NCBI GenBank assembly: GCA_033762255.1
Contig: JANRLT010000065.1
Span: 186,001-250,000 of the forward strand
Direction: 5' to 3'
From: Pirellulales bacterium
GTDB lineage: Bacteria > Planctomycetota > Planctomycetia > Pirellulales > JALHPA01
DNA: 64,000 nt
The stretch's first letter is position 1; every line of letters begins with the position of its first letter. The notes under the pieces were generated by a model. That model saw only the letters and a list, made by a program, of their open reading frames with translations, was not told where the DNA came from and did not search any database. Below are positions 1 through 64,000 of this stretch, piece by piece. A program made the translations under genes and the position numbers.

Positions 1-1
1 C

Positions 2-253
2 CTGGACCAAGAGCAACATCTAGCCACTATCCAAGCCCAGAAAAATGAAATTGAGGCTAACTTTAACAGCCTCTCCACCGGTGAAAAACAAGTCCTGGAA
101 AAATTGCTGGCCGGTCTCCCAAACAAAGCCATCGCCGTCGATCTGGATATGGGCCTGCGCACCGTGGAAATGCGCCGCGCGATCATCATGAAAAAGATGC
201 AAGCGGGCTCGCTGGCGGAATTAGTGCGTTTGATAATTATGATCCGGCCCTAA
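2..253 (+). CDS. LuxR/FixJ-type response regulator, C-terminal part only
   Basis: The gene is cut by the left edge, and 83 residues plus the stop remain. The visible part is a GerE/LuxR helix-turn-helix: LSTGEKQVLEKLLAGLPNKA followed by a recognition-helix region containing RTVEMRRAIIMKKM and the usual final ELVRL. In this family the motif binds DNA at the C-terminus of a two-component response regulator. The residues before it (QHLATIQAQKNEIEANFNSL) match the helical linker seen after a FixJ-type receiver domain. The receiver and its phosphorylated aspartate lie outside the window, so membership of the two-component class is inferred. No terminator is obvious downstream. Confidence 0.8.
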   Translation: MDQEQHLATIQAQKNEIEANFNSLSTGEKQVLEKLLAGLPNKAIAVDLDMGLRTVEMRRAIIMKKMQAGSLAELVRLIIMIRP

Positions 254-584
254 CCATCAAGCGAAAGCAAATGCAGGATCTTTTTGCTATTTTCCGGCAC
301 ACGCCTTTTGGCTTGCGGACAAAAAGGGAGAGAGACAGTTAAGCCTACGATTGCGCATTTTCTAGGGCGCTCATGACGGGCATCCATCGTTTGGCCCCCA
401 CATACGCTCCCGGGGGACACACTTCTATTTTTGACGATAGCCCCATCTCTTAGGCTGATTTTTGCCCGGGAGGGGGGAGCGGGGGTTCCTCCACCTGCTG
501 AAAAAATTTTTTCTAACCCCTTGATTTGGCCATTAGAATCTATTATTTTGATTAATCAAAACTATTATTTTCTGGATTCTAAAA
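254..584. other. Intergenic, no gene seen
   Basis: 331 bases between the regulator and the DUF1559 gene. The last 80 bases are AT-rich and probably hold the promoter of the downstream gene, but I see no consensus pair that I would defend. A reading frame starting at 431 only shadows the next gene. Confidence 0.5.
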
Positions 585-1586
585 ATGGGTTGTGTCATGA
601 TTTTGCGGTCAGTATGTTTTCCTCGCCCCTATGTGCGGCATTGCGCGCGGGGTTTTACCCTAGTGGAGTTACTAGTGGTGGTGGCGATCATGGGAATTCT
701 GATTTCACTCTTATTGCCCGCGGTGCAACAAGCGCGAATTGCCGCGCTGCGCCTGCATAGTGTGAACAACTTACGGCAACAGGGAATCGCCCTGCAAAAT
801 TTCCACGACGCTCGCAAGCGGTTTCCCGCAGGGTATCTGTCTGAAACGGGAGGACCCGGCACAGATAGCGGTACATTGGATGCGCCCCCGGGCTGGGCTT
901 GGGGGACGCAACTATTGCCTTATCTCGAGGAAGAAGCCTTATACAAGCAGCTCGACCTCAAGCTGGCATGCGACCATCCGCGCAATGCCCCCTTAGTCCA
1001 AAAAGAATTATCGGTCTTTATCAATCCCGCCGCGCCTAATCAAGGGCCTACTATTCCCATTCGCACCGAATCCGGGGCAGTATTGGCCCAGTTTGGCCGC
1101 TCCCATTACGTGGGGAACGCTGGCCAGGATGAAGCCTGGGGGTATGATCCCCCGTTAGCGGATTGGGCGCCGGTTTCAACCGGTCCGCTGTATCGCAATT
1201 CCAAAATTCGGGCCGCGCAGATCACCGACGGCCTCAGCAAAACCGTGTTTGTGGGGGAGCACACCACTGTCAGCGATAAGACCTGGGTGGGCGTGGTGCC
1301 AGGCACGGCCAGTTGTCCGATTGATCCAAACTTATACCCGTTTACCACCTGCGATGCCGCGGCAACGTATGTGCTATGCCACAGTGGTCCGGCGGCGGAT
1401 GAGCCGGGGATCGTGCATCCGCCGGGATTTCCCACTTGCCATGTCTGCCAAATGTATTCCCCCTGGGACGGGGGAAATGTGCTGTTTGGCGATGCCAATG
1501 TCAGATTCATCGGCGTGGATATCCACTTGACCACCTGGGCGGCGCTGAGCAGTTGCGCCGCGGGAGATCGCCCCGGTGAATACTAG
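585..1586 (+). CDS. DUF1559 family protein with prepilin-type N-terminus
   Basis: The N-terminus carries a type IV prepilin cleavage/methylation motif, GFTLVELLVVVAIMGILISL, about 22 residues in. A peptidase would cut after the G, and the following hydrophobic helix would anchor or assemble the protein. The rest fits the planctomycete DUF1559 family: an N-terminal helix with LLPAVQQAR, a middle part with NAGQDEAWGYDPP, and near the C-terminus NVLFGDANVRFIG, the equivalent of the family's H-x9-DG box. Planctomycetes have many such pseudopilin-like proteins, whose exact role is not known. An alternative ATG at 597 gives a shorter leader, and neither start has a clear ribosome binding site. The stop overlaps the next gene by 11 bases. 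Confidence 0.88.
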   Translation: MGCVMILRSVCFPRPYVRHCARGFTLVELLVVVAIMGILISLLLPAVQQARIAALRLHSVNNLRQQGIALQNFHDARKRFPAGYLSETGGPGTDSGTLDAPPGWAWGTQLLPYLEEEALYKQLDLKLACDHPRNAPLVQKELSVFINPAAPNQGPTIPIRTESGAVLAQFGRSHYVGNAGQDEAWGYDPPLADWAPVSTGPLYRNSKIRAAQITDGLSKTVFVGEHTTVSDKTWVGVVPGTASCPIDPNLYPFTTCDAAATYVLCHSGPAADEPGIVHPPGFPTCHVCQMYSPWDGGNVLFGDANVRFIGVDIHLTTWAALSSCAAGDRPGEY

Positions 1587-1935
1587 ACAAAGAACCACGA
1601 CTGACCCGTGGCGGTTGCGGGTGTTAATGGCCTGTTTGGGGATGACAATCTTATGCGCGGCGGCGGTCTGGTGGTCCCAGCGGCGCATCTACCCCCCCGC
1701 CAGCAGTCCCGAAAGCATGACCCTGATTAAACAACTGTATACGGCCTGCAATACCCAAAGTACGGCACTACTGGAAAAGACCCTACTCCGCATGCAAACC
1801 GCGTTGCAGCGCGGAGAACTTACCGCCATGGAGCACAATTCAATGGAATTAATAGCTAATCGCGCAAAGGCGGGTGAATGGGAGTCCGCCACCCGCGCTA
1901 TGCTAAAATATGCCCAAGATCAACGGCGGGATTAG
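1576..1935 (+). CDS. Small single-pass membrane protein, unknown
   Basis: 119 residues starting inside the end of the DUF1559 gene, so the two are probably co-translated. One hydrophobic segment (about residues 15-33, VLMACLGMTILCAAAVWW) follows a positively charged start, which suggests an N-in membrane anchor. The rest is a short helical domain that would lie outside the membrane. I recognise no family. DUF1559 genes in planctomycetes are often followed by a small membrane or lipoprotein gene, which supports reality. The stop lies next to the convergent polX gene. Confidence 0.6.
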   Translation: MNTRQRTTTDPWRLRVLMACLGMTILCAAAVWWSQRRIYPPASSPESMTLIKQLYTACNTQSTALLEKTLLRMQTALQRGELTAMEHNSMELIANRAKAGEWESATRAMLKYAQDQRRD

Positions 1936-3779
1936 CGTTGCTTGGCTTTGGATTTGCCGGGTGGACGCTTTAGCATTTTTTGGACTTGGGACCAGGGGCG
2001 GGTGTTGAGCACATCGGCCGAAGTCAGACCCGCGCGGCGCGCTTGCAAGATGCCATACCGCAGCACATCCAGCCCGCTAATCACATGCGCATCGCTAGAG
2101 ATGACGATGGGAATGCCGCGGCTTTTGGCCGCCGCGCAGGCCACATCGTCCAGGTCCAATCGCGCCGGATTAGAGTTTAGCTCCAGGGCCTTGCCGTATT
2201 CTGCCGCGGCGTGATAAACCGCGTCCAGATCAACCTCGTAGGGCTTGCGGCGATTAATCAGCCGCCCCGTGGGATGCGCGATGGCGGAAATCCAGGGATT
2301 TGCCAAAGCCCCTAGGATGCGCGCGGTGATTTGTTCCCGCGGTTGGTTTTGACCATAGTGGACGCTGGCCACCACCCAATCGGCCTGGGCCAAAAATTCA
2401 TCCTCGATATCCAGTCCCCCCGCTTCGAGAATGTCCACCTCCACCCCTTTGAGGATTAATATCCCGGGTTGGGTGGCGTTAATCCGGTCAATTTCCGCCC
2501 ATTGGGCTAACAGGCGCGGGCCATCCAGGCCATTGGCCATGCTGACACGTTTAGAATGGTCGGTAATGCAAATATAGTCCAACCCCCGCTCCCGCGCGGC
2601 GGCGGCCATTTCGGCAATGGTCTGCTGGCCGTCGCTGGCGGTGGTGTGCATGTGCAAATCCCCCCGCAGGTCGGCTTGTGTGATTAGCGGTGGTAATTTT
2701 CCCTCGCTGGCCCAGGTAAACTCGCGGCGATTTTCACGCAACTCGGGCGGTATCCAGGGAAGCCCCAGGCTGGCGTAGACGTCGGCTTCGGTTTTTCCCG
2801 CCAGATACGTTAGGTTATGTTGGTCAGCGGAGGGTGTTTCCGGGGTGTCGTCGGTTAGATGATGCGGTCCGTCACTCTCGGCGGTTACTTGAAAGACGCC
2901 ATATTCATTGACACGTAGGCCCCGTTCCTTGGCCAGGCCGCGCAGCGTGACATTATGCTGCTTAGAACCGGTAAAGTACTGCAACGCCGCGCCAAAGGCG
3001 GATTCGTTGACGACTCGTAAATCAACCTGCGTCCCCTGCGTCAGTCGGACTGAAAGTTTTGTTTCGCCCCGAGCCAAAACCTGATCAACCGCGGGAAACG
3101 CCGCCAGATGATCCATCAGCGGTCCCCCGTCGGCTGTATCGATCAAGATGTCCAAATCCCCCACGGTCTCCTGGCCACGGCGGTAGCTGCCGGCAAACTC
3201 TAGTTGTCGAATTCCCGGCGCGGTGGATAAATACGCGCGTAATTCCTGGACAATGCGGTCCGCCTCTGCCCAGGTAAGCCGCTGCGCGGCGGGGGATTGG
3301 ACAAAGTCCAGCCCGGCCAGAATGGCTGTTTCGGTCTTTGCGCCAAACCCCTTCAGCTTACGCACGGCTTGTTGTTGGCACGCGGCGCGCAAATCCGCCA
3401 AGGAGGATATTTTTAGTTCTTTATGCAGGGCCGCGGCTTTTTTGGGACCCAAACCGGGAATACGCAAAATTTCCAATACCCCCAGGGGAATTTGCGATCG
3501 CAGTTCCGCCCAAAGCGGCATATCCCCGGTGGCCAACAGCGATTGGATTTTCTCGGCCAGGTCGGCGCCGATGCCATCCAGGTCGGTCAGTTTGCGGGCG
3601 GGATCGGAGGCAATTTTTGCCAATGGTTCCAGCAAATCCTCGATCAAACGCGCGGCGTTGCGATAGGCCCGTACGCGAAAGGGATTAGCCGCTTGAAATT
3701 CCAGCAAGTCCGCCGTTTGGTCAAAAGCGGCGGCGATTTCCAGATTGGTTAACACGGTTGATATTTTGCCCCCTGCCAA
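1932..3779 (-). CDS. polX: DNA polymerase X / 3'-5' exonuclease (PolX)
   Basis: 615 residues with the full bacterial PolX plan. The N-terminal 8-kDa region contains NPFRVRAYRNAARLIEDL. Helix-hairpin-helix repeats follow (LLEILRIPGLGPKKAAALHKE region). The polymerase palm has GSYRRGQETVGDLDIL with metal-binding aspartates. The C-terminal PHP domain has DLHMHTTASDGQQT, ITDHSK, HP and SSDAH metal ligands. Family members fill short gaps in base excision repair, and the PHP domain gives the 3'-5' exonuclease and AP-endonuclease activity. The ATG at 3779 overlaps the upstream radical SAM gene by 31 bases. A GTG at 3755 (start VLTNLEIAAAFD) would match the usual N-terminus and cut the overlap to 7 bases. 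The overlap suggests one transcript. Confidence 0.95.
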   Translation of the reverse strand: MAGGKISTVLTNLEIAAAFDQTADLLEFQAANPFRVRAYRNAARLIEDLLEPLAKIASDPARKLTDLDGIGADLAEKIQSLLATGDMPLWAELRSQIPLGVLEILRIPGLGPKKAAALHKELKISSLADLRAACQQQAVRKLKGFGAKTETAILAGLDFVQSPAAQRLTWAEADRIVQELRAYLSTAPGIRQLEFAGSYRRGQETVGDLDILIDTADGGPLMDHLAAFPAVDQVLARGETKLSVRLTQGTQVDLRVVNESAFGAALQYFTGSKQHNVTLRGLAKERGLRVNEYGVFQVTAESDGPHHLTDDTPETPSADQHNLTYLAGKTEADVYASLGLPWIPPELRENRREFTWASEGKLPPLITQADLRGDLHMHTTASDGQQTIAEMAAAARERGLDYICITDHSKRVSMANGLDGPRLLAQWAEIDRINATQPGILILKGVEVDILEAGGLDIEDEFLAQADWVVASVHYGQNQPREQITARILGALANPWISAIAHPTGRLINRRKPYEVDLDAVYHAAAEYGKALELNSNPARLDLDDVACAAAKSRGIPIVISSDAHVISGLDVLRYGILQARRAGLTSADVLNTRPWSQVQKMLKRPPGKSKAKQR

Positions 3780-4819
3780 GTGTTGCGGCGTTCAAATTCC
3801 TGTTGCAAGGCCGCGCGCAGGGCGGGCTTATCCAACGCCCAGGCGGGACCTAAAAAATACTCTGGCGGGGCTTCGCCGCTAATCCGTTCGACCAGACAGC
3901 CGGGGGGAAGCGCCTCCAGCACGTCCACCACGGTGCGTAAATACTCCTCCCGCGAAAGCAGCTTCAATTTACCCGACAGGTATTCTTCTTCTAAAGCCGT
4001 GTTTTTTACCACATACAAATTATGTAGCTTCACGGCGTTCACGCCCAGACGCGCCGCTTCGCGCGCGGTGGCCAGCATATCGGCCGGGGACTCGCCGGGA
4101 ATGCCCAGAATGATATGGGCACAAATTTCAAATCCCCGCCCTTGGCTGCGCGTCATGGCGTCAATCATGGCGGCGTGGTTTTGCCCACGATTCATCCACG
4201 TTAGCGAACGGTCGTGCATGGTTTGCATGCCGTATTCCACCGACAGGTAAATCTTCCCGGCAAATTCCGCTAACAGATCCAGCACGTCATCCGGCACGCA
4301 GTCCGGTCGCGTTCCAATAGCCATCCCCACCACGCGCGGATCGGTCAAAGCCGACTCGTACAACGGACGCAGACGCTCGACCGGGGCGTAGGTATTGGTG
4401 GCTGGCTGAAAGTACGCCAAAAAGCGATCCGCCTTGTAGCGAATTTTCAGCCGCCGGATCCCTTCTTGCAGTTGATCGGCGATGGACAATTTTGGCTGGC
4501 GGCGACTGGGGCTAAAGCTGCGATTATCGCAAAAATTGCACCCCCCGCGGGCGACCGTGCCATCCACATTAGGGCAGGTGAATTTAGCGTCCAGGCTGAC
4601 CTTTTGGACGCGCTGGCCAAACCGCTGCCGCAAATAATAGTTGTACTGGTAAAAACGTAGCCCCGCCCCCCGCCAGTCGTAATGCGGGACGAGCGGGGAT
4701 ACGCCAGGCACACTCACGTGGTTAGAACACGGAAGTCGGGGCAGCAAGTCATTGACCCCCGATCCAGAATTCGGTGCCGCGGATAGTACGGGTAAAAGAG
4801 GGTTTTGCCACGGCGGCAT
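3749..4819 (-). CDS. TIGR01212 family radical SAM protein (YhcC-like)
   Basis: A radical SAM enzyme of the YhcC/TIGR01212 type. The cluster-binding motif is CPNVDGTVARGGCNFCDN, a CX11CX2C pattern as in YhcC. The conserved LSVEYGMQTMHDRSL, HIILGIPGE and AVKLHNLYVVK stretches follow. The substrate of the family is not settled. The open frame extends upstream to 5050, but that extension is not protein-like; the ATG at 4819 (MPPWQNPLL) gives 356 residues, still with a slightly long leader before HYDWRGAGLRFYQYNYYL, where homologues begin. It overlaps polX. Confidence 0.88.
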   Translation of the reverse strand: MPPWQNPLLPVLSAAPNSGSGVNDLLPRLPCSNHVSVPGVSPLVPHYDWRGAGLRFYQYNYYLRQRFGQRVQKVSLDAKFTCPNVDGTVARGGCNFCDNRSFSPSRRQPKLSIADQLQEGIRRLKIRYKADRFLAYFQPATNTYAPVERLRPLYESALTDPRVVGMAIGTRPDCVPDDVLDLLAEFAGKIYLSVEYGMQTMHDRSLTWMNRGQNHAAMIDAMTRSQGRGFEICAHIILGIPGESPADMLATAREAARLGVNAVKLHNLYVVKNTALEEEYLSGKLKLLSREEYLRTVVDVLEALPPGCLVERISGEAPPEYFLGPAWALDKPALRAALQQEFERRNTWQGAKYQPC

Positions 4820-5294
4820 GGCCAGCACCAAAAATATAAATAGGTCGTGGCGGAGAGGCGAGTGGTTTATTTTACCCTGGGATACATTCGGGAAAGTAGG
4901 GCATCGCGGCAGAATTACTAGCATTCTACTGGAGAAAAAGTTTTTCCCTGGTGGAATAAATGATCCAAAAGTCCGCGAATAACGTAGGATCATCGACTCT
5001 CGCAGGGGAAGAGTCCGTGATTTACCGATGAGGTTCTTTCCATGTAACAATTTCTGCTTGCGGATACCTAAGTTATTTCCAGTTTTTGACTTAGGTCGGT
5101 TTCACACCCTGCGTGTGATGGTCTGCCGCGTTGACCTTTGACGGTCAGGAATTACAATTCAAAATGTGTGGGTTTGCGGCTCGGCACAAAATGCCATAAT
5201 TTTACTTTACTTTCCGCTGTCCGACACATCTGGGGTACGTGTTGCGTGAGGATTTGAGGCAAAACAGAGTTTCTAGGAACAGTGGAGTTGCACC
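4820..5294. other. Divergent intergenic region
   Basis: 475 bases between two divergent genes (radical SAM on the minus strand, FHA on the plus strand). It must carry both promoters. It is AT-richer than the coding DNA and holds a short inverted repeat, CACAC-CCTGC-GTGTG, near 5105. No RNA gene recognised. Confidence 0.5.
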
Positions 5295-5780
5295 ATGTTA
5301 GGCGAATTACACCCGTTGGGTGGTGGGGACCCTATACCCCTGCTCAAACAACAATTGTTGGTTGGACGTCGCGAGAGTTGCGATATCGTGCTGAGGTTCC
5401 CGAATGTGTCGGCCCATCACTGCCAGCTAACGCTGACCGGCGGTTACTGGTACATCAAGGACTTGGGGAGCCAAAATGGCGTCAAGGTAAACGGCAAGCG
5501 TATTACCACGGACGAGAAACTGATCGAACCGGGGGACACGATTGCCGTGGCCAAGCACAATTACGAGGTCAAGTATTCCCCCTACGAACTTGGCGCCGTT
5601 GGCCCTCCTCCCGCCGAAGACGCGGACACGACTCCGCAACACATCTTTGCAAAGTCGTTGCTGGAACGGGCTGGTTTGGCCAAACCCGGCGCTACCGGTT
5701 CGCGGGATAGCGCTCCCCGCCGTTACGACGTGCTCAATAACTCGGCGAATCAAATTCGCAATCCGAATAAGCCGGTGTAG
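5295..5780 (+). CDS. FHA domain protein
   Basis: 161 residues. An FHA domain fills the first 100: LVGRRESCDIVL, then NVSAHHCQLTL, then IKDLGSQNGVKVNGKRI. These contain the GR, SxxH and NG residues that bind phosphothreonine peptides in this family. The remaining 60 residues are polar and probably disordered. It acts as an adaptor that reads Ser/Thr kinase signals, and planctomycetes carry many such kinases, though none is adjacent here. It stands alone, with the proline catabolic gene converging from the other side. Confidence 0.88.
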   Translation: MLGELHPLGGGDPIPLLKQQLLVGRRESCDIVLRFPNVSAHHCQLTLTGGYWYIKDLGSQNGVKVNGKRITTDEKLIEPGDTIAVAKHNYEVKYSPYELGAVGPPPAEDADTTPQHIFAKSLLERAGLAKPGATGSRDSAPRRYDVLNNSANQIRNPNKPV

Positions 5781-5991
5781 TTGGTGTTTTCATCCAGTGG
5801 AACGCAGATCAGCCGGTTTGCACTGAGTGACACGAATCGGGAACAGAAAGTCATTTCTGATCAGTGTAAATCTGTCAGGTGAGTGTCATCTGCGGACTAG
5901 ATTCTTCTCCATGCCGCACTATATTCCAGCAGTGGCTCTGGGAGAAATATATGATGTGTTCATTCCCTTGCTGACGCGGCGGGCTGAGAGC

Positions 5992-8900
5992 CTATTCCGT
6001 CGGGGCAAACCCTCGTCGCAACGTGTTTTCGGTAATCGTGCGCGGCAGGACAAAGTGGTACAGATATTCCGGTCCCCCCGCCTTGCTTCCCAGCCCCGAC
6101 ATGCGATATCCGCCAAACGGTTGCCGATGGACCAAAGCACCCGTAATGGGCCGGTTAATGTACAGGTTTCCCACCTGAAATTCCGCTTTGACACGCTCTA
6201 AATTCGCCGGGCTGCGGGTATAGATCCCTCCCGTGAGCGCGTAGTCCGTGTCGTTGGCAATCGCCAGGGCCGCCGTCAAATTCGCCGCGGGCATGACCGC
6301 CAAAACCGGCCCAAAGATCTCCTCTTGGGCTAGGCGACTATCGGGAGGCACATGACTAAAGATCCAGGGACCGATGAAATGTCCTTGCTCTGCTAATTCA
6401 CCGATATTAGGTTGATACGCTGTCAGTCCGGCCTCTTGGCCCTGTTGAATGTACTGCTGAATATGTCGGAACGCGGCGGCGTCGATCACCGGTCCGATGA
6501 TCGTACCTGGTTGATCGGCGCGGCCTACCGTCAAACTCCTCGCCCCTTCGACCAGGCGTTTTACAAAAGTCGGATACGCATCCCCCACGACAATCACTCG
6601 CGAACAGGCGGAGCATTTTTGCCCGGCAAAGCCGAACGCGCTGGTCAGCACGCCCAAGACAGCTTCATCCAGATCGGCGCTGGTATCGACGATAATGGCG
6701 TTTTTTCCCCCCAGTTCGGCAATGAACCTTTTGATGGTCCGGCCGCCATAGGTGGCCAGCTCCGCCCCCCGCGCTTGAATCGCCAGGCCCACCTTGCGCG
6801 AGCCGGTAAACGCGATCAGCGGCACATCGGGATGATCGACCAGCGCGCGGCCGACCACCTCGCCGACGCCAGGTAAGAAATTGACAACCCCCGGCGGGAC
6901 GCCGGCCGCTTCCAGCACGGATTGAAATTGCGCCGCGACGATTGAGGCTTGTTCGGCGGGTTTCATCACCACGGTGTTCCCCGTTACCAGCGCGGCAACA
7001 GTCATTCCGCAGAGAATCGCCAAGGGAAAATTCCACGGGGCAATGACCGCCGCCACGCCCAAGGGTATATGCGTAAGACGATTTTCCTCACCGGGCAGAT
7101 CCACGCTATTGGGTCGGGAAAAGAGCAGCGCGCCGCGGGCGTAGTATTCACAAAAGTCGATAGCTTCGCACACGTCGCCGTCCGCCTCGCGCCAGGGCTT
7201 CCCGCATTCCAGAACCTGCCATGCCGCCAATTCCCAGCGTCTGCGCCGCAGTTCGGTGGCAATAGCATGCAAAAGTTGAGCGCGGGCCTCCCAGCCTAGG
7301 GCATCCCAGGCGGGCTGCGCGGCCCGCGCGGCGGCCACCGCCTGTTGTGCATCTTCCGCGGTGCAACTGGCCACATGGCCGATGACCTCGGTCTGGAGGG
7401 ACGGATTTTCCCGCGAAAAGGTCGCTGTCAGCGGTAAATCGCGCCCCGCCACGCGCGCGGGCCATGTCCGGCCCAGCCACCCCCTTACCTGGGCAATCGC
7501 CGCTTGCATCCGTTGGCGATTTTCGACCTGGGCAAAGTCAGCCAACGGTTCATTGGTAAACGGAGAAAGTTCCATGGCTGGCTCCGAAAGGCATGTGCTG
7601 TCAACCGAGTTAGTGGCTTGCGGAACAAGCGGGGCTTGCACAGGTTCCGACCGACCACCTGCGGCATTTAAAGAGTGCCGCGTCGAGGACAAATGTAAAA
7701 ATTCCGCCGGATCGCGTAACAATTCCTCTGGCGATTTAACCGCGGCCAGACCGGACTTGAGGAACGAATCATTGGACGTGTTTTCCAGCAGCCGCCGAAC
7801 CAAATAGGCCATTCCGGGAATTAATTCGCCGAAGGGCATATAAATCCGCAGACGTTCCCCCCGTTGGGTCAAAGCCCGCTTTTGGCTGTCGGCCATGCCA
7901 AACAACATTTGCAATTCATAATCACGCCGGGGAATGCCCAATTCCTCCGCCACGGCCAGGCCGTGAGCCAGGGATCGGACATTATGGCTAGCCAGGGCTA
8001 AACGCAAATGCGGAAACTGCGCCAGCGCGTATCGCGTGAGTTGTTCATAACACAAATCCGACTCCCATTTGCGGGTCCACACCGGCACCGGCCATCCTTG
8101 CAAACCGGCATGAATTGTCTCGTAGTCCCAATAGGCCCCTTTGACCAGCCGCACCCAGATGGGCGTGCCGCGCTGCTTGGCCCAATCGGCCAGTTCCGCT
8201 AAGTCCGTCGCGGCGGAACGTAAATAGCACTGGATGACCACACCCAAATGCGGGTAATCGCGAAATTCCGGCTCGTCAAAAATGTTCCTCGCAATCGCCA
8301 GGGTCAGGTCCTTGGTCCGGTACGATTCCATGTCTAAATGGACATGCGCCCCGCGCTGCATGGCCAGACGCAGCAGTTCCCGCAGTCGTCCCGCGACCCG
8401 ACGGGTGGTTCCCGCTGGATCGATCGGGTCAAACTGGCTATCCAGGGCCGAGAGCTTCACGCTGACATTCACGCGGGGAATCGGTCCGTGGCTATCCTGG
8501 TCCAGCAACGACGCCTCGGGCCAGGCCTGGACTTTATTTGACAGTTGGTCCAGCATGCCCAGATAAGAGGCGAGGTAGCGATCCGCGTCGGCGTCGCTGG
8601 TGACGGCCTCGCCTAATAAATCCAGCGTAAACGCCCTCCCCAGTTGGCGTTCCCGTCGAGCGGTGGCCAGTACCTCCGCGACATTCGTCCCCGCGATAAA
8701 TTTACGTGCCTGGGCGAGGACATTCCAGCGTACCACGGCGGCCAGGGGAATCCCCGTCAGAACATTGCCGCTGAATAATGAAAATGGAACCCCGACATAC
8801 CAGGGGACCCGATCGCGGATAGCCGCAAAGTGTTCCCGTAATTGTGCCAATATTTGGCGATTTTCCCGCAGCATGGGAAGGACATCGACAAAGCGAAAGG

Positions 8901-9093
8901 CCTCAACCTTGACTTTTTCGTCCGCCAGCGCCGCCGTTAAAAAGCGTTCTTCCCACCACGTCCGTTGCCACCAGCGGGGGCGCGCCTGCTGGGCGGCGGC
9001 CAATAATTCACGGCCAATTTCTAGCGTCCGCGCGGCTATCCGGGGCGACTGTTGGGCCAGGCCAGGCGTCGGCAAAAGCTGGGTGGTGGACAT
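5992..9093 (-). CDS. Bifunctional proline dehydrogenase / L-glutamate gamma-semialdehyde dehydrogenase
   Basis: About 1033 residues. The N-terminal half is a proline dehydrogenase barrel: VNVSVKLSALDSQFDP, HLDMESYRTKDLT, RLVKGAYWDYE and LASHNVRS match the FAD-dependent PRODH signature. The C-terminal half is an aldehyde dehydrogenase of the P5C type: APWNFPLAI, NTVVMKPAEQ, FTGSRKVG, IAELGGKNAIIVD and the active cysteine in FAGQKCSACSR. Together they oxidise proline to glutamate with channelling of the semialdehyde. There is no ribbon-helix-helix DNA-binding domain, so this is not a trifunctional PutA regulator. A GTG at 9120 gives nine more residues; the ATG at 9093 is preferred. Single-gene unit. 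Confidence 0.95.
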   Translation of the reverse strand: MSTTQLLPTPGLAQQSPRIAARTLEIGRELLAAAQQARPRWWQRTWWEERFLTAALADEKVKVEAFRFVDVLPMLRENRQILAQLREHFAAIRDRVPWYVGVPFSLFSGNVLTGIPLAAVVRWNVLAQARKFIAGTNVAEVLATARRERQLGRAFTLDLLGEAVTSDADADRYLASYLGMLDQLSNKVQAWPEASLLDQDSHGPIPRVNVSVKLSALDSQFDPIDPAGTTRRVAGRLRELLRLAMQRGAHVHLDMESYRTKDLTLAIARNIFDEPEFRDYPHLGVVIQCYLRSAATDLAELADWAKQRGTPIWVRLVKGAYWDYETIHAGLQGWPVPVWTRKWESDLCYEQLTRYALAQFPHLRLALASHNVRSLAHGLAVAEELGIPRRDYELQMLFGMADSQKRALTQRGERLRIYMPFGELIPGMAYLVRRLLENTSNDSFLKSGLAAVKSPEELLRDPAEFLHLSSTRHSLNAAGGRSEPVQAPLVPQATNSVDSTCLSEPAMELSPFTNEPLADFAQVENRQRMQAAIAQVRGWLGRTWPARVAGRDLPLTATFSRENPSLQTEVIGHVASCTAEDAQQAVAAARAAQPAWDALGWEARAQLLHAIATELRRRRWELAAWQVLECGKPWREADGDVCEAIDFCEYYARGALLFSRPNSVDLPGEENRLTHIPLGVAAVIAPWNFPLAILCGMTVAALVTGNTVVMKPAEQASIVAAQFQSVLEAAGVPPGVVNFLPGVGEVVGRALVDHPDVPLIAFTGSRKVGLAIQARGAELATYGGRTIKRFIAELGGKNAIIVDTSADLDEAVLGVLTSAFGFAGQKCSACSRVIVVGDAYPTFVKRLVEGARSLTVGRADQPGTIIGPVIDAAAFRHIQQYIQQGQEAGLTAYQPNIGELAEQGHFIGPWIFSHVPPDSRLAQEEIFGPVLAVMPAANLTAALAIANDTDYALTGGIYTRSPANLERVKAEFQVGNLYINRPITGALVHRQPFGGYRMSGLGSKAGGPEYLYHFVLPRTITENTLRRGFAPTE

Positions 9094-9120
9094 GGGAACT
9101 GCGCCCAGGTGGTCAACCAC

Positions 9121-9540
9121 CCAGGGGTATACGTTTTATCCGTGAATGGGGAATTTACCGCTCCGGGGAATTCTCTTTTTCGGGGCCTATTCTATTTTAC
9201 GCAACCACCTTGCCTGACGGTCGCTTTGTAGGTTGGCCGGGCCGGATTTTTTATTAAGCTATGCCTGTCATATAAACCTACAAATGTCCCATATTTTGCG
9301 CAGTTATATCGCTTTCCGGGCAGTTGTGGACCAACGAGTCTGGCACAAGGGGGCCAGGAGTCTGCCGCGAATAAGGTCGTCTGCCAAATGCGCTCTCACT
9401 GCGTCAGACTCCCATCCCCATGGTTATCCAATCCCTTGTGTTGCGGGCACAGCCCTCACTAGAGTCATCCGCGTTTTAGTGCCATTGTCTTTGTACTTTA
9501 TTCCGCGGACTATAGTACGCACTACTGTAATTGTCCCAAT
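9121..9540. other. Intergenic, no convincing gene
   Basis: Roughly 450 bases upstream of the proline catabolic gene and downstream of dnaB. A 103-codon frame at 9233-9544 has no signal of being a protein. Nothing else recognised. Confidence 0.5.
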
Positions 9541-10974
9541 CTAAAATCCCCCGCCATAATCCTGAAAATCCTCGTGTCGTTCAAAAGCCAAATTTTCAAA
9601 ACGGGTAAAGTCCTTCAACCAGGCCAGTTTGACATCCCCCACGGGTCCGTTGCGTTGTTTGGCAATGATTAATTCCGCCTTGCCCGCCAGCTCGGCCCGC
9701 TCCTGGTCGTTGCTGGCGTAGTAGTCGTCACGGTGGACAAACATCACCACGTCGGCGTCTTGTTCAATGGCGCCCGACTCGCGCAGATGGGCTAGTCGTG
9801 GTTTGTTATCGCGGCTCATTTCCGCCTGGCGGTTAAGCTGTGCCAGGCAAATAACGGGGACCTTTAGTTCGCGGGCCATGATTTTTAGTCGGCGGGCAAT
9901 TTTGGCCACTTGTTCCTGGCGTTGATCGCGCGGATTGTCCGGCTCGATCAATTGCAAATAATCCACCACCACCAACCCCAGGCCGTGGCGCCGTTTCAGG
10001 CGGCGGGCGTTGGCGGCGATTTCGGTCATTGTGCGGCTGGGGGTATCATCCACAAACAACTTGCTTTCACCAAGTTTGCCCGCGGTCTCCATTAAAAGCT
10101 GACGGTCCTGTTTGCTAATCGTTCCATTGCGCAGGCGATGCCCATTGACCCGCGCGGCGGAGCAGAGCAGGCGATCCCCCAATTCCAGCGAGGACATTTC
10201 CAGGCTAACAAACAGCACGGGTTGATTTTCGTTGAGCGCGACATGTTCGGCGATGTTCATGGCCAGGGCGGTCTTGCCCATCGAAGGGCGGGCGGCCAGG
10301 ATGATCAGCTCGGAATTATGCAGCCCCCCCGTTTGTGTGTCCAAATCCTTAAAGCCGGTGAGAATACCGCTGGCGGCGTGAGTTCCCTGCATCCGGGCAT
10401 CGATCCGATCCATGGCCTGATGCAGAATGTCATAAATGCTAGAGACTTCCCCCTGGCCTTGATTTTCCAAGATGGAAAAGATTTTTTGCTCGGCCTGGCT
10501 GAGCAAATGCTTGGGTTCCTGGTTGCTATCATAGGCGTCGCGCAGGATTTCCGTGCTGGCAAAGATTAACTGCCGTAGGGTGGATTTTTCCCGCACCAAC
10601 AACGCATACTCGGTGGCGTGCGCGGCGTTTTGCACCTCGCGGACCAAACTGGCCAGGTAGGCCATCCCCCCGACCATTTCCAGTTCGTTTTTTGCCTTGA
10701 GCCGCTCGACCAACAGCGTGATATCAATCCGCCGGTTGGAATTGTGCATCTCGTCCAGGTGGACAAAGATGCGGCGGTGGGCGTCATCATAAAAATCATC
10801 CGCGTGGATCAGGGGAAAGACATCGTCGCAAACTTCGGGCAACAGCAGCATGCTCCCCAGGATGCCCCGTTCGGCCTCGTGGCTGCGGGGGGGCTGGCGG
10901 TCGAGCAACTCGCTGGTTTTACCCAAATGCGGCTTATCTGCGCGCTGTGAATCCGTGCGGGGGGTAAAAGCCAT
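9541..10974 (-). CDS. dnaB: Replicative DNA helicase DnaB
   Basis: 477 residues, the usual length. The N-terminal domain starts near PPRSHEAERGILGSMLL, typical of DnaB. The RecA-like ATPase follows with Walker A AARPSMGKTALAMN, the Walker B region GLVVVDYLQLI, and the conserved LAQLNRQAEMSRDNKPRLAHLRESGAIEQDADVV block, quoted here only as separate pieces (LAQLNRQ, LRESGAIEQDAD). It forms the hexamer that unwinds DNA at the fork. A short N-terminal extension (MAFTPRTDSQRADKPHLG) precedes the domain. It is divergent from rarA, another fork-associated ATPase. Confidence 0.97.
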   Translation of the reverse strand: MAFTPRTDSQRADKPHLGKTSELLDRQPPRSHEAERGILGSMLLLPEVCDDVFPLIHADDFYDDAHRRIFVHLDEMHNSNRRIDITLLVERLKAKNELEMVGGMAYLASLVREVQNAAHATEYALLVREKSTLRQLIFASTEILRDAYDSNQEPKHLLSQAEQKIFSILENQGQGEVSSIYDILHQAMDRIDARMQGTHAASGILTGFKDLDTQTGGLHNSELIILAARPSMGKTALAMNIAEHVALNENQPVLFVSLEMSSLELGDRLLCSAARVNGHRLRNGTISKQDRQLLMETAGKLGESKLFVDDTPSRTMTEIAANARRLKRRHGLGLVVVDYLQLIEPDNPRDQRQEQVAKIARRLKIMARELKVPVICLAQLNRQAEMSRDNKPRLAHLRESGAIEQDADVVMFVHRDDYYASNDQERAELAGKAELIIAKQRNGPVGDVKLAWLKDFTRFENLAFERHEDFQDYGGGF

Positions 10975-11277
10975 GACGTATGTCCTCCGTGTGATAACAA
11001 TCGCGCTCGCCTGCCGGGCGCGTTGTCCAAATAGTTCATTTTGCCATGACGACCCCTGTCAGTACAGATAGCCCGGAAGAGAAACCGCGCCTCGTGTATG
11101 CTTAACCACGCCCGCGACTGGCATTTTGCGGGCTGGTTTGCCCAGTGATAAATTCATGTGCCGATGTGAATTGTTCGTTTCTTCACGCCACGGTCGCGCG
11201 TACAATGCTGCTAGCGTATCCCTGTGAATAAAAATGTCCGCTTTTCGCGGGACTGCCTCTTTTCACGCCATTCCACG
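10975..11277. other. dnaB-rarA divergent promoter region
   Basis: About 300 bases holding the promoters of the two divergent genes. No operator or RNA element recognised. The rarA frame could begin earlier at a GTG at 11224, but the conserved protein begins at 11278. Confidence 0.5.
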
Positions 11278-12605
11278 ATGTCCCTCTTTGCAGCCGCCGA
11301 AGAAGCCAACCGCCGCCAGGCCGAACCCCTGGCCGCGCGCATGCGTCCGCGCACCCTGACGGAGTTTGTCGGCCAAGGGCACTTTCTGGGCGAAGGGAAA
11401 CTGCTCCGCCGATTGATTGATGCCGATCGGCTGGGCTCGGTGATTTTTTATGGACCGCCGGGGACCGGCAAAACCACGCTGGCCAGCATTTTGGCGCAGG
11501 CCACCCACAGCGCGTTTCGCCAGTTAAACGCCGTCACCAGCGGGGTCAAGGAACTGCGCGAAGTCCTGGAAGAAGCCCGCACCCGTTTAGAAGTCGATGG
11601 CCGCAAGACGCTGCTATTCATCGATGAAATTCACCGCTTTAATAAATCCCAGCAGGACGCTTTGTTACCCGATGTGGAAAGCGGGAATGTTACCCTGGTT
11701 GGGGCCACCACGCAAAATCCGTTCTTTGCCCTGACCAGCGCGCTGGTCAGTCGCAGCCGCATCTTTCAATTTCAACCTTTGACCCGGGAAGAGATTCAAC
11801 AGGTGATCCTGGCGGCGCTGGCCGATCCGTACCGCGGTTTTGGCGGGGAGCAAATTTCATTAACGCCGGATGCGCTGGCATTTCTGGCCGAAGTGAGCGA
11901 TGGGGACGCCCGCCGCGCGCTGGGCGCGTTGGAAGTTGGCATTCTCAGCAGTCCCGCGCGGCCGCTCACGTTTACCCGCGAACTAGCCGTCGAAAGCGTC
12001 CAGCGCAAGGCCATCGTCTATGACGCCGGCGATAGCCATTATGATGCCGCCAGCGCGCTCATCAAAAGTATTCGCGGCAGCGATGTCGACGCCGGCCTCT
12101 ATTGGCTAGCGCGAATGCTAGAAGGGGGAGAGGATGTTCGCTTTTTGACGCGGCGACTGGTCATCCTAGCCAGCGAGGATATCGGCAATGCCGATCCGCA
12201 AGCCCTGGTGCTGGCCGTGGCCGCCATGCACGCCACGGAGTTTATCGGCCTGCCGGAGTGCGCCCTTACCCTCTCGCAGGCGGTCTGTTACCTGGCCACC
12301 GCCCCCAAAAGCAACGCCTGCACGCTGGCCATCGGCGCCGCCCAGCGCGACGTCCGCGAAGGAGCGCTTATCCCCGTCCCCGTCCACCTGCGGGATAAAC
12401 ACTACGCCGGCGCTAAACGCCTGGGCCATGGGCAAGGGTACCAATACGCCCATGATGCCGCCGGGGGGTCGCCGCGCAGGACTATCTGGGCGTGGAGAAA
12501 ATTTATTACGAGCCGACAGAGCGGGGCTTTGAGGGGGAAATCGCGGCCCGTCTGGCGGAGATCCGGGCGATATTGGCCCAAGCCCGGCAAGAGGGGGATG
12601 GGTAA
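11278..12605 (+). CDS. rarA: Replication-associated recombination protein RarA, frameshifted near its end
   Basis: A RarA/MgsA AAA+ ATPase. It starts MSLFAAAEEANRRQAEPLAA, then Walker A YGPPGTGKTTLAS, Walker B LLFIDEIHRF, the sensor region GATTQNPFF, SEDIGNADP, and the C-terminal tetramer domain with HYAGAKRLGHGQGY. It acts at stalled forks. After DAAGG the frame breaks: the run of six G at 12463-12468 would need seven. With one extra G the protein continues VAAQDYLGVEKIYYEPTERG, which is the normal RarA C-terminus, and stops at 12605. Read as it stands, the frame runs on to 12654 with an unrelated tail. A sequencing indel or a true mutation would look the same here. Confidence 0.9.
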
Positions 12606-12649
12606 GGGAGGAGAGACACGGGTTACGAGATGTGGGAAGCGGGAAGAAA

Positions 12650-12685
12650 TGTAGGAGGCGACTCCGTCGCCGAATTGGCTTTTGG
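12650..12685 (+). repeat. Dispersed repeat, copy 1
   Basis: About 36 bp beginning TGTAGGAGGCGACTCC. It contains the hairpin GGCGAC-TCC-GTCGCC and ends TTGGCTTTTGG. A nearly identical copy lies at 21003-21037. Both sit just downstream of plus-strand genes, after a purine-rich G tract. Confidence 0.85.
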
Positions 12686-12701
12686 CTAGCCGCCATGCGC
12701 T

Positions 12702-12725
12702 CAAAGCCGCCGATGCCATCCGTGG
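12702..12725 (+). repeat. GCCGCCGATGCCATC repeat, copy 1
   Basis: Carries the core CCGCCGATGCCATC also found at 60746 and 62564. Here the second arm is imperfect (CCGTGG instead of CGGCGG). It follows copy 1 of the 36-bp repeat by 16 bases. Confidence 0.7.
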
Positions 12726-12983
12726 TCCGTAGTGGAGAGGTGGGAGATGAGGGAATAGGGGCAAGGGAGCAGGGGTCAGGGAACCTGAATAGGCGGGGGA
12801 GCGGAGGTGCGGGGGACTGGCGAGCGGCTGACGTAAGTCTGCCGGTTAAACGAGGTGCGGCAGGGTGGCACTGACGAATGCGATTTATTTCATTATAGCC
12901 ATGCCCTGTTCTTGCTGACAGCCATTTCCTTGCACACCCACGAATAACCATAAACTTGACCATTTTGTGAAACAGTCGTGTGC

Positions 12984-13002
12984 CACTGGTGGAACACCAG
13001 TG
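12984..13002. repeat. Short hairpin (CACTGGT stem)
   Basis: Perfect 7-bp stem CACTGGT/ACCAGTG with loop GGAAC. One of a cluster of unlike short hairpins in this spacer. Confidence 0.7.
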
Positions 13003-13099
13003 CCGAGACGGGAGCTTGATGATTTGAGACGGATGGGACTTCGGAAAAGTCTGGACTAAGAATTCCTAAGCTATTGGGAATCGCATACCCTGTGGCAAA

Positions 13100-13118
13100 C
13101 ACTGGCAAAATGCCAGTG
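13100..13118. repeat. Short hairpin (CACTGGCA stem)
   Basis: Perfect 8-bp stem CACTGGCA/TGCCAGTG with a loop of three A. It shares CACTGG with the hairpin at 12984. Confidence 0.75.
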
Positions 13119-13430
13119 GCACACTCCGGCTTTTTCATAATGGCGAAGTCTGGTGCAAGGAAATGGAATCGGCAAGACAAGGGCTAAAGTTACCTGAAAA
13201 TGGAAACTTAAACAGTGCCACCCCGCCGGGATTGGCGGGTGAGCGCGGCGGCGATCGTCCATGCCGCGCGCGACGGGCGGACCCCTTCGGACCATCACCC
13301 CGTGACGGCGGTGCTGGCAATTAAGCCATAGGTTGGGATCGAATTCCCTGGTGATCCGCGAGTGGGAGTCTGGTGTTTTGTGTTTGGATTTTTCTGCTTG
13401 GTGTAGCCCAAGCCCGGAATTCACCCGTAG

Positions 13431-13450
13431 CGGCGAGTTCCCACTCGCCG
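13431..13450. repeat. Short hairpin (CGGCGAG stem)
   Basis: Perfect 7-bp stem CGGCGAG/CTCGCCG with loop TTCCCA. Confidence 0.7.
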
Positions 13451-13476
13451 CGTGGTTAGCCGCAACACGCACAAAG

Positions 13477-13495
13477 CCGACGATGTTATCGTCGG
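13477..13495. repeat. Short hairpin (CCGACGAT stem)
   Basis: Perfect 8-bp stem CCGACGAT/ATCGTCGG with loop GTT. Confidence 0.75.
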
Positions 13496-13807
13496 ATAAA
13501 GCCGTGAAGGGATCGAGTACCTCACTATGAAGCCACTGATACTGAAGTAGATATTCTGCTCATTGAAGACGATGCTCCCCCCGAGTCAGTTACTTTGGAA
13601 CAGCAGCGTGATCCATAGCAGAAAGGGCTTGGCCATGCTGGCCGAAAGTCGAACTAAAACGGTTCCCACTCCTCTGAGCAACAGACAAGCAAAGGAAATG
13701 CGCGCACAATTCATCGACGGTGATCCGCGCCGCTGGTCGGACATGCCGCGGGTTTACCGGTGCTGAATCGCGCTTGTTAAGAATTTGCTTCCCACCGCTG
13801 CCCGGCC

Positions 13808-13823
13808 CAGGAACAAGTTCCTG
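13808..13823. repeat. Short hairpin (CAGGAAC stem)
   Basis: CAGGAAC-AA-GTTCCTG, a 16-bp perfect inverted repeat. The central GGAACAAGTTCC recurs at 14504 and, with TT in the middle, at 14415. Confidence 0.75.
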
Positions 13824-13920
13824 AGGTAGCCGGTTGGATCTGATTAGCCTGGTCTACCCGCTGGCACCCCGCCGGTATGCACAATTTCTGGCACAGGGCG
13901 ACAAAGTTATCGTGTGCCCT

Positions 13921-14325
13921 TTAACGATGATACAATCTAAAAAACTCTCTGAACACTCGTTTGCCTAGGATCTCGATGCGTTCTAAAAGCAGTTCGATAT
14001 CTCTGTATTTAATGTGAACTCGCAGAGCAACAATTTCACCCTTACCTAAGCCGTCCCAATTTCCATTACGGTCAACCGCGTACACCCTAATATGAATATG
14101 GCGATTATGCATTCTAATTGCATTCAAGGCAATTGCAGCGAGGTACTGACTATCTTCATTCTTGGCAGCAGCAAGTTGCTCTGCTGCAAATATCGCTCGA
14201 CGAATGTCAACACTATCCGTAGTATCTCGATACTCGGGGTCATAGCAGCATAAATAGTACATCACACCGAAAGCAAGAAAACCTAAAGCAGATAACATGC
14301 TAATAGTTATAAATTTGCTGTGCAT
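13921..14325 (-). CDS. Small membrane-anchored or exported protein, unknown
   Basis: 134 residues from the ATG at 14325, chosen because GAGGTG lies a few bases upstream. An N-terminal hydrophobic segment (ITISMLSALGFLAFGVMYYL) is a signal anchor or signal peptide. The rest is mixed helix and strand, with no motif I recognise. The gene is clearly poorer in GC than its neighbours and sits alone in a repeat-rich spacer, which fits a recently acquired or orphan gene. The frame could extend to 14355, but without a ribosome binding site. Confidence 0.6.
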   Translation of the reverse strand: MHSKFITISMLSALGFLAFGVMYYLCCYDPEYRDTTDSVDIRRAIFAAEQLAAAKNEDSQYLAAIALNAIRMHNRHIHIRVYAVDRNGNWDGLGKGEIVALRVHIKYRDIELLLERIEILGKRVFREFFRLYHR

Positions 14326-14410
14326 TATAACACCTCGTGTGTCTCGTACTTGCATTGAAGCTTGTTATTGATAGCACTCAAGCGGGTAGCCCCGGTTATT
14401 CACCGGGTAC

Positions 14411-14430
14411 CCAAGGAACTTGTTCCTTGG
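14411..14430. repeat. Short hairpin (CCAAGGAAC stem)
   Basis: 9-bp perfect stem CCAAGGAAC/GTTCCTTGG with two T between. Same GGAAC-GTTCC core as at 13808. Confidence 0.75.
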
Positions 14431-14503
14431 CCGCGCAGCGGCAAGAAGCAATTCTTCAAATATTTCCATTATATCCAAGTAGGCTTCTTTTGCTACGCAC
14501 ACC

Positions 14504-14515
14504 GGAACAAGTTCC
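14504..14515. repeat. GGAACAAGTTCC palindrome
   Basis: Third copy of the GGAAC-GTTCC core. Flanking CAC/GTG bases extend the stem across one mismatch. Confidence 0.65.
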
Positions 14516-14537
14516 AGTGCCATCCGCAATTGTAGCA

Positions 14538-14555
14538 GGCACCATCCCTGGTGCC
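14538..14555. repeat. Short hairpin (GGCACCA stem)
   Basis: 7-bp perfect stem GGCACCA/TGGTGCC with loop TCCC. Confidence 0.7.
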
Positions 14556-15012
14556 GTGATATTCCTAACGCCGCTGCGCGGCTAAACATGCGAGGGGGTT
14601 GTTTTGCTTCCCCCGGGTAGTCGCTGCGCTCCAACCCGGGGCTAAGTTCTGTAACCGCTTCGCGGTAGGAGGGAGAATCATGAGCTACATTCCGGTGGTA
14701 TCGCTGAATGCTGACTTTGCCCTACGAGGTCGCCGAGGCTCGTCCCCCAATCAAAGTTAGAAGGATGAATGCAGAATGCAGAATAAAATACCAAACAATC
14801 ATCCCTCTGAATTCTGACTTCCGTATTCATACTTCTGATTAACGCCACTGCTGCAGTCCCCTCACCCCGCCCTCTCCCGATAAGACGTTGTCACAAATGG
14901 AAAGCCACTGTCGGGAGAGGGTGGAATGCAGACGTCTAAAATGCAATTGTAGCAATTCTGACTTCTTCATTCCAACTTCTGACTTTGCCCCCCGCCTCCC
15001 TGATCCCCCCAC

Positions 15013-16332
15013 TCACTTACCCACCCGGTACACCGCTTCCTTGGTCCTGAGGATTAGCCCCCCTTCGACGACAGCGGGGCTGGCCATGCAACCCGCGCTT
15101 AGGGTGTTGACCGCCAGTTCCTGATACTGATCGCCTGGTTCTAGCACGTAGGTCTGGCCTTCCATATCGCTAAAGTAAATTTTTCCCGCGGCGGACACCG
15201 GCGAAGCGGAAAATTTTCCCCCCACGCGCTTGGTCCAGACCACCTCTCCATTGAGCGCGTTGACACAAGTCAAAATCCCGTCATCCCCCGCCATGTAAAT
15301 TCGCTCGCCCACGATGATCGGCGAACTCCGTTTGCTGGCCCCTTTTTCCTGCTTCCAGGTAACCTGGTCGGACAGGTCCGCGGCTTTTTCACCCGGCTTG
15401 TGACTGCGCGGTTTAAGGGCAAACAATTGCAACCCTCCCGCCGCGGTGGTGTTGTACAACAATCCATGGGCATACAGGGGCCGCAAGGAGACATTCATTC
15501 CGCCGCACTTCACCCGCCACAGTTCTTCTCCTGTGCGGGGGTCATAGGCGATTACCGCCCCCGCGCTGGGGCTAATGAGTTGGGGCTGATTGTCGACCAT
15601 AATCACGCGGGGTGTGCTATAAGCTTTCTTCGCGTCGCCGTCGTCGGTGCCATAGTCAATGTTTCTGTCCGTCCGCCAGGCGATTTGCCCGGATTGCTTA
15701 TCCAGGGCGACCACGTACTGCTGATCAAAGCCGTCAAACGTCAATATCAACAAGTTGTCATGCAAAATTGGCGAGGAAGCGGGTCCCCGATGGTGGTTGC
15801 ATTGCAACTCAGGATCAAACGGCGGCCGCTTCCACACAATTTCGCCATTGGTTGTATCTAAGCAAGCCGTCCCATGCACGCCAAAGTGGACATACACCCG
15901 CCCAGCCTCGATCACGGGCGTGGGGGAGGCATAACTATTCAGGTCATAACAAAATTGCGGCTCCGCCACGTCCCACAGCTTGATATCATGGACGATTTGA
16001 CCGGATGCCAGGTCCAAGCAGATGGCCCGCATTTCTTTACCATCGGGGGGGGCGTTCGTCAGCCAGATTTGCTCTCCCCAAATGACGGGGGAGGACCAGG
16101 CTTTGCCGGTAAGGGGTGTTTTCCAGGCGATATTGTCGGTTTCGCTCCACTTGGTCGGGGCGTTTTTGACATTCGCCAGGCCGTCGGCGGTCGGGCCGCG
16201 AAATTCGGGCCAATTTGCCGCAAGGGCGGAAAAAGCGGCACCCAGGAATAATAATGCCGCGATCACCAAGGATGATAGAAAATACCGGACGGGGCGACGC
16301 TTGTGCGGGGGGTAGGGGGGAATCATGGTCAT
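15013..16332 (-). CDS. Secreted PQQ-like beta-propeller protein
   Basis: 439 residues with a signal peptide (FLSSLVIAALLFLGAAFSALA then ANWPEFRGP). The mature protein is a BamB/PQQ-type beta-propeller. The opening NWPEFRGPTADGLA is typical of the planctomycete family. Blades repeat the pattern of a short strand, a G, and W near its end (GEIVWKRP, GQIAWRTD, GEELWRVK, GEVVWTKR). No catalytic quinoprotein residues can be claimed. Such proteins are thought to act as scaffolds or enzymes in the periplasm, often in polymer or sugar degradation loci. No operon partner is visible. The start ATG at 16332 has a second in-frame ATG two codons later. Confidence 0.9.
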   Translation of the reverse strand: MTMIPPYPPHKRRPVRYFLSSLVIAALLFLGAAFSALAANWPEFRGPTADGLANVKNAPTKWSETDNIAWKTPLTGKAWSSPVIWGEQIWLTNAPPDGKEMRAICLDLASGQIVHDIKLWDVAEPQFCYDLNSYASPTPVIEAGRVYVHFGVHGTACLDTTNGEIVWKRPPFDPELQCNHHRGPASSPILHDNLLILTFDGFDQQYVVALDKQSGQIAWRTDRNIDYGTDDGDAKKAYSTPRVIMVDNQPQLISPSAGAVIAYDPRTGEELWRVKCGGMNVSLRPLYAHGLLYNTTAAGGLQLFALKPRSHKPGEKAADLSDQVTWKQEKGASKRSSPIIVGERIYMAGDDGILTCVNALNGEVVWTKRVGGKFSASPVSAAGKIYFSDMEGQTYVLEPGDQYQELAVNTLSAGCMASPAVVEGGLILRTKEAVYRVGK

Positions 16333-16374
16333 GTGGAATAAGGCGAGTAAAACTGCGGGAGCATGGGGGGTTCA

Positions 16375-16560
16375 CGAAACTGCCCGGCGGAACTTTGGGT
16401 AAGTTCCGCTACGGATAAACTGCGCGACTGTAGCAGAATTCGCCAGAATTCTGTGGATGGTGGGGTAAAGGCTGACAAAACTGCCCGGCGGAACTTTTGG
16501 CTAGTTTCACTACGGGGGGTCACTTACGAAACTTTTGGCAAGTTCCGCTACGGAGAGCCT
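16375..16560 (+). repeat. Three diverged copies of a hairpin repeat
   Basis: Copies near 16375-16413, 16474-16519 and 16522-16560. The shared phrase is ACTGCCCGGCGGAACTTT, then AAGTTCCGCTACGG; the third copy lacks the first half. Copies 1 and 3 form stems such as GGAACTT-TGGGT-AAGTTCC; in copy 2 the second arm has drifted. The spacer 16333-16834 contains nothing else I recognise. Confidence 0.8.
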
Positions 16561-16834
16561 CAGGGCCATAGTTCTACTCACAAAAAAATGGTAACGATTT
16601 TTGGCCTGTAAAGCAAATTTTTAAAGCGGCAGCGATAAAGCCGCCTCGTCCGCCCCTTTCGGTCGAGCCATTGTTTTTTTAGGATGAATAGTCGCTCTGG
16701 CCGGGAAAGAGAGGAGGGGTAGCCACCACCATAAAGCCGTTTCATCCGCGCTTTCACGAAAAATCATGGCCAGCCCCGCCCGCCTGTACCCATCCAGTCA
16801 CACTTGAAGAGACGCCCCGACGAAGAGACGTTGC

Positions 16835-19800
16835 ATGTCGGCCACCCCCTCCACACGGAAGTTCGCGGACGCACTGGCGGATGTGCTGGGGTATTTGAAT
16901 TTTTCTGCGGGGAATAGCGATCCCAAGTTTTTGGCGAACCTGAGCGCGTTGTTTGCCGAGATCGAAGCCGCCGACCCCGCCCTCCCGCGGGAGGCCGCTC
17001 CGGCGGGGACCAGCGGCGGGGCATATTTGGTGTTACACCAGGCACTCACTTCCTCCCTGGACGAACTGCGGGCCGACAACCTCGCCTTTCAAGATAGCAC
17101 CCAGGTGTTGGCGGTTTTGGATTTGCTATTTAACCGCTTGCTCCCCGCCTATCTGGAACATCACCGCGATTTGCTGTTTCACCAGAGTGCGGCGGGGCTG
17201 TTTCGTCCATTTTTTATTGGGAAAGCGGCGGAGGCGATCCTGCAGGCGGGAGCGCCGTGGGAAGAAACCGACCGCATCATTCACCACAGCCTGGCCAAAC
17301 TGAATGACTATCTGGGCTTTCGCCCCGTGGCGGTCCTTCATAACCGCCGCAAGCATGAACCCTACTCGCATGAACGCTGCCGCCCCGTGCCGTTGTACCT
17401 GGCGGGCGTGGGCGTGGCCACCGGGCGCTATGAGGCGCTTGTGCGGCGGGCTTTGGAGATTTTGAACAAGCTACAGCCCGGTTTGTTGCAAATGGCCTGG
17501 TTTGATCCAGAGCTATTAAGCGAACTGGCGTTTGATCCGCGGGCGTACGACTTTAACCATCCCGCCAACAAGCGGCCGAATTACCACTTTGGCCTGTGGG
17601 ACCCGCATGTGCTGGATCAACAAGGTTTTTACCGCCGTTTTGTCCTGCAGCAGACCTTGCTGGAAGCGCTCTTGGAACGCGTGGAAGCGCCCGGAGAGCT
17701 ATCCGCCGCGGAATTGTTGGAAGAAGCCGCGGTGGTGCTGGCGGGAACCATGCTCATGGCCGCGGGGACCAGCGGCAATGGTCCCGAGTGCCACGATTCC
17801 AGCGTGACGTTATCTAACCTGTTGCCGGTCATCGCCAATTATCGGGACGACTATTATCGGCAAATTTTGTCCAAATTGCATGGCCCGCACGCCACGCGGC
17901 TGCAATCGGAATTAAAAGCGATGCGGCAACCGTTCGCGGGCGCGCGGCAGCATTTAAATAGCCAGCTCGCCCGCCGCCGCGCGCTGCAGATGCAACATGT
18001 GCATTTGGCGGTGCTGTTTGCCCGGTTGGGTTATCCCGAAGCCGCGCTCCAGCAGGCGGACATTATCCCCGCGGTCTCCGCCCGGATGACTTGCCGGCTG
18101 TATTGCCTCTTGACCAGCGGCTGGCATGCCGCGCGGGCCAATCAAGTCTCTCAGGCGGCGGAGTATTTGCCCCAAATAGAAAACCTGTTGCGCCGGGCGA
18201 TTCACTGCGGCGCGGTTGTTGATCCGTGGAATATCCTGGGCTTTGGCGGACAATTTTCGCTCTTTCCCGCGGTGGAAAATTCCGTTCCGGATTTGCGCGT
18301 GGATGAATTGATCGACCTGATGGAACAGGTGTTTGCCTTGGCGGCGCGGGCGTGGCATTTGGCCGCGGTGGCGGACGATGCCGCCTTGTGTGAAAATATT
18401 TCAGCGGATTTTCGCCGGTTGGCGGAATGGTGGGACCAGTATGCCACCACGGGCATCGAGGGGATCAAGCCGGTCTCCGGCCGGGAGGCCTACGACGCGG
18501 CGCAGCGCGTGGCGGAAGCTCTCAGCGCGTGGCACCAGGCCGGAGCCGCCGCGGGGAACATTGGCTTTTGGCGGGGCCATGCCGAACAATTTGATTCCCC
18601 CCAGGCCTACGCCCGCGTGATCGAGGCATTGCTGGAAAAGCATGATCTGGCCAGCGCGGCGGGGCTGATGATGCACTGGCTGGCCAATGCCGAAACCCTG
18701 GCGCTGGAAGAAGGCTTATTCTCGTTTCACCACTTGGCGCGGCAATGGCTGGCCGCCAATTTGCAAACCGGCAAATCTGGCACGCCACGCGCGGCGCAGA
18801 TCCCCCCCGGCCCCGCGCCGCTGGCCGCGGAAAAAATGATCACGCATTTAACCAGCCCCCCCGCGTCAGCCGCGGCGGCCCCGCCCGGGATCGCCGGTCA
18901 GTCGTCCCCTGCCGCTAAATCGGCGTTTAGCGTCGCGCGGTTTTTTGACCAGCTAGAGGCAAACTCCGACAGCTTTTGGGAAGCGCCCGAATTGCAATTT
19001 GACGGCCAACCCGTGAAATCGGCCGAGGATGATATCGAAGATCTCTTTCATCCGCCGGAGGATGACGAAGAGGACGAAAATCTGTACGGCGCGGCGTACG
19101 ATGAAATGATCTATCGCGACAGCACGGCGGACGGCATCGATTCCTCGCTGCAAGAATTTGGCGGCACCACCGATTATGAGCTGGAGGCCGAGGCCAACCG
19201 CATCAATTCGCGATTGGCGTTTTTAGTCACGCTGGCCCGCCTGTGGAAGCAAGTCGCCTTGGCCGATCCCCTGCGGCAGCCGCGCTGGCAACTGACCGCC
19301 GATCATCTGCGGGCCTGGCTGGACCATAGTAAAAAGAACCGCCGCAAACTCTCGGCCCTGGCCCATGCTATTGAACGGCAGCCGTTGGTGCCGCAATCGG
19401 CGGAGCCGGAGGCGCTGGTGGAATACGACCGCCGCCGCATGATCAAGGAATCCCTTTTGGAACGGGTGATCGCGACGACGGTCAGCATGGCGGAGGCGGA
19501 ACTGTTTTTGCGCGCGGTGCTCCCCCCCGACGTGGTTGGCTCCGCCGAAAGCGAAGAACCAGAGCATTGGGGGCCTACCGTGTTGCTGTGGCGGGCCTTG
19601 TTGGCCGAGGATGTCCCCGCCGCGCGCGACGCCTGGCCCCCGTTTTTGGCCGCGATCCATAAGCAATCCCTGTTGTACGTCCCCCTGGGCAAAGGGGGCG
19701 ATCCCCGCCGTATCGCCGCCGCGCGCGGCCTGCAGCAAACGCTCCGCGGACTTTTAGGCCGTTTACCCCAATTGGGCCTGCTGCGCGAGACGTGTCAACT

Positions 19801-20953
19801 GATCCAGACCGCCCGCGCGATGGAGCGGGACCATCCCCTGGGGGCGGGGGCGGTGACCGAATTTGACCGCTTGTTCGAGATCGGGTTTAAGTCGCTCGTG
19901 ACCTGCCTCATTGATTCCGCCGATCATTGGGAATTGCGCCATCACCAGGATGAACTGGCCGATTTGCAACTGATCGAATGCTTGCAGCAAGTGACGGAAT
20001 CCTTGCTCAGCGAATGGCTGTCCCACAGCCGCACGCTGCGCTTATCCGTCCTCGAAAAAATTGCTAGCGAGGCCGAGTGGAAAGAGTTTGTCGCTTTTGT
20101 CGAAAAATACGGCCACGAACTGTTTACGCAAAAGTTCTTTAACCTGGGCAACCTGCGGGCGATCCTGCACCAAGGGGTCGAACAATGGCTGGAACAACTG
20201 CTGGAGCGCACCGCCGCGCTAACGGAATCCCCGCTGGATGAAAAGCTGGCCGCCGCCCTGACCAAGGCCGACAATAAACGCCACCTGCAACTGGTGATCG
20301 AGGCCATTGTCGAAAATTACACCGAGTACCGCGATTACAACGCCACCACCACGCAGTCCGACCGGGGCGAAATGGTCTATATGTTATTGGATTTTTTGCG
20401 CGTCAAGGCGGGTTACGAGCGGATCCACTGGAACCTGCGCCCCGTCACCATGGCGCACGAGGTGCTGGTGCGCGCCGGGCGGACCGGCGCGGCGGAACTG
20501 TGGCGGCGGACCATGGCAGAACGGACCAGCGACGCCGCCGACGCCCATGCCAAGAAGCTATCCCAACTGCAAAAGAAATACGGGATGCGGCTGCCGACGA
20601 TCGCCGACCGGCTGGCCGAGCGGTTTGTCCGTCCGCTGGATATTGACCGGATCCGGGCTTTGGTCAAGGATGCCGCCGAGGACGCCCGGCACAACCGCGC
20701 CAGCGCGAGCTTTGAGTTGCTTGAGCAAGAGGCGGGGGAACTGGCGGGGATTCCCGCCGGGGCAGGGCTGGACCTGCCGGACTGGCTGGCCGCGCTCGAG
20801 GAAGAAGTCGACCAGGTCTGCGGAACCGACCGCCAACGCGACCAAGAAGACCCGATCGCGACGGCCACGCTGGTCTACCTGAGCTGGGACGACATCCAGG
20901 CGCAGTTAAGCAACTGGGAAACGAAGTTTCTGGAGGATAAGGGACGGGAGTGA
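16835..20953 (+). CDS. Very large protein of unknown family (1372 residues)
   Basis: A clean open frame of 4.1 kb with a GAGAG-type ribosome site before ATG 16835. It has no signal peptide and no membrane segment, so it is probably cytoplasmic. It is almost wholly helical, rich in Leu, Ala, Glu and Arg. An N-terminal helical half runs to about residue 640. A low-complexity Pro/Ala linker follows (about 650-700). Next is an acidic stretch (DDIEDLFHPPEDDEEDENL, about 730-755). A C-terminal helical half ends in YLSWDDIQAQLSNWE. I recognise no catalytic motif or named domain. Planctomycete genomes do contain large lineage-specific cytoplasmic proteins, so it may be a conserved orphan. TPR-like scaffolding is possible but unproven. 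Confidence 0.85.
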   Translation: MSATPSTRKFADALADVLGYLNFSAGNSDPKFLANLSALFAEIEAADPALPREAAPAGTSGGAYLVLHQALTSSLDELRADNLAFQDSTQVLAVLDLLFNRLLPAYLEHHRDLLFHQSAAGLFRPFFIGKAAEAILQAGAPWEETDRIIHHSLAKLNDYLGFRPVAVLHNRRKHEPYSHERCRPVPLYLAGVGVATGRYEALVRRALEILNKLQPGLLQMAWFDPELLSELAFDPRAYDFNHPANKRPNYHFGLWDPHVLDQQGFYRRFVLQQTLLEALLERVEAPGELSAAELLEEAAVVLAGTMLMAAGTSGNGPECHDSSVTLSNLLPVIANYRDDYYRQILSKLHGPHATRLQSELKAMRQPFAGARQHLNSQLARRRALQMQHVHLAVLFARLGYPEAALQQADIIPAVSARMTCRLYCLLTSGWHAARANQVSQAAEYLPQIENLLRRAIHCGAVVDPWNILGFGGQFSLFPAVENSVPDLRVDELIDLMEQVFALAARAWHLAAVADDAALCENISADFRRLAEWWDQYATTGIEGIKPVSGREAYDAAQRVAEALSAWHQAGAAAGNIGFWRGHAEQFDSPQAYARVIEALLEKHDLASAAGLMMHWLANAETLALEEGLFSFHHLARQWLAANLQTGKSGTPRAAQIPPGPAPLAAEKMITHLTSPPASAAAAPPGIAGQSSPAAKSAFSVARFFDQLEANSDSFWEAPELQFDGQPVKSAEDDIEDLFHPPEDDEEDENLYGAAYDEMIYRDSTADGIDSSLQEFGGTTDYELEAEANRINSRLAFLVTLARLWKQVALADPLRQPRWQLTADHLRAWLDHSKKNRRKLSALAHAIERQPLVPQSAEPEALVEYDRRRMIKESLLERVIATTVSMAEAELFLRAVLPPDVVGSAESEEPEHWGPTVLLWRALLAEDVPAARDAWPPFLAAIHKQSLLYVPLGKGGDPRRIAAARGLQQTLRGLLGRLPQLGLLRETCQLIQTARAMERDHPLGAGAVTEFDRLFEIGFKSLVTCLIDSADHWELRHHQDELADLQLIECLQQVTESLLSEWLSHSRTLRLSVLEKIASEAEWKEFVAFVEKYGHELFTQKFFNLGNLRAILHQGVEQWLEQLLERTAALTESPLDEKLAAALTKADNKRHLQLVIEAIVENYTEYRDYNATTTQSDRGEMVYMLLDFLRVKAGYERIHWNLRPVTMAHEVLVRAGRTGAAELWRRTMAERTSDAADAHAKKLSQLQKKYGMRLPTIADRLAERFVRPLDIDRIRALVKDAAEDARHNRASASFELLEQEAGELAGIPAGAGLDLPDWLAALEEEVDQVCGTDRQRDQEDPIATATLVYLSWDDIQAQLSNWETKFLEDKGRE

Positions 20954-21002
20954 GCGGGAGGCGGGGGAGGGAGATGGGAGGCGGGGGACGGGAGAAGGGA
21001 GG

Positions 21003-21037
21003 TGTAGGAGGCGACTCCGTCGCCGATTGGTTTTTGG
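21003..21037 (+). repeat. Dispersed repeat, copy 2
   Basis: Second copy of the repeat at 12650 (TGTAGGAGGCGACTCC then GTCGCCGATTGG). It again follows a purine-rich tail just after a plus-strand stop codon. Confidence 0.85.
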
Positions 21038-21139
21038 TTTTTGATACTAGTAATGTAGCCATCCCAGTCCGCTGTAATGGACATCTTTGACATTGGTAAA
21101 TTCACAATCTTCAAAATACACATTATCCAAGTGTGTGAA

Positions 21140-21418
21140 ATGTCAACCAATAGCGAACAAGCGACTCCACCAGGTGACCCTTGGGCGACACTACGGTGGT
21201 CACGGTTCTTATGCTATCTGTTTCTGGCGATGACTTTCACTGGCGTTATTCATTTTGGGTTAGCAGTGCTATTTATGGTTCTCATGGCGATAGCTGGAAT
21301 AACGGCAAGAATTCAATTGTGTCCAAAGTGCAATGATGCTTTTTTCGCTAGTGGCAATCTTATCTATACGAGATGCCAAAGTTGCGGAACTAAGATCGGG
21401 ACGCCCCTGTCTGAGTAA
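21140..21418 (+). CDS. Small membrane protein with a zinc-ribbon tail, unknown
   Basis: 92 residues from ATG 21140 (MSTNSEQATPPGDPWATL). Hydrophobic segments at about residues 25-60 (FLCYLFLAMTFTGVIHFGLAVLFMVLMAIAGI) can form two membrane helices, and the text here names them only in outline. The C-terminal part has two CxxC pairs, LCPKCND and RCQSCGTK, the layout of a rubredoxin-type zinc ribbon. The zinc binding is inferred from spacing. Function unknown. The frame is open from 21077, but the earlier part is not protein-like. Lower GC than its neighbours. Confidence 0.6.
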   Translation: MSTNSEQATPPGDPWATLRWSRFLCYLFLAMTFTGVIHFGLAVLFMVLMAIAGITARIQLCPKCNDAFFASGNLIYTRCQSCGTKIGTPLSE

Positions 21419-21450
21419 CGTTCGCGATTGAAAGAAAACCCCAACGATCA

Positions 21451-21951
21451 TCAACAGCCGCTATTTAATCCGTCACTGTTGTGATAGTGGGATAGTATTG
21501 CGCGCAATTCTGTAGCTGCCATGTTTATACACGAGAAATCCGCTACGTATTTGTTTCTTAGCTGTAAAGCGCCATGTTGAAAATCAATGGATAAAACCGG
21601 CTTAGTTAAACTGCTGATCAAGTGTCGCGATTTCTTTGCCTTTATGCGAAGGCTATATCCAGGACTGTCGGCCAAAACAATTGAAAACGGAGAATTGTCC
21701 GTGAGCCATTGCTCAAAACAAGTGGTTAACAAATGAAGCTTGTCTGTATGAATTACTACGGCGGGAATGTTAAACGAATAGTCCACGAATTCTTTAGTAA
21801 GCGGAGATTGCTCTTGTGTGCTATAACGTTGCGAACTAAGAATTATATTAAAAGCAACTGCGGATTCCCGTTTTAATATACCTGCTAGAACAAAATTTAA
21901 TGTGTCTCGACCACTATTTGATGGTATATGCCAAGCTTGAGTAAGGTTCAT
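21451..21951 (-). CDS. Hypothetical protein, AT-rich
   Basis: 166 residues with no signal peptide and no membrane segment. The sequence is compatible with a folded mixed alpha/beta protein (AFNIILSSQRYS, FVDYSFNIPAVVIHTDK). I do not recognise the family. Its base composition is markedly poorer in GC than the flanking 1372-residue gene and the protease, which fits horizontal gain. No partner gene overlaps it; the small zinc-ribbon gene converges on it. Confidence 0.55.
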   Translation of the reverse strand: MNLTQAWHIPSNSGRDTLNFVLAGILKRESAVAFNIILSSQRYSTQEQSPLTKEFVDYSFNIPAVVIHTDKLHLLTTCFEQWLTDNSPFSIVLADSPGYSLRIKAKKSRHLISSLTKPVLSIDFQHGALQLRNKYVADFSCINMAATELRAILSHYHNSDGLNSGC

Positions 21952-22197
21952 CTATTTTACATCCTGTCGGATAGTGTATTTTTATTGGAATGATTGGTTT
22001 CGTCACATATGCCGATGATAAAATATAGCATTGTCATGACTTTTTTGCAGAGAATTCCTTGCGGCTCGTAAATTTTTCGCTTAAACAAGTCATGCCAGAA
22101 ACCAATCGCCTGTCATCGGCGGCCTACCCTGGCAATCTACTGCGATTCCCTGCAGCCGGGCACCGCTAGCGCATTTATCCCCCAGCGCCTTGCCAAC

Positions 22198-25011
22198 CTA
22201 GGGCTTGAATAGCGATTCCGGCACATCGTTGACGCGGGCCCGTTTGAGTCGCATGTGGTAACGCACGGCGATCTTGTTTTTGTACTCCTCGCCCGCCCAG
22301 TCCGGGCAGGCCCGGTTATAGCTGGCGAGCCAGGGGAGCCACACGCCAGGCGCGAACTCCTCAAAATCCTGGTTAATGCGTTCGCTGGCCAGGGTGTCAT
22401 TGATAGACTGCGTCCAGCGCCGGGGGGCGTAGTTCAGCTGGGGATCAAACCAAAACTTTTCCGTGATCTTTACCCGCTTGCCGGCGACGTCGCTTTCCCG
22501 CTCGCCAATCAGGACCACGCACGCGCGATCATCCACCAGTTCTTGTTGCGGCAACATTCGCACGTTGGTCAATTGTGATAAATTCTCGGGAAACAGCAGG
22601 GATTTTTGACTGGTGAGGGCGTTGGGATCGGGTTGGGGATCAAGCGGCCGCAACCCCAAATTTGCCAGGAGCATGACGGGGGCATAAAAGTTATCCCGGG
22701 AAGTCTTGGCAAACAATTGGCGGCCCTCGTTCCAGGCATAGCAGTCCCGCCCGTCAAACAGGCGCTGAATGGTTTCTCCCCCCCGGATGGCGATGAAATA
22801 GTCATAGTCCCCCCGTCGCTTGCGAAAGGAGGCCGCTTGCCGGGCGCGCTCGATTTCGTCAACGACATCCGGCGGGGCCTGGGGATCGGGCGTAACGCGA
22901 TCAGCGGGAGCATAGGCCAATTGTCCCGGCGGACGAATGACGCTCACAAACATTTGATTTTTATCGGTATAGGCGATGCGGTGCTGTTCCGTGTAATCCC
23001 GCACATGATGCCATTGCCAGCTCATGAGCGTTAGGGGCTCGACCAGCGCCTCAGAAGTTAGGTCGTACTCCACCTGCAGGCTGTGGATAGCCGCCTGGCG
23101 ACCGCGCAATAAATCCGTCAACTCCGCGACGGTCAAGTTGTTTTCCGGCAATGCTTTTGCCGCGGGGGATGCGGCGCGGTTGGGCAAGACGGTTTCCACG
23201 GTGACCCGAAAGGCTTTTGTGGACAGTTTGGGAAGCAATTCGTTCACGGCATCCACCGGAATGACTGCCGTCCCCGTTGATGTTTGCGCGATTGCGATTC
23301 CCGCCACTTGGCCCGCCAAGTCCACGATGGGGCAGCCCAGCTCGTCATTTTTTAGCGGAATATCCGTCTCCCAGACACGGGGAAACTCCCCCCTCCGCCC
23401 ACTGGGTTCATAAAAACGGTTCGCGGGCAAGGTCAGATTCACCGTTAGCGGAGTCGCATTGCGGAGCAACCGCACGGGCAGGGTGTCGCCAGCCAGCTTC
23501 CCTTGCACGGACTCCGCCAGATCTTGGTGGCGGCGCACCATCGTTTCCCCGATTTTTAGCAGTACATCGCCGGGGAGAATTCCCGACTCCGCCGCCAATC
23601 CATCCACAAATTCCACCCAATACCCGCGCCCCTGCACGGCGCTGCCGATGATCTCGGGGCGGGCGGCGGGGGCGGGCCGAAAAGGAGGCAAAGCCCGGGG
23701 AAATGGCCCCTGGGAATCATGCGTCGGTACGCTGACAACACCCACGGCAAACGGCGTGGAACTTTCACCCACCGCGCCGACAAACGTTCCCGTGAAGGGG
23801 ATTGCCGCGCTTTCGCTTTCCGCGGGCTTGTCCGCCGATGACTCAATATGCAACAGGGCCAGATCCGTGGCGGGGTCGGCCCCGATGATCGTCGCCGGCA
23901 GTCGGACGCCATCGGCAAATTCGCAAGTTGGTTGAGGGGGCAGGTTGCTCGCCTTGGTCACGATTCCCGCTGGCGTCAGCCAACCGCGGGCCACGCGTTG
24001 GCTGCCGTTGCGGATCGTGACAACTTTTACCGCCGAAAGTTGGGGAACGGTTTGCCACGCGGCCAGGGATTTTGATCCTTGGGTCCAGTATTCCCCTTGG
24101 AGGGTGACGATTTCGGGATGGGCTGCGGTGACGGGAGTCGTGCTGGCCTGGTTTTTTTCCGCGCTGGGGGGGATGAGCAATTCACCCCGCAGCAAAGCGG
24201 GCAAGTCGGTCGCGATTGTTTCATTTCCCGTCACGGCGGTGAAAAATCCTCCCCGGCCGATCTTGGCGGATTCTTGGATAACGGCGCCGGCCCCCCCCGC
24301 GCTGGATAAAATAATGCCAACCAATTCCCCATCTAAATTAAAGAACGGTCCCCCCGAATCTCCCCCGACAACCTGGCAATCGGTGCCAAAGATTCTGTCT
24401 CTAGTAAAAATCACCTTGCCTAGCCGCGCCACGGGAGGCCGCCCTTTTAAGTAGCCTTCGGGGTGGCCCAGTTTTAGCACTTCCTCCCCGATTTTTGGGC
24501 GACGCTGGGCATCGACGGCCGCAAAGGGATAGGGACCGGGGTCATCAAGTTTTAACAGGGAAAGATCGTTGACAATGTCCGCGCCCAAGAGTTTGGCCCG
24601 CTTGCGCTGGCCATCGAACAAGATCACGGTTAGGGCGTGTCCCGCGGGAAGGCTCTTGAAGGAATCGGTGCCATCGTGTTGATGGCTGACGTGAAATTGC
24701 GACAGGATTAAGCCATCTTCACTGATGATCACGCCCGAACCAAAAGGTTCCCGCCGGGAACCGGGCAGGGGGGGCGACTTTCGCGCTGCTTCCACGGCGA
24801 CAACACACGGCAAGGCCTTGGCAAGCGCGTGTTGGACCCGCGCTTCCACCTTTTTTAGCTCCGCCGGATCGGCTGGAACCGTGGCCGTCGCGGTCTGCTC
24901 TTGGCCCCGCGCCGCGCGGTCAGCGCCCATCATCCATCCGAGCAGGAAACCGACAACCAGCGTGCGAAGAATGGTCACCGCCGCTGATCCGCCAAATATT
25001 GTAACTGGCAT
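22198..25011 (-). CDS. Multi-domain HtrA-like serine protease with degenerate second protease unit
   Basis: 937 residues from ATG 25011, where a hydrophobic signal segment begins (TILRTLVVGFLLGWMMG). The first trypsin-like unit has SGVIISEDGLILSQFHVSHQ, NDLSLLKLDD and GGDSGGPFFNLDGELVGI, so His, Asp and Ser are present. A second unit repeats the fold without them: KASNLP stands where His should be, DLALLH keeps the Asp, and DELGCPIVDL stands in place of GDSGG. A PDZ domain follows the Asp (DGLAAESGILPGDVLLKIGE). The last 300 residues resemble a LolA-like or lipoprotein-sorting beta domain (SLQVEYDLTSEALVEPLTLM). Likely periplasmic quality control; the pseudo-protease may bind peptides. An open frame reaches 25236 but overlaps the divergent LysR promoter. 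Confidence 0.85.
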   Translation of the reverse strand: MPVTIFGGSAAVTILRTLVVGFLLGWMMGADRAARGQEQTATATVPADPAELKKVEARVQHALAKALPCVVAVEAARKSPPLPGSRREPFGSGVIISEDGLILSQFHVSHQHDGTDSFKSLPAGHALTVILFDGQRKRAKLLGADIVNDLSLLKLDDPGPYPFAAVDAQRRPKIGEEVLKLGHPEGYLKGRPPVARLGKVIFTRDRIFGTDCQVVGGDSGGPFFNLDGELVGIILSSAGGAGAVIQESAKIGRGGFFTAVTGNETIATDLPALLRGELLIPPSAEKNQASTTPVTAAHPEIVTLQGEYWTQGSKSLAAWQTVPQLSAVKVVTIRNGSQRVARGWLTPAGIVTKASNLPPQPTCEFADGVRLPATIIGADPATDLALLHIESSADKPAESESAAIPFTGTFVGAVGESSTPFAVGVVSVPTHDSQGPFPRALPPFRPAPAARPEIIGSAVQGRGYWVEFVDGLAAESGILPGDVLLKIGETMVRRHQDLAESVQGKLAGDTLPVRLLRNATPLTVNLTLPANRFYEPSGRRGEFPRVWETDIPLKNDELGCPIVDLAGQVAGIAIAQTSTGTAVIPVDAVNELLPKLSTKAFRVTVETVLPNRAASPAAKALPENNLTVAELTDLLRGRQAAIHSLQVEYDLTSEALVEPLTLMSWQWHHVRDYTEQHRIAYTDKNQMFVSVIRPPGQLAYAPADRVTPDPQAPPDVVDEIERARQAASFRKRRGDYDYFIAIRGGETIQRLFDGRDCYAWNEGRQLFAKTSRDNFYAPVMLLANLGLRPLDPQPDPNALTSQKSLLFPENLSQLTNVRMLPQQELVDDRACVVLIGERESDVAGKRVKITEKFWFDPQLNYAPRRWTQSINDTLASERINQDFEEFAPGVWLPWLASYNRACPDWAGEEYKNKIAVRYHMRLKRARVNDVPESLFKP

Positions 25012-25221
25012 AAATGCTGAGCTCTGCGGAAAAAGTGGTTTATCGTAACTAAGGCCGGGAAAAAGCGAGTTGAACCTACCTGGGGGTGAATAGTCCGCCT
25101 GCCCGTTACGTGCCAAGTCTAGACGGGGACGAACCCTCTGTCCAATATATGGGTACCGCGTTATCCATACAAAATAGGTATGGCAACCAGCACGTGCCAC
25201 CAGACAAAGGGTGTATCTTCG

Positions 25222-26094
25222 ATGGAATTGCGTCACTTACGGTACTTCCTGGCGGTGGCCGAAGAGCAAAGTTTTACCCGGGCGGCCGAAAAACTGCTCA
25301 TCGCCCAACCGCCGCTCAGTTTTCAGATCAAGCAACTGGAGCGGGAAATCGGCGTCAAGCTGTTTGTTCGCTCGGGGCGGGGCATTTCCCTGACACGGGC
25401 CGGGGTCGCCCTGAAAGAAGGAGCCACCAAGATTATGTCCCTGGCCGCGGGGACGGTCGAGGCGGCCCGTAAAGTCGGACGGGGCGAAGCGGGGCAGCTT
25501 GATGTGGGGGTCGTCGGATCAGCGGCCTACACGCGCATTCCGTTTGCCATAGGCAAATTTCGGCAGACGCATCCGGATGTCAGCTTGAGGTTGTGGGAGC
25601 TTTCGACACCCAAGCAGATTGAACTGCTTTTGGATTCAAAGCTGGATGTGGCCATCGTCCGTTCCTCTTCGATTACTTTTGCCGGAGTTAAAACCAACGT
25701 GTTGGTCAACGAACCGTTTGTGGCGGCCGTGCCGCGCAAGCACCCCTTGGCCCGGGTAAAAAAAGCCAAGCCCGCGCTATTGGCCAACGAAAACTTTATC
25801 GTTTACCCGCGGGACGAGCGGCCCGGCCTCTACGTGCAAGTGCTCAAAATCTGTGAACAAGCGGGCTTTGAACCCCGGATTGTCCAGCAGTCCTCGCAAA
25901 TTCCCACGATCCTAAGCCTGGTCGCCGCGGGGTTGGGGATAGCGATTGTCCCCGCTTCGGTGCTGAATACTCCGTGGAAGGGCGTTATTCCCCTTCCCCT
26001 GGTGACGTCTTATCGCAGCGAAATCGCCGTGGCAGCTTTACAGTCTTGTGATAATCCGGCGGCCAAGCCATTCTTGCAATCACTGCTGGAATAG
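25222..26094 (+). CDS. LysR family transcriptional regulator
   Basis: 290 residues. The N-terminal winged helix reads MELRHLRYFLAVAEEQSFTR, then AAEKLLIAQPPLSFQIKQLE, the classic LysR start, so ATG 25222 is chosen over 25180. The rest is a periplasmic-binding-protein-like effector domain (LDVGVVGSAAYTRIPFAIG, LDVAIVRSS). The closest recalled relatives are BenM/CatR-type regulators of aromatic catabolism, but no such genes are nearby, so the ligand is unknown. It is divergent from the HtrA-like gene, and LysR proteins often control the divergent neighbour, which makes that gene a candidate target. Confidence 0.93.
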   Translation: MELRHLRYFLAVAEEQSFTRAAEKLLIAQPPLSFQIKQLEREIGVKLFVRSGRGISLTRAGVALKEGATKIMSLAAGTVEAARKVGRGEAGQLDVGVVGSAAYTRIPFAIGKFRQTHPDVSLRLWELSTPKQIELLLDSKLDVAIVRSSSITFAGVKTNVLVNEPFVAAVPRKHPLARVKKAKPALLANENFIVYPRDERPGLYVQVLKICEQAGFEPRIVQQSSQIPTILSLVAAGLGIAIVPASVLNTPWKGVIPLPLVTSYRSEIAVAALQSCDNPAAKPFLQSLLE

Positions 26095-26245
26095 CTATTT
26101 ATAACAACGAGGGCCAAACCTATCGTGCCCCGGTATGGCAGCAAGGATGCGCTGCAAAATCGCGATGATTACAGTTCCATGCGATAGCGCCACTTTGTTC
26201 AAGAAGGGTGTCGTATCGCGGGGGAATTCGCGCCCCGATTTTGCC

Positions 26246-27109
26246 CTATTTCAGCTTTTCAAAGAAACTATTCAGGTCATCCTCTGGCACCTGGGGAGCC
26301 GGGGCATCCTCCGCCAGCCAGGCATCCACATCCAGCGCGTCCGGGGCGGGAGACGCGGGTCGAATGTCCGGCGACGTGGCCCCGTGTGGTTGACCCACCG
26401 GCGAATCACCATGCGCCGCATCCGTCGAAAACTGCCCAAACTGCTGCGCGGTATTGGCAGCCGCGGCTTTCTCGTCCGGTAAAAAAGCGGGGACCACGGC
26501 TTCCGCGGGCGCGCCAGCAGTTTGCGCCGCAGCCGCGCCAGCCGCAGTGGCCGCCGCGCTCGGGGCTGGTTTAGTCGACAGGGGAGGCTTGCCCGCGGGC
26601 TTGACGACAATCGTGGGGGGAAGATCTTGCCGCGCTGCGGTTCCCGACGGTTTTGGTTTGTCGGTGGAAATAAAGAACTGGCTGGGATCAAATTTCTCTT
26701 CCGCCGGGGGGGGAACCGGCCAGGTCTCTTCCGGCGGGGGGGGAGGAAGATCTCCCGCCAGGGTATCCCCGGTTCTCACCGTGTCCGTAATCCGGGTCTG
26801 ACCCTCTGGCGGCGGAGGTGGATCGAGCTGCTCTACCCGCATTTCCACCAAGCCAACAACCAGCTTTGAGCCGTGGGGAACCGCCGCCTCGCTGACCCGT
26901 TCCGAATTGAGAAACGTCCCGTTGAGCGAGCCTAAATCGCGCACGGTCAATTGCCCGTCCAATTCGATCAATTCACAGTGCAACCGGCTGATCTGCCCAT
27001 GCACCAGTTTGATATTGGCATCCCGGCTGCGTCCAATAGTGATAGGCACGGCCAGACGAAATTCATTCGGCGTGATCTCGGGGGAAGTGATGATGACGCG
27101 AATTTCCAT
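26246..27109 (-). CDS. FHA domain protein with long Pro/Ala tail
   Basis: 287 residues. The N-terminal FHA domain contains IGRSRDANIKL, QISRLHCELIEL and VRDLGSLNGTFLNSERV, with the GR, SxxH and NGT residues that bind phosphothreonine. From about residue 95 the protein is low-complexity, rich in Pro and Ala, and probably disordered. It ends in a short acidic segment (EDDLNSFFEKLK) that might be a docking peptide. It is a probable adaptor for Ser/Thr kinase signalling. No kinase gene is adjacent. Confidence 0.9.
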   Translation of the reverse strand: MEIRVIITSPEITPNEFRLAVPITIGRSRDANIKLVHGQISRLHCELIELDGQLTVRDLGSLNGTFLNSERVSEAAVPHGSKLVVGLVEMRVEQLDPPPPPEGQTRITDTVRTGDTLAGDLPPPPPEETWPVPPPAEEKFDPSQFFISTDKPKPSGTAARQDLPPTIVVKPAGKPPLSTKPAPSAAATAAGAAAAQTAGAPAEAVVPAFLPDEKAAAANTAQQFGQFSTDAAHGDSPVGQPHGATSPDIRPASPAPDALDVDAWLAEDAPAPQVPEDDLNSFFEKLK

Positions 27110-27765
27110 GGACCGACTCCCGCAATGTTCCCTGACAAAAATCCCGCCACCCTGCCGCGGAAATTTTGGTAATCAATCCTAACAATTTGCGAACCAACGG
27201 CCACACAACGGACTCTGCTAGTATGTTGCAAGTGGCGCTCCCTGAACAGCCGCTGCCATGGCCAAAACCCCTATCTTCCCAGCAATTTTGGGGAATAGCA
27301 AGCCACCCTGGATTTACCTTGGCAAATTGGCGAAAATGGGGCATTTTTATGACCGGTAAAGGGGCATACGCGCCCCCGAGGGAGGTGAAAAGCATCCTTC
27401 GGCAAGAGGCAAATGCTTCACGACCGGGGGGGTTTTTAGGGATGATGAGGATTGGAGGGGATTAATTTATTACCAAATCGGACAGTTGGCCGCCAACGAC
27501 GCTGCGGAGAGATTTAGCCCTGGGAAATGAGCGAATCCTGGGAACCTGTTGGGCCGGGAGAGAGCGGTTTTTGGCCCCTTGCAACGCGGATCAGGGAATC
27601 TATAATCTGTTAATTAGGATTTTTCCGCGATGAACGCGGAGCAATGCGGGTCAATCCCCTTGCTGGGTCGCTCGATGTTTTGGGGTCATTTTTTGGCACT
27701 GGAAAAACTCGAGTGGGGATGGCAGGGTCGATATGACGATGGAAAGTTGAACAGTCGATAGCGAT
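27110..27765. other. Intergenic, promoter regions only
   Basis: About 650 bases upstream of the FHA gene (minus) and tRNA-Gly (plus). Short frames here look like shadows. No repeat or RNA element recognised. Confidence 0.5.
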
Positions 27766-27837
27766 GCGGGTGTAGCTCAGTGGTAGAGCATCACGTTGCC
27801 AACGTGATTGTCGTGGGTTCGATCCCCATCACCCGCT
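27766..27837 (+). tRNA. tRNA-Gly (GCC)
   Basis: 72 nt fold into a full cloverleaf. Acceptor GCGGGTG/CACCCGC, D stem GCTC/GAGC, anticodon stem TCACG/CGTGA with loop TTGCCAA (anticodon GCC), T arm GTGGG-TTCGATC-CCCAT. The discriminator is T. CCA is not encoded. A run of eight T follows at about 27850 and may end transcription. Confidence 0.97.
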
Positions 27838-28021
27838 TTCATCGGCTGTTTTTTTTATTTTCTATGAATGACCGCTTTGTTCTGGCTCATTGCCTGGCGG
27901 TAAGATAACCGCATCCGCCCGCCGCGCCGAGGGGTTGTCCCACGTCCGGTTAATTGGCAAAATCGCACTCTTGTCCTCTAGTTTTTTGTTGTAGCCGGTT
28001 TTTTTGTTGTAGAAAGTCACT

Positions 28022-29548
28022 ATGTCCGCCGATACCGCCAGCACTTCCGCCGTCGCCGATGAAACCATGTCTTCGGATCAAGAACCCCAGGTCAAACTCA
28101 ACCTGGATGTAAACGTGGAAACATTGGGGGCCTGCCAACGGCGGGTCAAGGTGACCATTCCTCCCCAGGACATCGAACGGTACTTTGACCAGGCGATTGG
28201 CGAGGTACTGCCCAAGGCGGCGATTCCCGGTTTTCGCATTGGCAAAGCGCCGCGCAAACTGGTGGAGTCCCGCTTTCGCAAGGATGTGGCCGAACAGGTC
28301 AAGGGACAGTTGCTGATGGACAGCATCGCCCAGGCGACTGACGATCAAAAGCTGTCGGCAATTAGCGAGCCGGACTTGGATCTGGCCGCGATTGAATTAC
28401 CCAACGCCGGACCGCTGACATTTGAATTTAAGCTGGAAGTCCGCCCCGAGTTTGACATGCCCCAGTGGCGGGGACTTCACATTGATCGTCCCGTGCGGGA
28501 ATTTACCCCGGGTGACATTGACCAGCAGCTAAAAAATATCTTGCGGCGGCATGGCCGGTTGGTCCCCCACGACAATCCGGCTCAATTGGGTGACTACCTG
28601 ACGCTTAATATCACGTTTAGCCACAATGGCCAGCAAATATCGCAATTGACGGAACAACAATTGTGTCTGCGGGCGGTATTGAGCCTGCGGGATGGCCGGA
28701 TTGACAACTTTGGGCAAACGTTGGTTGGCGCCGTCGCTGGTGACAAGCGTCAAACCACGGCGAATATTTCGGGTGATGCCCCCAATGAAGCCCTCCGGGG
28801 CCGACAGGTCGATGTGGAATTTGAAGTGCTCGACCTCAAGAAGCTGGAGATTCCCGACATGACGCCGCAATTTTTACGGGATATCGGTGACTTTCGGGAC
28901 GAGCAAGAATTGCGGGACTTTGTGTTGGTCGAGTTGAAAAAGCAACTTACCTATTATCAGCGGCAAAAGGCCCGCGAACAAATCACCGCCGCCCTTACCG
29001 CCAGCGCAAATTGGGAACTCCCCCCGGATATGCTCCGTCGCCAAAGCTACCGCGAGCTGCAACGCCAAGTGCTGGAACTGCAACGGAACGGCTTTACCGA
29101 TGATGTCATTAAAGCGCACGAGAATAATCTGCGGCAGAATGTGATTAAAGGAACCGCCCGCGCGATTAAGGAGCACTTTATTCTGGAGCGCCTGGCCGAG
29201 GATGAAAAAATTGAGGATACCCCGGATGATTACGAAGAAGAAATTCGGCTGATCGCCCAACAAACGGGCGAAAGCGTCCGCCGCGTGCGGGCCCGCCTGG
29301 AAAAACGGGATATGATGGACATCCTGCGCAATCAAATTATTGAGCGCAAGGCCATCGACCTGGTCCTTGCGCAGGCGACGTTCAAGGATGTCCCCTTTAT
29401 TAGCGAACGCTTTGAAACCGAAGCGGTGGATGAGTCCGCCACGGGCACCGAAGAATCGGAAATTCCCGACGCGGTCGAAGTAGCGGACAATAGCGGTCCC
29501 GCGCCGGGGATGAAGATGGCCGGACTGCCCGAGCCAGAACGCGAATAA
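28022..29548 (+). CDS. tig: Trigger factor (ribosome-bound chaperone)
   Basis: 508 residues, somewhat longer than the usual 430-450. The N-terminal ribosome-binding domain contains the signature IPGFRIGKAPRKLVESRF. The middle PPIase-like domain is diverged (GDYLTLNITFSHNGQ). The C-terminal chaperone arms follow (LRDFVLVELKKQLTYYQRQK, and later ERLAEDEKIEDTPDDYEEEI). It binds nascent chains at the exit tunnel. The extra length comes from a short polar N-terminal extension and a long disordered acidic tail. In many bacteria tig is followed by clpP; here an aminopeptidase follows after a terminator. Confidence 0.95.
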   Translation: MSADTASTSAVADETMSSDQEPQVKLNLDVNVETLGACQRRVKVTIPPQDIERYFDQAIGEVLPKAAIPGFRIGKAPRKLVESRFRKDVAEQVKGQLLMDSIAQATDDQKLSAISEPDLDLAAIELPNAGPLTFEFKLEVRPEFDMPQWRGLHIDRPVREFTPGDIDQQLKNILRRHGRLVPHDNPAQLGDYLTLNITFSHNGQQISQLTEQQLCLRAVLSLRDGRIDNFGQTLVGAVAGDKRQTTANISGDAPNEALRGRQVDVEFEVLDLKKLEIPDMTPQFLRDIGDFRDEQELRDFVLVELKKQLTYYQRQKAREQITAALTASANWELPPDMLRRQSYRELQRQVLELQRNGFTDDVIKAHENNLRQNVIKGTARAIKEHFILERLAEDEKIEDTPDDYEEEIRLIAQQTGESVRRVRARLEKRDMMDILRNQIIERKAIDLVLAQATFKDVPFISERFETEAVDESATGTEESEIPDAVEVADNSGPAPGMKMAGLPEPERE

Positions 29549-29613
29549 CCCTGCTCTCCGGCGGTCCAAATTACCCCCCGGGACGCACGGGGAATCTCAA
29601 GCTGTGCTATCAT

Positions 29614-29646
29614 ACGGGTCGCAAATTACTTGCGACCCGTTTTTTT
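29614..29646 (+). terminator. Rho-independent terminator of tig
   Basis: An 11-bp perfect stem, ACGGGTCGCAA with TTGCGACCCGT, loop ATTAC, followed by a run of T. It begins 65 bases after the tig stop. Confidence 0.92.
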
Positions 29647-29701
29647 GGTAGTTAGCGGATGCGGTGATTGACGTAACCTTTCCTCTGTGGAATCAACTGC
29701 C

Positions 29702-31168
29702 ATGCAACTTTCGGTGACAACCCAGGACCCGCTTTCCCTTGCCATCGATGCCCTGGTGGTGCCTTATTTCGCCGATCAACCCTGGACGGATTCCGCCGCG
29801 CGGTTGGATGCCGCCAACGGTGGGTTACTAACCAAATTGCGGGAAAGCGCCGAACTCACCGGAAAATTGTCGGAGACCACCCTGCTACACACCGCCACGG
29901 GTGCCGCCGCGCGGCTGGTGCTGCTAGTGGGGCTGGGCGAGCGGGAATTGCTCCACGCCGGGCGAGCCTATCAGGCCGCCGCAGCAGCAGCAAAAACCCT
30001 CGCCGCCAAGTCCCGACCCCAAGTCGCCTTTGCGGATGTGGAGAAGCTATTGCCGGATTTGCGGCCGCACGTAGTCGCGGGGGCCTTTAATGGAGGGCAG
30101 GGGCAGGATCTATATCGTCAGCAAAAAAAACTGTTCCCCGCCCAATCGTTGGTATTTGCCAACCTGGCCCCCGCTGATTTGCAAACCGGTCAAATTTTGG
30201 GGGAATCGATTTGGCTGACCCGAACCCTGATCAACCAGCCGGCGGACGTGATTTATCCCGAAAGTTTTGCCAACGAAGCCGCCCAGCAAGCTGCGCACTA
30301 TGGGTTGGAATGCGAAATTTGGGATCAACGGCGGCTAACGGAAGAACGCTGCGGCGCGCTGCTGGCCGTGGCCCGGGGGTCTTCACGGGAGCCACGGCTG
30401 GTGATCCTGCGTTACAACGGCGGTCCGGCCAACCAAGCTCCCGTGGCGCTTGTGGGTAAAGGGGTGACCTTTGATAGCGGCGGATTGTCGCTGAAGACCC
30501 CCGAAGGCATGTTGACCATGAAATGCGACATGAGCGGCGCCGCGACAGTCCTGGGGGCGATGTGCGCGATAGCCCGCCTGCGCTTGCCCGTGAATGTGCT
30601 GATGTTGGCCGGACTGGTCGAAAATATGACCGGTCCCGCCGCGTACAAGCTAGGAGATGTCTTGCACGCGCGGAATGGCAAAACCATCGAAATTCATAAT
30701 ACCGACGCTGAAGGGCGGTTGGTGTTGGCAGATGTGTTGGATGTGGCCTTGGAGCGCGGCGCGGCCAAAATTGTGGATTTGGCCACGCTTACCGGAGCGT
30801 GTGTGGTGGCCCTGGGTAATGATGTCGCGGGAGCCATGTCCAACCATGACGCCTGGCAAACTACGGTCCTGGCGGCGGCCAAACAAGCGGGAGAGCCAGT
30901 CTGGCCGCTTCCCATGTTTCCCGAATACGAAGAACAAATCCAAGGGTCTGTGGCGGATATCAAAAATGTCGGCGATGGACGCTGGGGGGGAGCCATTACC
31001 GCCGCAAAATTTTTGGAACAGTTTGTCGCGGGTCAACCGTGGGTGCATTTGGACATTGCAGGCCCCGCCTTTTCCGAAAAACCCAAGGCGTGGTTGGATG
31101 GCGGAGCCAGCGGGCTGTATGTCAGAACGTTGGTGGAGTTGGCCCAGAGTTTGGCTAAGCAGCCATAA
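29702..31168 (+). CDS. pepA: Leucyl aminopeptidase (M17 family)
   Basis: 488 residues. The C-terminal catalytic domain has the two-metal signatures GKGVTFDSGGLSLK and the exact M17 box NTDAEGRLVLADVL, and also CDMSGAATVLG. The N-terminal macro-like domain begins MQLSVTTQDPLSL. It removes N-terminal residues such as Leu from peptides in the cytoplasm. The ATG at 29702 is chosen over the GTG at 29687, because homologues start at this point. It stands alone between the tig terminator and a small membrane gene. Confidence 0.95.
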   Translation: MQLSVTTQDPLSLAIDALVVPYFADQPWTDSAARLDAANGGLLTKLRESAELTGKLSETTLLHTATGAAARLVLLVGLGERELLHAGRAYQAAAAAAKTLAAKSRPQVAFADVEKLLPDLRPHVVAGAFNGGQGQDLYRQQKKLFPAQSLVFANLAPADLQTGQILGESIWLTRTLINQPADVIYPESFANEAAQQAAHYGLECEIWDQRRLTEERCGALLAVARGSSREPRLVILRYNGGPANQAPVALVGKGVTFDSGGLSLKTPEGMLTMKCDMSGAATVLGAMCAIARLRLPVNVLMLAGLVENMTGPAAYKLGDVLHARNGKTIEIHNTDAEGRLVLADVLDVALERGAAKIVDLATLTGACVVALGNDVAGAMSNHDAWQTTVLAAAKQAGEPVWPLPMFPEYEEQIQGSVADIKNVGDGRWGGAITAAKFLEQFVAGQPWVHLDIAGPAFSEKPKAWLDGGASGLYVRTLVELAQSLAKQP

Positions 31169-31372
31169 GCGAGGCCAAGTTGCAAAAGCTGCTCTGGGAA
31201 ATTGTTTTATAGGAGTGGCTGTTCGCCGTTTAGTCTGAATTACCGCTGATATCGCGGGTAAAAATTCGGCAAGTTGCCGCCGACCCGCGAAAACGCGATT
31301 CCCTTCGCTGCCAACCCCCCGGTTGCTTGGTTGCTCGTGCACTGGCCAAATGTCGGAGGCTAGCGATTTTTC

Positions 31373-31648
31373 ATGTTTTTCTGGCTAGAATGGACATCTT
31401 ATGTGCTCGTCGGGCTGGCCGTGGGCTGGTATGTCGGAAAATTTTTGCGTGTTAATCGGGTAGGCGTCTTGGGGAATATGTTGGCGGGGGTGGTCGGAGC
31501 TATGCTGGGGGGATTGATTTTTCAAGTTTTTGCAATCATTTTGCAAGTTATCGGCAGTCTCTTATTTGCCATAATAGGTGCGTTTGCCGGATTAGTCGCC
31601 TTACGCTGGTTACAACTTCGCTGGCGGTATCGCCAATTTCGAAAATGA
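31373..31648 (+). CDS. Small GlsB/YeaQ/YmgE-like membrane protein
   Basis: 91 residues, mostly membrane. Three hydrophobic helices (about 5-22, 32-56, 60-80) separated by short Gly-rich turns (GVLGNMLAGVVGAMLGG). This layout and the GNMLAGVVGAMLGG phrase match the transglycosylase-associated (YeaQ/YmgE) group, a stress-linked membrane family with no proven enzyme activity despite its name. The C-terminus is basic (RWRYRQFRK), so it is probably cytoplasmic. Confidence 0.75.
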   Translation: MFFWLEWTSYVLVGLAVGWYVGKFLRVNRVGVLGNMLAGVVGAMLGGLIFQVFAIILQVIGSLLFAIIGAFAGLVALRWLQLRWRYRQFRK

Positions 31649-31796
31649 CAGTTGTCATATGCTCTAATCCTATACACGGTAAATGGTTATGGTATTTCGA
31701 GGGTATCCACTGACATTTCCCGCAGGTTTCCTGTTGGGGAATAATTTAGCGGCCTGAGACCGAAAATCAGATTAGAGAATTCTCGCGGAGCGTGTT

Positions 31797-32297
31797 GTGT
31801 CCTTGTCACCAAGCCAATTCCAGCGTTGGGTGTACGAGCATGGTCCATCCATGTATCGCCTGGCGTATCGTTTGGTCGGTGATCAGCACGAGGCGGAGGA
31901 TCTTGTGCAGGATGCCTTTCGTTCCGCGTGGAAAAGCCGTGAATCCTTTGACCAAGCTCGTGGCGAGCGGGCGTGGCTCACTGCCATCTTGCGACGGCGG
32001 GTGGTGGACCATTGGCGGCGCGAACCCCACGTGAATGTCGTTACGGCCGACACCCCGCCCGAAGTTAGCATCCCGGGTATTGACCCGTTGGCAAATGACT
32101 ACACCGACGAAATGCAACAGGCCCTAGGCACCTTACCCTTGGAGCTAAAAGAAACGCTGCTATTAGTTGTTGTGGCGGAACTAACACACCAGGAAGCGGC
32201 TGATTTGTTAAAGATTCCCCTGGGAACCGTGCTGTCGCGGGTCAGTCGGGCGCGCGCCCGTTTACGCGAGCATCTGCTGGCCAACAGCAAGGTATAG
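31797..32297 (+). CDS. ECF-type RNA polymerase sigma factor
   Basis: 166 residues from a GTG start preceded by GGAG. Region 2 is RLAYRLVGDQHEAEDLVQDA, then AFRSAWKSRESF. Region 4 is LPLELKETLLLVVVAELTHQ followed by EAADLLKIPLGTVLSRVSRA. There is no region 1 or 3, so it belongs to the extracytoplasmic function group, which directs RNA polymerase to a small regulon. The next gene, 67 bases downstream, encodes a membrane protein with a cytoplasmic N-terminus, which fits an anti-sigma partner. Confidence 0.93.
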   Translation: MSLSPSQFQRWVYEHGPSMYRLAYRLVGDQHEAEDLVQDAFRSAWKSRESFDQARGERAWLTAILRRRVVDHWRREPHVNVVTADTPPEVSIPGIDPLANDYTDEMQQALGTLPLELKETLLLVVVAELTHQEAADLLKIPLGTVLSRVSRARARLREHLLANSKV

Positions 32298-32364
32298 ACC
32301 CAGATCAGCGGAAAAATCACCTAGTTTATTTGTACTTTTTTCGATTGTAGAATGACGGCATAGC

Positions 32365-34728
32365 ATGTCCTCCTCCGCGGATTGGATCGACGCCGAACTT
32401 AACAGCCTTCCGGTTCCGGAGGATGTGCTGGCCAGGCTGCGCGAAGTTGGGACCTTTAGCGATGCTGACTTGGACGCGGCATTACGCGGCGTCCGCCCAC
32501 GTCTCTTATTGCGCGACCGGTTGCTGGCCATTGGCACCGGCACCGACGGTGATCTGGATGACGAATTACGAGCGGTGGCGGTTCCCGCGGATTTGCTTGA
32601 CCGTTGTCAAATGATTCCGTTGGAGACCCCCTCCACCAGGGCTATTCACGCACCAAAGTGGCGGCGAGTCGTCTGGGCGGCGCTTGCGGCGGCCGCCGCG
32701 ATTTTGGTAATGGCCCTGACCCGCGGACAATTTCCCCGTGAATGGGGTCAATTGGCGGATCGTTGGTTGGGCCCGGCTGGCCGCAACTTGGCCCACCATC
32801 CCGATGGGCCGCCAGTATTTGACCCAAAAAATAAAGAGCCGCTCCCTGGAATTCCCGGGGATCTGCCATCCCCCCCCGGTGGCGCTAGTTCGTCGGACCT
32901 TGCCCAGCAAGGTGACGACTCGCCTGATTTTTCTGGACTCGAAAATCAAATTCCCGCGGGGGATCCCTGGCCATTACCAAAGCTGCCGGTTGAATCACCG
33001 ATTGCGTTTAGTCCAGTGCCCGTCACCCCCGATTCCTCCGGCGGCGCCCCAGCGATGAGCGCCGCACCCTCTGTGCCAACGGCTAATCCGGGCAATCCCA
33101 CGGGTATCTTGGGGAACCAGCCCGGCTTTGGCACGACCGGGGATTTAATCAGCGTCACCGAACCACAACCCCGTGGCGTATTGCCGCCGCGCGTGCGGGA
33201 ATATGACTTAATGTTTCAGTTGCGGCAGGGGGTGCATCCGTTTGTGGCTCCCGCCGCTCATGCCGCGTTGGCCAGCAGCCAAGTTCCCTTGATCACTTCT
33301 GATACCAGTTATCAAGCGGCTTGGCGGGCCTTGCGACAGAAGCAACTCCCCTCCGCGGCCAGTATTCGCGTCGAGGACTTTTTAGCCGCGATGGATTACG
33401 AATTTGCCCCCCCTAGCCAGGGCAATCTTGCGCTGCGGACAGCCGCGGGACGGGCGCCCTGGCATCCAGCGAATATTCGCTTATTGCAGATCGGCGTGCA
33501 AACCGCCTCTACCCCCCGGATTACAACCACCCCCGCTCATTTGATCTGGGTGGTTGATCTGCGGGCAATCCGACTGCGTCGGGACCGCGAATCTTTATTG
33601 TTGGCGACTTGGCAAAAAATCAACTCCGAGCTATCAGCCCAGGATCACATCTCGGTGATTGGCTTTGATCAACAAGCCCAGGTTCTGGCGGAACGACTCT
33701 CTCCGGCGGATTTTGCCATTTGGCTGGACCGCGCCTTGGCGCAGCAGTTCAACGCCCCTGGCGGTATTTGGAATTTTTCCCCGGCGCCTCTCCCCACGGG
33801 CAAGGAAGTTCCCGCCACAACGTCGCGGCTGGGGTTTGTCCAGGCGGTGCTAGCCGCCCAGCGTGTTTCGGGCGCGGATGTAACTTCCCGCTCTTCAAAT
33901 TTTGACGCACAGGCCACCACGGATTCGACCCCGCGGGTATTGCTGGTGACGGGAGGTAACTGGCAACTGGGTAATGGCACAAATCCGGATATGGCGGAAT
34001 TTTCCGCCGCGGAACAAGCGGTGCGCGAATTGGTTACGCGGGGTGGTAGCTGGCGGGTGGTGGATCTGCGTCCGGCGGACGCCTTGGATCCGGTATTAAC
34101 CCACCTTGCCAGTTGGAATACCCCCCTGGCGGAAAATTCTCCCCAACTTGCCCCCCCGCCCGCGGTCGTTGTAGAGCATCCCGCTACCGTGCGCGAGCTC
34201 TCCAGTATTTGCCGCGCGGCGATCACCGGCAAATCGCAAATAGCGGCGCGGCATGTTAGCCTGCGGATAAAGTTTGACCCGCGCAGTGTCGCGTTGTATC
34301 GATTAATCGGGCATGAAGCGACGGCGCTGGCCAGTCTGACGCCTCCTCCACTGGAAGTGGACCTGCTCAGCGGTGACACCGCGACCGCCCTGTACGAGGT
34401 CGTGCTCCAGCCCGACGGCCCGGCCCAAATCGCCGTGGCGGAATTGCAGTGGAAAGACGACCAAGGGGAGACGCACACTCAGGTCCAGCCCGTCACCCGC
34501 CGTCAATTTGCGATTAGCTTTAATGAATCTCCCTGGTCGTTACAATTGGCCGCCTTTGCCGCGGAAACAGCCGAAATCTTGCGCGGCTCGTACTTTACGC
34601 CGGCGGGAGCGCATGATTGGCAGCAATTGCGGGAAGTCGCGGCCCGGATGTCCCCCCGCCTGCGAAATAAAGATTCCCTGCGGCAGCTAGAACAACTGTG
34701 GCGGGCGGTCCTGGCCGCGGAAAAATAG
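32365..34728 (+). CDS. Membrane protein with degenerate VWA domain, probable anti-sigma partner
   Basis: 787 residues. The first 90 form a helical cytoplasmic part; one membrane helix follows (WAALAAAAAILVMALT). Then comes a Pro/Gly-rich linker of about 150 residues. The outer part starts with a YfbK-like N-terminal segment (SIRVEDFLAAMDYEFAPPSQ) and continues with a VWA fold. The MIDAS signature DxSxS is absent: the strand reads HLIWVVDLRAIRLRRD, so metal binding there is doubtful. The fold prediction is inference from the order of strands and from ISVIGFDQQAQVL. Directly after an ECF sigma gene, it could hold the sigma factor at the membrane. The first 90 residues have no zinc-finger anti-sigma motif. 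Confidence 0.75.
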   Translation: MSSSADWIDAELNSLPVPEDVLARLREVGTFSDADLDAALRGVRPRLLLRDRLLAIGTGTDGDLDDELRAVAVPADLLDRCQMIPLETPSTRAIHAPKWRRVVWAALAAAAAILVMALTRGQFPREWGQLADRWLGPAGRNLAHHPDGPPVFDPKNKEPLPGIPGDLPSPPGGASSSDLAQQGDDSPDFSGLENQIPAGDPWPLPKLPVESPIAFSPVPVTPDSSGGAPAMSAAPSVPTANPGNPTGILGNQPGFGTTGDLISVTEPQPRGVLPPRVREYDLMFQLRQGVHPFVAPAAHAALASSQVPLITSDTSYQAAWRALRQKQLPSAASIRVEDFLAAMDYEFAPPSQGNLALRTAAGRAPWHPANIRLLQIGVQTASTPRITTTPAHLIWVVDLRAIRLRRDRESLLLATWQKINSELSAQDHISVIGFDQQAQVLAERLSPADFAIWLDRALAQQFNAPGGIWNFSPAPLPTGKEVPATTSRLGFVQAVLAAQRVSGADVTSRSSNFDAQATTDSTPRVLLVTGGNWQLGNGTNPDMAEFSAAEQAVRELVTRGGSWRVVDLRPADALDPVLTHLASWNTPLAENSPQLAPPPAVVVEHPATVRELSSICRAAITGKSQIAARHVSLRIKFDPRSVALYRLIGHEATALASLTPPPLEVDLLSGDTATALYEVVLQPDGPAQIAVAELQWKDDQGETHTQVQPVTRRQFAISFNESPWSLQLAAFAAETAEILRGSYFTPAGAHDWQQLREVAARMSPRLRNKDSLRQLEQLWRAVLAAEK

Positions 34729-35052
34729 CTCTTTTTCCCCCGTTCCGGGGGCGGCTGAACTTGCATCGCTGGTTTAGGGAATATAATGGAGTTGGCGTAG
34801 GGGATTTTGGGTTACTTGCCGTCGACTTGCAAAATATTCATTTTCAAGTCTGTGCGGCCGTCGGCGGTCGCCATCGGCCAGGCGCGTTATGCCTCTTTCC
34901 GCGCTGATTGATCCAAATGGTGTATTCCGGGTAGGACTATTCCCTATGTGCTGATTATTCCACGCTGTTTGCCACGTTTATCCCCCACCACATAACTCCG
35001 CTTGGCCTAAGTCAGTCCGGGCCGCGGAATTAGCAGAGGAAATCCTTTTGCC
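34729..35052. other. Intergenic, nothing recognised
   Basis: 324 bases before the TPR gene cluster. It presumably holds the promoter of that cluster. No repeat or hairpin of note. Confidence 0.5.
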
Positions 35053-38000
35053 ATGCCCAGTCCTCACGGAAGTATCTACCGGCGTTTGCAATGGGGATTG
35101 GCGCTGGGGCTAGGCGTTGCCATCAGCGTGGCGTGCTTGTCGGTCTGTTCGGGACTACAGGTCGGGGGGAATGTCCTGGGCGCGGAACCGCGTGACGAAT
35201 TTTTATCCGCGCTCAAGGCACGTAACTGGTTCGACGTGGCTGACCTGTATTTGCAAAAATTGATGTCGGATTCCCAGTTGACCCCCGAGCAAATAGCGGA
35301 TTTGCAGTATGAACAAGGGGCCATTCTGACCAGCAAAGCGCTCTCTTCGCGCGATCTGGCCGCGCGGGACGCGGATTTGGCCAAGGCGCAAACCGCGTTG
35401 AGCGAATTTGTCGCCAGCTCCCCCAATAGCGAGAAAATCCCCGCCGCCAAGACCGAACTCGCCCGCATTGCCTTTATGCGGGGACAGACCCTCCGCGTCA
35501 AAGGGGACAAACTGTCGCCCGACAAACGGGCCGAACCGTGGGACCAGGCCCGCGTGCAACTGCAACTCGCCGAAAAAATGCTCCAAGAAGTCGACGCGCT
35601 GTTTGTGGGGATCCTCAAACCCCTCAGCGACAAACTAGGCAAAGGCCAAGAACTCAACGACGAAGAGGAAGAACTAAAAAAGAAATTCTATCCATCGCTC
35701 ATCTTCGCCCGCAAACTCTTGGGCGAGACACTGTACGAGAAGGCCCACACTTATCCCGCAAATACCAAGGAAAGCGGCGATCTGTTGGAACAATCGACCA
35801 AATACTACTTGGATTTATATGACAAATTTGCGAGGAAATCCTCGCAAAAATACCCCGCCGGGTATGAGGCGGCCACGCTGGCCTGCCGTAATTTGCTGGA
35901 ACAAAAGAAATACGATGACACGCTGAAATTGGCCTGGGAAGTCCTGGAGCAAGAGGGCATTCCGCTGGTGATTGACCGGCAGTGCCTGAAGTACGCGTTT
36001 GAGGCGATTTTGCTGGGCGAGAAATCCAAGGAATCGTGGGGGCAGATCGATGAAGTCATGAAAACGCTGAATTTGATCCAGCGTCCCATCGAAGCGGACA
36101 TTGCCTATTTAGCGGCGGCGAACGCGGCCAAGAACGCGGCCGCGGCCAAGGACGAAAAGGAAAAAAAGGATTTCACGAATCGCGCGTTAAAGTGGCTGCG
36201 CGACACCATGCGGACCCGCCTGCAGCATGAATATTATGTGTCGGCCCGGGACTTGTATAAGCAACTGGGTGGCAAGGCCGGCGGCCAGCGCGAGGACAAG
36301 CCCTACGCCGATCTGCTGCGCGAGGCGGGAGTGGCCATCGACCAGTACAATCTGGCGCAGCAGGATTACAACCAAGGGAAGGACAACAAAGAAGAAGAAC
36401 CAAATTTAAAGGAAGCGGTCTCCGCCACGCGGGAAGCGGCCAAGGACGCGGTTTCGCAGGCCCTGGACGCGGCGACGATCGAGGCCAAGCCCGACGACCT
36501 GGCAAAGCTGCGCTTCTTTTTGTGCGCGGTTCATTTTGAAAGTAAAAACTATCCCGAGGCGGGCGTCCTGGCCGAGATGATCACGCTCAACACGCCGCAG
36601 GCCCCTATTGCCAAAAATGCCGCGCTGATCGCGATCGAGTCGTACCGTCTGCTGCGGCAGGAACTGGCCGAACTAAAAAAACAGCCAGCGGACGCCCCTC
36701 CCCCCGATTCTGAATCCCCGGTGACAAATAATAAAGCAACCCCGGCTGGAAATGCTCCCGCGGACGTGGCGTCCTCCGCCAACCTGGACAAGGAACTGCG
36801 CGGCATGACCCGCCGCATTCGCACGCTGGCGGACCATACCATTCGCACCTGGAGCGACAGCAAAGAAGCCGACACCGCGCGGATGATCATGCTGGCCGCG
36901 GCCATCGAGTTAAACGACCTGCCCGAGGCGACAAAAGTTTTAGCCGCGATCCCCCCCGCGTCCCCCCGCCTGGCGGAGGCCCAAATCCAACTGGGGACGA
37001 CCGCCGCCGTAAAGTATTTGCAGCGTAAATATCCTACTTCGGGAGAGGTCTTGGATGATCAAGATCCCGAACTGCAGCAACTGCGCAAACTGATTTTTGG
37101 CGGGTTGGACCAGGGACTGGCCGCCGCGCTCAAGGCTAAAAGTCTAGATCAGCGCGGCGTGTTGGGGGCGTATTTCTTGCTGCGGCTCTTATCTCGCGAC
37201 CCCGCTGGTTATGCGGCCGCGCTCCCCTTGATTGACGATCCCGACCAGGGTCTGGCCGGTAAATTTGAAAAATCGCCCGAAGACATTCCCGAGTCGATCA
37301 AATTTGACCTGGCACGGCTGGTTTTTCAGGCCTATTTATCCACCGGCAATACCGACGGAGCACTCAAAATGATCGATCGCCTACAGGCCGAGGCCGCGGG
37401 AGACCCCGCCAACGCGCAGCGCGTGCGCGGTGTCTTGCTGAATGGCGGGCGCGAGTTACTCGGCCAAATCAAAAAATTACGGGGCGAGGGGAACGACAAA
37501 CGCGCCGCGGAGCTATCCACCGCGCTGGATAACCTATTGTCCAAAGTCGCTGCCGGTACCGCGGACAACCCGCCTGAATACGCCACGCTGGCCTGGGTGG
37601 CGGATTCTTATCAGCAACTGGCGGGAAGTGCCGCCGAATCCAGCGATTTCCTGACCAAAGCCACTGAAATCTACCAAAAAATCATTGATCAAGGATCGGC
37701 GAATCCCCAGTACGCCAACGAAAAGCAATTGGAAGTGATCGAGGTCAAGCAAATCGGCTTGTTGCGGGCCAATGGTAAATTTCCCGAGGCCTACGAAAAA
37801 CTAAAAACCAAACTCGCCGCCAAGCCGACGCTGCTGGTGGCACAAAAAGAAGCCGCCTATACGCTGCAAAATTGGGCCGCCGCGACAAAGTCAGGGGACA
37901 AGGAAAAAACCAAACGCTACGTCCTGGCCGCCAATGGCGAACCGGACAAAGCAGGGAAACCGCTCATTTGGGGCTGGAACAAGATTTCCCGCACCATGTA

Positions 38001-38361
38001 CCAGCAAAAAGGCTTTCGAGAAAATGACGCGATAAAGGATTTATTCTTTGAGGCCCGCTACAATATGGCCCGCTGTATCTTTGAACGCGCGGCGGAACTG
38101 GACAAAAAGAAGCAAACCATCGAATACGAAAAAGCCAAGACCATCATTCGGCAGGACATGATCGACATTGATTCCCGTTTGGGCGGTCCCGACCGCCGGG
38201 CCGAATATGAAGATTTGACCAAAAAAATCCAACAGGCGCTGGGCCAGCCGACGATTGGCCTGCGGGAATTTCAAGCGGATGGGGCCGCGCCGGAACAACC
38301 GGCCAAATCCACCGCCGAAAAACCCGGTAACGCCAAAACCGCGCAAACTTCCGCCAAATAA
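35053..38361 (+). CDS. Large secreted TPR-type helical repeat protein
   Basis: 1102 residues with an N-terminal signal segment (LQWGLALGLGVAISVACLSV) and AEPRDEF at the probable cut. The body is made of degenerate TPR-like helix pairs (for example NWFDVADLYLQKLMSDSQLT, ANGKFPEAYEKLKTKLAAKP). It ends in a polar Ala/Lys/Pro tail. It begins a plus-strand run of five genes: two TPR proteins, ExbB and two ExbD. This suggests a periplasmic partner of a proton-driven Tol/Exb-like motor. The role in transport or envelope upkeep is inferred from context only. SD-like GAGGAAATCC lies before the ATG. Confidence 0.8.
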   Translation: MPSPHGSIYRRLQWGLALGLGVAISVACLSVCSGLQVGGNVLGAEPRDEFLSALKARNWFDVADLYLQKLMSDSQLTPEQIADLQYEQGAILTSKALSSRDLAARDADLAKAQTALSEFVASSPNSEKIPAAKTELARIAFMRGQTLRVKGDKLSPDKRAEPWDQARVQLQLAEKMLQEVDALFVGILKPLSDKLGKGQELNDEEEELKKKFYPSLIFARKLLGETLYEKAHTYPANTKESGDLLEQSTKYYLDLYDKFARKSSQKYPAGYEAATLACRNLLEQKKYDDTLKLAWEVLEQEGIPLVIDRQCLKYAFEAILLGEKSKESWGQIDEVMKTLNLIQRPIEADIAYLAAANAAKNAAAAKDEKEKKDFTNRALKWLRDTMRTRLQHEYYVSARDLYKQLGGKAGGQREDKPYADLLREAGVAIDQYNLAQQDYNQGKDNKEEEPNLKEAVSATREAAKDAVSQALDAATIEAKPDDLAKLRFFLCAVHFESKNYPEAGVLAEMITLNTPQAPIAKNAALIAIESYRLLRQELAELKKQPADAPPPDSESPVTNNKATPAGNAPADVASSANLDKELRGMTRRIRTLADHTIRTWSDSKEADTARMIMLAAAIELNDLPEATKVLAAIPPASPRLAEAQIQLGTTAAVKYLQRKYPTSGEVLDDQDPELQQLRKLIFGGLDQGLAAALKAKSLDQRGVLGAYFLLRLLSRDPAGYAAALPLIDDPDQGLAGKFEKSPEDIPESIKFDLARLVFQAYLSTGNTDGALKMIDRLQAEAAGDPANAQRVRGVLLNGGRELLGQIKKLRGEGNDKRAAELSTALDNLLSKVAAGTADNPPEYATLAWVADSYQQLAGSAAESSDFLTKATEIYQKIIDQGSANPQYANEKQLEVIEVKQIGLLRANGKFPEAYEKLKTKLAAKPTLLVAQKEAAYTLQNWAAATKSGDKEKTKRYVLAANGEPDKAGKPLIWGWNKISRTMYQQKGFRENDAIKDLFFEARYNMARCIFERAAELDKKKQTIEYEKAKTIIRQDMIDIDSRLGGPDRRAEYEDLTKKIQQALGQPTIGLREFQADGAAPEQPAKSTAEKPGNAKTAQTSAK

Positions 38362-38392
38362 CCCACCCGCCTCGCCAGCCTATCCCCCTATC

Positions 38393-39616
38393 ATGCCCCC
38401 CGTAACTTCCAAATCCAGCATTACCGTGGTTTCCTCTATACTTTGCAACACTTTTGTAAGCCTGCCCATCCGCCCGCTTTTTTGGCGCGTTGTGGTCGGG
38501 ACGATCGTTTGTCTGGCTCTCTTGCCGGGGCCGGTGCAGTTTCTGGCGGAGGGATCCGTCCGCGCGGACGAAATTTTTCTTAAAATTCCCCGCAGCGAAA
38601 AAGATAACCAAGGACGGGTAAAAAGCATTGGTTCGCTCAAAGGCCGGGTAACCGCCGAAAACATGAACGCCAACGAGGTCACCTATACCTTTGGCAACAA
38701 CAAAAGCGATGTCATTTCCACGAATGAAATCCTGGGGATTAGTTTTGACGAGGAACCCACTGAATTTCAGGCCATTCGCGACAAATACACCCACGGCGAT
38801 TATCGCAGCGCCTATGGCGACTTGCAGGAGTACATTGCTAAAAATCCCATGCCCGCGTTTCGCAGTGACTTGGTCAAGCAGGAATTTGATTTTATGGCGG
38901 CGTATTTGCCGGCGATGCTGGTGATCCAAGGGAGCCCGCCGGATAATTTTCCGGCAAACAAAGCAGCGGGAGACCTGTTTCGCTTTTTGAATGCCAACAA
39001 AAACTATTATCAATATTATCAGGTGGCCGAGGCTATTGGCGATTTGTCGCTCTTGACCGAGGCTCCCAACCGTCTGGAAAATGCCTACAAGTTTTATAAC
39101 TACCTGGCCGCCTCCCCCCTCAAGGAACACAAAATCCGGGCCGAACTATTAAAGGCCCGCGGGGCCTTGCGGGAAAATAAATTCGATGAAGCCGTGAGGC
39201 TGCTTGCTCCCCTGGCATCCCAAACCCCCGATTCCCCCGCGCTCATCAGCCTGCTTCAACAGGCCAAAGTGGCTTTTGCCGTCGCCCAGGCGGGCCAGGG
39301 CAAGGCCGATGACGCCCTCAAGCAATTAGAAAAAATCATCGCCGACACGTCCGCCAGTGACGCCGAAACGCATGCCCGGGCGAACGTGGCGCTGGGTAAT
39401 ATTTATCTGGCAAAGGACCAAAAGTACGACGCGCTATTGTCATTTTTAAAGGTGGATTTGGTTTTTAACCAAAATCCCGACTTGCAGGCCGAGGCGCTGG
39501 AAAAACTTTCCAAATTGTGGCGGGCCGTCCCCAATGCCAAAGGGGACCGCGCGGCCGAGGCCAAGGAACGCCTGCAAAACCTGTATCCAGCCAGTCGCTG
39601 GAATAAATCCGCCTAG
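38393..39616 (+). CDS. Secreted TPR-type protein, second of the cluster
   Basis: 407 residues from ATG 38393, 31 bases after the previous stop. A signal peptide is present (VVVGTIVCLALLPGPVQFLA). It is followed by a small beta domain that resembles a substrate-recognition or SHD1-like fold (SIGSLKGRVTAENMNANEVT), then TPR-like helices (FDEAVRLLAPLASQT, AHARANVALGNIYLA-type units). The upstream frame to 38255 overlaps the first TPR gene and is not protein-like. It is co-transcribed with its neighbours and probably works with the ExbB/ExbD motor. Confidence 0.78.
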   Translation: MPPVTSKSSITVVSSILCNTFVSLPIRPLFWRVVVGTIVCLALLPGPVQFLAEGSVRADEIFLKIPRSEKDNQGRVKSIGSLKGRVTAENMNANEVTYTFGNNKSDVISTNEILGISFDEEPTEFQAIRDKYTHGDYRSAYGDLQEYIAKNPMPAFRSDLVKQEFDFMAAYLPAMLVIQGSPPDNFPANKAAGDLFRFLNANKNYYQYYQVAEAIGDLSLLTEAPNRLENAYKFYNYLAASPLKEHKIRAELLKARGALRENKFDEAVRLLAPLASQTPDSPALISLLQQAKVAFAVAQAGQGKADDALKQLEKIIADTSASDAETHARANVALGNIYLAKDQKYDALLSFLKVDLVFNQNPDLQAEALEKLSKLWRAVPNAKGDRAAEAKERLQNLYPASRWNKSA

Positions 39617-39799
39617 AATTGCCGAACTACGGGGGGATAGTGTGCTCCGGCTTGCGGCAAAACGCCAAATTTTTGGGGTATTCGCCTCCCGGACTGTCGA
39701 ATTTGGCCAGCGGCAATTACAATAAAGATTCTTGTCATTCTTGGCCGCTCCCTCGATCCCATTTGCCCTTTTCACACGCCGGAATACGCGGAGGAATTC

Positions 39800-40606
39800 A
39801 TGTTGTCTTTGTTTACGCCCCGGGCAGGCCGATTCTTTGTCGCGAGTGTCCTCTCCCTGGCCGTGGCGATGTCGTGTTTTACGACCGCGGCGCTTATTAA
39901 TCCCGCCGCCGCCGTCGCCCAGGATGAGGCCGCCGCCGATGAAACCGCCACGGAGGAAACCTCTTCCGCTCCCAAAACGCAAAGTCAGCTGGAATACTTT
40001 TTTGAGGCATTGGGCTGGACCTATACGATTTTATTTGCGATTGACTCGTTCTTATTTGTGGCGATTTTAGTCATGAATTTTATGGCCCTCCGGCGCGAGG
40101 CGATGATGCCTGCGGCATTAGTCCAGGGATTTGAGGCGCATTTGAACGAAAAACGCTTTCAGGAAGCGTACGAAATGGCCAAGGCCGACCCGTCCTTTCT
40201 GGGCAAGGTGCTCGCGGGAGGCATGTCCAAATTATCCAGCGGATATGACGCCTCGGTCGCGGCCATGGAAGAAGCCGGCGCGAACGAAACGATGAAACTG
40301 GAACATTTACTGAGTTACATCGCGCTTGTCGGCTCGATTAGCCCGATGTTGGGCCTCTTGGGAACGGTGGACGGGATGGTGGTGGCGTTCAAGGAAATTG
40401 CTTCCCGCGAGACTCCTCCGCCCCCCAGCATTTTGGCCAAGGGTGTGGCGACCGCGCTCGTGACCACTCTGGTTGGTCTGTGGTTGGCCATTCCCGCGGT
40501 GTTAGTTTACGGCATTTTAAAGAATTGGCTGCAAAGTCTCGTGTCAGAGGTTGGGTCCACCGCCGGTACGCTGATGAGCCGGTTTTCCACAATGGGTAAA
40601 AAGTGA
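39800..40606 (+). CDS. ExbB/TolQ/MotA-type proton channel protein
   Basis: 268 residues with a cleavable N-terminal signal (FVASVLSLAVAMSCFTTAAL) and a polar acidic spacer. It has the three membrane helices of the family, the last two framed by LLSYIALVGSISPMLGLLGT, VDGMVVAFKEIAS and GVATALVTTLVGLWLAIPAV. A strong ribosome site, GGAGGAATTC, precedes the ATG. With ExbD proteins it forms a proton-driven complex that transmits energy to the outer envelope. The added signal peptide and acidic spacer are seen often in planctomycete versions. Confidence 0.93.
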   Translation: MLSLFTPRAGRFFVASVLSLAVAMSCFTTAALINPAAAVAQDEAAADETATEETSSAPKTQSQLEYFFEALGWTYTILFAIDSFLFVAILVMNFMALRREAMMPAALVQGFEAHLNEKRFQEAYEMAKADPSFLGKVLAGGMSKLSSGYDASVAAMEEAGANETMKLEHLLSYIALVGSISPMLGLLGTVDGMVVAFKEIASRETPPPPSILAKGVATALVTTLVGLWLAIPAVLVYGILKNWLQSLVSEVGSTAGTLMSRFSTMGKK

Positions 40607-40664
40607 TTGCCACCAACAATTCACTTTTTCCCTTGGTTTAGACTCCACTTGACTTGGTGCGTTC

Positions 40665-41108
40665 ATGAAAATCAAAACCAGTTCCAGCCTGCCATCGGCC
40701 GAGACGGACATGACGCCGATGATCGACATGACGTTTCAGCTCATCACATTTTTTATGTTTGTGATGCGCGTGAGCGATATCGAGGCCAGCGACAAGATCA
40801 AGCTTCCCAGCAGTCAAATCGCCAAGCCGCCCGAGGGAAAACCCGGACAGCTATTTATCGTGCAAATGACCGACAAGAGCCAGGTGCTGTCCGCCGGTGA
40901 TTACATCCCGCTCGATAAGTTTTCGCAGTATGTGCGGACCTATGTCGAACAAGAAAAAGCCCTCAACCGGGACGTGACCGAGACAGTCGTCCTGGTGCGG
41001 GCCGATGAACTAGCCAAAACGGGCGACGTGCAGGAAATGATTCGGCTTTGCCAAAAAAACGGCTTGACCAACTTTAATCTGCGGGCCGTGGTTCGCGCGG
41101 ATAACTAA
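40665..41108 (+). CDS. ExbD/TolR family protein 1
   Basis: 147 residues. The N-terminal transmembrane helix carries the conserved DMTPMIDMTFQLITFFMFV, with the aspartate that takes part in proton flow. A periplasmic domain follows. It lies 58 bases after the ExbB gene. Two different ExbD genes follow each other, so the stator may contain two kinds of subunit. Confidence 0.93.
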   Translation: MKIKTSSSLPSAETDMTPMIDMTFQLITFFMFVMRVSDIEASDKIKLPSSQIAKPPEGKPGQLFIVQMTDKSQVLSAGDYIPLDKFSQYVRTYVEQEKALNRDVTETVVLVRADELAKTGDVQEMIRLCQKNGLTNFNLRAVVRADN

Positions 41109-41173
41109 CTAGTGCCCGATCTGGACACCATTGTGCTAGTGGCAATTGCGACATAGCCGACGGAATCTAAGCG

Positions 41174-41734
41174 ATGAAAATTAAACGCAGTTCAACTGTC
41201 AGCGATAAAATCGAAATGAATATGACGCCCATGATCGACGTCGTGTTTCAGCTTTTGACGTTTTTTTTGTTCTCGCTCAGGACCGTCGATACCGAGGGAA
41301 ATTTTAGCATCAAGATGCCCAGCCCCAGCTCGCAGCAGGTGCCGGACAATATTAGCCTGCCCAAGGCTTTGGAACTGCGGGCCAACACGGACGGCTCGCT
41401 GGCCTCGATTAAGTTTGAGGACAAATCTTGGACGATCAAATCACCCCGTCCCAAGCGTCCGTTAGGGAATACCACCCCTGAATACCGGGCCGCGCTGGAG
41501 CAGCATCGCGCCGAGGTCAAGGCCGCGTTTGAACAGGTGCAGCAGCGGGTGATCGCGCTTGTTGGCCAGCCCGGCGCTCCCGCCAAGACCGACCTGGAGG
41601 TGGAATTGGATTGCTCTAAAAATCTCAACTACGAATACGTGATCACGGGCATCTCGGCCGTGTCGGGCAAGGTCCGTCCCGATGGCGAAATCGATAAGCT
41701 GATTGAAAAGATCCGCTTTAAGCCGCAGCGGTAG
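41174..41734 (+). CDS. ExbD/TolR family protein 2
   Basis: 186 residues. The helix reads MNMTPMIDVVFQLLTFFLFS with the conserved Asp. The periplasmic part is longer than in the first ExbD and contains a charged helical insert (EYRAALEQHRAEVKAAFEQV). The C-terminus keeps the usual pattern. It is the last gene of the cluster, facing a convergent LCCL-domain gene 46 bases away. Confidence 0.92.
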   Translation: MKIKRSSTVSDKIEMNMTPMIDVVFQLLTFFLFSLRTVDTEGNFSIKMPSPSSQQVPDNISLPKALELRANTDGSLASIKFEDKSWTIKSPRPKRPLGNTTPEYRAALEQHRAEVKAAFEQVQQRVIALVGQPGAPAKTDLEVELDCSKNLNYEYVITGISAVSGKVRPDGEIDKLIEKIRFKPQR

Positions 41735-41780
41735 GGATAAGTTTCGTGGTTGCTTTGCCCAGTTTATGCCCCCCTCGCAA

Positions 41781-42851
41781 TTACTCATCGCTGTTACCGC
41801 GCACTTTGGACACCTGGTAGGCGGCCGTGTATTGCGGATAGGGATAGCTGCTGACTCCATTCTGGGTCGAGCCGATAAACTGCGCCGGCGAGGGAACAAT
41901 TTTTACTTTGACCACGCCCGTCTCCCCATCGCGCAGCGCTCCCGCGTGGATCGCCGCCGTGGCCAGGCGGCTGTCGGTGGTGTATGACCCCGTCCCCCAG
42001 ATATACCCCTGCGCTTGCCCCGTCACTTTAAAATACAGGGTTTTACCGATCTGCTGCTGAAATTGCACCAAATTTCCCGGATCATCCGTGACATCCCGCG
42101 GAATCTCCCGCCCTTCGAGGCCCCGCGTGCTCAACCGCCGCAGATCGGCCAATTTCAACTCTTGCTCGCCAAATTGCGACGTGCGGACTTTGAACGTTTC
42201 CGCCTTTATTTTTCCCGTGATGATCGAGTCCCCCGTTGTTACCACGTCGTTAGCGCGCGGCTGCAACCGGGAGGCGGGCAGCGTCTCTTCCAGTTTGGCG
42301 ATAAGTTCCTTGGCGCGGGTGGCGGTCTCGGCGTCGGGGGAGTGACACAGCTTAACCAGGTCAGGATATGCCGCTGCTCCTAGTTCCAACAGGGTCTTCC
42401 CCCCCGCTTCCCGTTTGTTAAAGTTTTCGCTGGCCAGGTTGGCCAAGGCCGCGCTCAGCTTTTCCTGGATCGCGGGGGTGATCCGCAGGCCAAACTCTAT
42501 CTGCCGTATCTCCGCCACGGGAATCGCCAACGTCCCAAACGGGGTCTCTAACTCCAATTTTTCATCCAAGAGATGCAAGGTAAGCTGGCCCTGATCCGCA
42601 AACGACGCGCGCAACTGGCCAGCCACCGCCGCCGGGGGCGGAATGGCCAGTTCACCCTCTGGTTTTGATTCCGCTGACGGTACCGCCGGTCGTTGAACTT
42701 GCGGCTCGCCAAATGGATCCTCGGCGACTGGAGCAAGGAATATTTGTTGGCCAAACGCTGCCAGAGTCCAGCCATAACACCAAACCGTCAAAATTGACAT
42801 TACCCAGCTATACTTGGCAATCAATCGAGGGGAGTTCCCGGGAGCTGGCAT
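41781..42851 (-). CDS. Secreted protein with C-terminal LCCL-type domain
   Basis: 356 residues from ATG 42851, chosen because GGAGG lies five bases upstream; the frame is open to 42905. After a signal segment (SWVMSILTVWCYGWTLAAF) comes a linker, then a helical region with possible HEAT-like elements (FNKREAGGKTLLELGAAAYP). The C-terminal 80 residues match the LCCL domain: YIWGTGSYTTDSRLATAAIH, then AGALRDGETGVVKVKI and GVSSYPYPQYTAAYQV. LCCL domains occur in secreted proteins and may bind ligands. The gene converges on the ExbD cluster, so there is no evidence it belongs to it. Confidence 0.82.
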   Translation of the reverse strand: MPAPGNSPRLIAKYSWVMSILTVWCYGWTLAAFGQQIFLAPVAEDPFGEPQVQRPAVPSAESKPEGELAIPPPAAVAGQLRASFADQGQLTLHLLDEKLELETPFGTLAIPVAEIRQIEFGLRITPAIQEKLSAALANLASENFNKREAGGKTLLELGAAAYPDLVKLCHSPDAETATRAKELIAKLEETLPASRLQPRANDVVTTGDSIITGKIKAETFKVRTSQFGEQELKLADLRRLSTRGLEGREIPRDVTDDPGNLVQFQQQIGKTLYFKVTGQAQGYIWGTGSYTTDSRLATAAIHAGALRDGETGVVKVKIVPSPAQFIGSTQNGVSSYPYPQYTAAYQVSKVRGNSDE

Positions 42852-43011
42852 TGTTGCCTCCATGGTGGGCGGAAATTCTCGAGAGGCGCCGTTTAATAAC
42901 GGCACGACTTTTCTGGATTATGAACCCGCCAAAAGACCGTCGCAAGCAAATTCTTACCAACTTGTGACAATCGTGCCGGTCAGGCCCATGAAAGATTGGG
43001 CAAATAGAAAC

Positions 43012-43057
43012 AGGGTCCGGTGGGAGTCGAACCCACGATAGCGGATTTGCAATCCGC
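43012..43057. repeat. Left attachment core (displaced tRNA-Cys 3' half)
   Basis: Identical to 48012-48057. Read on the minus strand it starts at the 5' strand of the anticodon stem (GCGGA), covers the GCA anticodon and T arm, and ends with the discriminator. It lacks the 5' half of the tRNA, so it is not a tRNA gene. Confidence 0.95.
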
Positions 43058-43303
43058 AATCACCCCCCTGCGGAATTTTCGCCAAGCATTGAAGCCGTAA
43101 CGGCTTACGCAAATTCCGCCAAGACCACGGCAAACGGAGCGCACCAAAATGCGCACCATTTTGAGGGTCAAAACGACGTTACCCCGGCGGTTGATCCATC
43201 CGAAGTTGGGGAACTGGCGGCACTCTGGCCCCTGCTGCCCGAGCGATTGCGAAACACCATCCTGGGCATGATCCGCAATCACCTGGAGGAAACCAAGCGA
43301 TGA
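43058..43303 (+). pseudogene. Detached C-terminal tail of the integrase (int-C)
   Basis: The integrase frame of the right end, carried into the left end through the identical core, is open here for 81 codons to TGA at 43301-43303. The encoded tail starts NHPPAEFSPSIEAVTAY and ends with an amphipathic helix, ELAALWPLLPERL, then NTILGMIRNHLEETKR. It has no start codon of its own apart from a late internal ATG. The stop overlaps the ATG of the next gene by ATGA. In the integrated state this piece is cut from the integrase; in a circle it would be joined to it. The joining is inference from the reading frames. Confidence 0.75.
43138..43160 (+). promoter_or_regulatory. Probable integrase arm site, left
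   Basis: A 23-bp sequence found identically at 47881-47903, built from two GCGCACC words five bases apart. It lies 80 bp inside the left core. Paired direct copies flanking the core in the same orientation are typical of arm-type integrase binding sites. Confidence 0.7.
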
Positions 43304-43524
43304 CCGATGACGCCCTGACGAAGTTGCTGGCCGACCTGGAGGCCGAACAGCCCGCCCTTGAAGCGCAACTGGTCAAGTTGGCTGCGGATGACGAAGCCCG
43401 GCTAACGGAGTTGCTGGCCGCCCTGGACGCCGACAATGCCTGGCTGGAGGCCCTACAGGCCCAAGTTGCCGCCGATGATGCCCGGATAACGGGAATCCCC
43501 CCGGAACGCCTGGAATCGATTTAG
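43300..43524 (+). CDS. Small acidic coiled protein of the element
   Basis: 74 residues (MTDDALTKLLADLEAEQPAL and on). Strongly acidic and helical, with a repeated Leu/Ala heptad pattern and two AADD motifs, so probably a coiled coil. The ATG overlaps the TGA of the integrase tail (ATGA), which suggests translational coupling when the element is circular. No known family. Confidence 0.65.
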   Translation: MTDDALTKLLADLEAEQPALEAQLVKLAADDEARLTELLAALDADNAWLEALQAQVAADDARITGIPPERLESI

Positions 43525-43525
43525 A

Positions 43526-43648
43526 ATGCGATCCACGGGGTTTGACCTGGCATTCGATCCGAACGGCGGGCGCAATTCCTGGTCGATCCTGGAGAATGAC
43601 CATACCGGGCAGGCCCCCCCTTTGGGTCCTTCCCCGGGGGGGTGGTAG
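43526..43648 (+). CDS. Possible 40-residue protein
   Basis: An ATG one base after the previous stop opens a 40-codon frame (MRSTGFDLAFDPNGGRNSWS, then ILENDHTGQAPP). Its closeness to the upstream gene supports it; there is no clear ribosome binding site and no family. Confidence 0.35.
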   Translation: MRSTGFDLAFDPNGGRNSWSILENDHTGQAPPLGPSPGGW

Positions 43649-43810
43649 GGGCGCGGGTCAGACAATAGCGCATTTTGGGCGCTTTTGCAGGGAAAATGCG
43701 GGGGTGGTATTATTGTTATTCGGATTTTCAATTGCCAGCGATCGCGCGATCCGACTGGCTTACATTCCAAAATCATCGAACATCGGGTTTGCGGAGTAGC
43801 TACCGCACAC

Positions 43811-43854
43811 GGTTAGCCGAATGGGAATAGTCGCTTGTTCCCATTCGGTTGACC
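43811..43854. promoter_or_regulatory. Strong 17-bp hairpin ahead of the next element gene
   Basis: Arms GGTTAGCCGAATGGGAA and TTCCCATTCGGTTGACC pair over 17 positions with only two G-T pairs, 10-nt loop. The inner 11 bp are perfect. It ends 18 bases before ATG 43873. It could be an operator, an attenuator or a replication structure. Confidence 0.7.
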
Positions 43855-43872
43855 GGCCCGACCCAAGCGACC

Positions 43873-44514
43873 ATGACCAACGCCGGCGAAATTGTCTGGG
43901 AACAATTCTTTCAAATCGCGGATAATTTCTGTAAGGATTATGAATGGCTGGTCAACCAGTCCCGCGCTGGCAAAGAAATAGAATACTTGGAATTTGTAGA
44001 CTTCTTTGCCGTGTTGAAAGAGCAACTAGAGTTAATTCATCCAAACAGGCAACGAATAGCGACACTAGCTTACCCAAAGCCGACCCTGAATCGGCTGAAA
44101 CTCTTGGTAAATGGGCTGGATATAATCGTTGAGCATTGGCCCAAGGGAAAGCGGATGACGGTGGCGGATTGCCACGTCTATATCGCCGAAATTGAACCGG
44201 CAATGCAGGGATTTTGGAAGCATTTGCAAGAGTTAAAGGGGTTGCATCCCCCTCAGCAAAAAGCGGAATCGACCGCGGTCCCCGACAAGCCCAAGGGAGA
44301 CGGGAACGGGGCGGGGGAGAAAATTGAAGCCGATTCTTATTTGACTCATATCGACATTGCCAAGCGTTACAAGAAAGACCCCGAAGCGACCCGCAAAACC
44401 TTAGATCGTTGGCGAATGAGAAATGACGACGGGTGGCGGGAAGTTACTGAGCGTAAACAACGCGAACCCAAATATTTGTACCAATTATCGGCTATCAAAT
44501 CGCTCTTTGAGTAG
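43873..44514 (+). CDS. Element protein with HTH-like C-terminus, unknown
   Basis: 213 residues from ATG 43873 (MTNAGEIVWEQFFQIADNF); the frame opens earlier, at a TTG inside the hairpin. The N-terminal 120 residues are helical. A charged Lys/Gly linker (DKPKGDGNGAGEK) leads to a C-terminal segment, LTHIDIAKRYKKDPEATRKT, then LDRWRMRNDDGW, that looks like a helix-turn-helix. DNA binding is inferred. Its place behind a strong hairpin suggests autoregulation. No family recognised. Confidence 0.65.
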   Translation: MTNAGEIVWEQFFQIADNFCKDYEWLVNQSRAGKEIEYLEFVDFFAVLKEQLELIHPNRQRIATLAYPKPTLNRLKLLVNGLDIIVEHWPKGKRMTVADCHVYIAEIEPAMQGFWKHLQELKGLHPPQQKAESTAVPDKPKGDGNGAGEKIEADSYLTHIDIAKRYKKDPEATRKTLDRWRMRNDDGWREVTERKQREPKYLYQLSAIKSLFE

Positions 44515-44588
44515 TCCAGCGAATTGTCCGTCTAACCTCCGCCAAAATATTTTAATTCTGAAATTATTGCGCAATTTCCAGCTATTTC

Positions 44589-44610
44589 TAGCCGGACGCG
44601 CGTCCGGCTA
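44589..44610. promoter_or_regulatory. Perfect 22-bp palindrome
   Basis: Arm TAGCCGGACGC, self-complementary with no loop (dyad at GC-GC). It lies in the 300-base spacer between two element genes, 204 bases before the excisionase-like gene, and could be an operator. Confidence 0.65.
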
Positions 44611-44813
44611 ACGTCCTTTTGCAGCACGAAAAATGTGTTGCGTGGGATTCTTTGGCATGGCCAAAACCCTCGATTCTTTGTCTGCCCGCACACTTTCAAA
44701 AATGCTTCGCGCTACGGTACGCGCAGCGGGCAACGACTCAATAAGCGCGATGCTGATTCGTCGCGCTCTGACGACGAAAAGACGGCAACGCCGAAAATAA
44801 AGGAGTCAATAAA

Positions 44814-45119
44814 ATGACCACGACCCATGATCGACCGGCGGTGGATGATCGGCTGCTGGCTGCCCCGGCGTACACGACCCGCGACCTGGCCCGGCTGGCC
44901 AGAGTGACGCCCCGCACTCTGCATGCCTGGCGTGCGCGGCATGGGCTGCCGTATCTGACGCTGCCCGGGGGAGCGATCCGTTACCCCGTCGCGGCGGTCG
45001 ATGCCTGGCTGGCCGCGCGCGGGCGCAATCTCACGCCATACGCCCGTGACCTGGCCCGCGCCACGTCCCCGACCATCCCCACGCTCGCCACACTGGCCGA
45101 GCCACGCCGCGCGGGATGA
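44814..45119 (+). CDS. Excisionase-like helix-turn-helix protein
   Basis: 101 residues with a strong ribosome site (AAAGGAG). A MerR/excisionase-type winged HTH lies at residues 18-72: AYTTRDLARLARVTPRTLHA, then WRARHGLPYL, RYPVAAVDAWLAARGR. Proteins of this type bend DNA at attachment sites and favour excision, or act as small regulators. It is four bases into the next gene (ATGA overlap), so it starts an operon of three overlapping genes. It is far richer in GC than the host. Confidence 0.8.
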   Translation: MTTTHDRPAVDDRLLAAPAYTTRDLARLARVTPRTLHAWRARHGLPYLTLPGGAIRYPVAAVDAWLAARGRNLTPYARDLARATSPTIPTLATLAEPRRAG

Positions 45120-45691
45120 CCCCGCGCAGCGCGACCGTGACCCATATCCATCCATCCGCGCGGCGGTGGCTACTACCCCGACCGCCGCGCCAAACCGAGA
45201 CTCCATCCATGATCCATGATACCCCATACCTGCCTGGGTGGCATGCGGCGACTACGCCGCCGACGCCCCTGCCACCCGCGACCATGCCACCCCCGCCGCC
45301 GCCACCCCTGCCCCCCAGTGGGGAGAGACGCCGCGACGCCGCGCACCGCCTGCTGGAGGCGCGGCGCTCCGTCTACATCCTGCGCGGCCGCCGCGCCCTG
45401 CTGACGGCGCTGCTGGCGGGGGCGGAGACCGTGACCGCCGATGACGTGCGCGCGGCGGTGGAGCTACCCCACGGGATCGATCCCCGCTGTCTGGGTGCGG
45501 TCCCTACCCCGCTGGCCGATGCCGGGATCATCCGCGCGGACGGGTATGCCACCTCCCGCCGGGCAGAGGCCCACGCCCGACCCATGCGACTATGGCGGCT
45601 GGTCGATGCCGACGCCGCGCGGCGGTGGCTGGCCGCGCACCCCGACCGCCCCGACCCCGACTGTGGCGCTGCCACCGGGGGTGGCCCGTGA
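45116..45691 (+). CDS. Proline-rich protein of the element, unknown
   Basis: 191 residues, overlapping both neighbours by four bases or fewer. The N-terminal half has a proline tract (ATMPPPPPPPLPPSGERRRD). The C-terminal half (AHRLLEARRSVYILRGRRAL, GIIRADGYATSRRAEAHARP) resembles a winged-helix protein used to regulate phage replication genes, an inference from its shape. It has a compositional bias (GC-rich, many Arg and Ala). Tight coupling to the DUF1376 gene suggests a joint role in replication. Confidence 0.6.
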   Translation: MTPRSATVTHIHPSARRWLLPRPPRQTETPSMIHDTPYLPGWHAATTPPTPLPPATMPPPPPPPLPPSGERRRDAAHRLLEARRSVYILRGRRALLTALLAGAETVTADDVRAAVELPHGIDPRCLGAVPTPLADAGIIRADGYATSRRAEAHARPMRLWRLVDADAARRWLAAHPDRPDPDCGAATGGGP

Positions 45692-46554
45692 CCAAGCCCC
45701 CCGCATATCTGCTGTACGCTTCGGATTTTTTGGGTGGAACAGCGCTGATGACCAACGACGAAGTCGGAATCTATATCCGGCTGCTGTGCCACGCCTGGAA
45801 CCTTGGTCCCCTACCGGCTGACAGAGCCGCGCAATTAGTCGGCTGCCCCATTCCCCCGGCGGTCCGGGCTAAGTTTGTGGAGTGTGACGGCATGCTTACC
45901 AATGAGCGGCTGGAAAAAGTCCGCGCCAAACAGGCGGAGTACAGCGCCCTTCAAAGCCGAAAAAGCAAGCTGGCGGTCAAAGCCCGCCAACAAAATCGGA
46001 ACCCGGCGGTTGACCCCGGGGATAACCCGGGGGTTGATCCGGGGAATAACCCGGGGGTTGATCCGGCGGTTGACCCCGACGCAACCATTCAGACTCAGAT
46101 TCAGAATCAGACTCTGTCTCTGTATTCATATTCTGGTCAGATTCAGAAGCCGCGGCGGAAATCTGATTCTGAACTGACCTTAGAAATTCAAATTCGGAAC
46201 CTGAGCGGCTACGCCTTTGAGCTAGCGCGTAAGATTCGCCCTACCGACAGCAACGGGGTGAAACTCTGGGCAAGGATCGGCGCGGCGGTAGATGCTGGCG
46301 GAATCTCGGAGCATGCTATGCAAGATTCAATTGCCGCTGCCCTGGCTGGCATGCGCCAGAATCGACCCGGCTATTTCCGGCGCTGCCTGGACAACAAATT
46401 GAGGGAGACTACCGGCCAGACACTGGCGCAGTGCCTGGCCGGGATCGACCCAAGTTCATTATTGGGAGCAACTCAACTTGCGCCGGATGCCGAGTTGCTG
46501 GCTGCCCGCCAAAAAGTAGTGAAAACGCTATTACGCGAAAACCTCACGGGATGA
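45688..46554 (+). CDS. DUF1376-type replication protein
   Basis: 288 residues from a GTG that overlaps the previous stop (GTGA). The N-terminal domain matches DUF1376: PPAYLLYASDFLGGTALMTN, DEVGIYIRLLCHAWN, LPADRAAQLVGCP. This family occurs in phages and islands next to replication genes, with an expected DNA-binding or replisome-organising role. A repetitive linker (NPAVDPGDNPGVDPGNNPG, about residues 105-130) is encoded by 24-bp tandem repeats. The C-terminal domain (about 160-288) is helical and probably contacts a partner such as helicase or primase, by analogy with lambda O. No Walker motif. Confidence 0.8.
   Translation: MTKPPAYLLYASDFLGGTALMTNDEVGIYIRLLCHAWNLGPLPADRAAQLVGCPIPPAVRAKFVECDGMLTNERLEKVRAKQAEYSALQSRKSKLAVKARQQNRNPAVDPGDNPGVDPGNNPGVDPAVDPDATIQTQIQNQTLSLYSYSGQIQKPRRKSDSELTLEIQIRNLSGYAFELARKIRPTDSNGVKLWARIGAAVDAGGISEHAMQDSIAAALAGMRQNRPGYFRRCLDNKLRETTGQTLAQCLAGIDPSSLLGATQLAPDAELLAARQKVVKTLLRENLTG
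46000..46080 (+). repeat. 24-bp tandem repeats, iteron-like
   Basis: Units start at 46000, 46024 and 46048 with the phrase AACCCGGGGGTTGATCC (C/G variants), and a partial fourth copy follows. They lie inside the DUF1376 gene and are followed by an AT-richer, TCAGA-rich stretch at about 46085-46150. This resembles the order iterons then AT-rich region of lambda-type origins. Confidence 0.6.
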
Positions 46555-46719
46555 CCCCTACCGCGAAAAATCCACGGGGATCCCATACACCCCGGAATTC
46601 GCGCTTGTGTCCCCGGTTTGCCCGTTGTAAATACAAGACGCGGGACAGCTAGCGCAACGAGCGACCGACCACGTCCCCGCCAACTCACAAGCGACCTTTT
46701 TTTCAAGGGAGTTGCACGC

Positions 46720-48162
46720 ATGGCAAGTTTAGTACGCCTGGCCAAGGGGAAGAATCCCCCGCTGGCCGTCAAGTTCACCGACCCCCACGACAAACAGCGT
46801 GAACTGCGAATTCACCTGGGCAAAGCCGGGATCGAACTGGGGGAAAAGTTTTGCCGCTGGATTGAAATTCTGGCCGTCTACCGCGCCTTAAACCAAACCA
46901 TGAGCGCCGAAGCGGCGGAGTGGCTGGCCGGATTGTCGGATAAGTTCCATGACCGCATTGCCGCCAAAGGGCTGTGTGAATACCGGCGAACTCCCCAGCA
47001 CAAATTGGCCCCGACGCTGGCCGAGTGGCTGGAGCGGCATATCGAGCAACGCCAAGCGGAACTGAAGCCGCGAAGCCTAGACCGGTTGCAAGATTCGATA
47101 ACGCGCTTGACCGCCTACTTTGGCAAGGAAATTCGGATCGACGCTCTCAATGCCGACGCCGCAAAAAGTTGGCGGGCTTGGTTGCTCCAGCAAAAAGTAG
47201 GGCGGAGCAAGCACAACGCCGCGACGTTGTCAGAGGCGACCGTGCGGACGCATTGCCGCAACGCCAAGAGCATCTTTGCCGACGCGGTGGAACGAGACCT
47301 GATTGCCAAAAACCCCTTTGCCATCCTGAAAAGCGCTTCGGTGGCGGCGGAGCGTACCACGTATGTGACACCCCTGCAGGCTGACGCGATCCTCCAGCAA
47401 TGCCCCACGACCCAATGGAAACTTGTCTTTGCGCTGGCGCGGTGGGCGGGACTACGTTGCCCCAGTGAAACTCATAGCATCACCTGGCAGAACGTGAATT
47501 GGGAAAAATCCCTGCTGACGGTGGCCGCCCCCAAGACCGGCAAAACGCGGATCGTGCCCATTCGGCCAGAATTGCTAGCGTTGTTGCAAATTGCGTTTGA
47601 CGCAGCGCCAGAGGGGGCTACCGCGATTGTGACCTTGCCCCACTGGGGGATTCACCGGAACCTGGAGAAATTTATTTTGGCGGCTGGGATTGCCCCTTGG
47701 GATGACCTACTGCAAACTCTGCGCCGAAGTTGTGAAACCGAGTGGGCGGAGACCTGCCCCCAACATGCGGTCAGTGCCTGGATCGGGCATAGTGTCGCGG
47801 TCAGTATGAGGCACTACACGATGACCACAACGGAGACCCTTGACCGGGTCCGGCAACCGGGTCCCGACGCCGCAAAAAAAAGCGCACCAAAATGCGCACC
47901 ATTAAGCCCCGGAAACGACCGGAAACCGCCGGAATCAGAAATTATTTACTTAACAACCGCGACCCCCCCGAAACTCACAAATAGTGCGGAAAATGCGGGG
48001 TTTTTAAGCATAGGGTCCGGTGGGAGTCGAACCCACGATAGCGGATTTGCAATCCGCGGCCTTAGCCACTTGGCGACGGACCCATTGAATCAGGCGGGAT
48101 GGGATGAGCGAGGGGGTCAAATCAATGAAACCCCGGATTCCGCCCCCAACCCTTCACCGTAA
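46720..48162 (+). CDS. Tyrosine integrase; frame runs through the attachment core and tRNA-Cys
   Basis: 480 residues from ATG 46720 (AGGGAG precedes it). The N-terminal SAM-like core-binding domain spans about 95-200 and the catalytic domain about 215-375. Catalytic residues visible: R246 (ARWAGLRCPSE), R335 (LLQTLRRSCETEWAE; the usual His of HxxR is Gln/Leu here), H357 (WIGHS) and Y366 (MRHYTMTT). After residue 380 a linker runs into GSGGSRTHDSGFAIR, which is the antisense translation of tRNA-Cys. From residue 447 on, the 34-residue end (GLSHLATDPLNQ and on) is encoded by the tRNA 5' half and host DNA, so this tail was acquired on integration. Confidence 0.92.
   Translation: MASLVRLAKGKNPPLAVKFTDPHDKQRELRIHLGKAGIELGEKFCRWIEILAVYRALNQTMSAEAAEWLAGLSDKFHDRIAAKGLCEYRRTPQHKLAPTLAEWLERHIEQRQAELKPRSLDRLQDSITRLTAYFGKEIRIDALNADAAKSWRAWLLQQKVGRSKHNAATLSEATVRTHCRNAKSIFADAVERDLIAKNPFAILKSASVAAERTTYVTPLQADAILQQCPTTQWKLVFALARWAGLRCPSETHSITWQNVNWEKSLLTVAAPKTGKTRIVPIRPELLALLQIAFDAAPEGATAIVTLPHWGIHRNLEKFILAAGIAPWDDLLQTLRRSCETEWAETCPQHAVSAWIGHSVAVSMRHYTMTTTETLDRVRQPGPDAAKKSAPKCAPLSPGNDRKPPESEIIYLTTATPPKLTNSAENAGFLSIGSGGSRTHDSGFAIRGLSHLATDPLNQAGWDERGGQINETPDSAPNPSP
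47881..47903 (+). promoter_or_regulatory. Probable integrase arm site, right
   Basis: Exact copy of 43138-43160, same orientation, 108 bp before the right core, inside the integrase gene (it encodes APKCAP). Confidence 0.7.
47909..47938 (+). repeat. Three 10-bp direct repeats next to the arm site
   Basis: CCGGAAACGA, CCGGAAACCG and CCGGAATCAG stand end to end, one helical turn apart. This phasing fits cooperative binding of a small protein such as an excisionase. No copy is visible at the left end. Confidence 0.55.
48012..48057. repeat. Right attachment core
   Basis: 46 bp identical to 43012-43057 and part of the intact tRNA-Cys gene. The identity ends after 48057, where the left copy reads AATCACC and this one GGCCTTA. 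Confidence 0.95.
48012..48083 (-). tRNA. tRNA-Cys (GCA)
   Basis: 72 nt, full cloverleaf. Acceptor GGGTCCG/CGGACCC, D stem GCC/GGC, anticodon stem GCGGA/TCCGC with loop TTGCAAA, T arm GTGGG-TTCGACT-CCCAC, discriminator T as usual for cysteine tRNAs. The 3' 46 nt now come from the element. It is read antisense by the integrase frame. Confidence 0.96.
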
Positions 48163-48554
48163 CTTAGGAAAACCTTGCCGCTCGGTCAAGATAGGTGGCC
48201 CCGGGAAACGGTGTTTTTCCCGTGTGATGCGGGAATAAGGAAGACAAGGTATTGTATCGCCAAGTTCACTGGCGGAATTTACAGAATTATTCGCATAACC
48301 CCCACAGTTGTAAAAATAGGCAATTTACGCCATAGCCGCGTTAAAAAAATTTTCCCATCGCGCGGCAATTGCCGTTGATCCCTTAACTGTTAAATTAGGC
48401 CGCTTTTACGGGGAAATTGTAGGCCAGGACTAGGCTAGAGCCTTGCCGCTGTGGCGGACGATAAAGCTAATATCCCCCCCAAGAAAAACACGGCCCTGAT
48501 TTTAAGTGCCGTTTTTTCGCTTCTAGGACATTTTTGCCACAGGAAGGCTGTCGC
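48084..48554. other. Intergenic, tRNA-Cys promoter side
   Basis: About 470 bases. The part near 48084 should hold the tRNA promoter. A weak terminator-like stem, ACGGC/GCCGT followed by T, lies at 48490-48517. No gene seen. Confidence 0.5.
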
Positions 48555-48887
48555 ATGTCACTATTTAACCGCCTGTCCCCAGTCAAACTTCGCCAGATCG
48601 CCGCTCCCCTCGCCCAGGAAGTAACCCAGCGTGTGCATTCCGCGGCACTCTGCCTGGTGACTCCCCGTGTGTCCAGCATGACCTTTCCACAAGCACGGGG
48701 TTATGTGCGGTCCAAGGTTGGCGGTCTGGTAAGGACCGAGATTTCCCAGCGACTAGCGCACTCCACGATTGCTGATCAACTCGCCCCGTTGATCCTGGAA
48801 TTATCTCTGGAAAGCCTGACGCAAATTGTCCTCGGTCAGTTGCTCAAGCAAGAACGAGTTATCCGGACCAGCCGGATTGCGGCCTAG
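48555..48887 (+). CDS. Small hypothetical protein
   Basis: 110 residues from ATG 48555 (MSLFNRLSPVKLRQIAAPLA), with GGAAGG upstream. Helical and basic, with no membrane segment. The body (RSKVGGLVRTEISQRLAHST) could be a nucleic-acid-binding helix bundle, but no family is recognised. Alone between a tRNA and an unrelated membrane gene. Confidence 0.6.
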   Translation: MSLFNRLSPVKLRQIAAPLAQEVTQRVHSAALCLVTPRVSSMTFPQARGYVRSKVGGLVRTEISQRLAHSTIADQLAPLILELSLESLTQIVLGQLLKQERVIRTSRIAA

Positions 48888-48996
48888 GTCGGCTGTGGTA
48901 AGATGGGCGAATTCCTCCGTGGGCAACTTATTGCCATACGCGGGGTGAATTGTCCCTTTGCCCATCTTGCATTTTCCCTAGCGGGAATCGCCACAC

Positions 48997-49650
48997 ATGG
49001 CCGCCGCCACTACCTCCTCCGACGTGGGCAACACTCTGGCCAAGCGTGTGCTCGTTTGGCAAATCTTGGTGGCGGCCTTGGCAAGTGGGCTGTTGGGATT
49101 TTTAGTCGTTGTGGGGGTGATACAGGCCAACCGGCGCCCCGACCAGATCGGCGCTCCCCGCCCGGCCTGGGATGATGACCAACCCGCGCAAGCCCAGGCG
49201 GCCCCACCCCCGGCAGGATTGATGGGCCTCTCCCCGCTGAGCATGGTGGCTTTGATCATTGTGCCGTTGCAAATATCCTTAGGTTTGGCCATGCCGATGA
49301 TGATCGGCAGCGCGATCCGCCGCACGCTAGCGCGGGAAATTCGCGGCGGGTCAACAGCGGGGGAAAACCGTGAGCTTTCTCCACAACAAGAAAGCCGGCT
49401 ATTAGACGCCTATCAAGCCAGCACGATCATCGGCGCGGCCCTGCCAGAGGGGGCGGGCTTTGTGGCGGGAGTGGCTTATATGTTTGACGGGAATCCAATT
49501 TTGTTAGGGGGCGCGTTTCTGTCGCTCTTGGCGGTGCTGCTGCGGTTTCCCTGGCAAAGCCGCGTGCAATATTGGCTAAATTGGCAAAAAGAACAATTAA
49601 CCACCGAGCTTGCCATGCTGCGGGATTTTCCCATGGAAAAGCAGTTTTAG
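48997..49650 (+). CDS. Membrane protein, unknown
   Basis: 217 residues. Three or four hydrophobic segments (QILVAALASGLLGFLVVVGV; MVALIIVPLQISLGLAMPMM; GAALPEGAGFVAGVAYMF; FLSLLAVLLRFPW) with a Pro/Gln-rich loop after the first. ATG 48997. No known family. It converges on an Rrf2-type regulator, so co-regulation cannot be claimed. Confidence 0.7.
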   Translation: MAAATTSSDVGNTLAKRVLVWQILVAALASGLLGFLVVVGVIQANRRPDQIGAPRPAWDDDQPAQAQAAPPPAGLMGLSPLSMVALIIVPLQISLGLAMPMMIGSAIRRTLAREIRGGSTAGENRELSPQQESRLLDAYQASTIIGAALPEGAGFVAGVAYMFDGNPILLGGAFLSLLAVLLRFPWQSRVQYWLNWQKEQLTTELAMLRDFPMEKQF

Positions 49651-49689
49651 CGGATTGGTAAAACGCCCCCCGGCACAGATGGTTTAATT

Positions 49690-50115
49690 TTAGATATAGT
49701 ACATTTCTTCCCGCTCGCTTTGGGATTTTTCGACCAATTTGGCAATCGTCAGCGCGCTTAGCAACTGAGCCTCCTTTTCGTTCAGTTCGCGCCAAACGTT
49801 GAGGATCACGCGATTCACCGGCGTGGCATGGGGGGTGGAAGATTGCACGGGATCATTTCCCTCCACAGCCTGGATGACCTGCCAAAGGGTGATTTTTTCG
49901 GCGGGGAGGGCCAATTGATATCCCCCCGCCGCTCCACGGGTACTGACGACTAGGCCGGCACCCTTTAGCTGTAATAAAATCTGCACCAAGAATCTCGCGG
50001 GTATCCCCTGCTGCGTCGCTATGTCCCGAATTCGCAGCGGTTCACCCCGGTTGGCGGCCATGGCCAATTCCATCATGGCAACGCAGGCATATTCGGTTTT
50101 GGCAAATAGTTTCAT
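49690..50115 (-). CDS. Rrf2 family transcriptional regulator without cluster cysteines
   Basis: 141 residues. The winged helix reads MKLFAKTEYACVAMMELAMA, then GEPLRIRDIATQQGIPARFL, GLVVSTRGAAGGYQLA, as in IscR and Rrf2. The region where IscR-type members carry three Fe-S cysteines has none (EGNDPVQSSTPHATPVNRVI), so an iron-sulphur sensor role is unlikely. Members without cysteines exist, some sensing other signals. The gene begins at 50115, divergent from the S41 protease gene 585 bases away. Confidence 0.9.
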   Translation of the reverse strand: MKLFAKTEYACVAMMELAMAANRGEPLRIRDIATQQGIPARFLVQILLQLKGAGLVVSTRGAAGGYQLALPAEKITLWQVIQAVEGNDPVQSSTPHATPVNRVILNVWRELNEKEAQLLSALTIAKLVEKSQSEREEMYYI

Positions 50116-50699
50116 CGGGCTTCAAAAAATATCATTTAGCTACCAAACAATCTCCCTCAATTAAGTTTAGCTGTCAGGTAAACTTTCGCTAGCGGAAACT
50201 TGGCAAATTGTAGATTTGAACCTGCTGTTGGGTCATTTTTTACAAGGACGACCTGCGCAGGTCCCAAGAAAATTGCCGCCAGTTCGCCCTTGGATAAAAA
50301 AGAGGGGCACACACAACAGGGCCGGCATCAGCTTTTTTAGAGGTGACTTTGCAAACCCTATATTAGCTATGCCAGGCATAATTTGACCGGAAAACAGCGG
50401 TTATAGCGATGAAATGAGGCAAAAAATCAGCATGCTTTTTTGACGGCGGCGGCTTTGCAACCTATATTACCTATGGCTTGTCTGGGTGTGGAATTTTTTG
50501 CGGGCGACTCTGGCTACGGATATTCGCCCAAAAAAAGTCACGCACAGTGAACAGATGTGCCGCATTGGCGTGCAACTTGCATCTTTGGTGGTGTTAATCA
50601 CCGGGAGTGCCAGGAAGTTTGCCAATCCCGTTCCAACGGTCGGATGCCATGGAAGGCGTCACCCGCCCTTCCTTGCGTTTTCCACTGTGGGATTGACTC
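50116..50699. other. Divergent spacer with a duplicated segment
   Basis: About 580 bases. Two similar segments, near 50320-50371 and 50424-50475, share GCTTTTTT, then CTTTGCAA, CCTATATTA and CTATG. The spacing is about 104 bases. They may be duplicated promoter or operator modules for the protease. Confidence 0.55.
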
Positions 50700-52544
50700 A
50701 TGTTGCGTGGTTGGGCCTTCTGCCTGAGAATAAGTTGTGCGCTGATTTTGGCGGGGTTGTGGCCAAGCTTCACAGCCTCGGGCCAGGTCTTGATTTCGGC
50801 CCCCGCCGCCTCCAAGCCGGGCCAACTAGCCCCCGCGCCGCAAAAATTGCCCCCCCCTGTCACCGCCGAGGTGGAGGGTGTGTTGCGCCGTGGATCCCAG
50901 CTAGAGGCTGAATATCGCTGGGGAGAAGCGCTGACCCTCTATGAAGATGCCCTGCGTGTTTATCCCCAGCAGACCGCCATCGCGGAGCGGCTGGATGTCA
51001 CGCGGATCCATTACGACCTTTCCCGTCGTTATGCCGATAGCAGTTTTCGCAATTCGCTTTTAAGCCTGGAAGAAGCCGAAGCCCTGGAGCTTTACCAGCA
51101 GGTGCTAGCCCGTATCTTTGCCCATTATGTCACGCAACCCAACTGGACCCAGGTGGTGGAGCGTGGCACGCGGGCGTTGGGGGTGGCCCTGTATAATCCT
51201 GGTTTTAGCGATGCGCATTTGACCGGGCGGGATGACCAGCAGTTGCGGCAGTTTCTAGCGGAAGCCAGGCAAATCACGCAGCGCGGAGCGCGTGACCGGA
51301 CCGAGGCGGTCCAACTGGTCAAGCAAATCGCCCGTCTGGGCCAACAGCGGCTGGCACTTTCCGCCCCGTCGATCATCCTGGAATTCACCTGCGGCGCGAT
51401 CGGCTCCTTGGACGAGTATTCCAGCTTTTTGACAAATTCCCAGCTCAACGACCTTTATTCGCAGATTGACGGCAACTTTGTGGGATTAGGGGTGGAATTA
51501 AAGGCCATAGGCAAACAGTTGGTTATTGTCAGTGTGATTGTCAACAGCCCCGCCGAGCGGGCCGGTTTACAACGTGGCGACCGGATTTCCGCGGTGGATG
51601 GCCAGTCCACGACAACCCTTTCCACCGACAAGGCCGCGGATTTGCTTCAGGGCATCGAAGGGAGCCTGGTCACACTGGTGATTGAACGGGAAGGAGAACC
51701 CGCACGTCAGTTACAGGTGCGCCGCGAACAAGTGGAAGTTCCCAGCATTGAACAAGCCCACATTTTGGACCGGTCCAGCGGCACGGCTTACTGCAAACTG
51801 ACCGCCTTTCAAAAGACGACCGCCAGCGACTTGGATCGGGCACTTTGGGACTTGCATCGCCAGGGAATGAAAAGCCTGATTATCGATTTGCGGGGAAATC
51901 CCGGGGGTCTGCTGACCGCCAGCGTCGAGGCGGCGGATCGCTTTTTAGAACAAGGGACGATTGTCTCCACCCGCGGCCGCAATCCACAAGAAGACTTTAT
52001 ATACACCGCCAATAAGCCGGGGACCTGGAAAGTGCCCTTGGTTGTTTTGATCGATGGCGACAGCGCAAGCGCGAGCGAAATTTTTGCCGGGGCGATGCGC
52101 GACCATCAGCGAGCGACCATTATTGGTGTGCGCAGTTTTGGTAAAGGCTCGGTCCAGGGAATCTTTCCCTTGAATGTCGGCAACACCGGCATTCGCCTTA
52201 CCACGGCCAAGTTTTATTCTCCCCTGGGCAAACCCTACAGCAAAATTGGTGTTGAACCCGCGATCGAGGTCCGGGCGGCGGCCAAACCCCTACTTCCCGC
52301 GGAAAGCGGCCTGACGATCTCTTCCCCGGTGCCGACCGGCGTGATCCTGGCTAATCCCACTCCCCCCGCGCATTTGCAAGCTGGTCAATTAAACGCCAAT
52401 TCGCAAGCGATTCGCCTGAGCTTGCGTGATCCGGGGGATTCCGCGGGCGACGAGCCAGCGGCGGAGAATGGCCCTGTCAACGCCAATGATCCCGTCATTT
52501 CCGCCGCGTTACAAGTCACCCGCAAAAACGTCGCGGCGCGTTAG
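50700..52544 (+). CDS. S41 family C-terminal processing protease
   Basis: 614 residues with a signal peptide (FCLRISCALILAGLWPSFTA). A helical N-terminal part is followed by a PDZ domain (VSVIVNSPAERAGLQRGDRI) and the tail-protease domain. The serine lies in VLIDGDSASASEIFAGAM and the lysine in SFGKGSVQG, the Ser-Lys dyad of CtpA/Prc proteins, which cut other proteins near the C-terminus in the periplasm. A Pro/Ala-rich tail of about 70 residues ends it. ATG 50700 is well placed. It stands alone. Confidence 0.93.
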   Translation: MLRGWAFCLRISCALILAGLWPSFTASGQVLISAPAASKPGQLAPAPQKLPPPVTAEVEGVLRRGSQLEAEYRWGEALTLYEDALRVYPQQTAIAERLDVTRIHYDLSRRYADSSFRNSLLSLEEAEALELYQQVLARIFAHYVTQPNWTQVVERGTRALGVALYNPGFSDAHLTGRDDQQLRQFLAEARQITQRGARDRTEAVQLVKQIARLGQQRLALSAPSIILEFTCGAIGSLDEYSSFLTNSQLNDLYSQIDGNFVGLGVELKAIGKQLVIVSVIVNSPAERAGLQRGDRISAVDGQSTTTLSTDKAADLLQGIEGSLVTLVIEREGEPARQLQVRREQVEVPSIEQAHILDRSSGTAYCKLTAFQKTTASDLDRALWDLHRQGMKSLIIDLRGNPGGLLTASVEAADRFLEQGTIVSTRGRNPQEDFIYTANKPGTWKVPLVVLIDGDSASASEIFAGAMRDHQRATIIGVRSFGKGSVQGIFPLNVGNTGIRLTTAKFYSPLGKPYSKIGVEPAIEVRAAAKPLLPAESGLTISSPVPTGVILANPTPPAHLQAGQLNANSQAIRLSLRDPGDSAGDEPAAENGPVNANDPVISAALQVTRKNVAAR

Positions 52545-52684
52545 GCCATTTCCCCGTAATAACGCGCTTGCCCCGCACTTTCCTGGTCTAAGTATTCTAT
52601 TAGCGCAGAGCGCGGCTAGTGTGCTGTGGCAAAGATAGGGACTTTAGTTGGACGGATCAGCCGGGCACTCGCCCACGGGATGCC

Positions 52685-52804
52685 GCTCAGCCCGCAGCGT
52701 GAGCAAGGGACACTTTGCCGCTCAGCCCGCAGCGTCAAATATCCCGCAACGTCAGCCAGGGACCCGCATAGCCGATTAGCCCGCAGCGTGAGCCAGGGAC
52801 CCGC
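52685..52804 (+). repeat. Cluster of CAGCCCGCAGCGTGAGC repeats
   Basis: Copies start near 52688, 52723, 52743 and 52777. Full ones read AGCCCGCAGCGTGAGC, then CAGGGACCCGC or AAGGGAC; others are shortened. They are in one orientation and not regularly spaced. Confidence 0.8.
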
Positions 52805-52967
52805 GTGTATTATATCAGACTCCAAACATTGCTGATTTATTTCCGCGTGACACAACCGCGTTGCGGGTGGATGCGATGGCTTGCGGTGTTTCCAGGTTAG
52901 TTGCCGCGTGGTAATGCAGGGGCAGAGGTCCATAACCGCGTGGCGGTATAATTCTCTTAATCAGATT

Positions 52968-53126
52968 CTCTCACGGAGTGAGGGGAGTACTAATCATAGC
53001 CGCTCTCACAGAGTGAGAGGAGTACATTGAAAGATTCTCTCACGGAGTGAGAGGAGTACAAAACAAAACCCCTCTCACGGAGTGAGAGGAGTACAATGCA
53101 AGCCCCCCAGGGAGTGGGGGGGATGC
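52968..53126 (+). repeat. Tandem array of five hairpin units
   Basis: 23-bp units at 52968, 53003, 53037 and 53072, plus a diverged one at 53103. Each has stem CTCTCAC-GGA-GTGAGAG (one or two changes in units 1 and 2) then GAGTAC. Periods are 35, 34, 35 and 31; spacers are 8-12 bases and unlike each other. In the fifth the stem has become CCCCCC/GGGGGG-like. Confidence 0.9.
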
Positions 53127-53155
53127 GATGTTATTTACCAGCAGGGGGGAATATT

Positions 53156-55335
53156 CTACTGCACCAATTGCGTGCGCGGCTTAAGGATAATCTCGCGAAA
53201 GATGTCCGTTAGCACCGCTTCGTAGGCCGCCGGGTCGCCGGTCCCCCGGGGGGCTTGGCCAGCCGCGTCGGCTGTCCCGCCAATCCGCGCCATTTTATCC
53301 AAAAAGGCATAATCCGCCGCCACGCCTAGCCCAACGGGGTAAACATCCCACTTTTCCCCTTTCATTTGGGCGGTCTGCATCAGGGGCGCGTCGTACCAGT
53401 AGGCATAGTTGTTATAAAACTCGCCACTAGGGTTGTTGGTGCGATAATTGTCAATCGTGGACTGGGGTGTGCGATACAGGTTGGGTACACCGTCGGTTAG
53501 CAGCACCACGACCTTGCTGGTCCGTTCGCGGCCGGTCCCTCCTTTCGAGACGGGCTTGATGGTTTGGAACGCGGTTATCATTCCGGCTTCGGTTGCGGTG
53601 CTGTAACCGTCGTCATTGACCGCTTGCAGCTGCGACGAGCTTTGCATGACGTTGTTATAATTGCTGGTGAGCGGTTGTATGACCGCCGCGTCCCCTCCGC
53701 TGAGATTGTCAAAAGTGATCAACGTGACATGATCGCGGTAATTGACATTGGGGATGGGATCATTCCGTTCCTTGATCGTGGCCAGGGCGGCGATCAACGA
53801 CCGTCGGGCGGCATGCTCGGGTTGGGCGCTGGCGGGAAAATTAAATGTTCCCCCGGCGGTTCCTTCGCTATGTTGGACGCAGTTGGGACTGCTCGTGGAG
53901 AGCGGGGTAAAAACGTTGCTCCCATCCGGCTTCATATCCTTGCCAAAATCCAGCATGAACTGCAGATAGGTCAGATATCCCAGTTTATTTTTGTAGTTCC
54001 AAATCGCGCTGGCGTTCGCGCTAGGCCAGTTGGACGAATTGGGATTGTTTAAGCGGCGTTCCAGCCTTCGGGTCGTGGAAATGGGGGGGCACCAGTTGCG
54101 CTTGTACGGCGGAACGGTGGGATAACTGGCCGCGACAACGCCGCTAGACAACCGCGCGGCCGCGCGGACCGCGCCACTTCCATAAGCTACCTGCGTGACA
54201 GGAATTGCTGTCGCCGCGCTATTTTCCGCCAAATGCCGCGTACGCTCTTCCAGCCGATAGGGTCCCGCCGGCGGGGGGGGCGGAGGCGGGGGGGGCGGAG
54301 GGGGGGGTGGATTCGGATTCGGCTTGGGCTTTGGATTGGGGTTGGGATTTGGATTCGGCTTGGGTTTCGGGTTGGGATTCGGCGGCGGGGGGGTGGCGGC
54401 GGAGGAGGGGGCGGGGCATTGGGATCCGGTTCGTCTATCCACACCGCCCAGATCATGTAATCCAGATAAGCGGACCAATATTGAAAATTACTATTGCTGT
54501 TGGGGGTGGGGGTGGCATTGGGCATGATCACCGCCAGTTGGTTGTCAATAATCCAGCGATACGCCTTGGTACGGCGGAGGGCTTCGGAATCATTGGGGTT
54601 AATCCGGTAATAGCCGTTCATCGCGGGGTTGGCCAAGGGGCCATTATTGCTGGTCATTTGGGCATAAGCATACTGATTCGCGCTAACGCCCAGGGGGGCT
54701 CCCACATATTGCAGGGTGCCGGGATAGCTGCCAAAGTTTAAATCTGTAAACATTTTTTGCATGACGGCGTTCCCCACTCCGCCATAGGTGGCGTTGACCA
54801 GGGAAGTCGCCCAGGCGGGTTCGGCATCGTCATTCATCGAGCCGCTGAGATCAACCACAAAGGCGATATCCCGCGGCATAGCAGAGGCGACCGCGCTGGC
54901 CTGGAGGGCGACAGAGTTTCGACCAAAGATCCGGGCAAAGAAAAGACCCGCCTCGCCTCCCGTAGAGCTATCACACCGGGCGGTCACCCGGACGGCATTG
55001 GCCGTGGAACCGGTCGGGACAAAGGTGCGGGCGTCATGGTCCCAAATACCAAACTCGACATCAGAGCCCCCTATTTGCACGGATCGCCCGGCCGCATTGT
55101 GAAACGCGCCATATTCCTGGGCCTTGGCCACGGCATCCGCCAAGGGGCGGCCTATCTCAAACGAAGCCGCCAACGCGGCGGAATCGGCGGCGTTCTGCAA
55201 TTGGGTGCGGACCAGCACCACATAACCGCAGTCAATACTCAGCGCGACCATGCTCAGCAGCACGATCATCATCACCGCAGTTAGAACCAGCGTGGCGGCC
55301 CGGCGACGGTGTTTGTGTAAACGTTCCAATAGCAT
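53156..55335 (-). CDS. Secreted VWA-domain protein with Tad-like N-terminus, frameshifted
   Basis: Two frames that make one protein. The first (55335 to about 54390) starts with a Tad/Flp-type N-terminal helix (TLVLTAVMMIVLLSMVALSI, then a TadG-like AADSAALAAS). Then comes the start of a VWA domain with an intact MIDAS, FVVDLSGSMND. The second frame (about 54390 to 53156) supplies the rest, including VTLITFDNLSGGD, TSKVVVLLTDGVPNL and DVYPVGLGVAAD. Between them lies a Pro/Asn/Lys linker (NPNPKPKPNPN pattern). The frames join if the run of seven G at 54387-54393 had eight. Likely a secreted adhesin or pilus-related protein. Sequencing error or phase variation are both possible. Confidence 0.82.
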
Positions 55336-55605
55336 ATCTCAGCCCTTGTGCTAGGCGGTCGGGGACCGCGCGCAGAGATTTCCAGACAAAGAAACCTCTG
55401 TTCCCGCGTTTAGAAACTGTGGGATAGATTTGGCCGGGACGCAAATTTAAAGAAAGGCTTATCGATGCCGAAACCGACAAAAAAATTCCCAAGCTCGCAA
55501 AAACGACAAAATCGTTAAAATTGGCAGCGGTCGTTGCGGGGCATTCAGATTTCCAATAAGTTAGTTTCAAACTTCTTGTTTTAAGTTTCTTTCCGGATTT
55601 CACGT

Positions 55606-56532
55606 TCAGCTTTGCCAGTTCTCCGGTTTGCTCATCCGCGCGGCCTGGCTGGCCAAATCCACCCCGGTTAATTCAGACCAGGCCCCCAGCAACTCTCCAA
55701 AGACCGGGCCTGGCTGGCCTGTGCCAATGGCCTGTCCGTTGCAGCTCACCGCCGGCAATATTCCAAATGGAGTGCTGGTCAATAGCACTTCCTCGGCGGC
55801 TTGCAACTCCTCTAGCTCGATCGGCCGGTCCTCAAACACCCAACCTGCGGCGGTGACTAATTCCGCCGTCACTTCCCAGGAAATGCCCCGCAGGATTCGC
55901 GCTCGGGGGGGGCTAATGACGCGCGGTCCCCGCACCACCAGGACATTTGCGCTGGAAGTTTCATTGACTTGGCCAAATTCGTCGAGCAGCAACGCCCGCG
56001 CGCCTTGCTCGGCGGTTGCGGCGGACTGATCCGCCAGATGGTAATGCATCCGGCTGCGGCATTTTAACTCGGCGGGCCAGTTAGCGGGGCTAACCTGGCG
56101 ATACGGAGTGGTTCTTAAGCGAACGCCGTCGCGGTAGGCGTTACTCCAGCGGTCAAATGCCAGGGGAAACGTGTGGATATTGACGGTTGGCCCGGTCTGC
56201 CCCGCGCGGGCAAAGGATGGCAGCGTTCCCGGCGTGATCGCCACCGCCAAGCCCAGATCATCGCCGTTTTCCAGGAGCGCGTAATTATATTTGGCCAATT
56301 CCTCCGCGGCCCGGTCGATTTCTTCCAGGGGGAGTGGCGATGTCATCCCCGCGATTTCCAACGAGCGCGCCAGCCGCCGCCAATGCTGGGCCGGTCGAAA
56401 CAAACTTCCCCGAAAAGTGCGCAGTTGCTCGCTAATTGTCACGCCCAGGACAAATCCGGCATCCGTGAGGGGGATGGAGACTTGGTTTGCGGGCAAAAAC
56501 ATGCCATTTTGATATGCCAGGGGAGTGCGCAT
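55606..56532 (-). CDS. Class IV aminotransferase (branched-chain / D-amino acid / ADC-lyase type)
   Basis: 308 residues of the PLP fold-type IV family. The N-terminal motif is VSIPLTDAGFVLGVTISEQL. A catalytic Lys candidate lies in AELKCRSRMHYH. The QVNETSSANVLVV stretch with Glu and Asn matches the family's cofactor loop, and RGISWEVTAELV follows. The precise substrate cannot be told: branched-chain aminotransferase, D-alanine aminotransferase and aminodeoxychorismate lyase share the fold. The gene is divergent from the formyltransferase gene, about 100 bases apart. Confidence 0.9.
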   Translation of the reverse strand: MRTPLAYQNGMFLPANQVSIPLTDAGFVLGVTISEQLRTFRGSLFRPAQHWRRLARSLEIAGMTSPLPLEEIDRAAEELAKYNYALLENGDDLGLAVAITPGTLPSFARAGQTGPTVNIHTFPLAFDRWSNAYRDGVRLRTTPYRQVSPANWPAELKCRSRMHYHLADQSAATAEQGARALLLDEFGQVNETSSANVLVVRGPRVISPPRARILRGISWEVTAELVTAAGWVFEDRPIELEELQAAEEVLLTSTPFGILPAVSCNGQAIGTGQPGPVFGELLGAWSELTGVDLASQAARMSKPENWQS

Positions 56533-56634
56533 ATCGCTATCCTAACTCCGCTTTGTACAATGCGGGAGGGTCGCGCGAATTTTGCGGCCCCTCCGATATT
56601 GGCATTGCTCACCCCTTCCGCGCCCCCTTGGCAT

Positions 56635-57534
56635 ATGCAGTTAGGCTCGACCTGGATCGACGACACTTACGCCGAAGCCTTTCGCCTGCGTTATGCCCGG
56701 CTGATTGTGACCGCCGCGGACGATTACTGGCTGGCAGCCGCCACGCGCGCCGTGACGGGTTACGCCTGTTCGATTATTGCCTGCGATGCGGAGGCTGGCC
56801 CGGAACGACGGCTCCCCGCCGACCAGTCGCCGGATGGCCGACCCGCGGTTGCCCTGCTCTTCTTTGGCTTTTCCACCGCCGCCCTGGGGGCAGCACTGGT
56901 TAAACGAGCCGGCCAGTGCCTGATGACCTGTCCCAGCACCGCCGTTTATGATGGCTTGCCCGAGAGCGCCGAACGCATCCCCCTGGGCCAGATGCTCCGT
57001 TTTTTTGGAGATGGATTTCAAAAAAGCAAGCAAATTGCCAGCACGCGCTATTGGCGGATCCCCGTCATGGATGGGGAATTCCTGTGCGTGGAGTCGGTCG
57101 GGGTGGAAAAAGGGATTGGCGGGGGAAACATTATTATCCAAGCCGACCAACAAGCGACGGTCCTGGCCGCCGTTCGCCAGGCGGTCCAGGCGGTAGCCGA
57201 GCTTCCGGGCGTGATCACTCCTTTTCCCGGCGGAGCCGCCCGTAGCGGCAGCAAGGTTGGTTCCAGGTATCAAAAGCTGCGGGCCAGCACGGCGGAGGCG
57301 TTTTGCCCGACGTTGCGCGGCAGGGTCGCTTCTCGGTTGCATCCCGCGGCCAACCACGCCTGTGAAATTGTGTTTGATGGGGTGGACGAAACCAGCGTGG
57401 GCCGGGCCATGGCCACGGCCCTGCGGGCGGGAGCCCTACCGGATGTGGTCGCCCTGAGTGCGGGAAATTACGGCGGGAACCTGGGCAAATTTCATTTTCA
57501 TCTCCGTCAATTGCTGGCGGAATATCATCCCTAG
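56635..57534 (+). CDS. Formylmethanofuran--tetrahydromethanopterin N-formyltransferase
   Basis: 299 residues, the family's length. It starts MQLGSTWIDDTYAEAFRLRY, matching the Ftr/FhcD start (DTFAEAF). Other matches are PDGRPAVALLFFGFST, MTCPSTAVYDG, GEFLCVESVGVEKGIGGGN and KVGSRYQKLRAST. The enzyme transfers a formyl group between methanofuran and tetrahydromethanopterin in the cytoplasm. In bacteria, it belongs to the methanopterin-linked C1 pathway of methylotrophs and planctomycetes. No other pathway gene lies within this window. The frame is open to 56173, but homologues begin at 56635. Confidence 0.93.
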   Translation: MQLGSTWIDDTYAEAFRLRYARLIVTAADDYWLAAATRAVTGYACSIIACDAEAGPERRLPADQSPDGRPAVALLFFGFSTAALGAALVKRAGQCLMTCPSTAVYDGLPESAERIPLGQMLRFFGDGFQKSKQIASTRYWRIPVMDGEFLCVESVGVEKGIGGGNIIIQADQQATVLAAVRQAVQAVAELPGVITPFPGGAARSGSKVGSRYQKLRASTAEAFCPTLRGRVASRLHPAANHACEIVFDGVDETSVGRAMATALRAGALPDVVALSAGNYGGNLGKFHFHLRQLLAEYHP

Positions 57535-57651
57535 GTTCGGGCGGATTTGTCGCTGACAAACCGCTCCCCGAATTGCACTTTTTCGTTCCAGGCCCTACAT
57601 TACAGACATGTTTTTACGATCTTAGGCGGTCGTTGTGGGGAGAATGCCGCG

Positions 57652-59049
57652 GTGGCCAAGCGACCGGCACGAATTTTGGTATGTTCTCCCGCGGGGCTGT
57701 CCCTGCCGCGCGAGGAATTGCAACGGGTACTCCGCGTCGAGTGGGTCCATGCCCCTAGCACCACGGAGGCGCTGCGTCTTGCGGCGGACACCCCCTGCGA
57801 CTTGATCATTGCCACCCACGCGCCGCCAACTTTTGACGCGTTGGAATTACTGGGGCAAGCGCTGGCCAGCGACCCCGCGCAGCCGGTCATCATCTTGGAT
57901 GAAACTCCCAGCGTTCCCGAGGCGACCCAATGCCTGCGGCGCGGGGCGGCGGATTATTTGGCTTTTCCCGTAGGGGAAGAGGATCTGGTCGCGGCGGTAG
58001 AACGCGTTCTGCGGGACCGCCGCCGTGATGCTGAAAACCGCTTATTGCGGCGCCAAGTCGAGCGTACGTATGCTGGTTTTTCCGACATTATCGGGGCCAG
58101 TCCCCCGATGCAAAAAGTATTTGGCACGATCGAACGGCTGACCGGCAGCTCGGTGGATGTGTTGATCCTCGGCCCCACGGGGACCGGCAAGGAACTGATC
58201 GCCCGCGCTATCCACCGCCGCAGCCCCCGCGCCGCGCAGCCCTTTGTGCCGATTGATTGCGGCGCCATTCCCGAAAACCTGATCGAAAGCGAGCTTTTTG
58301 GCCACGAACGGGGAGCGTTTACCGGCGCGGAGGCGCGGCGGATCGGGTTATTGGAATTTGCCGACGGCGGGACGATCTTTTTGGATGAATTGGGCGAGCT
58401 CCCCCTGCCGCTCCAGGCCAAGCTGTTACGCGCCTTGCAAGAGCGCAAGATTCGCCGCGTGGGAGGCCGGGAAGAGTTGGATGTGGACCTGCGGGTGATT
58501 GCCGCGACTTCCCGCGATTTGGATGCCATGATCCGGCAGGGACAATTTCGCCAGGATTTGTATTATCGGGTTAATGTCGTGCGGATTGACCTGCCCCCCT
58601 TGTGCCAGCGGGGGGATGACCTGGGTCTGTTGGCGGAGTACTTTTTACACAAACACGCCCGCGAGACAGGGCGGATGATCACCGGCTTTTCGCCCGAGGC
58701 CTATCAAGTGCTCAAGCAATATCCCTGGCCGGGCAATATCCGCGAATTGCAAAACGCCATTCGGCGAGCGCTGGCGTTGACGCAAGGGAACAAGATCGAG
58801 GTGGATGATTTGCCGGATGAGATTGTCGTGGCGGCGGGAACCCGGGGGGAGGCGGTCAGTGATAAGCCGCAGGGATATTTTGCCTTGCGGGACCAACATG
58901 TGGCCCGGTATGAGTTGCAATACTTAAGCGATCTGTTAGCGCGGCACCACGGGGATGTCCCCGCCGCCGCGCGCGAGGCCAAACTGCCCCGGGGAACTTT
59001 ATATCGCCTTTTAAAAAATCATGCCCTCGAACCAGAGGATTTTCGCTAG
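57652..59049 (+). CDS. Sigma-54-dependent regulator with degenerate receiver
   Basis: 465 residues from GTG 57652 (GGGGAG upstream); a TTG at 57547 is possible but gives non-conserved sequence. The N-terminal receiver-like domain lacks the phosphorylated Asp: the strand reads PCDLIIATHAPPTFD, with T-H where D should be. The central AAA+ domain has the Walker A LGPTGTGKEL, the sigma-54 contact loop GAFTGA and the Walker B FLDELGELP. A Fis-type HTH ends it (AAAREAKLPRGTLYRLLKNH). It activates RpoN promoters. Without the Asp it is probably controlled by protein contact or ligand. A FIST gene follows 161 bases on. Confidence 0.92.
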   Translation: MAKRPARILVCSPAGLSLPREELQRVLRVEWVHAPSTTEALRLAADTPCDLIIATHAPPTFDALELLGQALASDPAQPVIILDETPSVPEATQCLRRGAADYLAFPVGEEDLVAAVERVLRDRRRDAENRLLRRQVERTYAGFSDIIGASPPMQKVFGTIERLTGSSVDVLILGPTGTGKELIARAIHRRSPRAAQPFVPIDCGAIPENLIESELFGHERGAFTGAEARRIGLLEFADGGTIFLDELGELPLPLQAKLLRALQERKIRRVGGREELDVDLRVIAATSRDLDAMIRQGQFRQDLYYRVNVVRIDLPPLCQRGDDLGLLAEYFLHKHARETGRMITGFSPEAYQVLKQYPWPGNIRELQNAIRRALALTQGNKIEVDDLPDEIVVAAGTRGEAVSDKPQGYFALRDQHVARYELQYLSDLLARHHGDVPAAAREAKLPRGTLYRLLKNHALEPEDFR

Positions 59050-59210
59050 TGCTGTCTCAAAGCGATGGATTTGAATAGGTCGGATCAGCCATGGCGAGCT
59101 AACCCTCGGTTTTTGCCGCTCCAACCATTGGCTAGCGTCCGACGACTTATCCCTTACATTGTTGCCACCTTGATTTCACTCCCTTGATTTTTTCTGAAAG
59201 CCCTTGTGCC

Positions 59211-60419
59211 ATGCCACCCGCCGCTTTTGCCTCCGCCAGCAGCACCGATCCCGACCTATCCCGCGCGATCTCGACGGTCGCGGGGCGGCTCTTAGAGCAA
59301 CTAGCCCAACCCGCGCATTTAGCCATGGTCTTTGCCACTCCCGAATATCTGCCCTTTCTTGCGCGGGTAAGCGGGGAATTTCGCCGGGCTTTTCCCCAGG
59401 CGGTCTTGCTGGGTTGTACCGCCGAGTCACTGGTCGCCACCGGAAAAGAAATCGAATCGGGACCGGCGCTAGCAGCCTGGGTCGCCTGTTTACCCGCCAC
59501 TCGGGTAATACCCGTGCACTGGCAATTTACGGCCACGCCCGACGGTCCCCGGTTAACCGCGCAACCGCCCGACTGGCTCCCCGCCCAGCAAGATGGCGGC
59601 CAATTGTTAATCTTGGGCGAGCCTTACAGTTTTCCGGCGGATTACTTGCTGGAACACCTACAAAAAGAGGCGCCGCGTTTGCCTGTGCATGGCGGTATGG
59701 CAAGCGGGGGGCAGGGGCCCGGGCAAAATCGTTTGCTCTTTCAAGATGAAATCCTGCCTAGCGGGGCGGTCGGCGTCTGGTTGGCCGGGGGAGTGCGCAT
59801 CCGCAGCGTCGTCTCCCAAGGTTGCCGACCAATTGGCCGTCCCTGGATCATTACCAAAGCCGAGCGAAATGTCATCTTTGAACTGGGGGGGCGCCCCGCC
59901 ATGCTACAGTTGCGCGAAATTTTTGAATCCTTGCCCGAGGCCGACCGCGAACTGTTACGTAGCGGCCTGCATGTGGGCCTGGCCATGAGCGAATACCGCG
60001 ATGAATTTCGCCGGGGGGACTTTCTCGTGCGGGGCGTTGTGGGGGCCGATCCCAAAAGCGGCATGATCGCCATCGGGGATGACGCCCGGGTGGGACAAAC
60101 GATGCAATTTCATGTGCGGGACGCGGAAACCGCCAGCGAAGATTTGCGGGAATTGCTACGGCCCATCGCGCTCTCCGCGGGCAGAAACGCGGGGGCATTG
60201 TTGTTTACTTGCAACGGACGGGGACAACGGCTGTTTGCCGAACCGCATCACGACGCGCAGGCCCTGGCGCGGCAGTGGGGAGAGTTGCCCTTGGCTGGTT
60301 TTTTTGCCGCCGGAGAGATCGGCCCGGTATGCGGGGGGAATTACCTGCATGGCTATACGGCCAGCGCGGTGTTGTTTGAAGCGTTGGAAGAAGCGTCATT
60401 GCAACCAGGGGCAAAATAA
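59211..60419 (+). CDS. FIST domain sensor-type protein
   Basis: 402 residues from ATG 59211. The N-terminal FIST domain is seen from residue 25 on (LLGCTAESLVATGKEIESGP) and the C-terminal FIST_C part near the end (NAGALLFTCNGRGQRLF, PLAGFFAAGEIGPVCGGNYL). FIST domains are thought to bind small molecules, perhaps amino acids, in signalling proteins. This one has no kinase or cyclase part, so it may act as a soluble binding partner. It lies just behind the sigma-54 activator with the degenerate receiver, so control of that activator is a fair hypothesis. Confidence 0.9.
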   Translation: MPPAAFASASSTDPDLSRAISTVAGRLLEQLAQPAHLAMVFATPEYLPFLARVSGEFRRAFPQAVLLGCTAESLVATGKEIESGPALAAWVACLPATRVIPVHWQFTATPDGPRLTAQPPDWLPAQQDGGQLLILGEPYSFPADYLLEHLQKEAPRLPVHGGMASGGQGPGQNRLLFQDEILPSGAVGVWLAGGVRIRSVVSQGCRPIGRPWIITKAERNVIFELGGRPAMLQLREIFESLPEADRELLRSGLHVGLAMSEYRDEFRRGDFLVRGVVGADPKSGMIAIGDDARVGQTMQFHVRDAETASEDLRELLRPIALSAGRNAGALLFTCNGRGQRLFAEPHHDAQALARQWGELPLAGFFAAGEIGPVCGGNYLHGYTASAVLFEALEEASLQPGAK

Positions 60420-60801
60420 TGTTTGCTTGCCGTGGGACAATGTCGCCGGAATACTTAGGTACAGGGATGCGATTTCCTGTGAATAATAAGTTGGCTTTTA
60501 TATTGTCCAAGACGTGAAAAATAGTTGGGTCATCATGCCAAAACGCAACCACGATATGGTAGTAAGCATATCATGGAATTGCGTGAGCCGCTTTGCGCTG
60601 GTACCGCGCTCAACCAGCGGCCAAAGAGGTTGTCATAAGTGTGTTATCGAAGTGGCATAATTGAAAATAAAAGAACGATAAAATTCAATCAATCAATTCA
60701 GCAAGCGTAGCCAATTCTAGATCCGGCTGACGCAGTTCCCCATGCCCACCGCCGATGCCATCGGTGGCTTTGTGGCCCCGATCTCCGCGCGTTTTGAGTT
60801 C
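60420..60801. other. Intergenic
   Basis: About 380 bases, AT-rich in the middle. It holds one dispersed hairpin repeat (60746-60773). No gene seen; a plus-strand frame at 60742 is the shadow of the minus-strand synthetase gene. Confidence 0.5.
60746..60773 (+). repeat. GCCGATGCCATCGG repeat, copy 2
   Basis: Core CCACCGCCGATGCCATCGG, then TGGCTTTGTG. It contains the stem CCGATG-C-CATCGG. It shares the core with 12702 and, including the CTTTGTG tail, with 62564. Confidence 0.75.
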
Positions 60802-61653
60802 TCATGCTTGCCACACCTTGTCCCCCTCTCCGCGCTCGAGCAAGCTGCGCAGCGACAGCGCGGCGTGCCGCTTTGCCAGGCGTTGGCCCCGTTCATCCAG
60901 GACCAAGGGGCAGTGGTACCATGCCGGAGTCGGCCAGCCTAATGCCTCGTACAGCAGGATTTGCCGGGCGGTGCTGGTCAAGAGATCCGCGCCGCGCACA
61001 ACTTCGGTGATATGCATGGCGTGATCGTCCGCCACCACCGCCAGTTCATAACTAGGAAAGCCATCCTTGCGCCAGACCAGAAAATCTCCAAAATCCACGC
61101 CCGCCACGCGCGCGGTCGCCCCTTGGCATAAATCCACAAACTCGATTCGCCGTCCGTCCGGCACGCGAAACCGCCAATTAACCTGCCCTGGCTCTGTGCA
61201 TTCAACGCCCGTGCCAGTTACAGGCCGCAGACGGGGGGGAAAAATCGGTTCTTCGTCGTCGGGGGCGGGTCCCTCTGGTTCATGGGGCGCGGAGAGCGCC
61301 GCGGCCACGTCCCGCCGCGAATGCGGACTGGGATAAATCGTCCCCGTGGCCTGCAACAGTTGCCACACCCGCTGATACCACGCTCCCCGTTCACTTTGCG
61401 TGTAAGGGCCATCCGGCCCGCCGACATCCGGCCCCTCGGACCAGTCGATGCCAATCGCCCGCAAATCGGCGATTGCACCCGTCGCGTATTCCGGGCGGCA
61501 GCGGGCCTGATCCAGATCTTCCATCCGCAAAATCAGCGTCCCCCCGGCTGCCCGCGCGCGGGAAAACGCAGTCCAAAAGGTACGCCCATGACCCAGGTGC
61601 AAATCGCCGCTGGGCGTGGGGGCGATCCGGCCGCGGTAGGGGAGAGTCATCAT
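60802..61653 (-). CDS. gluQ: Glutamyl-Q tRNA(Asp) synthetase-type protein
   Basis: 283 residues with the class I synthetase fold and no anticodon-binding domain, as in GluQ/YadB. It has GRIAPTPSGDLHLGHG (HIGH box), LRMEDLDQARCRPEY, and a KMSKS-like QRLAKRHAA. This enzyme charges glutamate onto queuosine of tRNA-Asp. The zinc-binding cysteines found in E. coli YadB are missing (IYPSPHSRRDVAAAL), so this is a zinc-less variant. Its ATG overlaps the stop of the upstream 69-residue gene (ATGA), suggesting coupled translation. Confidence 0.9.
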   Translation of the reverse strand: MMTLPYRGRIAPTPSGDLHLGHGRTFWTAFSRARAAGGTLILRMEDLDQARCRPEYATGAIADLRAIGIDWSEGPDVGGPDGPYTQSERGAWYQRVWQLLQATGTIYPSPHSRRDVAAALSAPHEPEGPAPDDEEPIFPPRLRPVTGTGVECTEPGQVNWRFRVPDGRRIEFVDLCQGATARVAGVDFGDFLVWRKDGFPSYELAVVADDHAMHITEVVRGADLLTSTARQILLYEALGWPTPAWYHCPLVLDERGQRLAKRHAALSLRSLLERGEGDKVWQA

Positions 61654-61859
61654 CTGCCAATGTAGCGCGCATCAGCCCTGGGAATTTTTTCAAACACTGC
61701 GTCTTTAAGTTGCATTTGTTGAATTAAATTCCACAGCGCGAGAAATTCTGGATGGGATGCCAATATCTCCCTATGCGTGGAATCCCATGCGATCCATTTC
61801 CCAGAATACTCCACCGGCACCGGCGGGATCGGTTGCATGCATTGATATTGGGGAGGCAT
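61650..61859 (-). CDS. Small DUF5678-like protein
   Basis: 69 residues. The stretch YSGKWIAWDSTHREILASHP and the end KDAVFEKIPRADARYIG resemble the small DUF5678 family of unknown function. It overlaps the gluQ start by four bases. Function unknown; the pair may be one operon by position only. Confidence 0.6.
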   Translation of the reverse strand: MPPQYQCMQPIPPVPVEYSGKWIAWDSTHREILASHPEFLALWNLIQQMQLKDAVFEKIPRADARYIGR

Positions 61860-61961
61860 TTTTTCTTTTGACAGAAAATTTAATGAGCAATGCTTGTTTG
61901 AATTGACTGATAATCAATTGTTACTGTAACAAACGAATGGCCACGTTGGTAGCACGATAAA

Positions 61962-63227
61962 TCAGCGGTCATCCCATTCCTCGCGATCCTCGCGCGTATG
62001 TGTCAGTATCTCTTCTGTACTTCGCAACACCGTTGCTTTGCCAAAGGTATTGGCAATAGAACTATTATGGAACAGCCCCACCCGTTCCTCAATCCACCGC
62101 GCACTCACAAACCGTCTCCAGATTGTTTCCCAGGCCTGTTGGATTTGGTGTAATGTTTCCGCTGGGGGCGGCTGCGCGACAACTTTTTTATCACGCGACG
62201 GGGCAGCGGCCACGGTGGCTTGGTCAGGTACTGGTTCATCGTTAATTATACGACCATAGGCATTTAGCCCTGGTTGCGGATGCAATTGTTCCCGCGCTGG
62301 CTCCTCCACCGGCACAAAGCCCGCCCAGGTTAGTTCCAGGCCCCAGTGTTGTAGCCGCGCGACTTCGTTGATTCGTTCTTGCACGCGCAACCCCCAGACT
62401 ACCCCGTACAGATCACGAAACTCTCGCCACGCCGCGGCATAACGGGTATTGGCCAGTGCGGCCAGGTCAAACCTATCAGGTGTGAAATCTCGGGATGCCT
62501 TTGCGTCGACATTCGCTTCCAGGGTAAGCGCAGCACGCTGTGTCAAGCCAGGTGTCTGTTTTTCCGCCGATGCCATCGGCGGCTTTGTGATTTGTGTCCG
62601 AATCAGCAACGGAACCATACCCAGGCACCCCACCCCCAGCGGCCAATCCCACTCGCCCAAGCGCGCTCCCCCCGACCAGGGGAGCTGCGGCCACAGCAAT
62701 ATCGTCTGGGCGGCTGTTAATAGTGCCACCGGCCCTAAATATCGCGTCGGCAGCCAGTTGCTCAGTTGCACTACCAAGAGAATCACCACAAAACCGCCGC
62801 GGACCGGTTGACGGTGCAGTTCCCAGGTCCAACCCAACAGCAGCGATTCGAGCGCGGGCCAGATCAACGTGACCCACAGGGTCAGCACAATCAGTTGCCA
62901 CGCTCCGTGCTGGGGGCGTTTGGCCCCCAGGATGGCCATCGCGGGCAAGAATGTGGTCGCCACCATCAAAAACCGTACCGGCCCGGCGGCATCTAGGTTT
63001 TCGGCCGTTATCCCGCTCGTACATAGCTGGTATAGGCTCACTCCGTGGCCAATCGTGATCGCCACGCCAGAGAGGATTCCCCACGCCCAAGCGTAGAGCA
63101 GCGTGGTCCCGCGTAATGATATGTATATTGATCCCAGGGATATTATCCCAGCGACTAAAAAAATAACGAGTATAATATTCAAAAACGTTAACACACGTGC
63201 AGCATGAAAAGTAAAGGGGTAAAACAA
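61962..63227 (-). CDS. Multi-pass membrane protein with long cytoplasmic tail, unknown
   Basis: 421 residues. About seven hydrophobic segments lie in the first 220 (first AARVLTFLNIILVIFLVAGI, last LGVGCLGMVPLLIRT). The last 200 residues are soluble, with a helical domain (AALANTRYAAAWREFRDLYG, then VVWGLRVQERINEVARLQHW) and a Pro-rich linker. No enzyme motif seen. A dispersed hairpin repeat at 62564 sits in the coding region and encodes KPPMASAEK right after the membrane part, so the repeat has been tolerated in frame. Confidence 0.75.
   Translation of the reverse strand: MFYPFTFHAARVLTFLNIILVIFLVAGIISLGSIYISLRGTTLLYAWAWGILSGVAITIGHGVSLYQLCTSGITAENLDAAGPVRFLMVATTFLPAMAILGAKRPQHGAWQLIVLTLWVTLIWPALESLLLGWTWELHRQPVRGGFVVILLVVQLSNWLPTRYLGPVALLTAAQTILLWPQLPWSGGARLGEWDWPLGVGCLGMVPLLIRTQITKPPMASAEKQTPGLTQRAALTLEANVDAKASRDFTPDRFDLAALANTRYAAAWREFRDLYGVVWGLRVQERINEVARLQHWGLELTWAGFVPVEEPAREQLHPQPGLNAYGRIINDEPVPDQATVAAAPSRDKKVVAQPPPAETLHQIQQAWETIWRRFVSARWIEERVGLFHNSSIANTFGKATVLRSTEEILTHTREDREEWDDR
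62564..62589 (+). repeat. GCCGATGCCATCGG repeat, copy 3, inside a gene
   Basis: CCGCCGATGCCATCGGCGG, then CTTTGTG, a perfect inverted repeat (stem CCGCCGATG/CATCGGCGG with one base between). It lies in the reading frame of the membrane protein on the minus strand. Confidence 0.8.
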
Positions 63228-63282
63228 GAAACCAGGAGTGCATTTATCAATAAAATCAAAGGCGACTAACTTTGATTACAGT

Positions 63283-63642
63283 TTAACCACGAATTCTAAT
63301 GCGAGATTCTTGCACAATCCAAGTTTTCCCTACCAAAGGCTCAGTCTCAAATAAGGGGATAATTTTACGTAGATTTAACAAGCAATTCTGCTTATCTTGT
63401 CGAACTAGTCGGAATACGATAATTCCTGAATAATCTTTTGGTGGAAAACGTCTTATTTCCGCGAAATCTTGATCAAATGAGACCACAACCCTTTGCTCTA
63501 GCTGGCAAACTTGTGCGATAACCATGTCTGACATGCCAGAAAGAGCCTGCTCACCTACAGTAACCGCATCATGGCCTGCATTCTTAAGTTCGCTGGCAAC
63601 TTCCACGGGTAAATTTTCGACAATTTTGAATTTCAAGATCAT
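63283..63642 (-). CDS. DUF5615 PIN-like toxin candidate
   Basis: 119 residues of the PIN-like DUF5615 group: VENLPVEVASELKNAGHDAV, VVVSFDQDFAEIRR with acidic residues at the expected active-site places, and LNLRKIIPLFE. This family is paired with DUF433 genes and is thought to be an RNase toxin. Its ATG overlaps the stop of the DUF433 gene (ATGA), the usual order antitoxin then toxin. The enzyme activity is inferred. Confidence 0.85.
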   Translation of the reverse strand: MILKFKIVENLPVEVASELKNAGHDAVTVGEQALSGMSDMVIAQVCQLEQRVVVSFDQDFAEIRRFPPKDYSGIIVFRLVRQDKQNCLLNLRKIIPLFETEPLVGKTWIVQESRIRIRG

Positions 63643-63875
63643 CCCACACCCTGCGGTAGGGTCACGATACGTTCCTGGGCTAGTTCGGCGGCATAACTCA
63701 ACGCCGCCGCCAAATCTTGGGATGATAAAGCCGGATAACTTTGTAGGATTTCCCGTTGGTCCAAACCTGCGGCCAAATTGTCAAGAATCACACTGATTGG
63801 GATCCTGGTGCCACGTATGCATGCTTGACCCTGACAAATTGCGGGATCAAAGGCGATATGCGACTGCCAATTCAT
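63639..63875 (-). CDS. DUF433 antitoxin candidate
   Basis: 78 residues. The DUF433 pattern is clear: DPAICQGQACIRGTRIPISV, then ILDNLAAGLDQREILQSYPA and LSYAAELAQERI. The HTH-like fold is thought to bind DNA or the toxin. AAAGG lies upstream of the ATG. It overlaps the DUF5615 gene by four bases. Confidence 0.87.
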   Translation of the reverse strand: MNWQSHIAFDPAICQGQACIRGTRIPISVILDNLAAGLDQREILQSYPALSSQDLAAALSYAAELAQERIVTLPQGVG

Positions 63876-64000
63876 TGTGACCTTTCTACATTAAAGGGTA
63901 TACAGTTGAGGTTAATTCTATTATACCGCCTGGGCGGACCCTGCGGACCAAAAATGTTGCCAAAACGCCACATCTTTCCTTGCCCTGGGGCATTTTACCG

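Follow-up and report, generated by a model that had tools for sequence, protein, structure and literature searches.

Within the window, by which we mean the whole 64,000-nucleotide stretch of planctomycete DNA that was analysed, lies an element of 5.0 kb (5,000 bp) that has a core at each end and a tRNA-Cys gene as its host site. The left core (43012-43057, plus strand) is a displaced 3' fragment of tRNA-Cys. The right core (48012-48057, plus strand) lies inside the integrase frame and coincides with the 3' part of the target gene, a minus-strand tRNA-Cys(gca) that is intact (48012-48083). The two cores are identical at 46 of 46 bp and identity ends precisely at both limits on either side, so that the identical 46-bp cores named in a preliminary description of this DNA hold to the base. 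The position of the right core, in the 3' part of the intact tRNA-Cys gene, makes the 5,000-bp element a conventional tDNA insertion; with a whole tRNA gene at one end, a displaced fragment at the other and an integrase between them, it falls under the Islander definition, which sets the criteria for tDNA-targeted genomic islands (PMC4383910). ARAGORN additionally reports a second tRNA-Cys(gca) of 68 nt at 43011-43078, composed of the displaced left core and 21 bases of element DNA; this call is probably a pseudo-tRNA.

The tyrosine integrase gene (46720..48162, plus strand; called from the ORF and Pfam) starts with the ATG at 46720 and, in its integrated form, encodes 480 amino acids up to a stop at 48160-48162. 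Its product carries the Pfam domains Phage_int_SAM_5 (5.5e-11, 43.2 bits against a cut-off of 22.3) and Phage_integrase (PF00589; 6.1e-10, 39.6 bits against a cut-off of 27.1), and these two domains, together with the catalytic Arg, Lys, Arg and Tyr, place it among the tyrosine recombinases. R246, K272, R335 and Y366 are invariant in 12 homologues; the first His of the HxxR motif is replaced by Gln in the window integrase (Q332). The core begins at codon 431 and all of the catalytic residues precede it, the invariant Y366 sitting 65 codons ahead, and the catalytic domain stays whole, as had been claimed. When the ends of the element were joined in silico, the circle form of the integrase came to 527 amino acids with a stop at 43301-43303. 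Codons 1-446 (to 48057) are common to both forms, and the last 34 codons of the integrated form, peculiar to it, are made of tRNA-antisense and host DNA; the preliminary description had all of these figures right (480 and 527 residues, 446 shared, a host-derived end of 34). As judged from the joined frame, integration exchanges the conserved integrase tail for a tRNA-antisense stub.

The circle-only tail, recognised from the joined ORF and from relatives, consists of 81 codons plus a stop (43058..43303, plus strand) and ends in a conserved two-helix hairpin (43196..43297, plus strand; AlphaFold2 and profile match), the motif of which, D..LA.VV.AWP.LP...RA.ILAMV with its invariant Trp, is common to the tails of most relatives. 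AlphaFold2 models the window tail as a helical hairpin (mean pLDDT 85.3), in keeping with the earlier remark that the tail ends in a helix. Full-length L116, an integrase from a viral contig that we modelled as a stand-in for the joined window protein, is predicted to have an ordered integrase body, a disordered stretch (404-486) that derives from attP-region DNA, and a hairpin (484-519) predicted with confidence. Neither sequence nor fold searches of Pfam, PHROGs, NCBIfam and the PDB gave a credible match to the hairpin. In the window neither of the other two forward frames is open across the tail region; the tail frame holds no ATG, GTG or TTG upstream of the helices, and its sole ATG lies within the second helix. 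Both the run of 81 codons past the left core to the stop at 43301-43303 and the lack of a start codon before the helices had been proposed beforehand and were confirmed.

Two further observations concern the DNA that follows the tail. The tail stop and the start of the next gene overlap as ATGA in the window; that integration might break a translational coupling to that gene was considered and, as a general feature, rejected, as this overlap occurs in 7 of 134 tails compared with 7% of control stops. The adjoining ORF of 74 amino acids contains a 77-nt repeat (43315-43478, 70% alike).

A 101-aa HTH_17 protein (44814..45119, plus strand; HTH_17 1.4e-10) is a candidate excisionase or directionality factor; HTH_17 proteins are encoded both in the window and in the related element L132, and these proteins could serve as helpers of the integrated integrase. 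The cargo gene at 45592..46554 (plus strand, start uncertain) encodes a DUF1376-domain protein (9.8e-07, slightly below the curated cut-off) and contains a 12-nt repeat array at 46000-46083. Many related elements are only 5-8 kb long, and two of them (L131 and L132) carry replication genes (AAA_25; DnaB N-terminal domain), where the window element has the DUF1376 protein instead. These 5-8-kb elements are possibly satellites or plasmid-like.

To ask how widely this anatomy recurs, we had to choose loci without reference to the tail, because the window tail alone, queried against 147 relatives, matched only itself, being too short and too diverged. For the unbiased loci we therefore took the DNA surrounding integrase homologues, both in this genome and in other Pirellulales genomes, with similarity of the integrase as the sole criterion. 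Complete ORFs were present at 41 loci, and at 36 of these the integrase ORF enters a tRNA or tmRNA gene at its 3' end, in antisense orientation. In 10 unbiased elements the fetched DNA also contained a left core of 17 bp or more, and in every one of them the joined frame stays open for 40-96 codons; their tail ends comprise seven clear hairpins, one weak hairpin and two that differ (L065 and L081). The latter two share the same anatomy and have other tails rich in helix-forming residues (ELRQRLTAEQTQQLAALL; ALRNALREILG), and there may be several tail types. The joined anatomy is no different in elements selected by their tails, which lie at tRNA-Val, Glu, Met, Ile and Ser genes and at tmRNA. 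Such an element (L177) is also carried by a cultured member of the Pirellulales, Lacipirellula limnantheis I41, though the exact match between its two cores covers only 14 bp.

A scan of genome contigs with the integrase as query gave no match, whereas a tail profile succeeded: it matches 134 of 297 Pirellulales genomes, and a tail sub-profile found 104 loci in 84,980 species genomes, nearly all of them labelled Planctomycetota among the 80 matches listed. The hairpin tail is also present in further Planctomycetota classes. Five hairpin matches (L188, L197, L233, L241 and L243) come from contigs labelled Deltaproteobacteria, Zipacnadia, Latescibacterota, Actinomycetes and Chloroflexi and may reflect either a wider spread or misbinned contigs. 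Two elements (L180:9745-9908 and L037:9789-9937) have at their left ends a stretch of 149-165 bp that resembles the 3' end of the integrase gene immediately ahead of the core (81-87% identity), as though part of an earlier, related element had stayed behind next to the left core. Among named phages and plasmids we found distant integrases only, and our search of the open-access literature found no description of this arrangement in planctomycetes.

If attP lies inside the integrase gene, the gene should be unsplit in circles and split in chromosomes, and this is the contrast that we observed. Integrase and hairpin share one ORF in the IMG/VR contigs L116, L117/L118, L126 and L127. Three of these (L116, L118 and L126) are circular molecules, since the start of the contig is repeated at its end (terminal repeats of 119 bp, 44 bp and 80 bp, respectively). 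The unbroken ORF crosses a tRNA-type core in L116 and L127; the L116 core is of tRNA-Glu type (CCCCAAGGGGAGTCGAAC), identical to the core of the genomic element L070, and the ORF continues past it into the hairpin. Of 90 genomic tails from the genome scan, by comparison, none shares an ORF with an integrase. The preliminary description had looked to unintegrated homologues to decide whether the tail belongs to the integrase, and in the circular ones (L116, L118 and L126) the tail does follow in frame. In viral contig L125 (24-1225) the order of integrase, tRNA-type core and hairpin is kept, but the hairpin is in a different frame from the integrase, which may be due to an indel, a sequencing error or a programmed frameshift. 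Genomic ORFs with long frames around the hairpin (L145-L150) were considered and rejected, as they have no integrase inside. The same arrangement and a common motif at different tRNA genes, together with the unbroken integrase-tail ORFs in circular contigs, argue that an in-frame core followed by an open tail is more than chance.

The tail itself is under selection at the protein level. Over 465 tail pairs at 70-97% nucleotide identity, which are not mutually independent, pN/pS was 0.40 in the tail frame, whereas the shifted frames gave 1.27 and 2.04. In 88 of 137 tails the same ORF includes an upstream tRNA T-loop motif; among random windows the figure is 7%. These data bear on the proposal that the frame past the core is open merely by chance or composition and that the tail is functionless. 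Long ORFs do arise by chance in G+C-rich DNA, and in its integrated form the integrase does passively enter tRNA-antisense sequence; yet a hairpin common across the phylum, a low pN/pS in the tail frame only, and unbroken ORFs in circular contigs largely refute passive read-through, which we regard as extremely improbable.

Another proposal is that, once the element is integrated, the tail at its left end gives rise to a small protein of its own. An in-frame ATG, GTG or TTG does lie between core and hairpin in 43 of the 88 tails with the core motif, but ATG occurs there in only 18 of the 88, the window has no start of any kind ahead of its hairpin, and in circular contigs the tail and the integrase form one ORF. 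We therefore consider a separate protein very unlikely.

The DNA around the core has a structure of its own. Direct repeats of approximately 20 bp, each with a pair of half-sites at a 12-bp spacing (GCGGCGCAgaatGCGGCGCA type; in the window, GCGCACC), flank the core, and with a tolerance of at most 4 mismatches in 20 such arm-like repeats are found on either side of it in 22 of 24 elements. The window copies, which the preliminary description does not mention, are 23 bp long and direct, and stand on both sides of the core in the same joined frame: the first (47881..47903, plus strand) precedes the core within the integrase frame, and the second (43138..43160, plus strand) follows it in another codon phase. 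The spacing between copies is most often 184 or 196 bp. Because the two copies differ in codon phase in 18 of the 22 elements, the repeat is conserved as DNA, consistent with putative arm-type integrase sites. With both repeats and the core inside the frame, the ORF therefore spans arm, core, arm and hairpin.

We propose that a complete attP, comprising arm-like repeat, core and arm-like repeat, lies inside the 3' part of the element's own integrase gene. The free circle would encode a long integrase made up of the catalytic enzyme, a disordered linker encoded by attP, and the C-terminal two-helix hairpin. When the circle recombines with the tRNA gene's 3' end, the hairpin codons would be detached and come to lie at the opposite end of the element, in the window without a start codon, and a short stub encoded by tRNA-antisense and host DNA would take their place. 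This anatomy, with attP inside the integrase gene and a tail swapped at integration, we hold to be nearly certain. The hairpin would be a regulatory or partner-binding module that is active only in the free circle, such that the form of the integrase would report the state of its DNA; most likely, the long form would drive integration, and the short form would be quieter or would depend on a helper, for instance the HTH_17 protein, for excision. We infer that the swap controls the direction or the activity of the integrase, and find this functional part slightly more plausible than its negation. The swap may also, as the preliminary description suggested, change the stability of the integrase and favour the integrated state. 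To the explanation as a whole, an element with attP in its integrase gene and an integrase form tied to the state of the DNA, we assign a probability of roughly 0.75. Whether it extends to a phylum-wide, integration-dependent isoform switch, in which the hairpin licenses integration and is removed by that very reaction as a one-way control, we judge to be evenly balanced.

The hairpin may instead serve the circle in some other way, such as replication, maintenance or recruitment of a host factor, its loss being a by-product of a compact, exchangeable cassette of integrase and attP. The related small elements do carry replication genes (AAA_25 and the DnaB N-terminal domain), a compact-module argument has been proposed for the archaeal suicidal integrases (PMC8371274), and a hairpin joined by a predicted disordered linker could act independently. 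The hairpin, however, continues the integrase frame in successive elements and is not a free gene, and the window copy has no start of its own. We consider this alternative unlikely, though deserving of more weight than either read-through or a separate tail protein.

Very few elements are on record with an att site inside the gene of their own integrase (PMC4701971). In planctomycetes this design appears to be the norm in a large family of elements and is accompanied by a conserved domain that is absent from Pfam, PHROGs, NCBIfam and the PDB as searched. Many integrases would accordingly be annotated in planctomycete chromosomes without their native C-terminus, ending in tRNA-antisense peptides, and attP in these elements can be located by reading frame. 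The tail swap may tell the integrase whether its DNA is free or inserted, and such sensing can be tested directly by setting the two naturally occurring forms of the enzyme side by side.

Several known systems resemble this one in part. In the integration-dependent immunity of mycobacteriophage BPs, the affected gene is the repressor and not the integrase. The likeness is that an att site lies inside a gene and that integration alters that gene's product (PMC4557955). The streptococcal ICEs in rumA have attR within the integrase gene, and the integrase of the excised ICE has a different length and C-terminus (PMC4701971); they differ in having serine integrases and in targeting rumA rather than a tRNA gene. 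The archaeal SSV-type suicidal integrases (SSV, pTN3, pT26-2) likewise have att in the integrase gene and are partitioned at tRNA genes, but integration divides that gene into Int(N) and Int(C), an intact copy would be required for excision, and self-disrupting recombinases are described as exclusively archaeal (PMC8371274). The planctomycete integrase, unlike these, keeps all of its catalytic residues on one side and swaps only its C-terminal tail; the enzyme is not interrupted into Int(N) and Int(C), and it does not belong to the SSV type.

The closest precedent for attP in int, one that the preliminary description did not name alongside the SSV-type integrases and mycobacteriophage repressors, is Myxococcus phage Mx8, which also has a tyrosine integrase, an attP within the coding sequence, and a catalytic part that stays whole. 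Its 112-residue C-terminal tail is replaced by 13 residues upon integration, according to PMC4701971 and PMC6070905, where the integrated form is given as less active (PMC4701971) or altered in specificity (PMC6070905). By analogy, this precedent supports an altered activity of the integrated form in the planctomycete elements, which share with Mx8 the core in the integrase frame and an excised form with a different, longer C-terminus. Similarity between the Mx8 and window integrases is marginal (E 0.009 over 71 aa). No hairpin was found in the Mx8 tail, the best profile match being non-significant and in the enzyme body, nor were flanking repeats of at least 11 bp found in the 3' part of Mx8 int. 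Because the Mx8 tail is unmatched and its integrase only marginally similar, the two have a like way of working and are not one family: Mx8 is a single phage lineage, whereas the planctomycete design is a phylum-wide class.
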